In this document: piece by piece, positions 1 to 64,000 of the stretch
Layout of the letters: every line of letters starts with the position of its first letter
Numbering within the stretch: position 1 is the first letter of the stretch
Assembly: GCA_002839825.1 (NCBI GenBank)
Contig: PGYU01000006.1
Location: forward strand, 124,001 to 188,000
Reading direction: 5' to 3'
DNA: 64,000 nt
From: Ignavibacteriae bacterium HGW-Ignavibacteriae-1
GTDB taxonomy: Bacteria; Bacteroidota; Ignavibacteria; Kapaibacteriales; UBA2268
The notes under the pieces: generated by a model
What the model saw: only the letters and a program-made list of their open reading frames with translations
Told to the model about the DNA's origin: nothing
Databases searched by the model: none
Program-made: the position numbers and the translations under genes

Positions 1-615
1 GTTTCAAATATTTTATGTACAACTCATAATACATTATTGTCACCATTTGACGATGAAATGGGACGATTTCATAGAATAATTATTAAGTTTGACGAGGATT
101 TTAATTTAGACAATCCCAAAAATGATTTATCAGTATTCTGTGGTGAAGACTTAGAAAAGTGGATGCTTAAAACCGCTTGTAATTTTATAGCTTCAAATCA
201 AATTTATAGAGGTGGAGTTAAAAGTAATTATATGCTAAAAGACGAATATATTGATATTCTTTTCAATGACAAACCATTTCCTGAAAATTGGGGGATGTAT
301 TTCAAAATACCAGAGAACAAACCAATTCAAAAATTTAAATCGATATCTTTTCGCTCTATTACTGGAAACAATGAACTACAAGCAGTTGAATTTCTTATTA
401 ACAACTTTAAGTTTTATTTGGTTCTTTGTCAACCCGCTAATCCAAGTTTATTCGGGAAGTATCGACCGAGAGGTATGCAATTTTACGAAGGGGATATTAA
501 AAAAACTATTGAAATTTGTTGGCAAGACGAAAAATACAATGAAGGAATCTTTCTTGAACGTAAAGGAACAGCTAGAGGGGAGCCTAAGGAATGGGACGAT
601 TACTTGAAAAAATAA
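1..615 (+). CDS. Hypothetical protein, 5'-truncated by window start
   Basis: Frame is open from base 1 (VSNILCTTHNTLLSPFDDEMGRF...) to the stop at 613-615; family not recognised. The listed 37 start is TTG. Confidence 0.6.
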   Translation, partial: VSNILCTTHNTLLSPFDDEMGRFHRIIIKFDEDFNLDNPKNDLSVFCGEDLEKWMLKTACNFIASNQIYRGGVKSNYMLKDEYIDILFNDKPFPENWGMYFKIPENKPIQKFKSISFRSITGNNELQAVEFLINNFKFYLVLCQPANPSLFGKYRPRGMQFYEGDIKKTIEICWQDEKYNEGIFLERKGTARGEPKEWDDYLKK

Positions 616-666
616 AGGTTGAGGAACTAACATACCTTCTTTCCGTATTCAGCAAAATGGTATGTA

Positions 667-708
667 ATAATCCTGTCCATCCTGTAATCTTGATAATCCT
701 GTTCAAGA
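667..708. repeat. Degenerate 'AATCCTGT' short-unit intergenic repeat
   Basis: aatcctgtccatcctgtaatcttgataatcctgttcaag: three ATCCTGT units plus a degenerate one in a non-coding gap. Confidence 0.5.
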
Positions 709-739
709 AACTCCTTTTCAAAACATACCCCCACAAAAA

Positions 740-766
740 AAAAAGAGGCTCTCGAGCCTCTTTTTA
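740..766. terminator. Bidirectional intrinsic terminator between ORF1 and ahcY
   Basis: AAAAAGAGGCT-ctcg-AGCCTCTTTTT: 11-bp perfect stem with A run on the left and T run on the right. Confidence 0.85.
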
Positions 767-785
767 AATATTTGCCATGGTACTA

Positions 786-2099
786 TTATGTGCCGGCGTT
801 GTAATCGTTCATGTAAACGATTTGCTCGGGAGTGAGTTGGTCAATTTTCATGTGCATCATAGCTAATTTTGTTTCTGCAACGTATTCGTCTTGTGCCGGG
901 TCAGGAGTGATTACTTTGACAGGAATCGGGTCGCCTGATTTGTGCATAGTGACGAGGTTGAGATGTGCCATGAATTGATTCGCAAATGACATGTCCATAA
1001 CTTCTGAAGGGTGACCTTCGGCTGCAGCTAAGTTAATCAATCTGCCTTGAGCCAAAAGATAAATTTTTCTGCCGTCTTTCATAGTGTATTCTTCGCAATT
1101 TGCGCGAATAGTACGCTTGCTAACAGCAATTTCATCCAATTCCGGGATATTGATTTCAGCATCATAATGTCCGGTGTTGCAAACGATTGCACCGTCTTTC
1201 ATTACTTCAAAATGCTCTTTGCGGATTACATCTTTGACACCTGTTGCAGTACAGAAAATATCGCCAACTTTGGCAGCATCTTCCATAGTCATCACAGTGT
1301 GTCCTTCGAGGTAACCTTTGAGAGCAGCAGTTGCTTTTACTTCTGTGATAATTGTGTTCGAGCCCATTCCTTTCGCTCTTTTGGCAACGCCCGAGCCACA
1401 ATGTCCGTGACCTGCTACGACAAAATTCTTGCCTGCAAGCATTACGGAAGTTGCTCGGATGATACCGTCAATAGTTGATTGACCTGTACCATAAACATTA
1501 TCAAAGTCCCATTTTGTTTCAGCGTCATTAACGGCGAAAACAGGGTAGAGCAAATGTCCGGCTAATTCGCGAGCTCTCAAACGGCTTACACCGGTTGTAG
1601 TTTCTTCCGAACCACCGACGATATGCTGAGTTGCGAGTTCTTTATATTTTTCATGAACAGTGTCAATCAAATCGCAACCGTCATCAAGTGTCAGATGTGG
1701 CTTTCCGTCAATCGTACGTTCGATACACCAGTAGAAATCTTCTTTGTTGTTGTACCAAGCATAAATCTTGATTCCGTCTGCAGCCAAAGCTGCGGCTACT
1801 GCATCACTTGTCGAAAGTGGGTTGCATCCTGACCAAAGCACTTCGGCTCCGGCATCTCTGAGTGTTTTGATTAGAACAGCAGTTTCTTTGGTTACGTGCA
1901 AACAGCCTGCGATAGTATAACCTGCAAAAGGCTTAGTTTCGCTGTATTTTTTACGCAATCCCATTAAAACAGGCATATTTGCTTCTGCCCAATCAATTAA
2001 TTTTCTGCCTTCATCGGCAAGTTCGATATTGCGTACGCAATATTGCCCCAGAACTTCGGAGAAGTTGCCGGTTGCGGCTTTTGATGGTATATTTGACAT
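786..2099 (-). CDS. ahcY: Adenosylhomocysteinase (S-adenosyl-L-homocysteine hydrolase)
   Basis: 437 aa; conserved motifs GCLHVTKETAVLI, VVAGHGHCGSGVAKRAKGMGS (NAD binding), C-terminal TPEQIVYMNDYNAGT. Confidence 0.96.
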   Translation of the reverse strand: MSNIPSKAATGNFSEVLGQYCVRNIELADEGRKLIDWAEANMPVLMGLRKKYSETKPFAGYTIAGCLHVTKETAVLIKTLRDAGAEVLWSGCNPLSTSDAVAAALAADGIKIYAWYNNKEDFYWCIERTIDGKPHLTLDDGCDLIDTVHEKYKELATQHIVGGSEETTTGVSRLRARELAGHLLYPVFAVNDAETKWDFDNVYGTGQSTIDGIIRATSVMLAGKNFVVAGHGHCGSGVAKRAKGMGSNTIITEVKATAALKGYLEGHTVMTMEDAAKVGDIFCTATGVKDVIRKEHFEVMKDGAIVCNTGHYDAEINIPELDEIAVSKRTIRANCEEYTMKDGRKIYLLAQGRLINLAAAEGHPSEVMDMSFANQFMAHLNLVTMHKSGDPIPVKVITPDPAQDEYVAETKLAMMHMKIDQLTPEQIVYMNDYNAGT

Positions 2100-2124
2100 T
2101 TATAAATCCTATATTATTAAAATT

Positions 2125-3270
2125 CTAATTAAAATTTTTCTTGAACAATTCTACAAAGCTTAATTGTTCCCAAGGGAATTCATTTCGTCCGAAATGCCCA
2201 TAAGCAGCTGTGTTGCGGAATATCGGTTTCTTGAGGTCTAATCTTTCGATTATGGCTCTCGGCGATAAATCTATGTTCTTCAGTATGAATGATGCTAATT
2301 CAGTTTCGTCCACCATCGAAGTGCCATGTGTTTTGACGTTGATTGAAACAGGTTGGGCTACACCGATTGCATATGACAATTGAATTGTACATTCCTTTGC
2401 GATTTCTGCGGCTACTATGTTTTTTGCCAAGTGTCTTGCAGCATACGCAGCCGAACGGTCAACTTTTGTAGCATCTTTGCCCGAGAAAGCGCCACCGCCG
2501 TGAGGGGCTTTACCACCATATGTATCCACGATGATTTTACGTCCGGTCAATCCTGTATCGCCATGTGGTCCACCAATCTCGAATTTACCTGTAGGGTTGA
2601 TGTGGAATTTTGTATTTTCGTCGAGCAATTCCTTAGGAATGACGTTATAAATTAATTTTTCAATTACATCTTCTCTGATTTTGCTTTGTTCGACGTCGGG
2701 GTCGTGTTGAGTTGAAACTACAACGGTGTCAACACGAATAATTTCGTTAGTATCGCTATATTCGATTGTTACTTGTGATTTTGAATCAGGGCGAAGATAT
2801 GGCATTATGTTTGAATTTTTCCTAATATCAGCCAACTTGCGAACTAATTGGTGCGAGAACATTATAGGAGCTGGCATCAATTCCGGTGTTTCGGTATTTG
2901 CATAGCCAAACATCATTCCTTGGTCTCCGGCGCCTCCGACATCAACTCCAAGAGCGATATCATGAGATTGATGATTAATCACATTCACTACAGCGGCAGA
3001 TTCTGCATCGAATCTTAAACCGTATTTGTTGTAGCCAATGTCTTTAATTACATCACGAACGAGTTTTTGTAAATCTACGTAAGTGTTTGTTCTAACTTCA
3101 CCACCGACAACAATTAATCCGGTTGATGCGAAACATTCACAAGCTACGCGGCTTTCGGGGTCGTCAGTAAGCATAGCATCAAGTACCGCATCGGATACTT
3201 GGTCGCAAATTTTATCGGGATGTCCTTCGGAAACTGATTCAGAAGTAAATAAATACGTTTTTTTTGACAT
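2125..3270 (-). CDS. metK: S-adenosylmethionine synthetase
   Basis: 381 aa; [55 protein letters not shown] motifs. Confidence 0.97.
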
Positions 3271-3294
3271 TATAAAGACCTTTTTATAATAATT

Positions 3295-4275
3295 TTAAGT
3301 TTCTGATATTTGGCTCGAATCGCCAACATTTAGACGATTAAAATGACCTTTTACTTCGGCTTCATTCCCAATTATTGATTGTTCGAGCAAAGAGGATTGA
3401 ACTTTTGCGTAGTTACTGATAATCGAATCACGCACAATGCTATCTTTGACAACTGCACCATCGGCGACTGACGCATATGGTCCGATTACCGAGCGTTCAA
3501 TTACAGCGGTTGCCGCTACAAATGATGGAGGAATGATAATGGAATCGGGGAATTGTCTTGATGGTGGTTTGCGGTCTAACAAAAATCTGTTTGTATTGAG
3601 CAAAGTTTCGGGTTTTCCGCAATCGAACCAACCTTCTACGTTTGTAGTCGAGAACTCTGCACCTTTTTCAATCATCATTTGCAAAGCATCGGTCAATTGG
3701 TATTCGCCGCGTGTTCGGATATTATTTTTTATCATTTCGTCCAAACATGCACTTAATAATTTTGAATCTTCAATACTGTATAGACCTACTATTGCAAGAT
3801 TTGAGACAAATTGTTCGGGCTTTTCGACTAATCTTTCGATTTTGCCCTTTTTATTTAGTACCACAACGCCAAAGCGGCGCGGGTCTTCAACTTCTTTCAC
3901 ACCGATAGTATTAGAACCTTTGACTGTCAATCTTGATAAATCAACATCAAAAATGGTGTCTCCGAGTATGATTACTAATGGGTCTGTGCCGTAAGTATTG
4001 CGTCCTGTCCAAATAGCATGCCCCAAACCGAGACGTTCTTCTTGGACGACGAAATCAAAATTTATAGATTTGTAGTTTTCGACAACGTAATTTTCGACCA
4101 ACTTGCCCATATATCCGGTTATAATCGTAGCTTTAGTGATTGATTGCTCAACCAAAGCATCTAAAATATGACCTAAAATGGGTTTGCCTGCGACGTTTAA
4201 TAGGACTTTCGGTAAGGAATATGTGTGTGGACGTAGCCTTGTACCGACACCGGCTACCGGTATTACCGCTCTCAT
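3295..4275 (-). CDS. Sugar-phosphate nucleotidyltransferase (NTP_transferase plus left-handed beta-helix)
   Basis: MRAVIPVAGVGTRLRPHTYSLPKVLLNVAGKPILGHILD N-terminal signature; hexapeptide-like repeats at C-terminus. Confidence 0.88.
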   Translation of the reverse strand: MRAVIPVAGVGTRLRPHTYSLPKVLLNVAGKPILGHILDALVEQSITKATIITGYMGKLVENYVVENYKSINFDFVVQEERLGLGHAIWTGRNTYGTDPLVIILGDTIFDVDLSRLTVKGSNTIGVKEVEDPRRFGVVVLNKKGKIERLVEKPEQFVSNLAIVGLYSIEDSKLLSACLDEMIKNNIRTRGEYQLTDALQMMIEKGAEFSTTNVEGWFDCGKPETLLNTNRFLLDRKPPSRQFPDSIIIPPSFVAATAVIERSVIGPYASVADGAVVKDSIVRDSIISNYAKVQSSLLEQSIIGNEAEVKGHFNRLNVGDSSQISET

Positions 4276-4377
4276 TTATTACTACTAATTTTGATTAACC
4301 AAATGAAATACATAAGTTCACAAAAGTACGAATTTAGTAGTAATTAATTGAAAAAAAATTGATTTCAAGTGATTTTC

Positions 4378-6768
4378 CTATTGAATTCTTATCTTGCGAC
4401 CAACGCTAAGACTGCGTTCGTCAATGTTTTTGTTTATTGATTTGAGTGAAGCTACCGAAACTCCAAATTTGCGAGCTATTTCACCAAGTGTGTCGCCTCT
4501 TTTAATAGTATAATGCTTGGGTGAGCTCTTAACATTCTTAATTTGAGCGGCAGAACTACCTTTTGCATCGGTCGAAGTATGAATTGTTAGCTTACTTTTT
4601 GCAAAAACTGTCGAACCTCTTATTTCATCAGGGTTCCACGCTTTGATTTGGTTCTCGGTAACGCGATATTTCGCAGCAATCGTGCTTAATGTTTCGCCTC
4701 TTGCAACCTTATGAACTATTGGTTTTGTTGAAGTTGCAATCGTAGGTTCGTTGTTTGTGCTTGATGCAATTTGCCCGTTTGCCGGAATTTTCAAATTCTG
4801 ACCGGAATAAATCTTATGTCTGTCAATTTTGTTGATTTTGCGAATTTGGTCTATCGAAACTCCGTAATCATCAGCAATTTGTGCCAGCGTTTCGCCACTT
4901 CTTACTTTATGGTAAGTAGTACCACTTTCGGTTTTGATTGGCTCAATATTGACTTGCGTTGATTTTTGGTTAGATGCAACTTGACCTGAAGAATTTATCA
5001 CCAAAACCTGTCCGATAGTAATTTTATCATCATCTAAGGATAAATTATTCAAATTTCTTAGTTCACCAACTTCAATTTCGTATTCTCTGGCAATGCTGTG
5101 AAGCGATTCGCCGGATTTGACTTTGTGAGTAGAAGAATTTGTCGAACTACCCGGGTTTGATGTTGGCGTTGAAGTTGCAGCAATTTCTGTATTAGGAGTG
5201 TTTATAACAGGAATAATAAGTTCCTGTCCGGTTTTTAATTTAGATTTTGTAGATTTCAAATTGTTCATTGCTACAATGTCCGAACTTTTGATTCCGTAGT
5301 TTTTAGCAATCTTAGTGATTGTTTCGCGACTTTTTACTTTATGAGTCATGAAAGGTTGCTTTTCTTCATCAGTCAAAGCCGCAAAATTCACTGCGAATCT
5401 GTCCTTAGAGCCGACAGGAATTTTCAAAGCATAAGGAAGTCTGTCCGGAGGAGTGCAATTTTTAATCAACTCGGAGTTCAAAGCTTTGACTTCGTCTAAG
5501 CTTATTCCTAATGCTTGAGCTACAGATTGCAAACTGACAGCCTCATTTACTTCATAGGTATCGTAACGATATTCTTCCTGAAAATTAAGCGAATCAATGG
5601 AAAAACCATATGCTTCAGGATTCATTGCCAAACGAGTTGTTGCGATATACATTGGCACGTATCCGCGAGTTTCGCGTGGCAATCTATCCATAACGTCCCA
5701 AAAGTCAGGTTTAGTGCCACCTGTACGTCTTATAGCACGTGATACACAACCGGGTCCGCAATTATAAGCTGCCATTGCCAAATGCCAATCTCCAAACTGG
5801 TTGTACAAATCCTTCAAGTGCCTCATAGCTGCAATAGTAGCTTTGTCGGGGTCACGTCGGTCATCAACGAAGATTGATTTATCTTTGTTCAAATTGTACA
5901 TTTCGCCTGTAGAACGAATAAATTGCCATAGACCAACAGCGCTCGCACTCGATACAATCGTCGGGTTAAGACCACTTTCTATCATCGAGAGATAAATTAT
6001 TTCTTCAGGCATATCGTATTCGCGGGCATATCGCTTCATCATCGGGAACCATTTTGAACTTCGTTCAAGCCAATTCCTGAAAAATTTAGCACCTCTGTTT
6101 TTCGTCATAAATGAAATTGCTTTTTCGACGGACGGATGGTCTGTAAGCGGTATTACTACATTAGTAGGTGCCTTTGGCAAAGTCGGATACCCCGGGGTAG
6201 CAATCTTTGTTCCGGCAATGTCTGGAGCATTGAATTCAAGAGGTTCGATTTCTTCTGCAATTTCAGAAGCAAGTATGTCCCTTATGATAAAAAATGATGA
6301 AGATTCATCAACTAAGTCAATATTTTTAATGTAATTTTGATAATCGTCAATTATTGATTGAGCCAAATCCGTAAAATCGTTATTGTTGTCAATGCCCGGA
6401 CTGCTCGAAATCATATTCAATTTATCTAAGGCTTGTTCAAAATATCTTGCTGCCCTTGCTGTATCACGCTTTTGAATGAGAATCAGGGCTTGGAGATACT
6501 TTTGACGGGATTGTTCAATGGTAGTAGTAACTTCATTGTTCTGTGTATGGATAGTTCTTGAACCTTTTTGGTCGTCAAGGTCAGAATATTTGTCGGGGAA
6601 AATTTTTGTATTTGTGCTATCGTTCCGAACATCGCCCTTTTGTGATGATTGGCGTGCTTTCGGTATTAATACAGGATAACCTTTAGATTGACAGAGCAAT
6701 TCTAACGGTTCAGCCATCATAAGCAAAACAAATAGAATTAATACATAGCCGATTTGGATATTTTTCAT
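4378..6768 (-). CDS. MltD-like lytic transglycosylase with multiple LysM repeats
   Basis: SLT domain (EEIIYLSMIESGLNPTIVSSASAVGLWQFIRSTGEMYNL, AMAAYNCGPGCVSRAIRR) followed by at least five LysM repeats (HKVKSGESLHSIAREYEIE...). Start placed at the internal Met giving a signal peptide (MKNIQIGYVLILFVLLM); ORF is open to 6792. Confidence 0.9.
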   Translation of the reverse strand: MKNIQIGYVLILFVLLMMAEPLELLCQSKGYPVLIPKARQSSQKGDVRNDSTNTKIFPDKYSDLDDQKGSRTIHTQNNEVTTTIEQSRQKYLQALILIQKRDTARAARYFEQALDKLNMISSSPGIDNNNDFTDLAQSIIDDYQNYIKNIDLVDESSSFFIIRDILASEIAEEIEPLEFNAPDIAGTKIATPGYPTLPKAPTNVVIPLTDHPSVEKAISFMTKNRGAKFFRNWLERSSKWFPMMKRYAREYDMPEEIIYLSMIESGLNPTIVSSASAVGLWQFIRSTGEMYNLNKDKSIFVDDRRDPDKATIAAMRHLKDLYNQFGDWHLAMAAYNCGPGCVSRAIRRTGGTKPDFWDVMDRLPRETRGYVPMYIATTRLAMNPEAYGFSIDSLNFQEEYRYDTYEVNEAVSLQSVAQALGISLDEVKALNSELIKNCTPPDRLPYALKIPVGSKDRFAVNFAALTDEEKQPFMTHKVKSRETITKIAKNYGIKSSDIVAMNNLKSTKSKLKTGQELIIPVINTPNTEIAATSTPTSNPGSSTNSSTHKVKSGESLHSIAREYEIEVGELRNLNNLSLDDDKITIGQVLVINSSGQVASNQKSTQVNIEPIKTESGTTYHKVRSGETLAQIADDYGVSIDQIRKINKIDRHKIYSGQNLKIPANGQIASSTNNEPTIATSTKPIVHKVARGETLSTIAAKYRVTENQIKAWNPDEIRGSTVFAKSKLTIHTSTDAKGSSAAQIKNVKSSPKHYTIKRGDTLGEIARKFGVSVASLKSINKNIDERSLSVGRKIRIQ

Positions 6769-6838
6769 CCTACTTCCCCAAATTTTGCACAAAATATTTT
6801 ATCAATATAACGCATTTTTTTATTGTAACAAAAAAAAA

Positions 6839-7651
6839 TCACTTTTTATTCTTTAATATTATTGAAATTAAAACGATTACGAAAAAAATCATCGTCTGAG
6901 TAATGACGATTATAGCTCCACTTGGTAAATCCAAAATGTAAGAAAAGATGATTCCCATAACCGAACTCAACATGCCGATAATCACCGAAATCACTGTCAT
7001 AGAGCCGAAAGACGACGATATTAGCCTTGCAGAAGCGGGGGGAATTACTAAGTATGCCGAGATTAGAATTATGCCCACAATTTTGATAGAAATGACGATT
7101 GTCACCGAAATCAGCAAAATCAATATGATATTGTCAAATTCTATCGGTACTTTGTCTGCCCCGGCAAGGTCAACATCAAAGGTTGAATATGCCCACCTTG
7201 CCCAAAGTTTGAAAAATGTCAAAATCGTAACCAATGAAAGCAGTAGTGCTATTATTAGCTCCTGGTCATTTACAGTCAATATCGAACCGAATAAATATGA
7301 ATAGGCATCGGACGTGTATTGTGTTTTGACAGCAAGAAAAATTATGCCGAGTGCGACCGATAAGGCAAATAGAACTCCAATCAAAGCATCGGCAGCTAAT
7401 TGAGTATATTTTTGAAGGTAAACAATAGCAATAGCAACGAGTATAGTAAATGGAACAGCAGTCAGCAATGGCTCTACGCCCAGTAGCAAACCAAGAGCTA
7501 CACCACCGAATGCTGCGTGAGCTAGCCCACTTCCGATGAAACTGATTTTGCGTTGGACTACGAATACCCCATAATAACTACCCGTGAATCCGGTCAATAG
7601 ACCTGCAGTCAATGCTTTTTGAAAAAAAGGATAAGTAAGTGCTTCTAACAT
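6839..7651 (-). CDS. znuB: Metal (zinc/manganese) ABC transporter permease, ZnuB-like
   Basis: 270 aa polytopic protein; GLTGFTGSYYGVFVVQRKISFIGSGLAHAAFGGVALGLLLG; adjacent to ATPase and His-rich binding protein. Confidence 0.85.
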   Translation of the reverse strand: MLEALTYPFFQKALTAGLLTGFTGSYYGVFVVQRKISFIGSGLAHAAFGGVALGLLLGVEPLLTAVPFTILVAIAIVYLQKYTQLAADALIGVLFALSVALGIIFLAVKTQYTSDAYSYLFGSILTVNDQELIIALLLSLVTILTFFKLWARWAYSTFDVDLAGADKVPIEFDNIILILLISVTIVISIKIVGIILISAYLVIPPASARLISSSFGSMTVISVIIGMLSSVMGIIFSYILDLPSGAIIVITQTMIFFVIVLISIILKNKK

Positions 7652-7663
7652 GCTATTTTCAAA

Positions 7664-8419
7664 TTAAATTTTTAGTCCGAATTTTATACCATGACCATGC
7701 CCAAGATGGGAGAAAGTGCGTTGTAAATTTTCGTCGGTGAATGCAGTTTTTGATTCTCCGAAATATACTTGGCGGCGATTTAGCAAAAGTACATAATTTG
7801 TATGATGGTACGCAGCCGACCAATCGTGCGTTATCATGATGACAGTTGTGCCGAATTTTTGATTGTATTCGGTGATTAGTTTATTGATGCTCAATTCGCA
7901 AACTAAATCAATTCCTGTTGCAGGTTCATCGAGCAATAAGATTTTGGGATTGCGAATCAGGCTTCGAGCCAAAAATACTCTTTGCAATTCGCCACCCGAA
8001 AGTGCTGCTAATGGGCGATAAATGAAGTCTCCCGCTCCAACTTCATGCATAATCGCAGCAACTTTGTCGCTATCATGAGAATTGATTTTGAAGCTCCATC
8101 GGCGTTTGATTCCGCTCATCACCAAATCAATCGCTCGAGCCGGAAAAGATTTGTCCATTGTTTTGATTTGCGGCACATAGGAAATCGTGCCGGGAGGCAA
8201 ATCGTCAATGTCTGCCCCGAACATTTTTACATTTCCTGTGGCAGGTTTGACCAGGCCAATCAAAGTCTTCATCAAAGTCGTTTTGCCGGAACCGTTCGGA
8301 CCAACAATTGCCAAATATGAACCACTCGGTAGTTTGAAATTTATGTCCTCGAGCACAGTATTTTGCCCGAGAACTACCTTCAGATTACTAACTTCGAGTA
8401 TATTGGCATGGATGCTCAT
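7664..8419 (-). CDS. znuC: Metal ABC transporter ATP-binding protein, ZnuC-like
   Basis: Walker A GPNGSGKTT, signature LSGGELQRVFLARSL, Walker B ILLLDEPATGID. Confidence 0.9.
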   Translation of the reverse strand: MSIHANILEVSNLKVVLGQNTVLEDINFKLPSGSYLAIVGPNGSGKTTLMKTLIGLVKPATGNVKMFGADIDDLPPGTISYVPQIKTMDKSFPARAIDLVMSGIKRRWSFKINSHDSDKVAAIMHEVGAGDFIYRPLAALSGGELQRVFLARSLIRNPKILLLDEPATGIDLVCELSINKLITEYNQKFGTTVIMITHDWSAAYHHTNYVLLLNRRQVYFGESKTAFTDENLQRTFSHLGHGHGIKFGLKI

Positions 8420-9315
8420 CTGAGTGCTTTGCGTAATGTTTCGGCATTTTTCAGAATCAAGTCGGAATATGACTTTATAGTTTCCGAGCCACCCAATGGG
8501 TCAAGTTCGTATAGTAGTACTTCGGCACCCGAAGAAACGGTTTCAGAAATTTTGTTGTTGAGTTGCGGTTCGCTGAAAATGGATTTTGTCCCGCTTTCTC
8601 GTACTTGGTCAACTAAGGTCTTGATATATTTTGGTCCGGGTTCTTTGCCCGGATTCTCTTCGATGCTTCCAGCGTAAACCATATTATACCGATTTAAAAG
8701 ATATAAAAATGAAGGATGTTGCAGAAAAACAGCTTTTCCTTTGACTTCCACGAGAATTTCGTCGGCACTTCGGTGAATATTATCCAATTTTTTGATAAAT
8801 AAATCAGCATTAGTCCTATATGATTCCGCATTTGCGGGGTCAAGTTCGGCAAGTTTGTCGGTCAAAGGTTTGACTATTTCTTTTACTGTGAGCGGGTCAA
8901 GCCAAAAATGTGGGTCAACTCCGTGTCCGCAATTGTGGTCATGAGCGTGGTTGTGATTGTGTTCGTGACCGTGACCGTCATCAAAGTACAAAATTTGGTC
9001 TTCCGGTAATAATTCCATTAATTTTATTTTATTTTTCGCCGGAAAATCCGAAGCCCATTCGTCAAAATTTTCTGAAACATATATGAGAGCAATCGAGCCA
9101 TATGATGATTTGACATCACTTGGCTTTGGAGCATAAGTATGAGGCGACGAACCCGCCGGCACAAGGCACACAATCTCTGCATTTGTCCCGACTATTTCCG
9201 ATAGTATGAATTGTACCGGATAGCTGGTCACTACATATATTGGCTTCGATTTATCATTGTTACATGACATCGCCAGGAAAAAGGTGATTAGCACTATTAT
9301 TTTAAATATCTTCAT
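8416..9315 (-). CDS. znuA: Zinc ABC transporter substrate-binding protein, ZnuA-like lipoprotein
   Basis: Lipobox-like AMSC; His-rich loop DDGHGHEHNHNHAHDHNCGHGVDPHFWLDP; 4-nt overlap with the ATPase gene. Confidence 0.9.
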   Translation of the reverse strand: MKIFKIIVLITFFLAMSCNNDKSKPIYVVTSYPVQFILSEIVGTNAEIVCLVPAGSSPHTYAPKPSDVKSSYGSIALIYVSENFDEWASDFPAKNKIKLMELLPEDQILYFDDGHGHEHNHNHAHDHNCGHGVDPHFWLDPLTVKEIVKPLTDKLAELDPANAESYRTNADLFIKKLDNIHRSADEILVEVKGKAVFLQHPSFLYLLNRYNMVYAGSIEENPGKEPGPKYIKTLVDQVRESGTKSIFSEPQLNNKISETVSSGAEVLLYELDPLGGSETIKSYSDLILKNAETLRKALR

Positions 9316-9497
9316 CTTAAAATCTTTTGCAATAAAATACCCTTATTACGTAGGAAGGTACCTAATTATTGTGAGATTACAGTATAGTATGATTATGGTA
9401 TAATATGTGCTTTATAAATTATAAGTTAAAAAATATTTTGATTAAATGATTAAAGTATTATGAAAAACAAATTAATTTTTCTATATTAGTTTGTAGA

Positions 9498-9806
9498 ATG
9501 TTACAAATTATTAATTTTTGTTTAGAAAATGTGATTTTGCTTAAAATATCATCGGTTATGATGTTGTCTGTCATAGTAATGGGGCTTGTATCGAGCGATT
9601 TGTATAGTCAATCGAGTTCGCCCGCATCATGGTTATACCCTGATGGCAATTGGCAGTCTCCGCGCTGTGTTTCGCATAAATCAGACCCGCTAATGATTGA
9701 ATCGTTTTCAGTGAAGTGGTCAACACCACCCTCGGAATACAGAAATATATCCTTTATATATACGAAAATAACAATCAAATTACTTTTGAATGAGGAAAAT
9801 ACATGA
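9498..9806 (+). pseudogene. Possible remnant of a secreted protein (signal peptide plus short mature segment)
   Basis: 102 aa; MLSVIVMGLVSSDLYSQSSSPASWLYPDGNWQSP resembles the N-terminus of a larger exported protein but stops after about 65 mature residues, overlapping the next start (ATGA). Confidence 0.35.
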
Positions 9807-10486
9807 GAATCCTTGTAGTCGAAGATGAAAAAAAAGTTGCTAACTTTATAAAGCACGGTTTGGAAGAGGAGCGTTATATAGTTGAAACTGCTCAGGACGG
9901 AATCACAGGGCTAGATATAGCCATGAATAATCATTTTGATGCCATTTTGCTCGATGTTATGTTGCCGGGCAAAGATGGATTCACGCTTCTCAGAGAAATG
10001 CGTGACGCCGGAATTTCCACACCGGTCGTGATGTTAACCGCTCGCGGTAACGTCGAGGACCGCGTTACAGGTTTGGATTTGGGTGCAGATGATTATTTGC
10101 CAAAGCCATTCAGTTTCGAGGAATTAGCTGCCAGATTGCGCTCGATTTTGCGTCGGTCAAGTCCCGAAAAAACCACTAAACTCAGATGTGGTGACTTGAT
10201 TCTCGATACTGTTTCTCATTTGGCTTATCGCCAAGGAAGAGAAATCGAACTCACGACGAAAGAGTATGCTTTGATGGAATATCTGATGCGAAACAAAAAT
10301 CGAATCCTCAGCCGTAGCACTATCACTCAGCATGTCTGGAAACATAATTTCGACCCGGAATCAAATATCATTGATGTTTATATCAAAAGATTGCGTTCCA
10401 AAATCGAAAAAGACGACATCAAGCCAATTATTCAGAGCATCAGAGGCGTTGGGTACAGAATGAGAGAAATGACCTCGGATGATTGA
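9803..10486 (+). CDS. OmpR/PhoB-family two-component response regulator
   Basis: MRILVVEDEKKVANFIKHGLEEE; phospho-acceptor region AILLDVMLPGKDGF; LPKPFSFEELAARL; C-terminal winged helix ...SNIIDVYIKRLRSKIE...IQSIRGVGYRM. Confidence 0.95.
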   Translation: MRILVVEDEKKVANFIKHGLEEERYIVETAQDGITGLDIAMNNHFDAILLDVMLPGKDGFTLLREMRDAGISTPVVMLTARGNVEDRVTGLDLGADDYLPKPFSFEELAARLRSILRRSSPEKTTKLRCGDLILDTVSHLAYRQGREIELTTKEYALMEYLMRNKNRILSRSTITQHVWKHNFDPESNIIDVYIKRLRSKIEKDDIKPIIQSIRGVGYRMREMTSDD

Positions 10487-10838
10487 TAAGACTGAACCAA
10501 CATACAGGGCTTTGGTGGAAATTGTTGCGGAAGCTTTGGAAAAAGTTCAACTAGGTTTTGATGATTATCAAAAGGAATGCTTCATCAGCCGTCCTTCAGA
10601 ATTCTTTTGCCTCGAACTAAACGGCGAAGCAGGGGAATTGGCAAATATTGAAAAAAAAGTCTGGAAAGGCAAAGAAATCCCTCACGAACAATTTGAATCC
10701 GAATGTGCTGACGTTTTGATTGCGTTAATGAATTATTGCAATGCAAAAGGTCTTAATCTCGGACAAGCCGTTAGCGACAAGTTAAAACTTATCGAAGAAA
10801 AGCGAAGCACATTGAAACAAAATAATGAAGAATATTAA
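10479..10838 (+). CDS. MazG-like nucleotide pyrophosphohydrolase
   Basis: 119 aa all-alpha; LNGEAGELANIEKKVWKG...ESECADVLIALMNYCNAKGLNLGQAV matches the ExxE...ExxD MazG-type pattern. Confidence 0.75.
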   Translation: MIDKTEPTYRALVEIVAEALEKVQLGFDDYQKECFISRPSEFFCLELNGEAGELANIEKKVWKGKEIPHEQFESECADVLIALMNYCNAKGLNLGQAVSDKLKLIEEKRSTLKQNNEEY

Positions 10839-10841
10839 AAT

Positions 10842-11180
10842 ATGCCTTTAACTCCTGAACAAATAATCGAAATCACTACCATTATTAATCAAGAAATTGA
10901 GCAATTGAAATCGAACATCGCTCATCTCGAAGAGGCAACCAAACCGATTGCTTTGGATAATTCCATTGGGCGACTATCTCGCATGGATGCCATCGGCGGC
11001 AAAGGTGTCAACGATTCGCTGCTCGAGAATAACCGAATGAGAATGATTGCTCTTGAAAAAGCCTTATTGCGAATTGAAACGCCATTCTATGGTACATGCA
11101 AAAATTGCCGCGGTCAAATTGCTTACAATCGTTTGAAAGCAATCCCCGAGGCAACACATTGCAGTAATTGTAATATCTAA
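10842..11180 (+). CDS. DksA/TraR-family C4 zinc-finger protein
   Basis: 112 aa; coiled-coil N-terminus then YGTCKNCRGQIAYNRLKAIPEATHCSNC. Confidence 0.85.
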   Translation: MPLTPEQIIEITTIINQEIEQLKSNIAHLEEATKPIALDNSIGRLSRMDAIGGKGVNDSLLENNRMRMIALEKALLRIETPFYGTCKNCRGQIAYNRLKAIPEATHCSNCNI

Positions 11181-11184
11181 GTTT

Positions 11185-11895
11185 TTATCTGTTGTTGAAT
11201 ATTGGCGATTCGCCAACACGCCCAAAACCATGAATCTCAAGTTGAGGAAAATCCGGATGGTCAGTTTTGATACTTATTCTGGTATTGAGGTTTCCGACTT
11301 TCAAAGGTAAAATCTTCGCTTTAAGTTCTACTTCCTCGCCGGGGCGCAATCTTTTCTTTCCACTCAAATTTATCGTCAATTCCGAAGGATTCGTTACAAA
11401 ATCGCTCATTGTGATATTGCGATTTGAAGTGTTTTTGATTTTGAGCGTTGATTCGCCCACCAATCCCACAACCAAATCTCTGAATGACAAATGATTTGAT
11501 GGCAAAACCGTTAATGGTCTGACTACTTCTGCCATCAATGTGTAATTAATGCTTGGATTGACCGGGTCATTGGAATATACCATAATTTGTTTTTGAACAG
11601 GACCCGAATTTTGACTTACATTGAAAGTAATAGAAATTTTAGTACTTTCATTCGGTTTCAGTTCATCTTTTTCAAGAGGAGCCGTTGTACAACCGCATGT
11701 AGGTCTAACATTAGAAATTTTTAGATTTTGATTACCTTTATTTTTGACAATTAAGTCGTATTTAAGCGGACTATCTGCCGGAGAAACTGTTCCCCAGTTT
11801 TTAGTCGTCCCACCTACGATTTCAATTTTTGGTTGAGCCATTATCACAACACTTGATAAAATCAAGGCAGCAAATATAATTATACTTTTTTTCAT
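11185..11895 (-). CDS. DUF1573-type (ASH/MSP-like) secreted protein
   Basis: Signal peptide; DLIVKNKGNQNLKISNVRPTCGCTTAPLEKDELKPNESTKISITFN is typical of DUF1573. Confidence 0.88.
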   Translation of the reverse strand: MKKSIIIFAALILSSVVIMAQPKIEIVGGTTKNWGTVSPADSPLKYDLIVKNKGNQNLKISNVRPTCGCTTAPLEKDELKPNESTKISITFNVSQNSGPVQKQIMVYSNDPVNPSINYTLMAEVVRPLTVLPSNHLSFRDLVVGLVGESTLKIKNTSNRNITMSDFVTNPSELTINLSGKKRLRPGEEVELKAKILPLKVGNLNTRISIKTDHPDFPQLEIHGFGRVGESPIFNNR

Positions 11896-11926
11896 CCAAA
11901 TCTCCCAACTAAATAAACAAATAAAC

Positions 11927-11940
11927 CAACATATATGTTG
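11927..11940. promoter_or_regulatory. Candidate operator palindrome in a divergent intergenic region
   Basis: CAACATATATGTTG, 14-bp perfect palindrome between divergent ORFs. Confidence 0.3.
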
Positions 11941-12033
11941 AATCGTTAAATATCTGACGAATTAACTGAAATAATATGTCACTTTGTTTATTTTAATTTG
12001 CAAAAAAATAAGAATGGAAGTAATTTGGTATTC

Positions 12034-14316
12034 ATGTTTCGTACAATATTGATATTTGTTTTTCTGACTTCTCTCGCTTACTCTCAAGAATATAGCGGGA
12101 GGATTGTGCCGTTGCATAAAATGGAAAATGGAGTAGTCAACGTTGGTCCTTGCCTTGTTAACGACAGTATCAGATTTAGTTTCGAAATCATAAACGATGG
12201 CGAAAAGGTGCTTTATATGCAGCCTCTTGTTCCGAGTTTTTATTTGGGTGCAAGTCCGAATGACCCCACGCAAAGTCAATTCACCTTTTTTCGCCGTATC
12301 ACACAACTTGACCGCGTGTTTCCGCCTAATTCGCGAGATACTTTGATTATTCAATATAACGCCGGTGATTTGATTGCTCCGCCACTTGGTTGGTACGAAG
12401 CCTTGCTCGGACTTAGCTTGCTAAAAAATGACGACAGAAGCGGACCTCCAATTGCCAAAATTGATACTTTCTTACTTCGTGTAAAAAAAGTTGTCCTGTA
12501 CTTGAATGGTATAGATGATGTCGTTAATTTTGATTCAGTGTATATCGAGCCAAATGTCACACCCAAAATTACTTGGCAATTGAAGAACGCTTCAAATAAA
12601 TCTATAGAAATTATTGATTACCAAACAAGGGTTATTACCCAACAGCCATCGGGACAGGAATTCACAATCCAAGAGCGTCCTGCCAATATTACAATTCAGG
12701 GCAAAAATACAATTGACTGGGATATTTCGTATCAACCACTTGATATTGGCATTGATTCAGTTCAATTCAAAGTCACTTATAAGCCGCACCCCGAAGAATT
12801 CCCCGATTCTGTAAATGTTGCTTCGATGTTTGCTGTTGGTACTGGAGTTCATCAGCAAATAAATCTACTCGCTTCAAACCATAACTTAGTAGGCGACACA
12901 ATTGTTTTAGGTGACGTTCGAGCAGGTGGTTCTTACATCGTGGCCGGAGCGTTGATAAACAATGGCAACATTCCTTTTCATACACTTAGCGAATATATAA
13001 TAGATGTTTTTACCGGTAATGAGCATACAGACTATACAATAACAAATAAATTCGGTGATAAAACCGAAGACTTATTGCCTGACAGTAATTATACATTTAT
13101 TTTTCGTTACAAACCTACAGAGAACGGATTGGACATTGCGGAATACATTATCGAAAGCGATATTTTGGAACGTGTAATAAAGGGCGTCCAAGCTGAGAAA
13201 CGATTTCTCCGATTTTATATCAAAGCTAATGTTGTATCTCCCAAAATTTTCATCGCGGAGGACACGCTGAATTTCGGTTCGGTCACTTTGAATAAGCCAA
13301 GTTGCCTGAATTACAAGGATACATCGCTCACAATTTACAATATTGGTAACGAGCAGCTGCTGATTAAAAGCATCAAAATTGTGAATGGTGGAGGTGCGAA
13401 TTTCTTTACAGGTGCGACATCACTTGAAATTGAACCGAATTCATCAGGCAAAATTGACATCAGATTTGAAAATAATTCCGGCACAGTTGGGGAGTATTTC
13501 GCGATTTTGGAGCTAATTACTAATGCTCCCATGCCGCAAAATTTAACTAAAATTATGCTTTGGGCTAATTCTACTCCAACTCTTTCGGCAACAATTTCTA
13601 TTTCCGATGATTTACGTGCTTCTCCGGGCAGATTAATCGAAGTGCCAATTTTACTCACTTCTGATAATTTTATACCTTCGGAATTTGCCAAAAGTTTCAG
13701 TTTTTCATTGTCCTACGATAGGTCAATCTTGGAGTATAAAGGTGTGGTAACGCTCGGCACAGCATCAGTAGGAGCCGCATTCGAGGGTGACAATAGCGAA
13801 AATCCCGGCAAGCAAATTGTTGATATCCGCTTTTTGAAACCCGGAAATGACTTTTTCGAGCCCGACGATACTTTATGCAAAGTTCAATTCTTCACCTATT
13901 TGGGCAATGCTGTCGCAACTGAAATTGCAATAATCAACCCCGTTTTTAGTGATGGCAATTGCGAAGACCTTTTCGAGCTAAATGTCCTGAATGGCGTATT
14001 TGTAACTGATTCGGTTTGCGGATTGGAACTAAAGGCTGTCCCGGGGAATTTTGCAGGATTTGCGATTAAATCCACTCTGAATTCCGGTTCGCACGATTTG
14101 GTTCAATTTGATTGTTCTATTGGCACAGCCGCAGAAGTTTCTTTCCGAGTTTATGATGCTTTTGGGAATATTTTATCCGATGAAATCGCCGGTAAAATTC
14201 CCGCAGGTGCATATACTTACGATTTTGATAGTCGCAATCTCGCATCTGGCATATATTTTATCGAAATGTCAACTCCATTTTTATCTGTCACCAATCATTT
14301 TGTAATTATCAAATGA
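12034..14316 (+). CDS. Large secreted protein with ASH-like repeats, cohesin-like domain and T9SS-type C-terminal domain
   Basis: Signal peptide MFRTILIFVFLTSLAYSQ; repeated NFGSVTLNKP.../IYNIGNEQLLIKSIKI elements; C-terminus FRVYDAFGNILSDEIAGKIPAGAYTYDFDSRNLASGIYFIEMSTPFLSVTNHFVIIK. Confidence 0.75.
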   Translation: MFRTILIFVFLTSLAYSQEYSGRIVPLHKMENGVVNVGPCLVNDSIRFSFEIINDGEKVLYMQPLVPSFYLGASPNDPTQSQFTFFRRITQLDRVFPPNSRDTLIIQYNAGDLIAPPLGWYEALLGLSLLKNDDRSGPPIAKIDTFLLRVKKVVLYLNGIDDVVNFDSVYIEPNVTPKITWQLKNASNKSIEIIDYQTRVITQQPSGQEFTIQERPANITIQGKNTIDWDISYQPLDIGIDSVQFKVTYKPHPEEFPDSVNVASMFAVGTGVHQQINLLASNHNLVGDTIVLGDVRAGGSYIVAGALINNGNIPFHTLSEYIIDVFTGNEHTDYTITNKFGDKTEDLLPDSNYTFIFRYKPTENGLDIAEYIIESDILERVIKGVQAEKRFLRFYIKANVVSPKIFIAEDTLNFGSVTLNKPSCLNYKDTSLTIYNIGNEQLLIKSIKIVNGGGANFFTGATSLEIEPNSSGKIDIRFENNSGTVGEYFAILELITNAPMPQNLTKIMLWANSTPTLSATISISDDLRASPGRLIEVPILLTSDNFIPSEFAKSFSFSLSYDRSILEYKGVVTLGTASVGAAFEGDNSENPGKQIVDIRFLKPGNDFFEPDDTLCKVQFFTYLGNAVATEIAIINPVFSDGNCEDLFELNVLNGVFVTDSVCGLELKAVPGNFAGFAIKSTLNSGSHDLVQFDCSIGTAAEVSFRVYDAFGNILSDEIAGKIPAGAYTYDFDSRNLASGIYFIEMSTPFLSVTNHFVIIK

Positions 14317-15056
14317 TGCGATACCTTTTCATACTAATCTCCATGTTTTCCATGACAAGCGGAAATTCCCTTGCTCAGGGATTTGACTGGCAATATGACC
14401 ACCGCTTGCCGTCGAATTATCCCGTTATTTTTGTCGGCATCAATGCTGAATATGGAATTGTATTTCATCAAGGTGATTTCAACTTTCTCGAGAATGAAAT
14501 TCCATGTTGCAGATTTGGAAATGGCGACGGCAATAATTCAAATATTGGAATATCATTAGAATATTGGTATGATAGCAAAATTTCGTTCCAACTGACAGCC
14601 TCGGTGAATAATGTTACAGGCTCTTTCTCGGCGAATTCGAGCGATACAATTCGCGGCGGGAGCATGAAAACGCAGTACAATTTCGAATCATCTGTCAACT
14701 ATTTGGCTATCAGCCCGGGGATTAAATACCGCTTATTCTCCAAACTTTTCGCGGCATTCGATTTACGCATGGCTATCAGATATAATTCCTCCGCCGAGCA
14801 TAGCGAACGCAGGATTTCGGACAATGTGCCATTTGAATCTCGCATAATCGCAAACGGGAAAATTGGTGCTCTTTCACCGCTGATTCTCGTCCCTCAAATC
14901 CGATTCGGCTATGATGTGCCTTTGTTCCGTGGCATATACATTTCCCCGTATATATCGGCTGCATACACTTTGAACGACGTCATTGATGCCGATAAATGGA
15001 AGCAACTCAATTTGCAATTCGGATTTTCGCTCTTAACCGGATTAATAAGTAAATAG
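14313..15056 (+). CDS. Outer-membrane beta-barrel protein
   Basis: Signal peptide (MSGNSLAQG-like), alternating aromatic/polar strands, 4-nt ATGA overlap with upstream gene. Confidence 0.6.
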   Translation: MMRYLFILISMFSMTSGNSLAQGFDWQYDHRLPSNYPVIFVGINAEYGIVFHQGDFNFLENEIPCCRFGNGDGNNSNIGISLEYWYDSKISFQLTASVNNVTGSFSANSSDTIRGGSMKTQYNFESSVNYLAISPGIKYRLFSKLFAAFDLRMAIRYNSSAEHSERRISDNVPFESRIIANGKIGALSPLILVPQIRFGYDVPLFRGIYISPYISAAYTLNDVIDADKWKQLNLQFGFSLLTGLISK

Positions 15057-15064
15057 CATCCGCT

Positions 15065-17395
15065 ATGTCATCACCAATCAAGGACCGCAACAAAATTAGT
15101 TATAAAAATATTCTATTTGCCTTTGTCGGTTTGATATTTATTTTCCTGTGGATTTTGCTGATTCTCGATTTGATTTTCCCTTTCAAATTCGATTTTGATT
15201 ATTCGACAGTCATCACATCTCGCGAAGGGAAAATACTCAAAACGTATCTGAGCAATGACGATAAATGGAGATTGGAAGCCGAATTAGCGGAAATCAATCC
15301 CAAAATGAAGGAGCTAATCATTTTCAAGGAGGATAAATATTTTTATTATCATCCGGGTGTGAATGTATTTTCAATTTTCCGTGCTTTCAAGCAGAATATT
15401 TTCTCCGGTGAAATCCAAAGCGGAGCTTCGACGATTACCATGCAACTTGCCAGAATGCTTCAACCAAAATCTCGAACATATGCCAACAAATTTATAGAAA
15501 TATTCCGCGCTTTTCAGTTGGAATTGCATTATTCCAAAGATGAGATTTTAAAATTATATCTGAATAAATTGCCTTATGGCGGAAATATCGAAGGTGTTCG
15601 AGCGGCTTCACTGCTATTTTTCGATGCGGAACCGCAAGTATTGAGTCTCTCCCAATCGCTAATTTTGTCAATAATTCCAAATAATCCAAATCAATTAGCT
15701 CTCGGGAAATTCAACGAGAGAATCAGAAAGGAACGGGATTTGTGGCTCGAAAACATCGAACAAGCCAATCTTTTCGAGCAATCTCAAATTCAAATAGCAA
15801 AAGCCGAACCCGTAAATCCCAATCGGCGTTTCTTCCGAAAATATGCCTCACATCTTAGCAATCGCATATATTATGCCGATAAGGAGCGTGGCAGAGTTCA
15901 GACGACAATTAATTTCAATTTGCAAAATGGGGTAGAGGAGCTACTGAAATCAAATTTGCAGCAATTAAAAAACATTGGAATTCGAAACGCGGCTGTTATA
16001 ATTTATGACAATCAAAACGGCGAAATACTTGCCTATGAAGGCTCCGGCGATTTCTTCGACAAGAGAAATCACGGGGAAGTGGACGGAGTAAGGGCTTATC
16101 GCTCGCCGGGAAGTGCATTGAAACCGCTTTTGTACGGCTATTGCTTTGATTTGGGGTTGATAACACCAAAGCTCGTCATGAATGATGTGCCTCTAATTGG
16201 CGAAGATTATGCTCCCGAAAACTTTGACGGCAATTATCACGGGCAAGTTACGGCTGAACAAGCTCTGATTGCATCGCTCAATATTCCGGCGGTGAATTTG
16301 ATGAAACAAGTCGGAACGAAAAATTTTGTCGAATTCCTTGATGATAACCATTTATCAGGTCTTGTCAGGAAAAATCGCGATTTGGGACTTTCGATGATTC
16401 TCGGAGGCTGTGAAGTTCGTTTAGACGAGCTAACAGCACTTTACTCATCTTTTGCACGCGCCGGATATGCCGTTATTCCGAAATATTTATTAAAATCAAA
16501 AAAAAATCTTCTAAATCGCAGAGCCTTCAGTTCTGAAAGTTCATATATGATTGCGGAGATTTTGTCCAAGCCGGAACGCCCGGATTTCGGATTATTCGCA
16601 AGCAGTGTAATCGGATTGCCACCACTTGCATTCAAAACGGGCACTTCGCAAGGCAGACGCGATGCTTGGGCGATTGGATTCAACGAGAGAATTACAATCG
16701 GAGTGTGGCTCGGCAATTTCGATGCTGCACCAAGCCAACACCTCACGGGTAGCAATGTCACAATTCCGATTTTATTCGATATTTTGAGAATCGCCGATAA
16801 ATTATATCCTGCAACAAAATTGACTATTGCTGAAGCACCGCTGACTCGAACGATTGATGCTGAAACAGGATTGTTGCCATCACCTTTGACAAAAATATTT
16901 TCGGAAGATTACTATATTCCGGGCATTTCATCAGTACAAGTTTCCGATTTATACCGCGAAGTGGAGGTTTCCACTGACATGAAACGCTCCTACTGTATGA
17001 TTTGCAAACCCGAATCGGGCAGCGTTTCGAAAGTTTTCAAAATCATGAAACCCGAACTTGTGTCTTTTTATGAGGAAATGAAAATCGCCTACGAGAAAAT
17101 TCCGCCTCACAACGACGCATGCAATGCTTATACAGCTAAAAATGCTCCGATGATAATTTTCCCGTTAAATAATTCGAAATATTTCTTGGCTGAGGGCAAG
17201 GGTTTGACTTTTGAGTGCAAGACATCGAATCTCGAATCTGACATTTTCTGGTACGTAAACGATAAATTTTTCGCCAAATCAAAGTTAAACGACAAAGTTT
17301 CGTTTATACCCAAACAATCGGGAAAATATAAAATATCTTGTTCCGATGATAATGGTATGAATAGTAATGTGAATATTGAAATTGAAATTTATTGA
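15065..17395 (+). CDS. pbpC: Penicillin-binding protein 1C (transglycosylase/transpeptidase)
   Basis: GT51 motif FKEDKYFYYHPGVNVFSIFRAFKQN...GASTITMQLARML; transpeptidase YRSPGSALKPLLYGY, LAFKTGTSQGRRDAWAIGFN; BiPBP-like C-terminal domain. Confidence 0.9.
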   Translation: MSSPIKDRNKISYKNILFAFVGLIFIFLWILLILDLIFPFKFDFDYSTVITSREGKILKTYLSNDDKWRLEAELAEINPKMKELIIFKEDKYFYYHPGVNVFSIFRAFKQNIFSGEIQSGASTITMQLARMLQPKSRTYANKFIEIFRAFQLELHYSKDEILKLYLNKLPYGGNIEGVRAASLLFFDAEPQVLSLSQSLILSIIPNNPNQLALGKFNERIRKERDLWLENIEQANLFEQSQIQIAKAEPVNPNRRFFRKYASHLSNRIYYADKERGRVQTTINFNLQNGVEELLKSNLQQLKNIGIRNAAVIIYDNQNGEILAYEGSGDFFDKRNHGEVDGVRAYRSPGSALKPLLYGYCFDLGLITPKLVMNDVPLIGEDYAPENFDGNYHGQVTAEQALIASLNIPAVNLMKQVGTKNFVEFLDDNHLSGLVRKNRDLGLSMILGGCEVRLDELTALYSSFARAGYAVIPKYLLKSKKNLLNRRAFSSESSYMIAEILSKPERPDFGLFASSVIGLPPLAFKTGTSQGRRDAWAIGFNERITIGVWLGNFDAAPSQHLTGSNVTIPILFDILRIADKLYPATKLTIAEAPLTRTIDAETGLLPSPLTKIFSEDYYIPGISSVQVSDLYREVEVSTDMKRSYCMICKPESGSVSKVFKIMKPELVSFYEEMKIAYEKIPPHNDACNAYTAKNAPMIIFPLNNSKYFLAEGKGLTFECKTSNLESDIFWYVNDKFFAKSKLNDKVSFIPKQSGKYKISCSDDNGMNSNVNIEIEIY

Positions 17396-17407
17396 AGCGA
17401 TAAAAAT

Positions 17408-17995
17408 ATGAAACCAATGGAAGCCGAATTTTTGCTCGGCGCAGTAGCAATCGAACAATTCCCCAAGACAAATTTGCCCGAATTAGCTTTTTCGGGGCGT
17501 TCAAATGTAGGCAAATCATCACTGATAAATAGCATTGTGCTTCAGAAAAATCTTGCTCTAATCAGTTCCAGTCCCGGCAAAACGCGTCAAATCAACTTTT
17601 TTAAAGTCGAAAACAAGTGGTCTTTCGCAGATTTGCCCGGCTTTGGGTACGCCCAAGTAAGCAAAGATTTGCGGGAGCAGTGGCGAAAGCTGAATATGGA
17701 CTATCTCGCCAATCGCGATAATCTGAAGTTAATCGTTGCACTTGTGGACAGCCGTCACGACCCTTCGGAGACCGATTTGGGGCTAATCGAATGGTACGAA
17801 AATAACGGCAAAGACTTTATAATCATTTTGACAAAATGCGACAAAATCAAGCCGAAAGAAGTGGAAGACCGGCAGGAACAAATCAAGCATCTCACTTCAA
17901 GTTGCAAACATTGTATCGAAGTGCTTCCGTACTCTGTCCAAACTGGCTTGGGGCGCAGGGAACTTGTCGCAATAATCAAACGTATAACCGAATAA
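17408..17995 (+). CDS. engB: Ribosome biogenesis GTP-binding protein YsxC/EngB
   Basis: LAFSGRSNVGKSSLINSI, SSPGKTRQINFF, FADLPGFGYA, LTKCDKIK. Confidence 0.95.
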   Translation: MKPMEAEFLLGAVAIEQFPKTNLPELAFSGRSNVGKSSLINSIVLQKNLALISSSPGKTRQINFFKVENKWSFADLPGFGYAQVSKDLREQWRKLNMDYLANRDNLKLIVALVDSRHDPSETDLGLIEWYENNGKDFIIILTKCDKIKPKEVEDRQEQIKHLTSSCKHCIEVLPYSVQTGLGRRELVAIIKRITE

Positions 17996-18004
17996 GGAAA
18001 AATC

Positions 18005-18598
18005 ATGTTAAATGCAAAAGAACTTATCGCCGCATCTGTGGCTGAATCTATCGAAACTAAGCAACAACTCGTAGCCGTACAATCCGAGCAAATCGAGAAT
18101 TGCGGCAAAATGCTCGCTGCGGTATATGACAAAGGTGGGAAAATTCTCTTTTGTGGCAATGGCGGCAGCGCAGCCGATTGTCAGCACATCGCAGCGGAGC
18201 TTGTAATTCGATTCAGGAGCAAAATCAATCGGGCAGCATTACCGGCAATCGCACTCACAGTTGACCCATCGATGATGAGCGCCGGTGGGAACGACATCGG
18301 TTTCGAAAATGTGTTTGCAAGGCTCGTGGAAGCCTATGGCAAGAGTGGCGATGCATTGGTGGCAATCTCGACAAGCGGCAACTCCGAGAACGTCATCCGT
18401 GCTGTCAACACTGCCAAACAACAAGGCGTGCTCACAATCGGACTCTTGGGCGGAAACGGCGGCAAATTACTGCCACTATGCGACTTCTCAGTTGTAGTCC
18501 CATCGGACGTAACAGCCCGAATCCAGGAATCGCACATACTCATCGGGCATATTTGGTGCGAAATAATCGAAGAAATAATTTTTCCTGAACTTTTTTAA
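18005..18598 (+). CDS. gmhA: Phosphoheptose (sedoheptulose-7-phosphate) isomerase
   Basis: SIS domain; ILFCGNGGSAADCQHIAAELVIRF...ALVAISTSGNSENVIRAV...IQESHILIGHIWCEIIE. Confidence 0.93.
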   Translation: MLNAKELIAASVAESIETKQQLVAVQSEQIENCGKMLAAVYDKGGKILFCGNGGSAADCQHIAAELVIRFRSKINRAALPAIALTVDPSMMSAGGNDIGFENVFARLVEAYGKSGDALVAISTSGNSENVIRAVNTAKQQGVLTIGLLGGNGGKLLPLCDFSVVVPSDVTARIQESHILIGHIWCEIIEEIIFPELF

Positions 18599-18650
18599 AA
18601 AATTTCTTGCACAGAATCTAAAAAACTCTTACTTTTGTATTCTGTTCGAC

Positions 18651-18723
18651 GCCGGATTAGCTCAGTTGGTAGAGCAGCTGATTTGTAATCAGCAGGTCGG
18701 GGGTTCAAATCCGTCATCCGGCT
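18651..18723 (+). tRNA. tRNA-Thr (anticodon TGT), CCA not encoded
   Basis: Acceptor GCCGGAT/ATCCGGC, D-arm GCTCAGTTGGTAGAGC, anticodon arm GCTGA-TTTGTAA-TCAGC, T-loop TTCAAAT, discriminator T. Confidence 0.95.
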
Positions 18724-18728
18724 CAAAG

Positions 18729-18762
18729 AAAAAGCCTCATCATTACGATGGGGCTTTTTTTT
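18729..18762 (+). terminator. Intrinsic terminator downstream of tRNA-Thr
   Basis: AAAAAGCCTCATC-attac-GATGGGGCTTTTT, stem with one G-T wobble followed by T run. Confidence 0.85.
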
Positions 18763-18813
18763 AGTGGGTTGGGAGCGAGACATGGATTTTTAAATACATG
18801 TCTAAGATATTTC

Positions 18814-21800
18814 TTAATAAACTACTATCTTCAAAAAATTATCGTTCACAATTACCAAATAAATACCAACCGGATATTGAGATAAATCTATTAATGAATT
18901 TATTCCGATTGAACCGAAATTATCCATTTGTCTGCCATATATATTGAATATTCTTAAACTGTATATATTGTCTTCTAAAGTGGTGATAGTCCTTTCATCA
19001 GAATTATAATAAATCAAATATGAATTCGGATTATTATTTTCTTTGATACTTGTAATTTGAAAGTTAACTGGTTCCGAATAGTCACTTTCACAGTTTCCTG
19101 AAGTAGTAATTACTTTGTAAATACCACTGACAGATGGGTATAATATTTTATTAATCGAATCTTTTAATTTTTGATTTTCAAGGTACCATTGATTTCCAGT
19201 ATCGGCTGAAGAAACGAGCTTGTTCTCGAAAATTGTAATGGATGGCTGTTCCGGGGTCATGTTTACTGTTATTTCAATTTGGGTTGAATCTTCACAACCG
19301 GTGGTGATTTCTGTATTTACCAAATTAACTCGATACTTTCCGGCATTGTTCCATTTAACTTTGAAATCCTTTGAAAAGTCACTTCCGTCAATTATGCCTT
19401 CCTGAGCCTTCCATTTGAATTCATAACCATCATTTAATTTCGATTTTAAAGAAATATATTTGCCTGTACAAAGTTCTTTCGCACCTGTTATTTCTGGCTT
19501 CGGAAGAGCTAATAAGTCAATATGTAAAGTATCTGATTGTATACATTGTGAACTATTTTCGGCATTTAAAATTATTTTTCCTTTTGTTTCTGTTTCATTA
19601 TTCCAAAAAACTTCGAGATACTTACATGAATCACATCCCATAATAATGCCTCCGGTTACTAACCATTTATACTTGTTATTATCTTCGGCATTACGCGTAA
19701 ATGTTTGAATGTTTAATTTACAAAAATTTGCATTTCCAGTAATTTGAGGTTGAGGCATTTTAAAAATATATAGTATCCTGTCACTTGCGGTGCTGATAGT
19801 TGATGGTTTGGTGGAAACGATTCGCAGTTTGTAATTTGTACCATTAATAAAATCCTCGGGAATTTTACAATGAATCTTGCCTGCAAAATTGCTGTTTAAG
19901 GTTCCTAAAATCTTTGGGTTGGAAAATTCTCCGTTATTATTTGAAATTTCCACATTAAAAACATTCCCGAACAAAAACTCTCCTTCAAAAGTAAAGTCAA
20001 CATCAAATTCTGCGCCCGTACATAGATTATCCGGTGAATTTGTGATTTGCATTACAGGCTGCATTTTGGCTTCATAAAGTCCGGTTTCGTGTGTTGCGTA
20101 GTAATCCCAATCATATACAAATTTCCAAAAGTTACTCATAACATACTCTTTGCCATTGTAATGATATGGAATTTTATTATTGTACCCCGGTACGCTTTGC
20201 AACCAGTAAATAAACCATTGCAATTCTTCACGACCTTCGAACTGACTTATGCCATCGGGCCAATCATATTGAATATCTTCCCAGGCGTGATATGAAATCA
20301 ATTTTTTCTCACCGGAATTATCAGGCTTCCAGTCCTCAATATCAGCCATAGTCGGTTTCACTCTATTAGTATCAACCTGAATATAATGGTAGTATCCGTA
20401 ATTAATTTCTGTATTCGGTGGTGTGTGGGTCCAGCCACAACGACCGATTTTACCAACAAATTTATCCCACAATAATACTCTATTACCATCTTGAATCTCA
20501 TTTTGTTTAATCCACAAATGCTCGAACTGGTGAGTGAATGGCTCGAAATTGAGCATATTAAAATCAGGCATTGCCATTGAAGAATTGAGAACTGTATAGG
20601 TTTTGTTATAAAGGGGGAGTGGCTCGGGATTGCTTCCGTTGCAAGCCTGAACCCCGGTTGGGGTTGACATATATGATTCGAATGCTGCTCTAAAAAATTC
20701 AGGTTTGACAAAATCTGCATTATAACTGGGTAGAAATGCATTGCCGCCGTTAGTTAAAATCCAAACATATCTGACGCCTTTTTTTTCGACAAGGTCTTTC
20801 AGATTAATTCGCTCGAAAATTTGTTCAAAATCAAAAGCATACTTTAAAATTCCCCTATCATAGTTTGGATTTACTATAGATGGTGGAATAGGTTCATAAA
20901 ATGTAAAATAATCTACAACTTTAACCCCTATTGAAGGTCTAGCGTTTGGATTTTTATATTTTCTGAATCGGCTACCCTCTTCAAGTGCGAATTTTAATCG
21001 TTGAACAGCAGTAATATGGTTTTGGTTAATTTCTGATAAGGGGCGATTCTGAATATCGAGATATTCCATTGCATATGAAGCTTCTTTATTTATGCCATCA
21101 ATCGAAGGTATAAAATTTATGATTACAAATGGAACTTCATAAATGCAGTTTGCTGCCGGTGTTGCGATGAATTGGGTAGGGATTTGGTGCTCCATCTGCT
21201 TTCCGGATGCTGTTACTGTTAATTCTGTTTCGCAAATCGCATCATTATATTCTGCTGATATGGTAGCTGTACCGGATTTTAGAGCCTTAATCAAACCTTT
21301 GCTGTCAACTGTGGCAACTTCAGGATTTGAACTTTTCCATTGACAGGAATTTTTGCTTATTTTCTGAGTGCCATTATAGAGTAAAAAATCCTGTACATTT
21401 TTCCATGTCCAGCCTACCCAAAGTTCGAGCTCATTCTGCAAACCAATTAGTTTATTCATCGGTGTATCTGAAAATAATTCAAGTTCTTTCAAGCAAAGAT
21501 TAGCAGGTTGATTGGAGGTCACTATTTGAAAATGTTTAACTGAAATGTCCGCATCAAAATCAACTGTAATCCATTGATTGCCAAAATTCTGGACGGGTTC
21601 GGTACTTTTGTAAGTATTAGTATGATTCATCAAATCTGAATAAGTTTTTGCATATGCCACATACCAAGTGCATTGTTGTTCAATTAAAAATTTCATTTTC
21701 GAGATTGCATGATTTGTTTTATTCGAAATCAGAAAATGCGAGGAAAGCTGATTCTCAAAACAAATCCCGGTACTGCTATTTTTGTCGAAAACCTCTTTGG

Positions 21801-22383
21801 CGGGTAAATTTGCACTATTGTTTATAACAAAATTATTCGCTTGAAGTTCGGTCAACATATCAAGTTTATAAATTGGTGTTGTAGGTAAGTCGTAACTATA
21901 TAGACCGAGTTCCCATAAATGCACATAATTATCGCCGACTACCTTTTTGACAGTAAATTTCCAAATTTTTCGAGAAATTTTGGACTGGCAAAGCTGACCG
22001 TGCCAATAACCTCCCGCTTTATAACCCGAATCCACTGCCATAATATATGTGCCGGACTTTACGGTCAAATCAGTAATATTGTCAGCAGCTTCAAGCCACC
22101 ATAGATTTTGGTCTAAATCGTGTCGGTCTAACTGCCCACATAAAATTGCAGCACTATCAACACTTACAGACTCATCGAAAACTATAATTACAAAGGCTGG
22201 ATTGATATTGGCGGAACGCATTAGGGTAGCAGTGTCTCCGTCAAAACAGTTGCGGGGATTGCCGATATCGTAATCGGTAGAAGAAAGTGTTGCATAGCTT
22301 ACATCAATACGAATGTTTTCTTGAAGAGAGAATAGTTCAATGGACATAAGTAAGCTAAAAACTAAAATATAAAGCGTTTTCAT
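18814..22383 (-). CDS. Large secreted protein: discoidin-like segments, Big_2-like domain, unrecognised central domain, T9SS-type C-terminus
   Basis: 1189 aa; Big_2-like QWKSSNPEVATVDSKGLIKALKSGTATISAEYN; C-terminus YSLRIFNIYGRQMDNFGSIGINSLIDLSQYPVGIYLVIVNDNFLKIVVY. Confidence 0.75.
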   Translation of the reverse strand: MKTLYILVFSLLMSIELFSLQENIRIDVSYATLSSTDYDIGNPRNCFDGDTATLMRSANINPAFVIIVFDESVSVDSAAILCGQLDRHDLDQNLWWLEAADNITDLTVKSGTYIMAVDSGYKAGGYWHGQLCQSKISRKIWKFTVKKVVGDNYVHLWELGLYSYDLPTTPIYKLDMLTELQANNFVINNSANLPAKEVFDKNSSTGICFENQLSSHFLISNKTNHAISKMKFLIEQQCTWYVAYAKTYSDLMNHTNTYKSTEPVQNFGNQWITVDFDADISVKHFQIVTSNQPANLCLKELELFSDTPMNKLIGLQNELELWVGWTWKNVQDFLLYNGTQKISKNSCQWKSSNPEVATVDSKGLIKALKSGTATISAEYNDAICETELTVTASGKQMEHQIPTQFIATPAANCIYEVPFVIINFIPSIDGINKEASYAMEYLDIQNRPLSEINQNHITAVQRLKFALEEGSRFRKYKNPNARPSIGVKVVDYFTFYEPIPPSIVNPNYDRGILKYAFDFEQIFERINLKDLVEKKGVRYVWILTNGGNAFLPSYNADFVKPEFFRAAFESYMSTPTGVQACNGSNPEPLPLYNKTYTVLNSSMAMPDFNMLNFEPFTHQFEHLWIKQNEIQDGNRVLLWDKFVGKIGRCGWTHTPPNTEINYGYYHYIQVDTNRVKPTMADIEDWKPDNSGEKKLISYHAWEDIQYDWPDGISQFEGREELQWFIYWLQSVPGYNNKIPYHYNGKEYVMSNFWKFVYDWDYYATHETGLYEAKMQPVMQITNSPDNLCTGAEFDVDFTFEGEFLFGNVFNVEISNNNGEFSNPKILGTLNSNFAGKIHCKIPEDFINGTNYKLRIVSTKPSTISTASDRILYIFKMPQPQITGNANFCKLNIQTFTRNAEDNNKYKWLVTGGIIMGCDSCKYLEVFWNNETETKGKIILNAENSSQCIQSDTLHIDLLALPKPEITGAKELCTGKYISLKSKLNDGYEFKWKAQEGIIDGSDFSKDFKVKWNNAGKYRVNLVNTEITTGCEDSTQIEITVNMTPEQPSITIFENKLVSSADTGNQWYLENQKLKDSINKILYPSVSGIYKVITTSGNCESDYSEPVNFQITSIKENNNPNSYLIYYNSDERTITTLEDNIYSLRIFNIYGRQMDNFGSIGINSLIDLSQYPVGIYLVIVNDNFLKIVVY

Positions 22384-22534
22384 AGCTTAAAAGGATATTT
22401 TGTTGAACATCACGTTCGCTGCTACGATTGAATTACATACTTATTTTAAATATAATTCTAAATCTATAAATATTCGTCATCACTTAACATTTCATATCCA
22501 AATCTTCTCAATAATCGACATACAAATGCATAAC

Positions 22535-22564
22535 AAAAAAAAACCGCATCAAAAATTGATGCGG
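22535..22564 (-). terminator. Intrinsic terminator of the 22597-23190 minus-strand gene
   Basis: CCGCATCAA-aaa-TTGATGCGG flanked by A run on plus strand (T run on minus). Confidence 0.8.
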
Positions 22565-22596
22565 CATGATAATTCATTTTTTAAGCGTCTTTGCGA

Positions 22597-23190
22597 TTAT
22601 CTGAAATAGAATGACAATGTGAATTTCGAGCCATAGTTTCCACCAATACCGATAAAGGTCATATTGTTTTCAGATTTGTTTTCACCCAATTCTGAAGATG
22701 TTGAAGTTGATTGGAAACCAACAAATGTTTGTGCCGAAAGGCTCACATTATTAGCAAACCACCATTCAGCACCGATTGCAGCACCGATACTAAGACCCAT
22801 TTCGCTGTCAGTTACTTCTGAGATTTTGTTTTCAGAAGATGCTGTTGAAAATGCAACCAAGGGTGAAATGAACATTGCTACAGGCTCAGTTTCGAAAAGA
22901 TATAATTGTGCCCCAAGAGCCAACTCAACACCGGTACCTGCCCTCAAATCTTTATCTTCGTCTGATGTGTTTACCATAGCAAGTCCGAGAGCGCCCCATA
23001 GTCCAACTCCGTCTGAAATGTTGACTTTGAATCCAAGCATGGAATTATCAACTGATATGTCCGATAGTCCGCTGAAACTCCAAAATAAGGCTTTAGTACC
23101 TTCTTTTGTTTGCGGTTCGTGAGCTTGTAAAGCTTGAGTTGATGCGAATACTACGCATAATACTATAATAAGTCCTAGAATACGATTCAT
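22597..23190 (-). CDS. Outer-membrane beta-barrel protein
   Basis: Signal peptide MNRILGLIIVLCVVFASTQALQA; beta-strand pattern ending in TLSFYFR. Confidence 0.65.
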   Translation of the reverse strand: MNRILGLIIVLCVVFASTQALQAHEPQTKEGTKALFWSFSGLSDISVDNSMLGFKVNISDGVGLWGALGLAMVNTSDEDKDLRAGTGVELALGAQLYLFETEPVAMFISPLVAFSTASSENKISEVTDSEMGLSIGAAIGAEWWFANNVSLSAQTFVGFQSTSTSSELGENKSENNMTFIGIGGNYGSKFTLSFYFR

Positions 23191-23440
23191 AAATGCCTCC
23201 CCAATAAATTATAAATGTGTATTGCAAAAACAATTACCAATATTGATAGTTGCTCTATATTTCAAAAGTATTGTATAGAATTGGTAATTCCAAATTAATT
23301 AAAATTAATCTAAAATTAATTATCCATTTTATAATTTTGGACCTATAATTTTTGAACTTATTTTGGATTAAAAATAAATTAGGTGCAATACCGATTTCGT
23401 TATTGCACCTATTAATTTTAGCTTTAGTTATACGTGTAAT

Positions 23441-24085
23441 TTATTTTTTTATTTTAAATCTTAACAGCAATTCTGCGGATTTTGTGATGCCAATTCGTGG
23501 TGTGTACTCGATTTTATCATCAAGAAAATCCTGATATTTTGCAATGAATATTTCATCACCCATCAATGATTTGCGGTTGTCGCCCATTCCGATTTGAAAT
23601 GCTTGGCATAGCTTTGCCGGACCGTCGGATAGTTGATTTGAAGTGATTTTATTGCGATTGATTTTCATTTGTTCAATCCCAATTATTGGCTGAACCGCTC
23701 TCAGTAGTACAGCAGAGCCACGCCCACTTTGTTCGGTAACGGCATTGGCACAAAAATGCAACCCATAAATTTGGTAAACGTAGAGTATGCCGCCTGTTTC
23801 GAACATTGCTGAGTTGCGTTTTGTTTGACCGACTGCTGAATGGCTTGCCAAATCACCTTCTGCCAAATATGCTTCCGTTTCGGCTATCATACCTGTATAG
23901 ATATGCTCACCGGCTACTCGGACGAGTAATTTGCCTATTAAATCTCGAGCTACAATTTCAGGCTTTTGCAGGTAAAATTCAATCGGAAATTTATCGAATT
24001 GGTCAATCTGGGTCTGTATTATATTTGCTTTTTCGTGAACCTTCATACAGCTCGAATTTGCGGAATCTACATTCAATTGTGGCAT
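23441..24085 (-). CDS. DNA-3-methyladenine glycosylase (AAG/MPG family)
   Basis: ARDLIGKLLVRV...GMIAETEAYLAEGDLASHSAVGQTKRNSAMFETGGILYVYQIYGLHFCANAVT...GRGSAVLLRAVQPI. True start may be the internal Met (MKVHEKAN); overlaps the upstream gene. Confidence 0.93.
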   Translation of the reverse strand: MPQLNVDSANSSCMKVHEKANIIQTQIDQFDKFPIEFYLQKPEIVARDLIGKLLVRVAGEHIYTGMIAETEAYLAEGDLASHSAVGQTKRNSAMFETGGILYVYQIYGLHFCANAVTEQSGRGSAVLLRAVQPIIGIEQMKINRNKITSNQLSDGPAKLCQAFQIGMGDNRKSLMGDEIFIAKYQDFLDDKIEYTPRIGITKSAELLLRFKIKK

Positions 24086-25175
24086 TCATCAGGATGAATT
24101 GCTTTGCGTGGCGAAGCCCGAACATCTTCAATGCTGCCATGTTGCCACTCAAGACCCAAGCAACGTTGCCTTTGTAATCTTGCTTCAATTTGTCGCCGAT
24201 TTGCTTATGAAATGCTTCGACGTCTTCGTCATCCATTCGCTCTCCGTAGGGAGGGTTCATTATCAAAGTCGTGTTTTCCAATTCCGGTTTGGCTTTGATG
24301 AAATCTCTTCGTCTGACATCAATTTTCTTTTCGATTCCAATCTCTTCAAGGTTACGGAAAGTTACTGAAATTGCTTTGGAGGAAATATCGGCACAAGAAA
24401 TTTTGACCTGTGGTTCGATAATAAATGCTTTGGATTCATTTTTGATTCTGGTCCAAAGTGCTTCGTTATAATTTTTCCAATTCATGAAGCTGAATTTCCG
24501 AAAATTTCCGGGAGGAATACCCGCTGCAAACATGTATGCCTCGGTGACAATTGTTCCGGAGCCACACATCGGGTCGTACAAATCAGTTTCAGCGTTCCAG
24601 CCGCTCAGTAAAATCATTCCCGCAGCCAAAACTTCATTCAGAGGAGCATCAGTTTGGGTGACGCGATAGCCGCGTTTGTGAAGCGAATTGCCGGAACTAT
24701 CAAGCGAAATTACGCAATCTTCACCCGAAATATAAACATTCAATCTTATATCCGGATTGTTGACATCAACATCGGGGCGACCACCGTAATAATCGCGAAG
24801 TCTATCTACGACAGCATCTTTCAATTTTAGAGCAACGTAATTTGCATGATTGAAATGCGGGGAATTGACTGTGCTGTCAACCGCTATTGTCATATTGGGA
24901 GTGATGAATGATTCCCATTCTATATCGAGGCATTGCTCATAGAATTGTTTGTCATTTCGGACTTGGAATTTTTTGAGAGCTATCAGGAATTTCAATGCTG
25001 TTCGCACATGCAGATTTACTCTATACAGTAGTGCGGTATCGCCAAAGAAGGTTACAGCGCGCGAATGTAGCGAAATATTTCTACCGCCGAGCTTTTCGAT
25101 TTCTGCTGATAGCACATCTTCAAGCCCTGCAAGGGTTTTTGCAGTTATTTCTAAATTATTTTCGTCTAATAGCAA
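24003..25175 (-). CDS. THUMP-domain class I SAM-dependent RNA methyltransferase (RlmL-like)
   Basis: 390 aa; LYDPMCGSGTIVTEAYMFAAGIPPG, TLIMNPPYGERMDDEDVEAFHKQIGDKLK. Confidence 0.9.
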   Translation of the reverse strand: MLLDENNLEITAKTLAGLEDVLSAEIEKLGGRNISLHSRAVTFFGDTALLYRVNLHVRTALKFLIALKKFQVRNDKQFYEQCLDIEWESFITPNMTIAVDSTVNSPHFNHANYVALKLKDAVVDRLRDYYGGRPDVDVNNPDIRLNVYISGEDCVISLDSSGNSLHKRGYRVTQTDAPLNEVLAAGMILLSGWNAETDLYDPMCGSGTIVTEAYMFAAGIPPGNFRKFSFMNWKNYNEALWTRIKNESKAFIIEPQVKISCADISSKAISVTFRNLEEIGIEKKIDVRRRDFIKAKPELENTTLIMNPPYGERMDDEDVEAFHKQIGDKLKQDYKGNVAWVLSGNMAALKMFGLRHAKQFILMNATIECRFRKFELYEGSRKSKYNTDPD

Positions 25176-25192
25176 TGTTTTTGCTTTATAAG

Positions 25193-26140
25193 TTAATTTT
25201 CAATGTCATCGGCTATCATACGGAATCCAATTTCGATAGCACCCTTTAACGCCGAGCCTTTGGGTTTTACTAGTTTTAATTTTTTATCGGATTCAATCAA
25301 TTTTTCTAATTTTTGATTCAAAATGGTATTTGCATCAATAATACCGCCCATCATAGCTACTTCGACTCTCGAATCATAATGCTTATCTAAAGCTTTGGGC
25401 AATTCGTATAAATGATTTGCAGCTTTATTTATTAGTGCCATGCAAACTTCATCACCGTCTTCAGCACATTTCATAATTGTCGGAGTCAGCATCTGATACT
25501 CGAAAGCGCGCTCTGCATAAGCTTTGACTATTGTTCTGGGTTGTTCGATATCCACAGCCGGGAACATTTCGCCGATTACATTAGTCAATTTTGTAGCTTT
25601 TCCTCTGCCATCTAAAGCTCGGACAACAGCCGTCAAGCCTTCTCTGCCAATCCATGCACCGCTTCCTTCGTCGTCAAGTTCAATTCCCCAACCGCCACAT
25701 CGGAACACTTCGTTCTTTTTCTTTGCCAATGCGATTGAGCCTGTACCCACGATAATCATAATTCCGTCTTTGCCTTCAAAAGCACCTTCGAGAGCGATTT
25801 CGGCATCACTTGTTACCATAATATCACTAATTGCGACACCTTGCCCGCGTGCTAATGTACGAATAAGTGATTGAGAACGCTTTTTCTCTTCGTCAAGCCA
25901 TACACCGGCAAGACCAACGACAATTGCGTCAACTTCGGATGTATCTATTTCAGCTTTTTTGCATAGTTCAGTAATAACGTTCAGAGTTCTTTCGCAAGAT
26001 TCGCCAACTCCAACAGCACCAATGCGAGTGGTGCCGGCAACCATTTCGACTTTTTCGTTGCCTTGAGTAAACAGAACGCCTCTTGTTTTGGTACCGCCGC
26101 CATCTATGCCGATAATTGTGTATTCTTCTCTGTTAATCAT
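25193..26140 (-). CDS. BadF/BadG/BcrA/BcrD-type ATPase / N-acetylglucosamine kinase-like
   Basis: TIIGIDGGGTKTRGVLF, IMIIVGTGSIALAKKKNEVFRCGGWGIELDDEGSGAWIG. Confidence 0.88.
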   Translation of the reverse strand: MINREEYTIIGIDGGGTKTRGVLFTQGNEKVEMVAGTTRIGAVGVGESCERTLNVITELCKKAEIDTSEVDAIVVGLAGVWLDEEKKRSQSLIRTLARGQGVAISDIMVTSDAEIALEGAFEGKDGIMIIVGTGSIALAKKKNEVFRCGGWGIELDDEGSGAWIGREGLTAVVRALDGRGKATKLTNVIGEMFPAVDIEQPRTIVKAYAERAFEYQMLTPTIMKCAEDGDEVCMALINKAANHLYELPKALDKHYDSRVEVAMMGGIIDANTILNQKLEKLIESDKKLKLVKPKGSALKGAIEIGFRMIADDIEN

Positions 26141-26226
26141 AATCCTTCATTTAATAAATTTGTACATCGTACTTATACAAATTTCATGCCATTGCAAATA
26201 CAAATCTTACTTAATTTGACGGCTTA

Positions 26227-28728
26227 TTATGATTTTGATTTGATAGTCACAATCGGGCTTGAAACAAAGGCTTCAGTCAATATGTCCTTGAGATGTTTGG
26301 CGTAAACTATCTCCAATCCTTCAATAATTGTACTTTCAATATCAATTATATCAGTCTTGTTATCAATCGGTACTATCACTTTGGAAATTCCGTTGCGTTT
26401 TGCGGCTAATAATTTTTCTTTCAAACCACCGATTGGCAATATATTCCCGCGTAAAGTAATTTCTCCTGTCATAGCAATTGTGCCTTTGATAGCCTTATTT
26501 GTAAATGCGGAAATCATTGCGATTGCCATTGTGATTCCGGCTGATGGTCCATCTTTGGGGATTGCACCTTCGGGAACGTGGATATGGATTTCTTTATTTT
26601 TATTGAAATTTTCGACTAATCCCAAATCCGAATAATTCGCTCTGATGAATGATAGTGCTGCCATAGCAGATTCTTTCATCACATCGCCCAATTGTCCCGT
26701 CAATGTCAACTTTTCTGACGAAGCAGGCATTATCATTACTTCCAGCGGCATTATATCGCCACCAACACTTGTCCAAGCCAGTCCCGTAGCAACGCCGACT
26801 TTATCGCTCAATTCTCCTTTCATATCCTTGAATTTTGGCGCTTTGAGATATTTTTCGATTGATTCCTCGTCAATTTCGATTTTTTTATCGAAAATAAACT
26901 TGCAAAATTCTGGACTCTGACTTAAAATACTTACTACTTCAACTTCTGTTGCTGCTTTTTTGCTCGGTTGCTTTATAGGTTGATTTTCAAAATAATCGTT
27001 AATCAAATCTTTAATCAACTTGCGGAGAACAGATGTCATTTCACGTTCTAAATTTCGGACTCCTGCTTCGCGAGTGTATTCGCGTATGATTTTTTTAATG
27101 GCACTTTCATCGAATTTAATTCCCAAATCCGTCATTCCAAACTCTTCATAAAGCTTTGGCAGTATGTGGCGACGTGCGATTTCGAGCTTTTCATATTCCA
27201 TGTAACTGTTCAATTCAATGATTTCCATCCTATCCAACAAGGGGAGAGGTATGTCATATCGGACGTTTGCAGTGGTTATAAACATTACATTCGACAAATC
27301 ATAGTCCACTTCGAGGTAGTGGTCGTTGAATGCGATGTTTTGTTCAGGGTCGAGCACTTCTAACAATGCCGAGGATGGGTCGCCACGGAAGTCCATAGAC
27401 ATTTTGTCAATTTCGTCCAAAAGCATTACCGGATTAATTGTTCCGGCTTTTTTCATTGATTGAATGATTTTGCCGGGCATTGCACCTATATATGTTCGCC
27501 TATGTCCGCGAATTTCGGCTTCATCACGAACGCCACCCAGTGAAATCCGTACAAATTTTCTGCCCATTGCCCGTGCGATTGACTTCGCCAATGAGGTCTT
27601 GCCAACTCCGGGAGGACCTACAAAGCATAGAATTTGCTTTTTGACGTTTCCGGCTAAATTCAATAATGCTATAAATTCCTGAATCCTATCTTTGGGTTTT
27701 TCGAGTGCGAAATGATCTTCATCCAGAATATTCTTTACATGTTGAATTTTCAAATGGTCAACAGTCTTTTCATTCCATGGGATTTGCGTCAGCAATTCCA
27801 AAAAATTCCTATGCACCGAAAATTCGGGAGACATAGGTGGAATCCGCTCCAGTCTTTTTAGTTCTTCATCAGCTTTTGCTTTGACATGCTCGGGTAATCC
27901 TGCTTTTTCCAATTCTTCTTTTAGCTGAACGAGTTCCGGACTGTAATCATCTTCCTCACCAAGTTCATTTTGCAATGCACGAATTTGTTCTTGAATAAAG
28001 TATCGTTTTTGATTTTTCTGAATCAAATCGCTGACTTTATTATTTATGTCTCCCTCAAGTTTGAGCAGTTCCATTTCGGAAACAATCATTGTAATAAATT
28101 CCAAGTATTGGTCGCTCAAATTCTCGATTTCTAACAATCGTTGTTTGCGTTCGACTTTGGATTTTAGATTTGCAGCACCAAAAAATAGTTGTTGAACCGG
28201 GTCGGCAGAATTTAAGTATGCTGCAATCAAATCTCCGGGTAGCGACGAGTCCGATTTGACATATTCTGAGAACAAATCGCCCGATCGCCTTACTAAGGCT
28301 TCAAATTCGGGAGTAAATGGTGGTATTTTGAGTACCATTTGTTGAATATCTGCCGATAAATAGTCTTTTCGTTTATATTTTCGTTGTATCTTTGCTTGGC
28401 AAATTCCTTCAACCAGTACTTTCATCAAATTATTCGGCAATCTTAACACTTGGATAATTCTTGCGATTGTGCCATATTCGTAAATATCGCTAAAAGTAGG
28501 TTCGTCAACATCGGGACTTCTTTGGGCAGAGAGAAATACAAATCGTTTAGATTCGAGTGATACTGAAATCGCTTTAAGTGTAGTGCTGCGACCAACCAAT
28601 AGCGGAAATATCATATTCGGAAAAATCACCACATCTCGCATCGGTATAACGGGCAATCTCTTAGGTATTTTTGTAAAATCAACCTCTTCGGATTCGATGT
28701 CCAATATAAAATCAACATTCTTTTTCAT
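26227..28728 (-). CDS. lon: ATP-dependent protease La (Lon)
   Basis: 833 aa; LPVIPMRDVVIFPNMIFPLLVGR, CFVGPPGVGKTSLAKSIARAMGRKFVRISLGGVRDEAEIRGHRRTYIGAMPGKIIQ, catalytic EGAIPKDGPSAGITMA. Confidence 0.97.
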   Translation of the reverse strand: MKKNVDFILDIESEEVDFTKIPKRLPVIPMRDVVIFPNMIFPLLVGRSTTLKAISVSLESKRFVFLSAQRSPDVDEPTFSDIYEYGTIARIIQVLRLPNNLMKVLVEGICQAKIQRKYKRKDYLSADIQQMVLKIPPFTPEFEALVRRSGDLFSEYVKSDSSLPGDLIAAYLNSADPVQQLFFGAANLKSKVERKQRLLEIENLSDQYLEFITMIVSEMELLKLEGDINNKVSDLIQKNQKRYFIQEQIRALQNELGEEDDYSPELVQLKEELEKAGLPEHVKAKADEELKRLERIPPMSPEFSVHRNFLELLTQIPWNEKTVDHLKIQHVKNILDEDHFALEKPKDRIQEFIALLNLAGNVKKQILCFVGPPGVGKTSLAKSIARAMGRKFVRISLGGVRDEAEIRGHRRTYIGAMPGKIIQSMKKAGTINPVMLLDEIDKMSMDFRGDPSSALLEVLDPEQNIAFNDHYLEVDYDLSNVMFITTANVRYDIPLPLLDRMEIIELNSYMEYEKLEIARRHILPKLYEEFGMTDLGIKFDESAIKKIIREYTREAGVRNLEREMTSVLRKLIKDLINDYFENQPIKQPSKKAATEVEVVSILSQSPEFCKFIFDKKIEIDEESIEKYLKAPKFKDMKGELSDKVGVATGLAWTSVGGDIMPLEVMIMPASSEKLTLTGQLGDVMKESAMAALSFIRANYSDLGLVENFNKNKEIHIHVPEGAIPKDGPSAGITMAIAMISAFTNKAIKGTIAMTGEITLRGNILPIGGLKEKLLAAKRNGISKVIVPIDNKTDIIDIESTIIEGLEIVYAKHLKDILTEAFVSSPIVTIKSKS

Positions 28729-28878
28729 TCAATAACCTATAATTTCAGTTTTTATCATTTTCAATTTATTAAGACAAATAAACCGAAAGTATAGTATTAA
28801 TTTTATAATTTATTGTAACTTTTTATTCCATTCATTTGTTATTACAATATCTATTATTTCAAATATTATGGAAACTTT

Positions 28879-30801
28879 ATGAATAAATTATATTTTGTCT
28901 TCGCTTTACTTCTAATTGGAAGTACTGAATTATTATCGCAATCACTTCAAAAGACAGATAGCTATCTCAAAGTTATCGAATTTTGGAGGAATGAAAAGTA
29001 TCGGTTGAAAGCAGAGGATTTGTTAGATAAAATCAACAACCCTGATAAGTACAAACAGATTGATACATTAACACTACCGGAAATGCAAAAATCCGGGCTT
29101 GAGTCCACTGTAAGCACAAGTTCTGTTGTTGAATCAGAAGTTCACGCTGCAGTCAATCCCACAAATCCCAATAATATTGTTGCATCGCCTATAAACCAAA
29201 ATATTGACAATCCAACTTCTCCAATGTCTTGCCCTATTTATTATTCAAAAGACCAAGGGGATAGTTGGCAAACAAGCAGTTTTGTAACCAAACCCAAGAT
29301 TGATAATATATTGGTTGTTGGTGGTGGCGACCCTGTGCTTGTATTTGATGGGGATGGTAAATTGTATTTATCATGGATAAATGTTTGCGTTTCTACGATT
29401 TCTTTACCCGAAAATCCTACGCAATTAATCCCGGATTCACTTTGGGCTGTTATGCACTATGCAGTTTCAGAAGATGGAGGAGAAACCTTCAGTTTCGACA
29501 ACTCAATGTACTTAGGTAAACTTGTTAAAAGTAGGTACACGGGTAGCGGCGGCATAACTTATATGCTCGACAAGCAATGGATGGCATCAGATGTGACAAA
29601 GTCATCTCCATATTATAATAACATTTACACAAGTGCGATGCAAATGAATATGGAACTTTCATCGCAAGATTATGGGATTAATATGATTGTATTTACCAAA
29701 GCAGCTGATTCATCACAATTCGACCAAAATGGTGTCAACATAACGCGTGGTCAAAATTTTCAGGTGGTGCAATTTGGTTCTTTAGATGTTGATTTGAACG
29801 GTCATGTACATTTTACATTTCTTGGAGTAAGAAGTGACCGTATAGGTAATTTATATCACTGCGTTTCCAAAAACGGAGGAGTGACTTTCTCCGTGCCTCA
29901 ACCAATTGCTCAAATTCGTGGCACTTTAGCTCAGCTTGGTAATGCCGAATCTGTCGTGGGAATGAATCAAACTCGTTTGTATCCATGCCCGTATGTTGCA
30001 ATAGATAGAAGTAACGGCATCGGTTCAAACAATTTATATTTGACTTGGACTGCTAATGGAGTAACTTCAAATGCTTTGCGTGGGCTTGATATTTATTTTG
30101 CCAAATCAACTAACGGTGGACATACATGGTCTGACCCTAAGATTGTTAACAAACATCCGGAGGGGGAGAAAATTCATGCTTATTATTCATCCATTAATGT
30201 TAGTTCCACAGGTGTACTTTCAATTTCATATTATGACAGACGCCACTCCACAAGTGCATCTACGCATTATTACCTTGCCGTTTCGCAAGACCAAGGCGAA
30301 ACTTTTGTCGAATTCCCGCTTACCTCCGAGCCAATGAATTTTGATAATATAGGTTCGCGAAATAGAAATTTCGGTATCGGTGAATACAATGCTATTGTAT
30401 CTGACGGTAAAACAATAATCCCTATCTGGGCTGATGGCAGAACTAACGATGGGAATATTAATATTTATATGGCTAAAATTGATTCGGACAATCTGGAGCA
30501 ATATCTCACTAGCGTACCCGATATTGTCAGCATTTTCTCTGATTTTTTCATCACAAAACTTTACCCAAATCCCGCAAATGAAAAATTGAATATCGAAGTA
30601 ACTTTGAATAAGATGGGTGAGCTTAAATATACAATTTACGACCTATCCGGCGATGCACTTATTTCGGGAATTCTCGGAGATAATATCATCGGTACACGGT
30701 CATTCGATATTGACGTTAAATCTATTGGAACAGGTCAATATTATCTGAGTCTAAGTTCAAAAAATGGGTCAGTTGTCAAAAAATTTAATGTTGTAAGATA
30801 A
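28879..30801 (+). CDS. Secreted BNR/sialidase-fold protein with T9SS-type C-terminus (copy 1)
   Basis: 640 aa; YYSKDQGDSWQTS, YAVSEDGGETF, AKSTNGGHTWSDPKIV Asp-box-like repeats; C-terminus TKLYPNPANEKLNIEV...KKFNVVR. Confidence 0.8.
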   Translation: MNKLYFVFALLLIGSTELLSQSLQKTDSYLKVIEFWRNEKYRLKAEDLLDKINNPDKYKQIDTLTLPEMQKSGLESTVSTSSVVESEVHAAVNPTNPNNIVASPINQNIDNPTSPMSCPIYYSKDQGDSWQTSSFVTKPKIDNILVVGGGDPVLVFDGDGKLYLSWINVCVSTISLPENPTQLIPDSLWAVMHYAVSEDGGETFSFDNSMYLGKLVKSRYTGSGGITYMLDKQWMASDVTKSSPYYNNIYTSAMQMNMELSSQDYGINMIVFTKAADSSQFDQNGVNITRGQNFQVVQFGSLDVDLNGHVHFTFLGVRSDRIGNLYHCVSKNGGVTFSVPQPIAQIRGTLAQLGNAESVVGMNQTRLYPCPYVAIDRSNGIGSNNLYLTWTANGVTSNALRGLDIYFAKSTNGGHTWSDPKIVNKHPEGEKIHAYYSSINVSSTGVLSISYYDRRHSTSASTHYYLAVSQDQGETFVEFPLTSEPMNFDNIGSRNRNFGIGEYNAIVSDGKTIIPIWADGRTNDGNINIYMAKIDSDNLEQYLTSVPDIVSIFSDFFITKLYPNPANEKLNIEVTLNKMGELKYTIYDLSGDALISGILGDNIIGTRSFDIDVKSIGTGQYYLSLSSKNGSVVKKFNVVR

Positions 30802-30817
30802 GTTTACTTTTGGACAA

Positions 30818-30857
30818 AAAAATCGCTCCCATAACTTTCGTTGTGGGAGCGATTTTT
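30818..30857. terminator. Long bidirectional hairpin terminator (copy 1)
   Basis: AAAAATCGCTCCCATAAC-tttc-GTTGTGGGAGCGATTTTT, 18-bp stem with one T-G wobble. Confidence 0.88.
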
Positions 30858-31009
30858 GGTTTCATTAGAGTGCACTCTACACACAAATCTTAGTTATTTT
30901 GTAATTTTTTAAATTATTTAGAAAATAACGAGAATGAACAGTATTTAAACTAAAATTTGTTGTATCTTTTTCATAAGTTTGTGATTAACTATAATATCAA
31001 AACCATAAA

Positions 31010-32929
31010 ATGGGTTCCATTATGAAAATAGTAATTGTTGCTGTTTTAATGCTTCTTATGGCAACTTCCTACTCTCTCGCTCAAGAACGAGAAATGACTG
31101 AAAGTGAACACAGTATAATCGAATTTTGGAAAAAAGAGAAATATCGTGTAAATACCGAAAAACTATTAGATAGGCTCAATCATCCCGAAAAGTATAAAGA
31201 TGATGTTCATACATTACCTGAATTCCAAAACGAGGAAAACGAGTTCGTGGTGAGCAAATCCAATGTTACCGAATCCGAAGTTCACGCCGCTATCAATCCG
31301 ATTGATTCGATGAATATAGTGGTTTCTCCTATTAGCCAAGCTTTGTCGAGCCCGATGAATGCAATACTTTGTCCGGTATATTACTCAAAAGACAAAGGCG
31401 TAACATGGCAAAAGAGCAGTTTGGCGACTCGACCTATTCAAGATAATATTATGCTTGTCGGAGGTGGCGACCCGGTCTTAGTTTTCGATGGTAACGGCAA
31501 ATTATATTTTTCATGGATAAATATTTGCCTCTCTCTTAAGCCACAAGGAAGTCAACAAACACCCGACTCTATCTATGCAGTAATGCATTATGCTGTTTCT
31601 GAAGACGGTGGAGTTAATTTCAAGTTCCTTAATTCGATGTATTTGGGCAAAATTGTCAAAACAAAATTCGACCTGAATAACACCTCAATCCGATATATGT
31701 TAGATAAACAATGGATGGCAGCGGATATTAAGAAATCATCTCCTTATTATAATAATGTTTACTTGAGCTCGATGCAATTGGATATTTCACTTGGCTCTCC
31801 GGATTTCGGTGTAAATATGATGGTATTTAGAAAACCGGCTAATTCGCAAGAATTTTCCAAAACATCTGTTAATGTAACAAAGGGTATGGGTTTTGATTTT
31901 GTTCAATTCGGTGCTATTGAAGTTGATTTGAACGGTCATGTTCATTTAACTTTCGTTGCAGCAAAAATAAATCAAAATCCTTACCTGTATCATTGTGTTT
32001 CGAAAAATGGAGCTCTTACATTTTCAGGTCCAAAAGCCATTTGTCAAATTCGAGGTACTTTAGCTCAATTTGGAGGAGCCGAATCTGTTGTCGGCATCAA
32101 TCCCTCTCGTATGTACCCATGCCCATATCTTGCAATAGATAAAAGTGGCGGCATTGGTAAAAATAATCTATATGTTACGTGGACAGCAAACGGCGTGTCT
32201 TCAAATGCACAATGCGGTCTTGATGTGTATTTCTCGAAATCTACTGATGGTGGCTCCTCTTGGTCATCGCCTAAAGTTGTTAATCAACACCCTGAAGGTC
32301 AAAAAATTCATGCTTTTTACTCATCAATCAATGTGACCAGATACGGAACACTGCTTATTTCATATTATGATAGGCGGCATGATACTTCTACTGCTACTAC
32401 TCATTATTACATTGCAACTTCCGATGACCAAGGCGAATCTTTTCAAGAGCTTCAACTCACTTCCATTCCAACGGACTTTGCCAAAATCGGATTAAGAAAT
32501 CAGGAGTTTGGTATCGGCGAATATAATGCTTTGATTTCCTCATATGATTTGGTTTTACCTATTTGGGCTGATGGCAGAACTAACGATGGCAACATCAATA
32601 TTTATATGGCTAAACTGAGGACTTTGAAAACCGATGAACCACCCGATGATATTGTGAATATCACTTCAAATTTATTCATTACAAATGTGTTTCCCAATCC
32701 ATCTGACGATTTAATGAGCATTGAAGTTGTCCTAAAGAATCAAGAAAATGTAACTTTTGAAGTATTCAATTTGGTGGGTGAATTGATTATCTCAGGTAAT
32801 TTGGGCGAACAAAGCATTGGCTCTCATATCTTAGATTTGAATGTTAAGTCTCTCGCATCTAATCAATATTATCTGCGACTAAATTCGGAAAGCGGAACAG
32901 CACTCAAAAAATTTAATGTTGCAAGATAA
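31010..32929 (+). CDS. Secreted BNR/sialidase-fold protein with T9SS-type C-terminus (copy 2, paralog of 28879-30801)
   Basis: 639 aa; shares long blocks with copy 1 (SPYYNN, VGGGDPVLVFDGxGKLY, LPIWADGRTNDGNINIYMAK); C-terminus TNVFPNPSDDLMSIEV...KKFNVAR. Confidence 0.8.
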   Translation: MGSIMKIVIVAVLMLLMATSYSLAQEREMTESEHSIIEFWKKEKYRVNTEKLLDRLNHPEKYKDDVHTLPEFQNEENEFVVSKSNVTESEVHAAINPIDSMNIVVSPISQALSSPMNAILCPVYYSKDKGVTWQKSSLATRPIQDNIMLVGGGDPVLVFDGNGKLYFSWINICLSLKPQGSQQTPDSIYAVMHYAVSEDGGVNFKFLNSMYLGKIVKTKFDLNNTSIRYMLDKQWMAADIKKSSPYYNNVYLSSMQLDISLGSPDFGVNMMVFRKPANSQEFSKTSVNVTKGMGFDFVQFGAIEVDLNGHVHLTFVAAKINQNPYLYHCVSKNGALTFSGPKAICQIRGTLAQFGGAESVVGINPSRMYPCPYLAIDKSGGIGKNNLYVTWTANGVSSNAQCGLDVYFSKSTDGGSSWSSPKVVNQHPEGQKIHAFYSSINVTRYGTLLISYYDRRHDTSTATTHYYIATSDDQGESFQELQLTSIPTDFAKIGLRNQEFGIGEYNALISSYDLVLPIWADGRTNDGNINIYMAKLRTLKTDEPPDDIVNITSNLFITNVFPNPSDDLMSIEVVLKNQENVTFEVFNLVGELIISGNLGEQSIGSHILDLNVKSLASNQYYLRLNSESGTALKKFNVAR

Positions 32930-32950
32930 GTTTATAAAATTACTATAAAA

Positions 32951-32990
32951 AAAAATCGCTCCCAAAACTTTCGTTGTGGGAGCGATTTTT
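32951..32990. terminator. Long bidirectional hairpin terminator (copy 2)
   Basis: AAAAATCGCTCCCAAAAC-tttc-GTTGTGGGAGCGATTTTT; near-identical to 30818-30857; lies between convergent genes. Confidence 0.88.
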
Positions 32991-33006
32991 GTTAAAGCGG
33001 GAATAA

Positions 33007-34650
33007 TTATTTCCCGGTAGCATTTTCTAATTTCTTCATAATCGAAAATACAAATACTGCCGAAATCATACAGCATACGACGAAAATCGCCCATACTTGC
33101 CAAACTTCGATACGCATCCACATGAATGAGCCGACGAATAACAGTTGATTACCAACTGCCGTTGCGCCGAGCCATCCACCTTGCATCAAACCTTGGAATC
33201 GAGGTGGGGACACTTTCGATACGAATGATATACCCATCGGGCTGAGGAATAATTCTGCTATTGTTAATATCAAATATGTATTTATCAGCCAATAGGGCGA
33301 AACGCGACCGGGCGCTGCTGCACCGTCTAATTCCGCAGGTGAAACTAGCCCTAAAGAGCCTAAGAGCAGAACCATGAATGCAAAAGCTGCCAAAATCATA
33401 CCGATACCGATTTTTCGAGGCGTCGAAGGTTCGCTTTTGCGACTTTTGAGCCAACCGAAGAACCAAACAACAACCGGAGTCAGAAATACGATAAATATCG
33501 GATTGAATTGTTGGAACAATTCGGGTTCGATAACGTTTGAGTCACTGTAAGTACCATAGAAATAGTAAGCCAAAGCGCTACCAACAACAACTAATGCCCC
33601 GCCGATGATTCGATGCTTTGTCTCCGAACCTTTCTTCACCAAGAAGACCATACCGAGAATAGCTGCTATAATTGGTAAGAATCCGCGCAAATCGAAGAAT
33701 AGATACGTGAATGCATCAACAGTTTTAGCGGTGTAATCACGAGCAAAGTAAGTAAGTGTTAGCCCGTTTTGGTGGAATGACATCCAGAAGAATATTACAA
33801 CAAGGAACACTAAACCAAGCGCAATTAAGCGTTGGCGTTCTTCTGCAGGAGCCATTTGAATAGTAGCTTCGCCTTTTTCGACTTGCTTTTTTCTATCCGG
33901 TAATTTACCTTTGAAGAAAATATAAACCACTAAGGAAATAAGCATTGCAACCGCTGCTACACCAAATGCGTAATTATAACCTACTGCAAATACATCAATA
34001 TAGTTTTGTGCAAATACAGTTAAATCTGTAACAGGCAAAGTAGTCGAATTTGTTGCTAATTCCTGGAATTGAACCATATCAACAGGTTGACCGTTTACGA
34101 CTTTGTGGGCTAAAGCCGGCAAATCTGCATCATAGGTATAGCCTTGACTTTTCAAGAACCAATTTCTGATACCGTTTGCAGCGGTAGGTGCAAAGAATGC
34201 ACCAATATTAATACCCATGTAAAAAATGCTAAAAGCTGAGTCGCGTAGATGCGCATATTGCGGTGCATCATACATCTGACCAACAAGAGCTTGAAGATTG
34301 CCCTTGAACAGACCATTACCAAGCGAAATCGTAAAAAGTCCGAGAAGGGTGATAACCAGACCTGTTCCGGGAGTAGCCATGATTGCATATCCCAAGAACA
34401 TTATTACTATACCAATTAATATTATGCCTTTGTAATTTTGAGTTCTATCGGCTAAAAAACCGCCGACAAGTGCCAATGCATAAATCAAAGTGTAGAAAAC
34501 GCTATAGATAATTCCTGCATCATCGGCTGCCAAACCGAATTTTGCTTGCAGAAATAGAACCAAAATCGCCATCATTGTGTAAAAACCAAACCGCTCGCCC
34601 ATATTGGCAAAGAAGGCTACGATGAGACCTTTAGGATGATTTTTGAACAT
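33007..34650 (-). CDS. POT/PTR-family proton-dependent oligopeptide transporter (MFS)
   Basis: 547 aa polytopic; ANMGERFGFYTMMAILVLFLQ, LGNGLFKGNLQALVGQMY, RDSAFSIFYMGINIGAFFAP, GLTLTYFARDYT. Confidence 0.92.
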   Translation of the reverse strand: MFKNHPKGLIVAFFANMGERFGFYTMMAILVLFLQAKFGLAADDAGIIYSVFYTLIYALALVGGFLADRTQNYKGIILIGIVIMFLGYAIMATPGTGLVITLLGLFTISLGNGLFKGNLQALVGQMYDAPQYAHLRDSAFSIFYMGINIGAFFAPTAANGIRNWFLKSQGYTYDADLPALAHKVVNGQPVDMVQFQELATNSTTLPVTDLTVFAQNYIDVFAVGYNYAFGVAAVAMLISLVVYIFFKGKLPDRKKQVEKGEATIQMAPAEERQRLIALGLVFLVVIFFWMSFHQNGLTLTYFARDYTAKTVDAFTYLFFDLRGFLPIIAAILGMVFLVKKGSETKHRIIGGALVVVGSALAYYFYGTYSDSNVIEPELFQQFNPIFIVFLTPVVVWFFGWLKSRKSEPSTPRKIGIGMILAAFAFMVLLLGSLGLVSPAELDGAAAPGRVSPYWLINTYLILTIAELFLSPMGISFVSKVSPPRFQGLMQGGWLGATAVGNQLLFVGSFMWMRIEVWQVWAIFVVCCMISAVFVFSIMKKLENATGK

Positions 34651-34787
34651 AGTACCTCACATTTTTATTACGAAAAATTACCATTGTCAAACTATAAAGC
34701 AAAATTAAGAAAAAAATAAGACTTTTTTCTTAAAATATTGAGTTTAGTTTTTAATTAATTAAAATGTAGGTAAGGCTAAGGCAGGAT

Positions 34788-35405
34788 TCAGGTTCCGTTC
34801 TGTCTGTCACCGGCATCACCAAGCCCGGGAACAATGTATTTTTTTTCATTTAAGCCACGATCAATTGCAGCTGTATAGATTGGTATTTCGGGGTATTCTG
34901 AGATGATTCTCTCGATTCCTTCGGGTGCAGAAATCAATGCAACTACGCTAATATTGGCAGCTCCTTCCAGTTTGAGTCTCGAAATTGCCGATATAAGCGA
35001 GCCGCCCGTTGCAAGCATAATTTCTAAAAGAAAAATTCGAGTGTCTGAATCTATTTCCGGTACGTTAAAATAATATTCTTCGCTCCGAAATGTTGTTTCG
35101 TTGCGGCGAATTCCAATATAGCCCACTTCAGCCTTCGGATACATTTTCATGAATGGAGGCAACAAACCCAATCCGGCTCTGAGAATTGGAATAAAAACAA
35201 CTTTGCTTGTTATTTCTTTACCTATTGTTGTTTCAAGTGGAGTCTCGACTTGAATTTCTTTCGTTGGCAGATTTTTCAGAACTTCGTAAGCCATGCAACT
35301 GCCGATGCTCTCGACAGATTGGCGGAATAACTCGGAACTTGTTCTTTTATCTCGAAGCTTGGTAATTTCGCATTCAATAATCGGATGATTAAGTAAGTTT
35401 ACCAT
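34788..35405 (-). CDS. upp: Uracil phosphoribosyltransferase
   Basis: FIPILRAGLGLLPPFMKMYPKAEVGYIGIRRNE, PRPP loop EIMLATGGSLISAI, YIVPGLGDAGDRQNGT. Start placed at MVNLLNHP, just after the upstream stop. Confidence 0.93.
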   Translation of the reverse strand: MVNLLNHPIIECEITKLRDKRTSSELFRQSVESIGSCMAYEVLKNLPTKEIQVETPLETTIGKEITSKVVFIPILRAGLGLLPPFMKMYPKAEVGYIGIRRNETTFRSEEYYFNVPEIDSDTRIFLLEIMLATGGSLISAISRLKLEGAANISVVALISAPEGIERIISEYPEIPIYTAAIDRGLNEKKYIVPGLGDAGDRQNGT

Positions 35406-35407
35406 AT

Positions 35408-36859
35408 TTAGAATAAATCCGGATACCACATAAAGTTCAATCTCGGAATCGAGAAAAAGGTTGATACTTCGGTTTCGCGGAAAAATTTACCGTTGGGGTC
35501 ATTTCTTTCGTATCTTGGATCGAAGTTCCGTGTTGTTTTGCCAATCATAAAGTCCAATTTCCATTCAGCTTGAATCGCAAATAATCCGGCACCTGATACA
35601 GGAATATTAATGAAGAAGCCCAATCCGGCATTAACTCCCATTCGAGTTTGATTGTCAACCTCACCATTTTCCAGTCCGTATTCGTTTAATAATATAGAAG
35701 GTCCTGCCATACCGTAAAAGTTGATTTTGTTGCGAGGATTAACAAGGAAATGTGCTGTAAATTGAATTTGTTGGTGTATGTTTGGTTTGAGGAAGGGAAA
35801 TTTCACAAGTAATTTTTCATTTTTTGCGTACAAATATGATCCTGAAAGCACCAAAAAATCAAATGGAGAGGCATGAATCGTTCCACCATATGCAACTAAT
35901 CCTTCGTAGGACAAATCCTGCGGGTCGGGAGTGTATGATTCAACGATAGTGTTTGTACCCAAAACCAAGCCTATTCCGAGAGTCTTTTTGAAATGATTAT
36001 ATTCTTTCGTGTATCGTGGAGTTTCTTCCGGATAATCTTCTTCATATCCTTGCGAATGTGCTGAATTCAGACCTGCAAGTGCGAATAATAGTGTGACCAA
36101 TGTCAGTTTGAATAAATTCTTAGCATTAATTGTTGTCATTTCTATAACCTCTTCTATTTTAATTGTTTTTAATTCAGCGATCTTTTCCGCAACATACTTG
36201 ACGAATAAAGGCTCATTTCGTTTACCTCTGAATGGTACGGGCGACATATAGGGTGAATCTGTTTCGAGCATGAATCTATCGTTCGGTACACGGGCAATAA
36301 TTTCATGGTCGGCAAATTTTTTGAATGTAATATTTCCGGTGAACGACACATGCATTCCCAAATCCATGATTTTTTGAAAATAATCAAGCGAACCATAAAA
36401 ACAATGCAAAACACCTCGCAAAGTTCCATCTTGCTCCTCAGTTAATATTCCCACAAGGTCATCTTCGGAGTCGCGGTTGTGGATTATAACAGGCAAATCA
36501 AGCTCTTTAGCAATTTGGAGTTGTTTGCGGAAAACTTCTTTTTGCACATCTCTTGGAGCGAAATCGTAGAAATAGTCTAAGCCTATTTCGCCGATTGCTA
36601 CAGTTTTTTCCATCTGTGCATATTTATAAATTTTTGCATACGACTCTTCGTTAGCAGTAAGAGCACTGTGCGGATGAATTCCAATTCCGGCAAATATACG
36701 TTTGTGTGTGGCTGCGAGTTCATATGTTGATTCAAACTTATCCGGTTCGATTGCTGGTACAATCACTGCTTCAATTCCTTCCGCAAAAGTTCTGTCAATG
36801 ACTTCACTTCTATCCGAATCGAAATCTTCCGAATCAATGTGTGCGTGTGTATCTATCAT
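35408..36859 (-). CDS. TatD-family metal-dependent hydrolase fused in frame to signal peptide and outer-membrane beta-barrel-like domain
   Basis: Residues 1-250: MIDTHAHIDSEDFDSDR, AIGEIGLDYFYDFAPRDVQKEVFRKQLQIAKELDLPVIIHNRDSEDD, LETDSPYMSPVPFRGKRNEP. Residues about 250-270: FKLTLVTLLFALAGLNSAHSQG (signal-peptide-like). Remainder is strand-rich. Confidence 0.85.
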   Translation of the reverse strand: MIDTHAHIDSEDFDSDRSEVIDRTFAEGIEAVIVPAIEPDKFESTYELAATHKRIFAGIGIHPHSALTANEESYAKIYKYAQMEKTVAIGEIGLDYFYDFAPRDVQKEVFRKQLQIAKELDLPVIIHNRDSEDDLVGILTEEQDGTLRGVLHCFYGSLDYFQKIMDLGMHVSFTGNITFKKFADHEIIARVPNDRFMLETDSPYMSPVPFRGKRNEPLFVKYVAEKIAELKTIKIEEVIEMTTINAKNLFKLTLVTLLFALAGLNSAHSQGYEEDYPEETPRYTKEYNHFKKTLGIGLVLGTNTIVESYTPDPQDLSYEGLVAYGGTIHASPFDFLVLSGSYLYAKNEKLLVKFPFLKPNIHQQIQFTAHFLVNPRNKINFYGMAGPSILLNEYGLENGEVDNQTRMGVNAGLGFFINIPVSGAGLFAIQAEWKLDFMIGKTTRNFDPRYERNDPNGKFFRETEVSTFFSIPRLNFMWYPDLF

Positions 36860-36882
36860 TTGGATTTATTCAATTGTACTTT

Positions 36883-37353
36883 TTATGATTGAAGTGTTTC
36901 CAAATCGGCAATGATTTTATCAATATGCCCTTTAATCTGCACATTGTTGTAAACCATTTTTATTTCTCCCTTGGGGTCAATAATATAACTTGTCCTAATC
37001 ACGCCCATATACTTTTTGCCAAACATTGATTTCTCACCGATAACACCATATAAATTGCATATTTCTTTGCTTTCATCAGCAATTAATTGGAAATTGAGAT
37101 CGTATTTTGATGTGAATTTATCGTGAGATTTAACTCCGTCTGGGCTGACGCCTACTACATTTGCTCCGACACTTGTGATGCGTTCCATATTGTCCCGGAA
37201 ATCACAAGCTTGTTTTGTGCAAGTTTCGGTATCATCTTGCGGATAAAAATATAGCACTAACCATTTGCCAAGGTTATCAGATAATTTAAACTTTTGTCCG
37301 CCATTTACTTCAGCGGAAAAAGCGGGTGCTTTTGAGCCTATTTCGAGTGACAT
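36883..37353 (-). CDS. bcp: Peroxiredoxin (Bcp/PrxQ, thioredoxin-dependent thiol peroxidase)
   Basis: LGKWLVLYFYPQDDTETCTKQACDFRDN; AFSAEVNGGQKFKLSD. Confidence 0.92.
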   Translation of the reverse strand: MSLEIGSKAPAFSAEVNGGQKFKLSDNLGKWLVLYFYPQDDTETCTKQACDFRDNMERITSVGANVVGVSPDGVKSHDKFTSKYDLNFQLIADESKEICNLYGVIGEKSMFGKKYMGVIRTSYIIDPKGEIKMVYNNVQIKGHIDKIIADLETLQS

Positions 37354-37373
37354 AATTCTCCTAAATCTTTGTG

Positions 37374-39053
37374 TTAATCATTTCTTACTTCAGTTGCACC
37401 AAAGATATTTATGATTTCATTTTCAAAAGGATGCAAATCTTTGCTTTGGTCAACGTATTTATTATTTGACGTCGAATCGCTACTTAAGTTGTTATCGTTT
37501 GGTTCAATTGTTGGTAGCTCTAATTCAACTTTTACTGAAAAATTTAAATCGAAGTTTTTTGAAAGTATTGATTCGAGTAATTTGCCTTTTCCACCAATAA
37601 AATCGGCATGAAAAGCATTATTATACTTAAGTACGAGTACTTTGCCGGCTATCATCATTTCAGCATGTTCCAATCCCTTCGATAGCCCGCTTTCGTTGAT
37701 TTCATCGGATTTTAAAATTTTGTCCCAATCCTTAGGTAATTCATATACAATCTTTGCTGCTTCTACCTTTACTTCCTTTACATCAGGTGTTTTTTTTTCA
37801 GGAGAGTAAGTCGGATTATTTTCACGAGCTATTATATTCTCAGGAACAGCTTTCGGCGAAGGTGCGACTGCTACCGGGCTTTCAGTCGTTGGCAAACCGT
37901 TTATTTGACGAATCAAATCCTCAATTTCGGCTACTGTATCCATTGTAGCTAATTTGCACAATGTCAGTTCAAATTTGACTCGCGGTTGCTTTGCAAATCG
38001 AATTTCTTGTTCGGATTGAGCAATCAAATTCATCATTCGCAACAAATCATTCTTTCTGAAATTTTTGGATTCTTGTTGGTATAGTTTTTGAATTTCGCTC
38101 GCTGTTTCGATTAATTCTGTGCTTCCCGTTACGACAACGGTCAATAAATGCCTTAGATGCTCGAGCAATCCGGATAATGTTTCCTGCAAATCGTAACCAC
38201 GATTGATGATTTCATTTGCAATATGGAACATTTCAGCGGTGTCTTTGCTGACTGCCGCTCGTGAAATCCTGAAGTAAAACTCGTCATCAATCAAGCTCAA
38301 TGAGTCAACAGTGGCATGAAAATCCACATTTTTACCGCAAAAGGCAATTACTTGGTCGAAAATACTTTGAGAATCTCGCATCGAGCCGTCAGCCCGCTTT
38401 GCTATAATCATAAGCGATTTTTCATCTATAGTAATGGATTCTTTTCCCGCTATATATTTGAGTTGAGAGACTATTTCACCGGTTTCCATCCTCCGAAAAT
38501 CATACCTTTGGCATCGGCTTGTGATAGTTGGGAGCACTTTGTGAGCCTCTGTTGTGGCAAACACGAACATCAAATGCGGAGGCGGCTCTTCTAAAGTCTT
38601 GAGTAAGGCATTGAATGCGGCTGACGAAAGCATATGAACCTCGTCTATCACATACATTTTATACTTGCCGTGAGATGGAGGATACTTCGCATTTTCTCTC
38701 AACTTCCGGATGTCGTCCACACTGTTATTAGATGCACCGTCAATTTCGATAACATCCACCGAGCGACCTTCGAGCACAGCCTGACAATTGATGCACTTGT
38801 TACATGGTTCTGCATCTATAGGATTCAAACAGTTCACGGCACGAGCCATTATTCGGGCTGTTGTAGTTTTGCCCACTCCTCGCGGACCGCAAAATAAATA
38901 AGCATGGTGCATCCGACCGGAAGTAACGGCATTTTTCAATGTCTGAGTGATGTGGTCTTGCCCCACAACATCGGCAAACGTTAAGGGACGCCACTTTCGA
39001 GCCGTTACTATGTAGTTCTCGGCTTCGTTAGTCAATGTATTTTCTTCGGACAT
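37374..39053 (-). CDS. dnaX: DNA polymerase III subunit gamma/tau
   Basis: RKWRPLTFADVVGQDHITQTLKNAV, AYLFCGPRGVGKTTTARIMARAVNC, four-Cys zinc site CNKCINCQ, VIDEVHMLSSAAFNALLKTLEEPP. Confidence 0.96.
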   Translation of the reverse strand: MSEENTLTNEAENYIVTARKWRPLTFADVVGQDHITQTLKNAVTSGRMHHAYLFCGPRGVGKTTTARIMARAVNCLNPIDAEPCNKCINCQAVLEGRSVDVIEIDGASNNSVDDIRKLRENAKYPPSHGKYKMYVIDEVHMLSSAAFNALLKTLEEPPPHLMFVFATTEAHKVLPTITSRCQRYDFRRMETGEIVSQLKYIAGKESITIDEKSLMIIAKRADGSMRDSQSIFDQVIAFCGKNVDFHATVDSLSLIDDEFYFRISRAAVSKDTAEMFHIANEIINRGYDLQETLSGLLEHLRHLLTVVVTGSTELIETASEIQKLYQQESKNFRKNDLLRMMNLIAQSEQEIRFAKQPRVKFELTLCKLATMDTVAEIEDLIRQINGLPTTESPVAVAPSPKAVPENIIARENNPTYSPEKKTPDVKEVKVEAAKIVYELPKDWDKILKSDEINESGLSKGLEHAEMMIAGKVLVLKYNNAFHADFIGGKGKLLESILSKNFDLNFSVKVELELPTIEPNDNNLSSDSTSNNKYVDQSKDLHPFENEIINIFGATEVRND

Positions 39054-39209
39054 TTTTTATTTTTTTTATGATAAACAAATTACAAAGTAAGACTATTAAA
39101 GTATAAAATATCAAAAAATTTCAAAAAAAAATATTTTTCTTTAAATTCATTGGCACGATATGTGATATAATTGATTTGTAATTGTTGAAACTAATGAAAG
39201 CAAAACTAT

Positions 39210-39671
39210 ATGAATCCTGTATGTAACTTAATAACTGACGAAGAAAGAAAAATAATCTCAAATTTGAAAAGTAACAGTAAACTAAATTTTGATAAAGCTA
39301 TTGCACACGAATTTTTGGAAAGAAAAGGTAAACATTTAGAATTAATCGAAGATGATGTTGACCTTAATGCAATGCTTATCAAAAAGCCCGAATACTCCTT
39401 TCTAATAAAGGTCAAAGGCGATTCGATGATTAATTGCGGTATTGATAATTCGGATACTTTATTGGTAGATTGCTCAATCGAACCCAAACACGGTGACATT
39501 GTAGTGGCATCTATTAATGGTAAGATATTAGTGAAAAAGCTGAATTTTTCTTATCGCGAAACGATGTTACTTTCCGAAAATGAAAATTATATGCCCATTA
39601 AAGTACGCTCCGGCGACAAGTTCGAGATTTGGGGTGTCGCTATTATGGTTATTAAGGATAGAACCTTATAA
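39210..39671 (+). CDS. UmuD/LexA-like S24 family protein without DNA-binding domain
   Basis: DLNAMLIKKPEYSFLIKVKGDSMINCGIDNSDTLLVDCSIEPKHGDIVVASINGKILVKKL: Ser (GDSM) and Lys (VKKL) dyad context of UmuD. Confidence 0.85.
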   Translation: MNPVCNLITDEERKIISNLKSNSKLNFDKAIAHEFLERKGKHLELIEDDVDLNAMLIKKPEYSFLIKVKGDSMINCGIDNSDTLLVDCSIEPKHGDIVVASINGKILVKKLNFSYRETMLLSENENYMPIKVRSGDKFEIWGVAIMVIKDRTL

Positions 39672-39702
39672 AAAAAATATGACGAGGAAACGCCCCGTTT
39701 GA

Positions 39703-39740
39703 GAAACCTGTCCATCCCCCCGGGCAGGTTTCCTTTTTTT
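39703..39740 (+). terminator. Intrinsic terminator after the S24 gene
   Basis: GAAACCTGTCC-atcccccc-GGGCAGGTTTC followed by T7. Confidence 0.8.
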
Positions 39741-39775
39741 AATACATATCAATCAGCTTCGTCAATGCTTTTAAT

Positions 39776-40681
39776 ATGGAACAGAAAAATCAAGACTACA
39801 GAAAATTTCTCATACCTGCTAATGTAGCGGGCATTCAAAATCTCGAATTAGTTGCTCGGCTCGTGGTCGAAGGATTCATTACCGGATTGCACCGCTCGCC
39901 CTATCACGGGTTTAGCGTTGAATTTGCCGAACATAGGCAATACCGCCACGGTGATGAAACTAAGAATATTGATTGGAAGGTGTATGCTAGAACAAACAAA
40001 TATTATGTGAAGCAATACGAAGAAGAAACCAATCTTCGTGCAGTGCTTGCAGTGGATTCGAGCGCTTCTATGGGCTACGCTTCCAAAGGTATGATTTCCA
40101 AATTCGATTATGCGATATTTTTGACTGCCGCTCTAAGTATGTTGATGCTGAGGCAACGCGACGCAGTAGGTCTGGCTATGTATGATACCGAAATCCGAAA
40201 ATATTTGCCACCGAATTCGAAACAATCTTATGCGACTGAAATCTTGAAAACATTAGCAGCATATAGCCCGACAAATAATACAGGAACTGCAAACGCATTA
40301 GATTCATTAGCCGAACGAATCAAACGTCGCGGATTGGTAATAATCATGAGCGATTTTTTCGACGAAAAAGAATCGGTTTTGAAAGCTCTGAAACATTTCC
40401 GTCACCGAAATCACGAAGTGCTTGCTTTCCATTTGCTCGACCCTCGTGAAATTGACTTCAAACTTGGTACAGGCGCTACTTTCCGCGATATGGAAACAGG
40501 TGAAGAACTCATCACTCAACCACATCAAATTCGTGGGGCATATTCCGATGCTGTCAAAGGTTTCATCAAGGACATAAAAAAAGAATGTTTCAACCATAAT
40601 ATAGATTATACCATGATTGAAACATCAACTCCCTTCGACAAGGCATTAAGAGATTATATTACAAAGCGTCGAAAAGTATAA
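39776..40681 (+). CDS. DUF58 domain protein (vWA-like)
   Basis: GLHRSPYHGFSVEFAEHRQYRHGDETKNIDWKVYARTNKYYVKQYEEETNLRAVLAVDSSASM. Confidence 0.93.
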   Translation: MEQKNQDYRKFLIPANVAGIQNLELVARLVVEGFITGLHRSPYHGFSVEFAEHRQYRHGDETKNIDWKVYARTNKYYVKQYEEETNLRAVLAVDSSASMGYASKGMISKFDYAIFLTAALSMLMLRQRDAVGLAMYDTEIRKYLPPNSKQSYATEILKTLAAYSPTNNTGTANALDSLAERIKRRGLVIIMSDFFDEKESVLKALKHFRHRNHEVLAFHLLDPREIDFKLGTGATFRDMETGEELITQPHQIRGAYSDAVKGFIKDIKKECFNHNIDYTMIETSTPFDKALRDYITKRRKV

Positions 40682-40685
40682 TTAA

Positions 40686-41705
40686 TTACTTATACCCGAC
40701 CATTAGGCTCGATTCGAACTCTGTATCAATTTTGACTACATCTCTGAACCACGACTCTTTTAGTATTATCCACAAATCTGTTTCGGTGTAAACGCCACCG
40801 CGAAGTGTATTGACAAGCAAGTTTATTGATGAGAGTGCGAATTTCAAGGGATGGGTTCTGTCATCATCAATAATCATTTCGTGAATGACTATTTGTCCGC
40901 CGTGATTTAGAGCATCGAAACATCTTTGCAACAGCTTTACGTTATCCCAAATCGAATATAAATTCACTACATTCGAAATAAAAATCAAATCATAGCCACT
41001 TCCTAAGTCATCTTCGTTGAAATCTCCCGACATCGGGAATATCTTATCTTGCAAATCCTCATCAATTATCATCCGCATTGTAAATCTGATTACTTCGGGA
41101 TAATCAATAACATGTACTTTAATATTTGGGTTTAGTTCGATAAAACTCTTGGCATAAGCTCCCTTGCCACCGCCGATATCCAGAACTTTCTTGACATTTT
41201 TGAGATTTAAATGCGACAAAATTTCAGGAGATTCCATCGTTGCCCTCCAATCGGTAGAATTAGCAAAGCTTTCTACCCATTTCTCGTCCTTCTCTTGGAG
41301 ATTTTTATAGTTAACAGGTTGACCGGACCGAATCACTTGGATTAAGTCGCTCCACGAATCCCACAGTCCGGCAATGTGCTCCAAATTGCCAAGGTAAGCA
41401 GGGCTTCCGTGGACTAAATGTGTCATTGAATCTTCGGTATTTTTGTAGTGCAAATCATTGAATACGAGCAGTTCCATTCCACATAGCGCATTCAATAATC
41501 GCTCAGTTGCCCGAAAATCAGTGTTTATAATTCGAGCGATTTCTTCGGCTGATAGTTCTTCATCACCGATAATACTAAACACATCAAGTTCGCAGGCTGT
41601 CAGTAATACTTTACTCTTTTGAAATGCAAGTGCTGTATCAAGGATGAACTCAAGTCCACTCCCTTTGTGCTTCGGATAATTTTTCTTAACCATATAAACT
41701 CCCAT
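40686..41705 (-). CDS. SAM-dependent O-methyltransferase-type protein (dimerisation winged helix plus methyltransferase domain)
   Basis: FSIIGDEELSAEEIARIINTDFRATERLLNALCGMELL; VLDIGGGKGAYAKSFIELNPNIKVHVIDYPEVI. Confidence 0.82.
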   Translation of the reverse strand: MGVYMVKKNYPKHKGSGLEFILDTALAFQKSKVLLTACELDVFSIIGDEELSAEEIARIINTDFRATERLLNALCGMELLVFNDLHYKNTEDSMTHLVHGSPAYLGNLEHIAGLWDSWSDLIQVIRSGQPVNYKNLQEKDEKWVESFANSTDWRATMESPEILSHLNLKNVKKVLDIGGGKGAYAKSFIELNPNIKVHVIDYPEVIRFTMRMIIDEDLQDKIFPMSGDFNEDDLGSGYDLIFISNVVNLYSIWDNVKLLQRCFDALNHGGQIVIHEMIIDDDRTHPLKFALSSINLLVNTLRGGVYTETDLWIILKESWFRDVVKIDTEFESSLMVGYK

Positions 41706-41903
41706 TTATGATATTTTAATTTCTTTTATCATGCTTGCATAATTCTATTATGTGAAATTACAAAAGTTATTTATTAATGCCAAACATTCGTAAAATTATT
41801 TTTTATTCATACAATTAACAATTAATTAACAGAGGTTTGCATCATTTTTAGTAAATTTGTAGATAATATTTTCACAATTTTACGAATAATATCGGAGAAA
41901 TCC

Positions 41904-44714
41904 ATGTCAAAATCTAAGAAAAGCGATTCTAAAAATTCCAAAAAAAGCAAATCTCACCAGTATGTGTATTATTTCGGGGGTGACCAAGCCGATGGCACTG
42001 CTGAAATGAAGGGCTTGCTCGGTGGCAAAGGTGCTAACCTTGCCGAAATGGTAAATATCGGTTTGCCTGTTCCTCCCGGATTTACAATCACTACAGAAGT
42101 TTGTACTTACTTTTACAAGAACAAACATTCCTATCCTAAGGAATTAACTAAACAAGTTGATAAAGCAATTGCAAAAATGGAAAAGGAAATGGGTGCCAAA
42201 TTTGGTGATGCCAAAAATCCTTTGTTGCTTTCGGTTCGTTCGGGAGCTCGCGCTTCAATGCCCGGAATGATGGATACAGTTCTCAATCTCGGGCTTAACG
42301 ACACAACTATCATCGGTTTGATTGAAAAATCAGGCAATGCACGCTTTGCTTATGATTCATACCGCAGATTCGTTTCCATGTACGGAGACGTTGTAATGGG
42401 CTTGAAACCACAAGGCAAAGATGCTATTGACCCATTTGAAGAAATTCTCGAAGCTAAAAAACACGCCAAAGGTATCAAACTCGATATTGAATTCACTGCA
42501 GAAGATTTGAAAGACTTAGTTGCTGAATTTAAAGCTGCAATCAAAAATATTACAGGTCAAGAATTCCCCGAAGACCCGATGGAACAACTTTGGGGTTCGG
42601 TTGGTGCTGTATTTAGTTCTTGGATGAACGATAGAGCTATCGTTTATCGCAAATTGAACAACATCCCCGAAGAATGGGGCACAGCCGTAAATATCCAAGG
42701 AATGGTATTCGGTAATCTTGGCGAAACTTCCGGTACAGGCGTAGCTTTCACTCGTGATGCTGCTTCCGGCGAAGACATTTTCTACGGAGAATTTTTGATG
42801 AATGCCCAAGGCGAAGACGTCGTTGCAGGCACAAGAACTCCAAACCCGATTATCGAACTCGAAGCGATTGACCCCAAATCATACCATAAATTATTAGCTA
42901 TCCGCAAAAAACTCGAAAAGCATTACAGAGACATGCTCGATATCGAATTTACAATTCAAGATGGTCGTCTGTATATGCTCCAATGCCGTGTAGGCAAGCG
43001 TACTGCTATGGCTGCAATGAGAATTGCCGTCGAAATGGTGAAATCCAAACTTATCAAACCCGAAGAAGCTTTGATGAGAATTGACCCTGACCAATTGAAC
43101 CAATTATTGCGTCCTGTGTTTGATTTGCAACATAAAAAAACTGCACTTGACAAAGGTGATTTATTGGCAGTTGGTTTGAATGCAGGTCCCGGTGCCGCCG
43201 CCGGTAAAGTGGTTTTCAATGCTGAAGATGCAGTTGAATGGAAAGCTAAAGGCGAAAACATTATCTTGGTTCGTATCGAAACTTCGCCTGAAGACATCGC
43301 CGGTATGAATGCCGCAGAAGGTATTTTGACTGCACGCGGTGGTATGACTTCTCATGCTGCGCTCGTAGCTCGCCAAATGGGTAAAGTTTGCGTTGCCGGT
43401 TGCGGTTCACTTTTGGTGGATTACAAAGCTCGTAAATTTACTGTCGAAGGAAAATCTTTCACAGTGAAAGAAGGCGATTATATTTCAATTGATGGTTCAA
43501 CAGGCGAAGTCATTCTTGGCAATATCCCTACAAAACCGAGTGAAGTAGTCGAAGTTCTTATCGCGAAAACTCTTGATGCAAAAGACGCTCCAACATTCCA
43601 AATTTACAAGCAAATCATGGATTGGGCTGATAAATTCCGCAAAATGAACGTCCGTACTAACGCTGACCAACCTGACCAAAGTGAAAATGCTATTGCATTT
43701 GGTGCAGAAGGTATCGGATTGTGCCGTACTGAGCATATGTTCTTTGGCGAAGGTAAAATCCAACCTATGCGCGAAATGATTCTTGCTGATAGTGTCGAAA
43801 ATCGCAAAAAAGCTTTAGCAAAATTATTGCCTCTCCAACGCGAAGATTTCGAAGGTATTTTCCGAGTAATGGACGGAAAACCTGTGACCATTAGAACTAT
43901 TGACCCACCACTTCACGAATTTTTGCCTCATGATGATGCCGGACAAAAAGAAGTCGCAAAAGAACTCGGGATTTCGGCAAAAGCTGTCAAAGAACGCGTT
44001 GACGCATTGCACGAATTCAATCCTATGCTTGGTTTCCGCGGATGTCGTCTGGGCTTTATTTTCCCGGAAATCACAGAAATGCAAGCTCGCGCAATTTTCG
44101 AAGCTACAGTAAACGTTGCAAAAGAAGGCAAAAAAGTATTGCCCGAAGTGATGATTCCATTAGTTGGACATGTCAAGGAATTAGCTCATCAAGAGCAAGT
44201 TGTTCGCCGTGTGGCTAGCGAAGTGATGAATGAAACAGGTGTGAAATTTGATTACCTCGTCGGCACAATGATTGAAATCCCACGCGGAGCAATCACTGCT
44301 GCAGAAATCGCCGAAGTTGCCGAATTCTTCTCGTTTGGAACAAATGATTTGACTCAAACTACTCTTGGCTTGAGCCGTGATGACGCAGGTAAATTCTTAC
44401 CTGATTATGTTGCTCGCGAAGTCTATAATGTTGACCCATTTGTTTCGATTGACCGCTCAGGCGTTGGTTTCTTGGTCAAACATGCTGTAAACGAAGGTAG
44501 AAGTGTCAAACCGAAAATCAAACTCGGAATTTGCGGCGAACATGGTGGCGACCCGGCTTCTGTAGAATTCTGCCACTTTGCAGGTCTAAACTATGTGTCA
44601 TGCTCGCCTTATAGAGTGCCTATCGCACGTCTTGCAGCGGCTCGCGCTACTATCAGAGAAAAACTTCAAGCAAAAACTGACAAAAAAGGCAAGAAGAAAG
44701 CCAAAAAGAAATAA
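41904..44714 (+). CDS. ppdK: Pyruvate, phosphate dikinase
   Basis: 936 aa; [48 protein letters not shown] (phosphohistidine), [58 protein letters not shown]. Confidence 0.97.
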
Positions 44715-44735
44715 ATATATTAAAATATTTAAATT

Positions 44736-44774
44736 AAACTCACTCGTGAATATGAATCACGAGTGAGTTTTTTT
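44736..44774 (+). terminator. Intrinsic terminator of ppdK
   Basis: AAACTCACTCGTGA-atatgaa-TCACGAGTGAGTTT followed by T run; 14-bp perfect stem. Confidence 0.9.
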
Positions 44775-44930
44775 TCATAATAACTTAACTCTCATTTAAC
44801 AAATCTAGAAATATGCCTTTAATTGATGCTTTTTTTAAAACAAATTACGAATTTGCTTTTTTATTTATGCCAAAAAGCATATCTTAGCAAATCTTTTTTT
44901 TTGTTATTTTAAAACTAAGCTCTATTTGGT

Positions 44931-44945
44931 AATGCACAGTGCATT
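44931..44945. promoter_or_regulatory. Candidate operator palindrome upstream of the giant secreted protein gene
   Basis: AATGCAC-A-GTGCATT perfect odd palindrome, about 73 bp upstream of the ATG. Confidence 0.3.
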
Positions 44946-45018
44946 ATTTTTCCTTGTTGGACTAAGAATTTCTTTAATAATATAGATTGTATGTAAAATT
45001 AATTATTCGAGGTTTATT

Positions 45019-48000
45019 ATGAAAAAAATCTTTACAAGATTTTTGATTTTCCTTTTCGCATTTACAATATATGTCCAGCAAGCTGAAGCAAAAGTTGAAA
45101 TCGGCACTGCCGAATACACAACATTATCTGCCGCTTTTACAGCCATTAATAATGGTACTCATACAGGCAATATTGTTGCTAAAATCACCGGTGATATTTC
45201 AGAATCTGCTAGGGCGATATTGAATGCATCCGGTCAAGGAAGTGCTGATTATAATTCAGTTGTGATTTATCCGACCGGCAATTATAAGATTTCCGGTAAT
45301 CAAGCTACTGCACTTATCGAATTACGTGGTGCTGATGACGTTACTTTCGATGGTCGCCAGAATCAATCAGGAACAACAAATAGCTTAACAATCGAAAACA
45401 TTTCTACTTCCTCAAGTACCACTGTTATATGGTTAGATAGTAATACTGCCGGGGGTGGCGGTGCATCGAATAATACTATCCGAAACATTAATATTGTCGG
45501 TGGTTCACTGACTACTTCATACGGCATAGTAACCGGTTCTAGCTCATCATTGACAACCGCGGGTGCAGGCAATGACAATAATACGATTGCATACTGCACA
45601 TTCAAAAAACTCTACTATGGCATAAGATCATATGGCTTGTCAACCGGCAGATCCAAAAACTTAAAGATTTACGGGAATCAAATGGGTTCATCTGACCCAT
45701 CAGAAACTGTAGCTACGTACGGTATGTATATTTATTATACAGATGGTGCTGAAATTTACGATAATACTTTAGATAAACTAACTAGCACCAGTACAGTTTA
45801 TGGTCTTTACTTCTACTATGGCAATGAATCAAAAATTTACAACAATACATTTTCCAATTTCAAATCAGGGTCATCAATGTACGTATTCTATATGTTACAA
45901 AGCCCTTACACAGAATTCTATGGTAATAAAGTTGAAAATATGAATTCAGGTGGACTAATTTATAATTGTTATCTCAGCACCGGTAATTATTCTAAATTTT
46001 ACGATAATTCCATCAAGAATATAGTAGCGAACGGTTCAATGTATGGATACTATTGCTCCTCCAACCAATACGGAGAGGTCTATAACAATCAAATTGACAA
46101 TATTACAACAACCGGCTTAGCCTACTTATATTATAACACAAGTTGTCCTTATATGATTATTGAAGACAATAGGGCTACTAATGTTTACAATGCAAGTACA
46201 ATGTACGGAGTTTATTTAAGTTCGGGTACTGAAGGAGTTGTACAAAGAAATTATTTTGATAATTTAATGAATTCAAGTGGCACTTCTTATGGTCTTTATC
46301 TAAGTAGTTGCAGCAAGGCAAAAGTGCTTAATAATCGCATAGGCAATCAAACGGCAACAACTTATTCTTATGGGATTTATTTTACGACCGTTGCTGATGC
46401 CGAAGTTTTTAATAATGAAATTTTCGGTCTTACTGCAAATGGTTCAAGTACCACAGGAGCATGGGGAATATTTATTGCGGGTACATCAAGTAATACCAAA
46501 ATCATCAATAACACAATTGCAAATATTCGAACAACCCAATGGAGTACAACCGGTACAACTACAAACCCATTTGGAATAGCTATTTCAGGTGGTACCGGAT
46601 ACAAAATTTGGCATAATAGTGTTCAACTTACCGGCAAACAAGTCGAAATTGGCACGACAGGCACACTTTCGGCTTGCTTAATGCTATCATCTACATCAGT
46701 CAACACAATTGATTTAAGAAATAATCTGTTTTCCAACACTCTCGAAGGATTGTCCGGTTCGCGCTCATTCTGTGTTTACCTTTCAAGTTCAAGTAATTTG
46801 AGCAACTCTACATTGGATTACAATAACTATTATGCAGGTGGTACATATGGCATGATCGGGTACTTAAATTCCGATATTTCAAATTTATCAGGATGGCAAT
46901 CAGCTACTTCTCGTGAATCTAACTCATCAAATTATTTCACAGAGTTTAACTCAATTAATAATAACTCACCGGTTCCCGGTTCAGAAGTAATTGGTCAAGG
47001 TACCGGAATAAGTGAAGTTGTATATGATATTACAGGAGTACAACGTTCGGCTACCAATCCGACTCCCGGCGCATACGAAAAAGCCGCCGACCTTTTGGGT
47101 CCGGAAATTGTATTTGAAAAGCTTGCTCCAACAACAAGTACAGACAACAGAGTACTTGTAGCAACTATTACTGATTATACTGCAGTCAACAAAACGTCTT
47201 CTGCACCAAGGCTATATTACAGAGCTATCAAAAATACTAATGCCTGGGTGGGCAATAGTTCATCTCAAGACGGATGGAAATACGCAACTGCTACAATAAA
47301 TGGTGATGAATATTCATTTACCTTGGATTACAACAAAATTTATGATGGTATAGAGATTGGTGATGTTTACGAATACTTTATTGTTGCCCAAGATATTGCA
47401 CCGACTGGAAACATTGGTGTATCTAAGGGCTTTTTCTCGGTCAATCCTACTTCTACAAGTCTAACAGCCGAAAACTTCCCATTCTATGACCCTGATAACT
47501 TCAAGGTAGCAGAAGCAATCGAAGGAGAAATTACAGTAGGTAGCGGTTCCGGTAAAGATTATGCTACTCTAACCGATGCCGGTGGAGTATTCGAGTATTT
47601 AAATAGCGGTATTTTGACAGGCGATGTAGAAGTCATCATCTCTACCGATATTCCTGAGTCAGGAACTATTGCACTCGGGAAATTATTATACGAAGGAGCC
47701 GAATATTATAACGTCACATTCAAACCAAGTGAAGCTAAAGTAAAAAGACTTTCGGGCGCTCTTGCAAGTGGGTCTATAATTTCGTTAGTCGGTGCAAGTT
47801 ATGTAACTTTCGACGGAAGTTATGACGGAGAAGGTCGTTATCTCGAAATTACCAACCAACAGACTTCCGGATATAATGCTGCGATTGCTATAGGTAGTGG
47901 TGGTGCTATGTTAGATGGAGGTAAATTCGTTACAATTCAAAATTGTGTAATCTTCAACAACTATATTTTGAGCACATCCGGCTCATTCGGCATAATAGTG

Positions 48001-51000
48001 ACAGATGGAGCAATAACAACGAGTGCTTCAAGCCCTGGTGTGAATAATTTAACTATACGTAATAATGAAATATACAAATCTTCATACGGAATTGTTGCTG
48101 CCGGTTCCTCATCAAGTTCGTTACAAAATCTGTTGATTGAAAACAATGAAATAGGTTCAACAACTACCGGTAGTGAGATTTCCGTCAAAGGTCTAGATAT
48201 AACTTATACTGATAATGTTGTAATTCGTGGGAATAAAATATTTAATTTTACTACTGCTTACAGTACCACACGTACCGGAATTGAAATAACCGGTTCGACA
48301 TCAACTAACGCCCTTATCGAAAATAATATAATTTATGGAATGAAGCAAACTGCATCAAGCACAGTTGGTTGTTACGGTATTAACATCTTAGGTGGAACGG
48401 GTCATAGTATTGTTAATAATTATATATCTGATATCACAACAAGCCGAATGAGTTCAACCTCTACCACAGGAAATCCGTTCGGTATTCGTGTTGGTTCAGG
48501 CTCCGGTCACAAGATTTGGCACAATACAATTATTATGAAGGGTAGTCAAGCAGCAGCAGGTACTACTCCATCACTCACAGCGAATATTATATTTTCATCT
48601 TCATATTTGAATAACGATGTAAGAGGAAATATACTTCACAACTCAATTTCGGGTGTTAACGGTACAAGCTCGTTTAATATATTTTTGTATAGCACAAGTA
48701 ACCTTACAAACGTATTGAGCATACTTGATCATAATAATTATACAATCGGCGGTGACCATGGTAAGTATGGCGGATACGGCACTTCATATCCTTTCTCAAA
48801 TGTTGCTACAACTTTGACAGCATGGAAAAATATGACCGGAAAAGATGTAAACTCATTCTCCGTTACAACATATCATATTGGTGATACAGATATGCACTTA
48901 AATAGCAGTAGTGTTGGTAACACCAACCTTATGATTCCAAGAATGGATGATGTTCTATATGATTCCGATGGTGAGCTTCGCAAAGGTTCGACCTATGTTG
49001 GCGCTGACGAGGTTATCGCTTATTTGAACATGACAGAGGACAACACTCTAACTCCTGAATACAATGTGTATTGTGTAAATGATCCGCTCACAATGACATT
49101 TGATTTCGATTTGGAATTTGGAGATAAGATAACTAGAGATGGCTTATCAAGTGTTGATATTGTTTGGTTTAAAAATAATTATGGTATAACTGATGCAAAA
49201 TCTAAGAAATTGGAATTTGAGTCACTTGAAATGTCAGATTCTGCAACATATTATGCCAGAGCGAAGTTTATGGATGTTGAATTGATAACTAAATCACATC
49301 ATGTCATTGTTGAAACTCCTATAGCATTTGATTTGCAACCCAAAGATGAAGATGTCTGTTCTACAGATCCACAATTGCTAATCCAAACCCTTCCAACGGG
49401 CAATATTTACGGTTATCAATGGGAATTTAGAAAGCTGGGAACAAGCACCTATATCCCAATGCCGGGTGAAACAAGTCCTGAAGTACAACTTGATTTGAAT
49501 GATCCTGAATCAGCTATCGGTCATTACAGATTGGAAGTTACGGGACCCGGAAATTGCGGACCAGAAATAGTATATTCTGATGTAAGTTTTGTAAATATTT
49601 CTGACCCACTCGAAAATGCTCAATTGGAGTACGAAGGCGATTTGACTTACATTTGCAAAGATGAAAGTATTGCAATTCATGCAACCGGTGATGGTACAAT
49701 TTTCGGTTACCAATGGCAAAAGAGTACAGGAACAGGATTTATTGACCTTAGTCTTTCCGAATATCCAACTGCCAATACTCATACACTTGTGATGACTAAT
49801 ATGAAGCCGGACGAATCAGCCGATTATCGTTGTATGATTTTAGGTAGCACTACTTGTGGTACACCACTTGTTCCGACTCCTTCTACTGCAGTCAAAGTAT
49901 GGGATTTCTTCGCAATTGAAGAGCATCCGGAAAGTCAGGTTGTTTGTGCAGGCGAAGAAGTTACACTCAAAGTATTTGCCGAAGGAACAATTTATGGATT
50001 CCAATGGTTAAGAAATGGGGTTGAAATTAGTACTGAAGAAAACTTTTATGCTGACAAACGTGTTTTGATACTACCGAATGTTGAATATGACAATTCCGGT
50101 ATTTACCAATGTCTTTTGACTGTAGAAGATTGCGCCGGTAAAAAAACCGTGATTTCAAATCCTGCTGCAGTTTATGTAGCAACTCCAACGGAATTTACTA
50201 GAAAGCCTACCACGCAATCTGTTATGCTTGGCAATTCAATTAATTGGGTAGTCAGATCTCACTTAAACGGTGCTCCACCTGAATTCGAACCTAAAGTTCA
50301 GTGGTTCAGAGGAAGTCAACAATTATTAGAATCGCCAAGATTCATTGGTACAAAATCTAACAGTCTGATAATAGATAATATCCAAGATTCAGACTACGGT
50401 GATGATTATTGGGTAGTAGTTTATGGTTTGTGTGGAAATGATACAGTTCGTAACTTTGGATTACTCAAATCTGAATTCAGCATAACTGCTCAACCTACCG
50501 GTGCTTCAGTTTGTCAAGGTGAATTTGTTAGCTTTAGTGTCTCGGCATCATCCTCGACAGGTGAACCAATTTCGTACAGATGGTACAAAGACGGTGTTGC
50601 ATTGCTCGACAATGCAGATTACGTGGGTTCGCATACAAACACATTGACAATAAACAATTCAAGAGCTGAACTCAATGGTGATTACTATTGCGAAGTTAAA
50701 GTCCCATCTTCACAATTTGGACTATACTCTTATACAGCTATATTAGAAGTCACTGACTTACCTGCTATAACTAAAGATTTGGAACTGATAGTTAATTTAG
50801 AAGTTGGTGACAATTTGATACTCGAAGTTGAAACTACAGGTACCGACCTGATTTACCAATGGTATTTCGATACAGAAGCAATCCCAAGTGCAAACGAAGC
50901 ATCTTATTCGATTGAATCAGTAGATGAATCTAATTCAGGTAATTACTATGTAGTGATATTGAATGCTTGCGGTGAGGTTACTTCCGAAATATCAGTAGTT

Positions 51001-51312
51001 AACGTAACAACATCAACAAGTGACGTTACTAATCAAATGAAAGACGGTTACTCACTTGGTGCAGCCGTTCCTAACCCTGTAAATGCATCTTCGGTGATTT
51101 CTTACGAAGTTGCCACTGACGGATTTGTTGAAATCGTCCTGATTGACCAATTAGGTGTCGAAGTCGCAAAACTTGTCAACACAAGGCTTGCAGGCGGTGA
51201 GTACCAACTTAATATTGATGCTAACGCATTGCGTCTGACTTCAGGAGTTTACTCCGTAGTCATGAGAGCAAACGGTGTTCAGTTGATTCAACGTATAGCA
51301 GTAGTAAAATAA
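45019..51312 (+). CDS. Giant (2097 aa) secreted protein: two parallel beta-helix blocks, Ig-like domains, T9SS-type C-terminus
   Basis: Signal peptide MKKIFTRFLIFLFAFTIYVQQAEAK; repeated IxxNxI beta-helix rungs; repeated Ig-like YQWEF/YQWQKS/FQWLRNG/VQWFRGS/YRWYKDG/YQWYFD; C-terminus AVPNPVNASSVISYEV...GVQLIQRIAVVK. Confidence 0.85.
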   Translation: MKKIFTRFLIFLFAFTIYVQQAEAKVEIGTAEYTTLSAAFTAINNGTHTGNIVAKITGDISESARAILNASGQGSADYNSVVIYPTGNYKISGNQATALIELRGADDVTFDGRQNQSGTTNSLTIENISTSSSTTVIWLDSNTAGGGGASNNTIRNINIVGGSLTTSYGIVTGSSSSLTTAGAGNDNNTIAYCTFKKLYYGIRSYGLSTGRSKNLKIYGNQMGSSDPSETVATYGMYIYYTDGAEIYDNTLDKLTSTSTVYGLYFYYGNESKIYNNTFSNFKSGSSMYVFYMLQSPYTEFYGNKVENMNSGGLIYNCYLSTGNYSKFYDNSIKNIVANGSMYGYYCSSNQYGEVYNNQIDNITTTGLAYLYYNTSCPYMIIEDNRATNVYNASTMYGVYLSSGTEGVVQRNYFDNLMNSSGTSYGLYLSSCSKAKVLNNRIGNQTATTYSYGIYFTTVADAEVFNNEIFGLTANGSSTTGAWGIFIAGTSSNTKIINNTIANIRTTQWSTTGTTTNPFGIAISGGTGYKIWHNSVQLTGKQVEIGTTGTLSACLMLSSTSVNTIDLRNNLFSNTLEGLSGSRSFCVYLSSSSNLSNSTLDYNNYYAGGTYGMIGYLNSDISNLSGWQSATSRESNSSNYFTEFNSINNNSPVPGSEVIGQGTGISEVVYDITGVQRSATNPTPGAYEKAADLLGPEIVFEKLAPTTSTDNRVLVATITDYTAVNKTSSAPRLYYRAIKNTNAWVGNSSSQDGWKYATATINGDEYSFTLDYNKIYDGIEIGDVYEYFIVAQDIAPTGNIGVSKGFFSVNPTSTSLTAENFPFYDPDNFKVAEAIEGEITVGSGSGKDYATLTDAGGVFEYLNSGILTGDVEVIISTDIPESGTIALGKLLYEGAEYYNVTFKPSEAKVKRLSGALASGSIISLVGASYVTFDGSYDGEGRYLEITNQQTSGYNAAIAIGSGGAMLDGGKFVTIQNCVIFNNYILSTSGSFGIIVTDGAITTSASSPGVNNLTIRNNEIYKSSYGIVAAGSSSSSLQNLLIENNEIGSTTTGSEISVKGLDITYTDNVVIRGNKIFNFTTAYSTTRTGIEITGSTSTNALIENNIIYGMKQTASSTVGCYGINILGGTGHSIVNNYISDITTSRMSSTSTTGNPFGIRVGSGSGHKIWHNTIIMKGSQAAAGTTPSLTANIIFSSSYLNNDVRGNILHNSISGVNGTSSFNIFLYSTSNLTNVLSILDHNNYTIGGDHGKYGGYGTSYPFSNVATTLTAWKNMTGKDVNSFSVTTYHIGDTDMHLNSSSVGNTNLMIPRMDDVLYDSDGELRKGSTYVGADEVIAYLNMTEDNTLTPEYNVYCVNDPLTMTFDFDLEFGDKITRDGLSSVDIVWFKNNYGITDAKSKKLEFESLEMSDSATYYARAKFMDVELITKSHHVIVETPIAFDLQPKDEDVCSTDPQLLIQTLPTGNIYGYQWEFRKLGTSTYIPMPGETSPEVQLDLNDPESAIGHYRLEVTGPGNCGPEIVYSDVSFVNISDPLENAQLEYEGDLTYICKDESIAIHATGDGTIFGYQWQKSTGTGFIDLSLSEYPTANTHTLVMTNMKPDESADYRCMILGSTTCGTPLVPTPSTAVKVWDFFAIEEHPESQVVCAGEEVTLKVFAEGTIYGFQWLRNGVEISTEENFYADKRVLILPNVEYDNSGIYQCLLTVEDCAGKKTVISNPAAVYVATPTEFTRKPTTQSVMLGNSINWVVRSHLNGAPPEFEPKVQWFRGSQQLLESPRFIGTKSNSLIIDNIQDSDYGDDYWVVVYGLCGNDTVRNFGLLKSEFSITAQPTGASVCQGEFVSFSVSASSSTGEPISYRWYKDGVALLDNADYVGSHTNTLTINNSRAELNGDYYCEVKVPSSQFGLYSYTAILEVTDLPAITKDLELIVNLEVGDNLILEVETTGTDLIYQWYFDTEAIPSANEASYSIESVDESNSGNYYVVILNACGEVTSEISVVNVTTSTSDVTNQMKDGYSLGAAVPNPVNASSVISYEVATDGFVEIVLIDQLGVEVAKLVNTRLAGGEYQLNIDANALRLTSGVYSVVMRANGVQLIQRIAVVK

Positions 51313-51335
51313 AACTATAATTTATAGTATTTTTT

Positions 51336-51369
51336 AGAGCCGGCTCGAATGAGTCGGCTCTTTTTTTTT
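51336..51369 (+). terminator. Intrinsic terminator after giant secreted protein gene
   Basis: AGAGCCGGCTC-gaat-GAGTCGGCTCT followed by T run, one G-T wobble. Confidence 0.85.
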
Positions 51370-51477
51370 GTAAATAATAAATCTCAAAATACTCTAATCA
51401 AAATTGAACTGTTTCGTCTAAGAAAAACTATAGTAAGTCTGAAAAATATTTCAATTAGATATTCAATAAAGAAATTA

Positions 51478-53295
51478 ATGAGCGCAACTCCCTTAGAACT
51501 TTTTAGAAATTTTTGTATTATTGCACATATTGACCATGGCAAATCAACATTGGCAGACCGTTTGCTTGAAATGACCGGCAGAGTTAGCAAGCGAGAAATG
51601 GTTATGAACCAAATCTTAGATGATAACCCTCTCGAGCAAGAACGCGGCATTACAATTAAATTGCACGCCATCCAAATGGACTACAAAGCCGAGGACGGCA
51701 AAACATATATTTTGAATTTGATTGATACTCCCGGTCACGTTGACTTTACATACGAAGTTTCTCGTTCGCTCGCTGCATGCGAAGGCGCTCTGTTAATCGT
51801 TGACGCCACTCAAGGCATTGAAGCTCAAACCATAAGCAATCTTTATCTCGCGCTTGGAAATGATTTGGAAATTATTCCTGTCTTGAACAAAATTGATTTA
51901 CCGAGTGCCATAACTACAGTGGATGACGTCAAACAGCAAGTAATGGAACTCATTGGTTGTGGCGAAGACGAAATCTTGCTTGCATCTGCAAAACAGGGTA
52001 TTGGCATTCATGAAATGTTGGAAGCGATTGTTAAACGCATCCCACCTCCAAAAGGCGACCCAAATGCACCTCTGAAAGCTTTGATTTATGATTCGATTTA
52101 TGATGCTTATCGTGGCGTAATCGTAAATGTTCGTGTTTTCGAGGGAACTTTACGCGAAAATGAAAAAGTCTTGTTTATGGCTTCCAATAAAGTTTACGAA
52201 ACAGAAGAAGTCGGTATTTTGTATATGACTCGCCACAGAACAAAAGAACTTTCTGCGGGAAATGTAGGATATTTTACAGCAAGCATCAGAGATTTACATG
52301 ATACCAAAGCCGGTGATACGGTTACATATTTCAAAAATCAATGCGTCGGAGCTATCGAGGGATTTCAAGTCGTTAAGCCTATGGTATTTTCGGGTATCTA
52401 TCCTGCGGATGCCGATGATTTCGAAAATTTACGCGAAGCTTTGGACAAACTAGTTCTGAATGATTCTGCAATTACTTACGAACCCGAATCATCTAATGCA
52501 CTCGGATTCGGCTTCAGATGCGGATTCTTAGGTCTTTTGCACATGGAAATTGTCCAAGAAAGGCTCGAACGCGAATTCAACCAGACAATTGTTACCACAG
52601 TTCCCAACGTACGATATAAAGTAATAAAAACCAACGGTGATATTGTTTTTGTTGACAATCCGGCAGAATTACCCAAACTCGGCGAAATTGAAGAACTTCA
52701 AGAACCTTACATCAAGGCTCAAACCCTCACACCAAATGATTATGTTGGCAATATCATGAAGTTGTGTATGGATAGAAGAGGTGTGCTAACCAATCAAATT
52801 TATCTGTCCGCAACACGTGTTGACATTCAATGGGAATTGCCATTGGCTGAAGTTGTATTCGATTTTTACGACAAACTGAAATCAATCACTCGTGGCTATG
52901 CTTCGCTTGATTATGAATTCATGGAATATCGCAAAGGAGATTTGGTCAAACTTGACATTATGCTCAACGGCGAACCTGTTGATGCTTTGTCGGCAATTGT
53001 TCATAGAGTAAAGGCTTATGATTGGGGTAAAAAATTATGCGACAAACTTAAGGATTTAATCCCAAGGCAAATGTTCGAAGTAGTGATTCAAGCATCAATT
53101 GGGCAAAAAGTTATTGCTCGCTCGACTGTGAAAGCATTGCGTAAAAATGTAACTGCCAAATGCTATGGTGGCGACATTTCTCGTAAACGTAAATTACTCG
53201 AGAAACAAAAAGCAGGTAAAAAACGTATGAAACAAGTAGGGAGTATTGAAATTCCGCAAGAAGCATTTTTGGCTGTACTCAGCATTGACAATTAA
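51478..53295 (+). CDS. lepA: Elongation factor 4 (LepA)
   Basis: [92 protein letters not shown]-terminal [25 protein letters not shown]. Start moved from 51349 because the extension overlaps the terminator. Confidence 0.96.
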
Positions 53296-53321
53296 TTTTA
53301 AGATTATAAATACAAAAAGCA

Positions 53322-54233
53322 ATGGATATCAAGAAATATTTCGCTAAGACTGCGAAACCGGCTAAGAAAAAACCCGAAACTTTTCAAGAGAGTTTGATTT
53401 CCTGGGTGAAAACCATTTTAGGTGCTATTATTGTTGTGATGATTATTAATGGTGCTGCAGTAGCATCTTTCGTTGTTCCGACAGGTTCGATGGAAAATAC
53501 CGTAATGACAGGAGATTTTCTTTTTGTCAATAAATTTATTTACGGTCCGACTACACCTCAACTAATCCCATTTTTGAATATCCCCTTGCCATTCTATAAA
53601 TTTCCCGGATTGAAAGACCCCGAGAAAGGAGATGTCATTGTATTTATTTATCCGGGTGACCGCGACGAAGTAAAGCCTGCGGATTTTGTTTATTATTTGA
53701 AACGTTGTGTAGCTGTCGCCGGCGATACTATTTCAATTGTAAACAAGCAATTAATCGTAAATGGTTCAGAGGTTCCACTTCCCGAATTTGGCAAATATGA
53801 TAGAGAACTGCCAATTTACCCTGGTGATAAATTGCGGACATTTCCTCCCGGATTGGGATTCACACGCGATAATTGGGGACCGGTAAGAATTCCGAAAAAA
53901 GGCGATGTAGTTGAGCTTAGTCCTGAAAATATTCGTGAATGGGAAGTGCTTATTGCACGCGAAGGACACGAAGTGGCATCAACGGCAAGCGGTATTTTGA
54001 TTGATGGCAACTCTGTTTCAACATATACAGTAGAGCGTGATTATTGCTTCGGGCTTGGCGACAATCGCGACAATAGTCTCGACAGCCGCTACTGGGGCTA
54101 TATTCCTTATGATAATGTAATTGGCACTCCAATGATTGTTTATTGGTCATGGGATACAAATATCCCTTTATCTAAAATAGTTGACAAATTCGGCTCGGTT
54201 CGATTACCAAGAATTGGCACAATTATCAAATGA
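53322..54233 (+). CDS. lepB: Signal peptidase I
   Basis: ASFVVPTGSMENTVMTGDFLFVNKFIYG, YYLKRCVAVAGDTI, GLGDNRDNSLDSRYWGYIP. Confidence 0.93.
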   Translation: MDIKKYFAKTAKPAKKKPETFQESLISWVKTILGAIIVVMIINGAAVASFVVPTGSMENTVMTGDFLFVNKFIYGPTTPQLIPFLNIPLPFYKFPGLKDPEKGDVIVFIYPGDRDEVKPADFVYYLKRCVAVAGDTISIVNKQLIVNGSEVPLPEFGKYDRELPIYPGDKLRTFPPGLGFTRDNWGPVRIPKKGDVVELSPENIREWEVLIAREGHEVASTASGILIDGNSVSTYTVERDYCFGLGDNRDNSLDSRYWGYIPYDNVIGTPMIVYWSWDTNIPLSKIVDKFGSVRLPRIGTIIK

Positions 54234-55012
54234 TGAGCGATTCGGAACTAAAGGTTTTGCCTCAAAAAAAAAACTCACTTCGAGTTGTACTATCTGCATT
54301 TTTTGAAGTCCTGATTCTGATTCTTTTCGTCACTTTTTTGCTCAGATTTACAACTCTCGAATTCCTGAAAACCGAATCTGATTCGATGTCGCCCACTTTA
54401 AATAAGGGTGACCACGTGCTGATGAGTCGGCTCGGGTATTATTTTGGATTGGGCTCTATAATTCCTTTCACTACGCTCGAAAACCCGCTTAAGTTTGCAC
54501 TTTGGTACAAAGAACCTTCCAGAGGCGATGTGATAGTATTTCGTGACGAGGATTACGAAGGCGATTTCAAAGCTATAAGATATGTAACGAAAAAAGTAGA
54601 TGCAATTCCCGGAGATACTGTCAATTACCAGCATTTCGAAGGGAGGACAACTTTCAATCTCTTACGATTGGAAGAATTTGAAGACCACTATAAAAAAGCA
54701 ACACTACCTGCAAAGGGTACCGAAATCAAGTATAGTTCGGTGAATTCAGACTTTTATATTTCCTTGATGCGTTCCGAAAATGAATCTGTGTTCGATACCG
54801 GAAAGGATTTCCTTGTCAATGGCAAATCATCAAATTCCTATATTTTCAAGAACTCATATTATTTCGTAACAGGCGAGAACTACAGCAAAAGCTATGATTC
54901 GCGTTACTTTGGTCCTATTTCCTCCGAACGAATTGAGGGCAAAGTCTTATTCCGCTACTTTTCAGAAAATTCAGACGATGGTATTTCGTTTTTGAATTTT
55001 AAATGGCTCTAA
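54230..55012 (+). CDS. Second, divergent signal peptidase I paralog
   Basis: LEFLKTESDSMSPTLNKGDHVLMSRLGY, RYVTKKVDAIPGDTV, GENYSKSYDSRYFGPIS; 4-nt overlap with upstream lepB. Confidence 0.85.
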   Translation: MMSDSELKVLPQKKNSLRVVLSAFFEVLILILFVTFLLRFTTLEFLKTESDSMSPTLNKGDHVLMSRLGYYFGLGSIIPFTTLENPLKFALWYKEPSRGDVIVFRDEDYEGDFKAIRYVTKKVDAIPGDTVNYQHFEGRTTFNLLRLEEFEDHYKKATLPAKGTEIKYSSVNSDFYISLMRSENESVFDTGKDFLVNGKSSNSYIFKNSYYFVTGENYSKSYDSRYFGPISSERIEGKVLFRYFSENSDDGISFLNFKWL

Positions 55013-55641
55013 TATCATTCATCATAAAATCAACATTGCTCCTTTGTTGCCTGCAAGTCGGATACATATTCGCATCCGATAGTGTTGATGTTTATATTAT
55101 CAATTATCATTACCACACAGGCGTTATTGTCCCGACTGATTCACTTGTTTTGTCTAAATTGAAAGTAGGCGAACATTTCAAGGAATATCAAAAAATTGAT
55201 ATTGGTTGGGGAGATGCAGATTTTTATCAAATTACCGGATTTGATTTGTATATGGGAGCTAAAGCACTGCTAATGCCAACTCCGAGCGTTCTTCGATTTG
55301 AAGGAATGAATTATCCGGTTACGTCTATGCCCGAGAATTTCGACTTCATTGTTCTACTAAAATTTTCGCGAGACAAGTTCAACAAAATGATTGAACTTGT
55401 TAATCAATCATTCGATTTAGATGATTACGGTAAAATTCAAAAAGCGTCAGAGCAATACTCGGGCAAGGTGCAATTCTACTTTTCCAACGAAAAATATCAT
55501 ACATTCAACACATGCAATACTTGGGTAGCGCGGTTGTTGCGAGATTCAGGATTCGACATCTCGACTTTTATGGTAATAACCGAGTATGATTTATATACTC
55601 GTCTCAAGAAAATCGGAAAGCTAATCAAAGCCCTTAATTAG
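55003..55641 (+). CDS. DUF2459-like protein
   Basis: VYIINYHYHTGVIVPTDSL, KIDIGWGDADFYQITG, YHTFNTCNTWVARLLRDSGFDIS. Confidence 0.7.
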   Translation: MALISFIIKSTLLLCCLQVGYIFASDSVDVYIINYHYHTGVIVPTDSLVLSKLKVGEHFKEYQKIDIGWGDADFYQITGFDLYMGAKALLMPTPSVLRFEGMNYPVTSMPENFDFIVLLKFSRDKFNKMIELVNQSFDLDDYGKIQKASEQYSGKVQFYFSNEKYHTFNTCNTWVARLLRDSGFDISTFMVITEYDLYTRLKKIGKLIKALN

Positions 55642-56428
55642 CTTTGGGCGGTTGCCAATTGCCTCTTTCCCAACGTATTAATTCAATATCAACACTTCCA
55701 ACATAAACATTCATTTCTGCCTTTATAGGAACTCTAGCATCGTCATCGGAGAACCAGCCCTTGAAATACCCTTTTAATCCATAAACTCCTTCCCAATCGG
55801 CTCTACCGTCGAAAAATAGCGTTTTTATAGGATACTTGACTGCGGAAATGTCAATTTTCCCCGTTTTACCATGGAAATTAAGATTTGTATAAGACAACGC
55901 TGAACCAATTAATGTCGGAACTTTAACTGTTTTCCCCAAATCTGTAAATTGTCTGGCAAAGAAAAACAATGAACATCCATCATTTACTTTTTTGTCAAAT
56001 TCGATTTTTTTCGTTTTATCTAACTTACTATCTTTCCAAAGTTCATATACAATATGCTTTTGGGGATATTTCATATCAAATTTTTCTGTTGTCCAATCAT
56101 TATCACCTTGCTTTGTACTGCCTTTGAATTGGTGCGAATGTGTCAAATTCTTCTCCATCAAAGACTCGAATACAGCATTGAGGCTTACGAAGGGAATTCC
56201 GGGGTTACTTTTCATCTCAGCTTTAGCCGAATAAACTTTTTTACCGCTGAAATCAACTTCTTCAATCGAAGTAATTGTGATATTACCTAACTTGATTCCC
56301 ATGAAAGATACTTCGTATTCGATGACCTCTCCGGGATAAAAAACATTGAGTTTTGATTGGCTTTGGGATTGAGCCGATAATATGAACATGAAAAGAAAAG
56401 CTATGAATAGGTTTTTGATGATTGTCAT
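55634..56428 (-). CDS. DUF3108-like periplasmic protein
   Basis: Signal peptide; FYPGEVIEYEVSFMGIKLGNITITS...SVDIELIRWERGNWQPPKAN. Confidence 0.7.
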   Translation of the reverse strand: MTIIKNLFIAFLFMFILSAQSQSQSKLNVFYPGEVIEYEVSFMGIKLGNITITSIEEVDFSGKKVYSAKAEMKSNPGIPFVSLNAVFESLMEKNLTHSHQFKGSTKQGDNDWTTEKFDMKYPQKHIVYELWKDSKLDKTKKIEFDKKVNDGCSLFFFARQFTDLGKTVKVPTLIGSALSYTNLNFHGKTGKIDISAVKYPIKTLFFDGRADWEGVYGLKGYFKGWFSDDDARVPIKAEMNVYVGSVDIELIRWERGNWQPPKAN

Positions 56429-56512
56429 TATAAATTTAAATTTAGTTTCTAATATATCTAATTAGACGATATGAAACGAAAAAAGTGAAAATAATTGTAA
56501 TAAAGATAAGAA

Positions 56513-57274
56513 TTAGTTCGGGTAGAAGAAGCTATATTCGTAGATAAATTTTCTGATAACAGTACCTTGGGAGGTACTTTCAAATTCAGTTATAATGCGA
56601 CCCGCTGAGTTGTATTTATATGATTTGATATAGGTGACGCCTTCGTGGTTATAATTGATAACATCAAGTCCCGAATTTCCCGGAGTATAAACTAAACTGT
56701 CGCGAGAGAAAGAATTTCCGTTAGAGGATTTTATAGTTCGCTCGACCAAATTTCCACCGGAACTATATGTATAGCTATAATCAAAAACAACGGTGTTATT
56801 AGTTTTGATATCAGTCTCGGAACGGCTGATTATATTCCCTAAAGCATCATAAGTATAAACAGTCTCCTTGAATGGATCACCGGCTTCATTAATCGCAATT
56901 TTCTTGACGATTCTGCCATTGTTATCCAACTTATATTCATTAACTGATTGTTGCTTTTCGTTTCCTGCAGCATCAAATTCTATAAAAATTTCTTTACTTT
57001 CGTTATTGCTGGTATAGGAATATGAAGATTTATTTTTGATAATGCCAACTTCGTTGTATTCTTCATTGAATGTCAATCTGCCGCTTTTGTCAAACTCTTG
57101 AAACATTACAACAGATTTTTTTTGATTTGTAGTAACGTCAACCTGCCATTTGGTAATAGATTTCAAAACCTTTTGGTTTTCGTAGTTGATTATAGGGCTG
57201 CCCATATCCGAACAAGCACTGATTAGAACAAGCAGCGCCAAAAATCCGAGTGATATGTTTGCAAATCTTAACAT
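56513..57274 (-). CDS. Lipoprotein with RHS/YD-like repeats
   Basis: Lipobox LISAC; repeated (D/N)xxGxIxxxxxxxxNN..YxYTYSS/YTYDALGNIISRSE pattern. Confidence 0.6.
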   Translation of the reverse strand: MLRFANISLGFLALLVLISACSDMGSPIINYENQKVLKSITKWQVDVTTNQKKSVVMFQEFDKSGRLTFNEEYNEVGIIKNKSSYSYTSNNESKEIFIEFDAAGNEKQQSVNEYKLDNNGRIVKKIAINEAGDPFKETVYTYDALGNIISRSETDIKTNNTVVFDYSYTYSSGGNLVERTIKSSNGNSFSRDSLVYTPGNSGLDVINYNHEGVTYIKSYKYNSAGRIITEFESTSQGTVIRKFIYEYSFFYPN

Positions 57275-57493
57275 TTTTCCAATTACAACTATACAACTTT
57301 TATAAAAATAACAAAAAATTTGGTTAATTCAAAACTATTTCTTTATGTTTTACACGATTTTGTTAAATTTAATTTTATTATTACATAAATTTTATTATTT
57401 TTGATTTGAAACAGCTAACTTAAAGTCACTTCATATCTGCATTTTTGTAAGCAAATGATGTTTTAACAGTTAATATTCTAAGATAAGTGTTTT

Positions 57494-57509
57494 TGGCATG
57501 TAATTTGTT
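57494..57509 (+). promoter_or_regulatory. Possible sigma-54-like promoter element
   Basis: TGGCATG-TAAT-TTGTT compared with consensus TGGCACG-N4-TTGCW; -12 GC is GT here. Confidence 0.25.
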
Positions 57510-57543
57510 CTATCATTAAAATACATTTTTAGAGGTAAAAAAT

Positions 57544-58590
57544 ATGAGATTTCTTATAGTATTTTTGATGTTTGTTGTGACTGGAACTGCTATTTCGTTC
57601 AGTCAGCCCATGGTTCCTATACCGGAACAGCTAACTAAATCACAGTTAGAAGTTTACGAAGATTCGCAGGAACTGTTCACACTCAAATTACTTGATTTGT
57701 ATAACACTAGTGTAATCTATCACACGCAGTTGTCATTAATAGGTGACGACCCTGATCAAGTAATTGAAGATAAATTAGCAGCTCAAAGAATCACTAAACT
57801 CTCGCCGCCAACCAACGATGAAGTTCGCGACCAAGATTATAGAACCCTTCAAAAATATCAATATATTGCTAAAGTGTTGGGTGAGCGTATTATTTCTTTA
57901 GGACAATCAAGCAGACCTACTTGGGAAGACAATGTGAAGCGAGTTAAGTATCTTGACTCGCTCTATGATACTAACTTGACTTTATTGCAACAACAATACA
58001 TGAATGATTGTCGCGACATGACTACCATTGTTTCTGTTGCAGCTACCGGAAACGTTTTTATATCTAACGGTGGAGACAACGTCAGAAACGACCCCGGATT
58101 GGGTGTCAAAGGTACTGTCAATATCAATAGACTTTTCGGATTTTGGCCCTCAGTTGATTTTTGGTACGAATATCAAGCACCAAATTTCTATACTCAATAT
58201 GATATGGGCGAATTTGAATTCAAGGACAAATGGAATGCTGATATACATGCTGTAGGTTTGGGTGTGAAATTGCCTGTTGGAGTGTCCGATAAATTAGTCC
58301 ATGGGTTAAATCTCTCGGCAGGGTATTTCTGGAGTGAAGGTTATGCAATTAATCGCCCATATGGTTCATTTGTTTGGGAAGGTTTCAATGCCAATATCGA
58401 ATATTTCTTTGGTGTACCGAGCTGCAGATTCCCTTTTGAACTTTATTTCGATTTTTCCTTATATAGCTCCTTCAATAAAAATCTTGTCTTTCTTACTAAT
58501 GTACCGAGGTATGATAATTTAGATATTGGAAACACTCATCTTGCCTTTTCAGTCGGAATCAGGTATAACTTTTTGCGATCAGCATTTTAA
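57544..58590 (+). CDS. Secreted protein with helical N-terminal region and C-terminal beta-barrel
   Basis: Signal peptide MRFLIVFLMFVVTGTAISFSQ; strand-rich C-terminus ending LAFSVGIRYNFLRSAF. Confidence 0.6.
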   Translation: MRFLIVFLMFVVTGTAISFSQPMVPIPEQLTKSQLEVYEDSQELFTLKLLDLYNTSVIYHTQLSLIGDDPDQVIEDKLAAQRITKLSPPTNDEVRDQDYRTLQKYQYIAKVLGERIISLGQSSRPTWEDNVKRVKYLDSLYDTNLTLLQQQYMNDCRDMTTIVSVAATGNVFISNGGDNVRNDPGLGVKGTVNINRLFGFWPSVDFWYEYQAPNFYTQYDMGEFEFKDKWNADIHAVGLGVKLPVGVSDKLVHGLNLSAGYFWSEGYAINRPYGSFVWEGFNANIEYFFGVPSCRFPFELYFDFSLYSSFNKNLVFLTNVPRYDNLDIGNTHLAFSVGIRYNFLRSAF

Positions 58591-58609
58591 TAATTAATAT
58601 GGATATACT

Positions 58610-59527
58610 ATGAAACAGTCAATTATATACCTAATCTTTTCGCTTCTGATTTTGTCATTCTCGCCGTTTGATGCGATATCTCAGGGCACACCCTTTGAGA
58701 AAGGAAAGCGTGACATTAAACTCGGTATTACTTATCGGGAAGCCGGAGATTTCGTAAATGCAAAAAAATTCATTGACATGGGTTTGAACCTCGTTGATAT
58801 TAACAACAGTTTTGATTCACGGTATTGGACAGCCGTTGGATATGAGTATTTGGGTTATGTCTATCGTGATAATGGGCAAAAAGCCAAAGCTGATGATTAT
58901 TTTCGATTTGCCAGAGATATCTATAGAAGGATAATTTCCCAAAGTGACGGCAGCCAAGTAGCAATAGACAAAGTGATTGCGAATCTTGATGTTGTACTCA
59001 CTCAAGAAGTTACTCCGGGTCCTTCGTGGAAAGTTGTAGCTCCATCAGTCGAGAGGGGAACTATAATGAATGTGACGAATAAGAAATTGTCAACCTTGCC
59101 TCAGGATATGCCTGACAATTTAACGAGTATAGTTCTTGCTAAAAATAAATTTGTTGAGTTCCCTTCGGGGCTTGATGATTATGAAAATTTAGAATATCTG
59201 GATCTATCAGACAACAGAATTCAACGCATAACTTCTGCTATTGGTAAATTAACTCAATTGCATTATCTGGACATGAGCTATAATCGTTTAGCAGAAATTG
59301 ACAAAGACATTGCGAAGCTGCAAAACCTCAGAGAATTGAACCTGAGCAACAACAGATTGAAGATTATCCCTGCTTCACTATGCGAATTAAAGGGGCTGAG
59401 GTTGCTGAATTTAGAAGGTAACAGCCTTTCCTATGAAGACGTAATGAATTTAGTTCGTTGTTTACCCGGTACAAATATCAAATTTGATGAATATGAGAAA
59501 GTAGAAGAAACCGTTGGATTTGAATAA
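58610..59527 (+). CDS. Secreted TPR-like plus leucine-rich-repeat protein
   Basis: LEYLDLSDNRIQRITSAIGKLTQLHYLDMSYNRLAEIDKDIAKLQNLRELNLSNNRLKIIPASL LRRs; N-terminal tandem helices. Confidence 0.8.
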   Translation: MKQSIIYLIFSLLILSFSPFDAISQGTPFEKGKRDIKLGITYREAGDFVNAKKFIDMGLNLVDINNSFDSRYWTAVGYEYLGYVYRDNGQKAKADDYFRFARDIYRRIISQSDGSQVAIDKVIANLDVVLTQEVTPGPSWKVVAPSVERGTIMNVTNKKLSTLPQDMPDNLTSIVLAKNKFVEFPSGLDDYENLEYLDLSDNRIQRITSAIGKLTQLHYLDMSYNRLAEIDKDIAKLQNLRELNLSNNRLKIIPASLCELKGLRLLNLEGNSLSYEDVMNLVRCLPGTNIKFDEYEKVEETVGFE

Positions 59528-59552
59528 ATCGGAATTGTAAATACGATGATTA

Positions 59553-60263
59553 TTAATCGCTTTTGTTGATACTGATTAATTGTAAAAAAATATTATTTAA
59601 AGCATCTGTTAAATAGCCCTTGGAAATTAAATCATAATTTATTCCCGGGGCTATTTTTATATTTTCTGTGGCAATTTCATTTCCTGCTCCATCGCGAATC
59701 TTTACAAGATAATCTCCGCTTTGGATTTTAATGAATTCTGAATAGCTCGAATATGCAATTGATTGCTCGTGATTGTTCAAACCGATGAGCGAAAAGGTTA
59801 ATTCGCTCATGCCGTCAGTGAAATTCATCAATCTAACGCCCGACGAACCCGTTTGCAATGTTTCCAATTCATCTTCAATCAATGCAGTTAATGCTAAACT
59901 ACCTCGCCCGTAGGATATAAGCGAATAATGCTTATCTTTGGTGAGCAAGTATGCTTGATTGGCAATGACTTGATTTCGATTTATGGATTTGATGCGGATA
60001 AAAGAATTTCCGGCGTGAAATTTTTGATAAAGTGATGAATCCGAACCGGAATAATAGGCAATAGTGCTAATCTTAATGTCATTGCTTTCCAATTCGATTT
60101 CGGGATGGTCAGGCAAAGCGTTAATAATTCTCACAAACGAAGAGTTTTCGGGAGTAATTTCTTTGGGAGTCGTAATATCGGGGACACATTCACAACCACC
60201 AATAGCTATAACTGACAAAGCTAAAAAGGTTGCGAATGCGCCGTATAAAAATCTATGTATCAC
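59553..60263 (-). CDS. DUF4397-like lipoprotein
   Basis: Lipobox AIGGC; FVRIINALPDHPEIELESNDIKISTIAYYSGSDSSLYQKFHAGNSFIRI; 4-nt overlap with upstream gene. Confidence 0.7.
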   Translation of the reverse strand: MIHRFLYGAFATFLALSVIAIGGCECVPDITTPKEITPENSSFVRIINALPDHPEIELESNDIKISTIAYYSGSDSSLYQKFHAGNSFIRIKSINRNQVIANQAYLLTKDKHYSLISYGRGSLALTALIEDELETLQTGSSGVRLMNFTDGMSELTFSLIGLNNHEQSIAYSSYSEFIKIQSGDYLVKIRDGAGNEIATENIKIAPGINYDLISKGYLTDALNNIFLQLISINKSD

Positions 60264-61567
60264 AATCCTATTGTGACTCCGCTTGTAAATCCAATTTTGC
60301 GTGAATTATGAATATTGCCATTTACATTGTAAAATAAATATCCTACTTCAGCACCTAAGTTCAAATTAACTGTAGAAAATACATTCAAAACAACACCGCC
60401 TTGGAGCTTGCCAATCGGTCCAACACTTGTCCCACCGGCACTAACTTGCGCGTAAGGATAGAAAATATGTGACACTAAAACATCTTTAAAGGTCATTCGA
60501 TAACTTGCAGCGACCCAAATCAATTCAGGGCTTTGTAAATAATGCAATCCATCGGATGTCTTAAAATCTTGATTGAAACTTTCCATGCCAACGACTAAAC
60601 CAAATGTACTAAAATCATTAATGGAATACAAAAATGCACCTGACCAGCTTCCATTAGGACTTTGCAAGTTAGAATTTTCAAATGATGGCGAAGTGAAAGG
60701 TGATTGTAACATGCTAACTTGAATTTGAACTTTACTACCAATCATCGAATTTGCCGAAATCAATTGGAAATTGCTCAATCCGCCATTCATCGAAATCGAA
60801 TTGCCAAATTGTGATGAAGTATTTGAATTATGACTCGAACCGAACATCGCATTTCTTGCAAAATTCTTGTCAGATTGAATCCTGGAGCCTTCTATTTGAT
60901 TATTCATGCCCGAATTTCTGCTATTTTGCAAATTCCCCGAAGCCAAATCATAATCATTTTGGCTGCTTTGATTGCTCAATCCTGAGTTTGAATTAGCTCG
61001 CGAATTGTAAAAACTGTTTGCATTATTTCGGTTTGCATTATTAGAACTGCCCGAAAAAGCGGAATTACCCGACGCATCATTATTGGCGGAATTCCCGGTA
61101 GAATTGCTACCGTTTGCAGCTACATCGTCATCATCGCTATATGATGACATCATCGGAATATTATTTGATGATTTGCCAATAGCAGAGTTCCCGTTTGCGG
61201 ATGCTAATTGCGATTCGAGGTCTTGATTTTTTTGATATTCGAGCAAACCCCAACCCAATGCACCGAAGAACAGTAGCAAGAGCACAGCAGGAGCGAACCT
61301 ATTCAAGAAACGCTTGATGCTGCTGGTTGGCGATTGCACTGTATTTGCCGGAATAGCCATTCCGAGCCCTGCAAATATTGCATTTGTAACATGGATTGGT
61401 GGAGCAATTTGCGACATATCCTCTTGAGCAGCAAGGTGCATTTTGAACTGCGAATTGAACTCGTGCCTCAAATCATCACTTTGGGACAGCAATGCGAACA
61501 TAGCCTGCTCGTTCGTGCTGTCTAAGCCACCGTCAATGTAATCGTGTATCATTTTTGCATAAGACAT
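60260..61567 (-). CDS. Putative anti-sigma factor with TM helix, Asn/Ser-rich linker and C-terminal outer-membrane beta-barrel domain
   Basis: N-terminal cytoplasmic helical segment (MSYAKMIHDYIDGGLDSTNEQAMFALLSQSDDLRHEFN), TM FAPAVLLLLFFGALGWGLLEY, linker rich in N/S/G, strand-rich C-terminus (GGVVLNVFSTVNLNLGAEVGYLFYNVNGNIHNSRKIGFTSGVTIGL); immediately downstream of ECF sigma. Confidence 0.72.
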   Translation of the reverse strand: MSYAKMIHDYIDGGLDSTNEQAMFALLSQSDDLRHEFNSQFKMHLAAQEDMSQIAPPIHVTNAIFAGLGMAIPANTVQSPTSSIKRFLNRFAPAVLLLLFFGALGWGLLEYQKNQDLESQLASANGNSAIGKSSNNIPMMSSYSDDDDVAANGSNSTGNSANNDASGNSAFSGSSNNANRNNANSFYNSRANSNSGLSNQSSQNDYDLASGNLQNSRNSGMNNQIEGSRIQSDKNFARNAMFGSSHNSNTSSQFGNSISMNGGLSNFQLISANSMIGSKVQIQVSMLQSPFTSPSFENSNLQSPNGSWSGAFLYSINDFSTFGLVVGMESFNQDFKTSDGLHYLQSPELIWVAASYRMTFKDVLVSHIFYPYAQVSAGGTSVGPIGKLQGGVVLNVFSTVNLNLGAEVGYLFYNVNGNIHNSRKIGFTSGVTIGL

Positions 61568-61587
61568 TGTAAACTCACTATATATAA

Positions 61588-62157
61588 TTATTTATTAAAT
61601 TCATATTCATCGAAATACTTCTGTAAAATCACTTTGATTCTCTCTTTCGCTCTCCAAACTCTACTTCTTACCGTTGCGGCTTTCTCGCCGACAATTTCTG
61701 CAATCTCTTCATATTCCAATCCATCATACATTCTAAGTATAAAAACTTCTTTATATTCAATTTCTAACATATTTGATGCTTTGTCCAGCAGTTCTTTCAA
61801 TTCATACCTTTCATATTCTGAACGCTCTTCAACCATTATTGCTTCAACTAAGGGCACATGGTTTTTCTTGTCTCTGATTTGATTCAGGCATAAATTTCTT
61901 GCAATTGTCAACAAAAAGTTCTGCAAATTTCCGTAGTAATGATTTTTGTTTATCGAATTATAAAACCTTATGAACACATCCTGAAAAACATCGTTAGCTT
62001 CTTCTACATTGTAACTTAGTATCTTTTTGCAATAGGCATAAACCCTTCGTGAATATCGTTCGTAAATTTCAGCAAATGCAGCGTCCTTATGCTTTGTTGA
62101 AAACAACAAGCTTATGAGTTCAGGATCTTCCATTTGTTTGAAATTCATTTTCATCAT
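61588..62157 (-). CDS. ECF-type RNA polymerase sigma-70 factor
   Basis: FAEIYERYSRRVYAYCKKILSYNVEEANDVFQDVFIRFY (region 2), YKEVFILRMYDGLEYEEIAEIVGEKAATVRSRVWRAKERIKVIL (region 4). Confidence 0.94.
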   Translation of the reverse strand: MMKMNFKQMEDPELISLLFSTKHKDAAFAEIYERYSRRVYAYCKKILSYNVEEANDVFQDVFIRFYNSINKNHYYGNLQNFLLTIARNLCLNQIRDKKNHVPLVEAIMVEERSEYERYELKELLDKASNMLEIEYKEVFILRMYDGLEYEEIAEIVGEKAATVRSRVWRAKERIKVILQKYFDEYEFNK

Positions 62158-63290
62158 TTACCTTGAGATTGCCAAAAACCTTTTATTACCGAATTCGCTA
62201 ACACGTACGTTGTCTCTTTGTTTACTAAAGTACCGTCATAACTGATATTTGTCAAAAAGAGTGTCGAATAGCTAACTTTATCATATTTCGTTTGTAAATT
62301 GTACATTATACTTTTTCCGTTCGATAACCAAGTTGGTGATTTCGCCGATTCCCCATCGAACACATCCGTTATACGCGAAAATCTGTAATCATCGTCCAAA
62401 ATGTCAATCACCCAAATGTTACCGTCTTTACCCGACAGTGCCACAAAGTTTCCATCGGCTGAAATCGCAGGATCGGACGAACCTATCAAAGGTGATTCGA
62501 TAACGATTTCACGAATATTTCCGGAACTTATGTCAATGATTTTCAGCGTTTCTGCACCATTATTGCTAACCGATATTACAATACGCGTGTTGTCCGAGAA
62601 CCATTCGGGATGAATTTCACCGCGTTCGACCAAAGTATCTGAAATAATTGTCTGAAATATAACTTGAGTCGAGCCGGTTTCTTCTGTATTAACCACTTTC
62701 AGCACCACATCACCATTTGTCTCTTTTTTGAAATATGCAATCATCTTCGAATTTGGCGAAAACGCCGGAATCGTGTTGCTCGTAATATTGTCGTCAATTA
62801 AGTCGAAAATGTACGCTCCGTCATATTTGCTGATAAACAATCTCTTTTGTCCGCCGTTGAAAGCAATTTTCTTTCCATCCGGCGACATTATAGGATAGTT
62901 AATATCGAATAATGAACTCTCTTCGGCTACTTTCTGAAAATTCTTTCCTTCCGAATCAACCGAATATAAAATTTTATTACCGGAAATTGTATCCCGAGAT
63001 AGGACTGCCATATATCCGTTAGTAGAAGGCGCCGAGAATATCAGACCATTTTTGACCAAAGCCAACATTGCTGTGCCGTCATACTTGATACTATAAACGT
63101 ACGGTTCATCGGTATTGCCGGGCAATGATGTGAAGTAAATTCGATTTTCAGGATTTCCACCTGTATCGCCAATATCGCAAACATCGCAACTCATCAGCAC
63201 CATTACAATCAACATTGCAAGAAACAACCACCATGTCAAAGAACATAGCAAAGCATTTTTACAAATTTTATAATCTTTTTTAAATAACAT
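62154..63290 (-). CDS. TolB/PD40-type beta-propeller lipoprotein
   Basis: Lipobox VLMSC; PIMSPDGKKIAFNGG, PAFSPNSKMIAYFKKE, PEWFSDNTRIVISVS, PAISADGNFVALSG, PTWLSNGKSIMYNL repeats. ORF open to 63335. Confidence 0.82.
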   Translation of the reverse strand: MLFKKDYKICKNALLCSLTWWLFLAMLIVMVLMSCDVCDIGDTGGNPENRIYFTSLPGNTDEPYVYSIKYDGTAMLALVKNGLIFSAPSTNGYMAVLSRDTISGNKILYSVDSEGKNFQKVAEESSLFDINYPIMSPDGKKIAFNGGQKRLFISKYDGAYIFDLIDDNITSNTIPAFSPNSKMIAYFKKETNGDVVLKVVNTEETGSTQVIFQTIISDTLVERGEIHPEWFSDNTRIVISVSNNGAETLKIIDISSGNIREIVIESPLIGSSDPAISADGNFVALSGKDGNIWVIDILDDDYRFSRITDVFDGESAKSPTWLSNGKSIMYNLQTKYDKVSYSTLFLTNISYDGTLVNKETTYVLANSVIKGFWQSQGK

Positions 63291-63341
63291 ACCTTCTCTA
63301 TATATAAAGACACAACAATGGCAAAAAAATCTCAAATTATT

Positions 63342-64000
63342 TTAAAAAAATTCATTTTTTATCATTTTTAGTTGAATTGCGAGCTCGAAATTGTGAATTC
63401 TGATGTATTCGATGTTGTTTCGAAGCAATAGTGAATGCAGCAAAATCGTTGCTACGTCACGCTCTGCAGGAGATACGATTCCGGTTAGTTGCCCAAGAAA
63501 AGATTTTCTGGAGATACCTAATAAAATTGGGCGATTTAGTTCGCCGAATTCATCAATATTGCGAATTAGTTCGATATTTTGTTCGTAATTTTTCCCAAAT
63601 CCGATTCCCGGATCAATTATAATTTCATTGACGCCACTTTTTTCAGCTGTTTGAATTCTGAGCTGCAGAAATTCTTTCACTTCCGCAACTACATTTGTGT
63701 ATTTTGCATTCATTTGCATCGTGCGTGGGGGAGAAGGCGTGTGCATCAATATTATCGGCACTTTTAGCTTTGCAACTGTCTCGAACATTCTGCTATCGAA
63801 AGTTCCTGCTGAAATGTCATTGACAATATTTGCACCTGCTTTGACCGCCTCGAATGCAACTGCCGATTTATAAGTATCAATGGATAACGAAATATTTGCA
63901 TTGTGGCGCCTGATTCCTTTTATTATCGGAATCACACGGTCCATTTCCTCTTGCTCGCTGACAGGTTCTGAGCCCGGGCGAGTGCTTTCGCCACCAATAT
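63342..64000 (-). CDS. folP: Dihydropteroate synthase, N-terminus truncated by window end
   Basis: Frame is open past 63944 to the window edge and reads IGGESTRPGSEPVSEQEEMDRVIPIIKGI; also SIDTYKSAVAFEAVKAGANIVNDISAG, EIIIDPGIGFGKNYEQN, LLGISRKSFLG. Confidence 0.95.
   Translation of the reverse strand, partial: IGGESTRPGSEPVSEQEEMDRVIPIIKGIRRHNANISLSIDTYKSAVAFEAVKAGANIVNDISAGTFDSRMFETVAKLKVPIILMHTPSPPRTMQMNAKYTNVVAEVKEFLQLRIQTAEKSGVNEIIIDPGIGFGKNYEQNIELIRNIDEFGELNRPILLGISRKSFLGQLTGIVSPAERDVATILLHSLLLRNNIEYIRIHNFELAIQLKMIKNEFF

Follow-up and report, generated by a model that had tools for sequence, protein, structure and literature searches.

We identified a 435-residue protein (60260..61567, minus strand, in the 64-kb stretch of DNA analysed, referred to below as the window) that very probably works in the manner of the Dma proteins of Bacteroides, that is, as a chain running from the cytoplasm to the outer membrane which restrains the adjacent ECF sigma factor and lets it go upon a change in the outer membrane. 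The four segments of the chain, its predicted N-in topology, its pairing with a sigma gene and the conservation of the gene cassette were established by comparing and modelling sequences, and on the same grounds there is good support for one chain that would connect control of the sigma factor with the outer membrane.

The gene cassette and the anti-sigma domain

The cassette comprises four genes on the minus strand. The first codes for a TolB/PD40-like beta-propeller lipoprotein of 378 aa (62154..63290; PD40, E 4.2e-8; TolB propeller, E 4.2e-19), whose start is likely the ATG at 63290 rather than the TTG at 63335. It is followed by genes for an ECF sigma factor of 189 aa (61588..62157; Sigma70_r2, E 9e-14; r4_2, E 5e-13), for the 435-aa protein, and for a DUF4397 lipoprotein of 236 aa with a GTG start (59553..60263; DUF4397, E 1.1e-15). 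Overlaps of 4 nt join the PD40 lipoprotein and sigma genes (62154/62157) as well as the anti-sigma and DUF4397 genes (60260/60263), and the spacing between sigma and anti-sigma genes is 20 nt. Coordinates, strand, gene order and both overlaps had been given in the original prediction and proved correct when the open reading frames were re-read. The proposed division of the 435-aa protein into four parts also held, with small shifts of the borders (disorder at aa 125-276 rather than 112-266). A promoter scan gave fewer matches than shuffled sequence, and no promoter is therefore claimed.

The N-terminal segment (aa 1-80; 61328..61567, minus strand) is a predicted cytoplasmic anti-sigma domain of class I, modelled by AlphaFold2 as four helices (pLDDT 78). 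The N-terminal helices span aa 3-68, and one long helix (aa 80-124) containing the hydrophobic stretch 91-109 comes next. A single-sequence scan of the 435-aa protein against Pfam and NCBIfam gave nothing useful. The profile of the domain matched RsiW of the SigW-RsiW complex (5wuq, E 1.1e-5) along the domain length and RseA with E 0.18, and the Pfam model RseA_N was matched by two of the 33 family members (best E 6e-6). In a Foldseek search the best nine of 350,542 chains were all sigma-bound anti-sigma factors (RsiW, MucA, RslA and ChrR); the E-values were weak (0.1 and above), though the ranking was clean. The RsiW profile match and the nine Foldseek hits thus bear out an earlier proposal that aa 1-90 form an anti-sigma domain, and the arrangement found, an RsiW/RseA-type helical domain ahead of a single N-in transmembrane helix, is that of class I. 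The zinc motif HxxxCxxC of the ZAS subgroup is absent: aa 1-80 contain no Cys, and hence no zinc site. Stand-alone single-transmembrane proteins of ~155 aa, encoded next to sigma genes elsewhere in the class, match the N-domain as well, and one of them matches NCBIfam anti-sigma models below the cut-off.

The single transmembrane helix (aa 91-109; 61241..61297, minus strand) is the sole strong hydrophobic peak of the chain. Summed over 60 members, there are 125 Lys and Arg residues N-terminal to this helix and 70 C-terminal to it, which indicates an N-in topology; individually, this orientation is favoured in 39 members and disfavoured in 13. Co-variation of the partners was examined through correlated distances, which were highest for sigma factor and anti-sigma domain (r 0.70), followed by anti-sigma domain and barrel (0.55) and by sigma factor and barrel (0.46). 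All three values exceed those of shuffles, and shared ancestry contributes to them; among the seven paralogues of the same genome that were tested, the correlation between sigma and anti-sigma was weak (0.28).

Relation to the Dma proteins of Bacteroides

A two-membrane anti-sigma layout in one chain was reportedly described in a 2024 PNAS study on Dma1 of gut Bacteroides. Dma proteins have the same four parts as the 435-aa protein, are found solely in Bacteroidota and adjoin ECF21 sigma genes, and loss of Dma2 acts via its sigma factor Das2 (PMC13088901). The original prediction, which knew of no named system with this layout, was mistaken in this respect, as Dma1 and Dma2 have exactly such a layout (PMC13088901). 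We located Bacteroidales sigma-Dma-DUF4943 operons, whose gene order is that of dma2, together with their relatives. The features which define the Dma layout (an N-terminal anti-sigma domain, a transmembrane helix, a disordered tether and a C-terminal barrel) were all found in the 435-aa protein. Nevertheless, filing it plainly as a member of the Dma family was rejected, because sequence homology, tested by hhalign, failed at both ends. Kapabacterial and Bacteroidales N-domains gave no match (0.2%), and the barrels reached 21% over just 29 columns that were out of register, whereas the positive controls (N-domain versus plain single-transmembrane anti-sigma factors, and barrel versus a signal-peptide outer-membrane protein) scored 98% and 97%. 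The absent N-domain signal is the weaker evidence, since the Bacteroidales N-domain is short; the part before the transmembrane helix has about 50 aa there and about 90 aa in the Kapabacterial family. The 435-aa protein very probably works like Dma but is, on these profile comparisons, no detectable sequence relative of it, and we state the likeness in function rather than membership; the kind of protein has been named already, and the Kapabacterial family is apparently distinct from it.

The sigma partners of the two groups, Das in Bacteroidales and those of the Kapabacterial family, form separate supported clades in the sigma tree (SH-aLRT 99-100), and a single joint clade was not rejected by the AU test (p-AU 0.57 and 0.39), so that this tree is compatible with one origin as well as with two. 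It is possible, if somewhat doubtful, that the 435-aa protein is a true but strongly diverged Dma member of Bacteroidota, its architecture having come from one common ancestor. Such an origin would agree with the joint clade allowed by the AU test, with an identical four-part layout directly behind a sigma gene, with a lipoprotein gene downstream in both groups, with tethers of similar length (155 +/- 23 aa versus 165 +/- 25 aa, n=23, the latter with a slightly different boundary method) and with the assignment of both groups to one phylum by the genome taxonomy employed. Set against this are the two separate sigma clades, the unequal parts before the membrane helix, and the fact that either end of the protein aligns far better with stand-alone proteins than with its Dma counterpart. 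Quite possibly, the one-chain anti-sigma factor of two membranes was invented at least twice in the phylum, separately in the Bacteroidales Dma proteins and in a Kapabacteria-type class that joins a class-I RsiW/RseA-like anti-sigma domain to an OmpA-type barrel via a ~150-aa tether, with the lipoproteins as part of the sensing complex. If there were two origins, the periplasm's width may be what made the tethers alike in length (155 and 165 aa), and comparing the two families could test what determines how long a tether is.

Tether, barrel and proposed release of the sigma factor

The third segment (aa 125-276; 60740..61195, minus strand) is an Asn/Ser-rich tether predicted to be disordered, with an AlphaFold2 pLDDT of about 30. 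In the family, tethers measured from hmmalign boundaries have a mean length of 155 aa (SD 23, range 117-225, n=59) and contain 14% Ser and 13% Asn. The extreme Asn/Ser richness of the linker in the 435-aa protein is a feature of its lineage and no rule of the family. A disordered residue contributes 0.36 nm of contour length, or about 55 nm for 152 residues, and the periplasm is 20-30 nm wide; thus, the tether is long enough to cross it.

From this arrangement we infer that the sigma factor is bound, that the intact chain inserts into the outer membrane, and that there is a signal and a release step. The class-I domain would bind the ECF sigma factor encoded just upstream and keep it off RNA polymerase, the sigma factor being held at the inner membrane, as the homology of the anti-sigma domain suggests. 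Helix 91-109 would anchor the chain N-in in the inner membrane, the approximately 150 disordered residues would span the periplasm, and the OmpA-type 8-strand barrel would be seated in the outer membrane, whose state, by analogy, it may report via the tether. The trigger would be a change in the outer membrane, which could involve the state of the barrel, a surface ligand or the partner lipoproteins. The sigma factor may then be freed mechanically, by a pull on the tether or helix, or by their proteolysis, and would direct transcription of its own cassette as well as of further genes. For class-I anti-sigma factors the usual release step is regulated proteolysis. This, together with the ease with which a protease could attack a long unstructured linker, would also fit a chain that is made as one open reading frame and ordinarily cleaved within or close to the linker into a separate barrel and a conventional inner-membrane anti-sigma factor, the cut being either maturation or the signal. 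We consider this unlikely, as a discarded spacer would need neither the conserved length of the tether nor the purifying selection on it: dN/dS between congeners was 0.00-0.28 in every scorable segment and 0.14-0.17 in the linker (two of the three congener comparisons had saturated dS in the transmembrane segment).

The C-terminal segment (aa 277-435; 60260..60739, minus strand) is a predicted 8-stranded beta-barrel of the outer-membrane type. In the AlphaFold2 model, whose full-length pTM is 0.38, eight main strands lie at 280-434 and an extra hairpin at 333-345; pLDDT is 71-94 across most of aa 311-435 and lower at aa 291-305. Every one of the 13 Foldseek matches with E < 1e-3 is an outer-membrane barrel or a model of one. 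Foldseek matched OmpA (5e-6), FadL, NspA, Ail and OprF, among others; target-normalised TM scores are about 0.4-0.6 versus natural 8-strand barrels. The earlier reading of the strand-rich C-terminus as a barrel agrees with both the model and these matches. The barrel profile also matches the signal-peptide outer-membrane protein used as control, a 207-aa protein of the same phylum that itself matches OMP_b-brl (E 1.9e-19). Eight antiparallel strands and a C-terminal aromatic residue characterise the OmpA type; the former are present in the predicted structure, and an aromatic residue is found among the last three positions in 47 of the 60 members, the 435-aa protein itself ending in Leu rather than Phe, as do 10/60. 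This Leu, and the fact that the Pfam outer-membrane protein model was reached only weakly and by only 2/33 members, could suggest a soluble periplasmic sensor domain and an ordinary single-membrane anti-sigma factor, but such a reading is highly improbable in view of the Foldseek matches, the homology to the signal-peptide protein and the frequency of terminal aromatic residues.

Distribution of the family and its lipoprotein neighbours

Full-length homologues of the 435-aa protein were detected with a protein query in 58 of the 61 related genomes, with up to 24 matches per genome, which argues that the protein is no fusion artefact. The four-part layout exceeds chance, as it recurs in about 60 distinct homologues of full length. 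In an alignment of 36 distinct full or partial proteins, the N-domain and C-domain are conserved, one transmembrane helix is present and the linker is hypervariable. By domain profiles, nine such proteins are encoded in the 3.2-Mb genome of the organism itself, which has 19 matches to sigma region 4. A frameshift between two genes, by which the one-chain reading was open to refutation, was not found, and two genes merged by frameshift or assembly error can be dismissed given the intact homologues, those of two congeners showing 85-91% identity. Among named relatives, Ca. Kapabacteria, Ignavibacteria and Bacteroidetes MAGs predominate. When the whole class was scanned, matches to the barrel profile turned up in 48 of 149 genomes, almost only in open reading frames of about 350-570 aa (exceptions include contig-end fragments). 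These matches extend to families outside the order, and three of those checked have the sigma factor, the N-domain and the barrel.

A sigma gene lies directly upstream at all 37 loci examined from the genome search and at all 14 loci of named contigs, with short gaps or overlaps between the two genes at nearly all loci. Across the family, the sigma gene adjoins that of the anti-sigma homologue at essentially every locus. The two lipoprotein genes noted in the original prediction turned out to be conserved neighbours of the sigma/anti-sigma pair; their products may be functional parts of the system, or the genes may simply be transcribed together with the pair. Directly downstream of the anti-sigma gene, a predicted lipoprotein is present at 46 of the 63 loci with enough flank. 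A strict lipobox rule undercounts lipoproteins; the loosened rule used here marks 4/49 genes of the window as background, two of them in the present locus, and still misses evident cases (L016, L143). DUF4397 accounts for 16 of 40 downstream lipoproteins, and their mature start is often C-E-C-x-x-x-I-x-T-P or C-x-[SND]-P-x-D. Upstream, a TolB/PD40 homologue lies just before the sigma gene in about 30 related loci, all of the present orthologous group. A gene named tolB in Thermoanaerobacter tengcongensis is reported to encode the cognate anti-sigma factor of an ECF sigma factor (PMC3397946). Overall, the one-chain family seems to be common across a whole bacterial class, usually with a partner lipoprotein; conserved lipoprotein partners can thus be named for a one-chain anti-sigma family.

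Surface signalling normally takes several proteins from the outer membrane to the sigma factor, and a single tethered chain would be the simplest conceivable wire between them. If the proposed mechanism is true, a second and seemingly unrelated family with several copies per genome across a nearly uncultured class would make this a general strategy and no mere oddity of Bacteroides. The FecA/FecR system also relays the state of the outer membrane to an ECF sigma factor, as the 435-aa protein may do, but there the barrel, a TonB-dependent receptor, and the anti-sigma factor are separate proteins; a FecA/FecR assignment was ruled out, since neither the four proteins of the window nor the 33 family members matched a FecR or TonB-receptor Pfam model. 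RsiW, RseA and MucA share the homologous cytoplasmic domain and the single N-in helix, and the zinc-less N-domain is like RseA in particular; however, these proteins end in small periplasmic parts without the outer-membrane barrel that the 435-aa protein is predicted to have. Conversely, OmpA, OprF and NspA share the 8-strand fold in Foldseek, but their barrels follow a signal peptide rather than a cytoplasmic domain and an inner-membrane helix. The closest resemblance is to Dma of Bacteroides, which has a sigma-binding N-domain, one transmembrane helix, a long disordered tether, a C-terminal barrel and an adjacent ECF gene. Next to it lies a small lipoprotein gene, DUF4943 in the dma2-type operon of Bacteroidales, whereas the partners of the Kapabacterial family are DUF4397 and TolB-like proteins. 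In addition, the class-I RsiW/RseA-type N-domain of the Kapabacterial family has about 80-90 aa compared to about 50 aa in Dma, and this family, unlike Dma, reaches 24 matches in a single genome.

ECF-linked chains with a type IX sorting domain

Three loci in the window's own genome (G000) each contain an ECF sigma gene followed by a gene for a protein that has one TM segment and carries a type IX secretion sorting domain at its C-terminus (PF18962, E-values of 5e-13 to 5e-10): L171 (contig C8, about 52118-53719), L172 (C8, 67739-69364) and L173 (C32, about 4812-6962). These proteins are 533-717 aa long, and their single TM is located near aa 46-57. A homologue search gave matches in 39 of 41 genomes, many of which cover no more than the sorting tail. 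In all loci with enough flank (8/8), an ECF gene was directly 5' of the homologue. It is possible that these proteins represent a second one-chain anti-sigma design, which terminates at the type IX machinery.

Anti-sigma domains with other C-terminal parts

The anti-sigma domain of the window protein was also present on 398-599-aa chains from other families of the class (L143, L144, L146, L147, L149 and L155). Their C-terminal parts had no match to the barrel profile of the window protein's family, and because the chain ends are mostly aromatic or barrel-like, an exchange of barrels is suggested. In a locus from the same phylum as the window (L151, 2539-3180), the anti-sigma domain and a TM were followed by a glycogen-binding-like module (AMPK1_CBM, E-value 5e-8; CBM48 was also matched). 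Two further loci of the phylum, L152 and L156, also carry the anti-sigma domain and TM and had C-terminal ends that looked similar to that of L151; the AMPK1_CBM and CBM48 matches refer to L151.

Copies and fusions in other records

A copy 84-85% identical was detected in a record titled Desulfobulbaceae (L038, JAGXRP010000075.1), which is probably a mislabelled MAG. Bacteroidales chains of 564-573 aa (L130, L133, L136 and L137) have a sigma domain fused N-terminally to a Dma part, Dma being the dual membrane-spanning anti-sigma proteins of Bacteroides; this arrangement has been described for Dma3.
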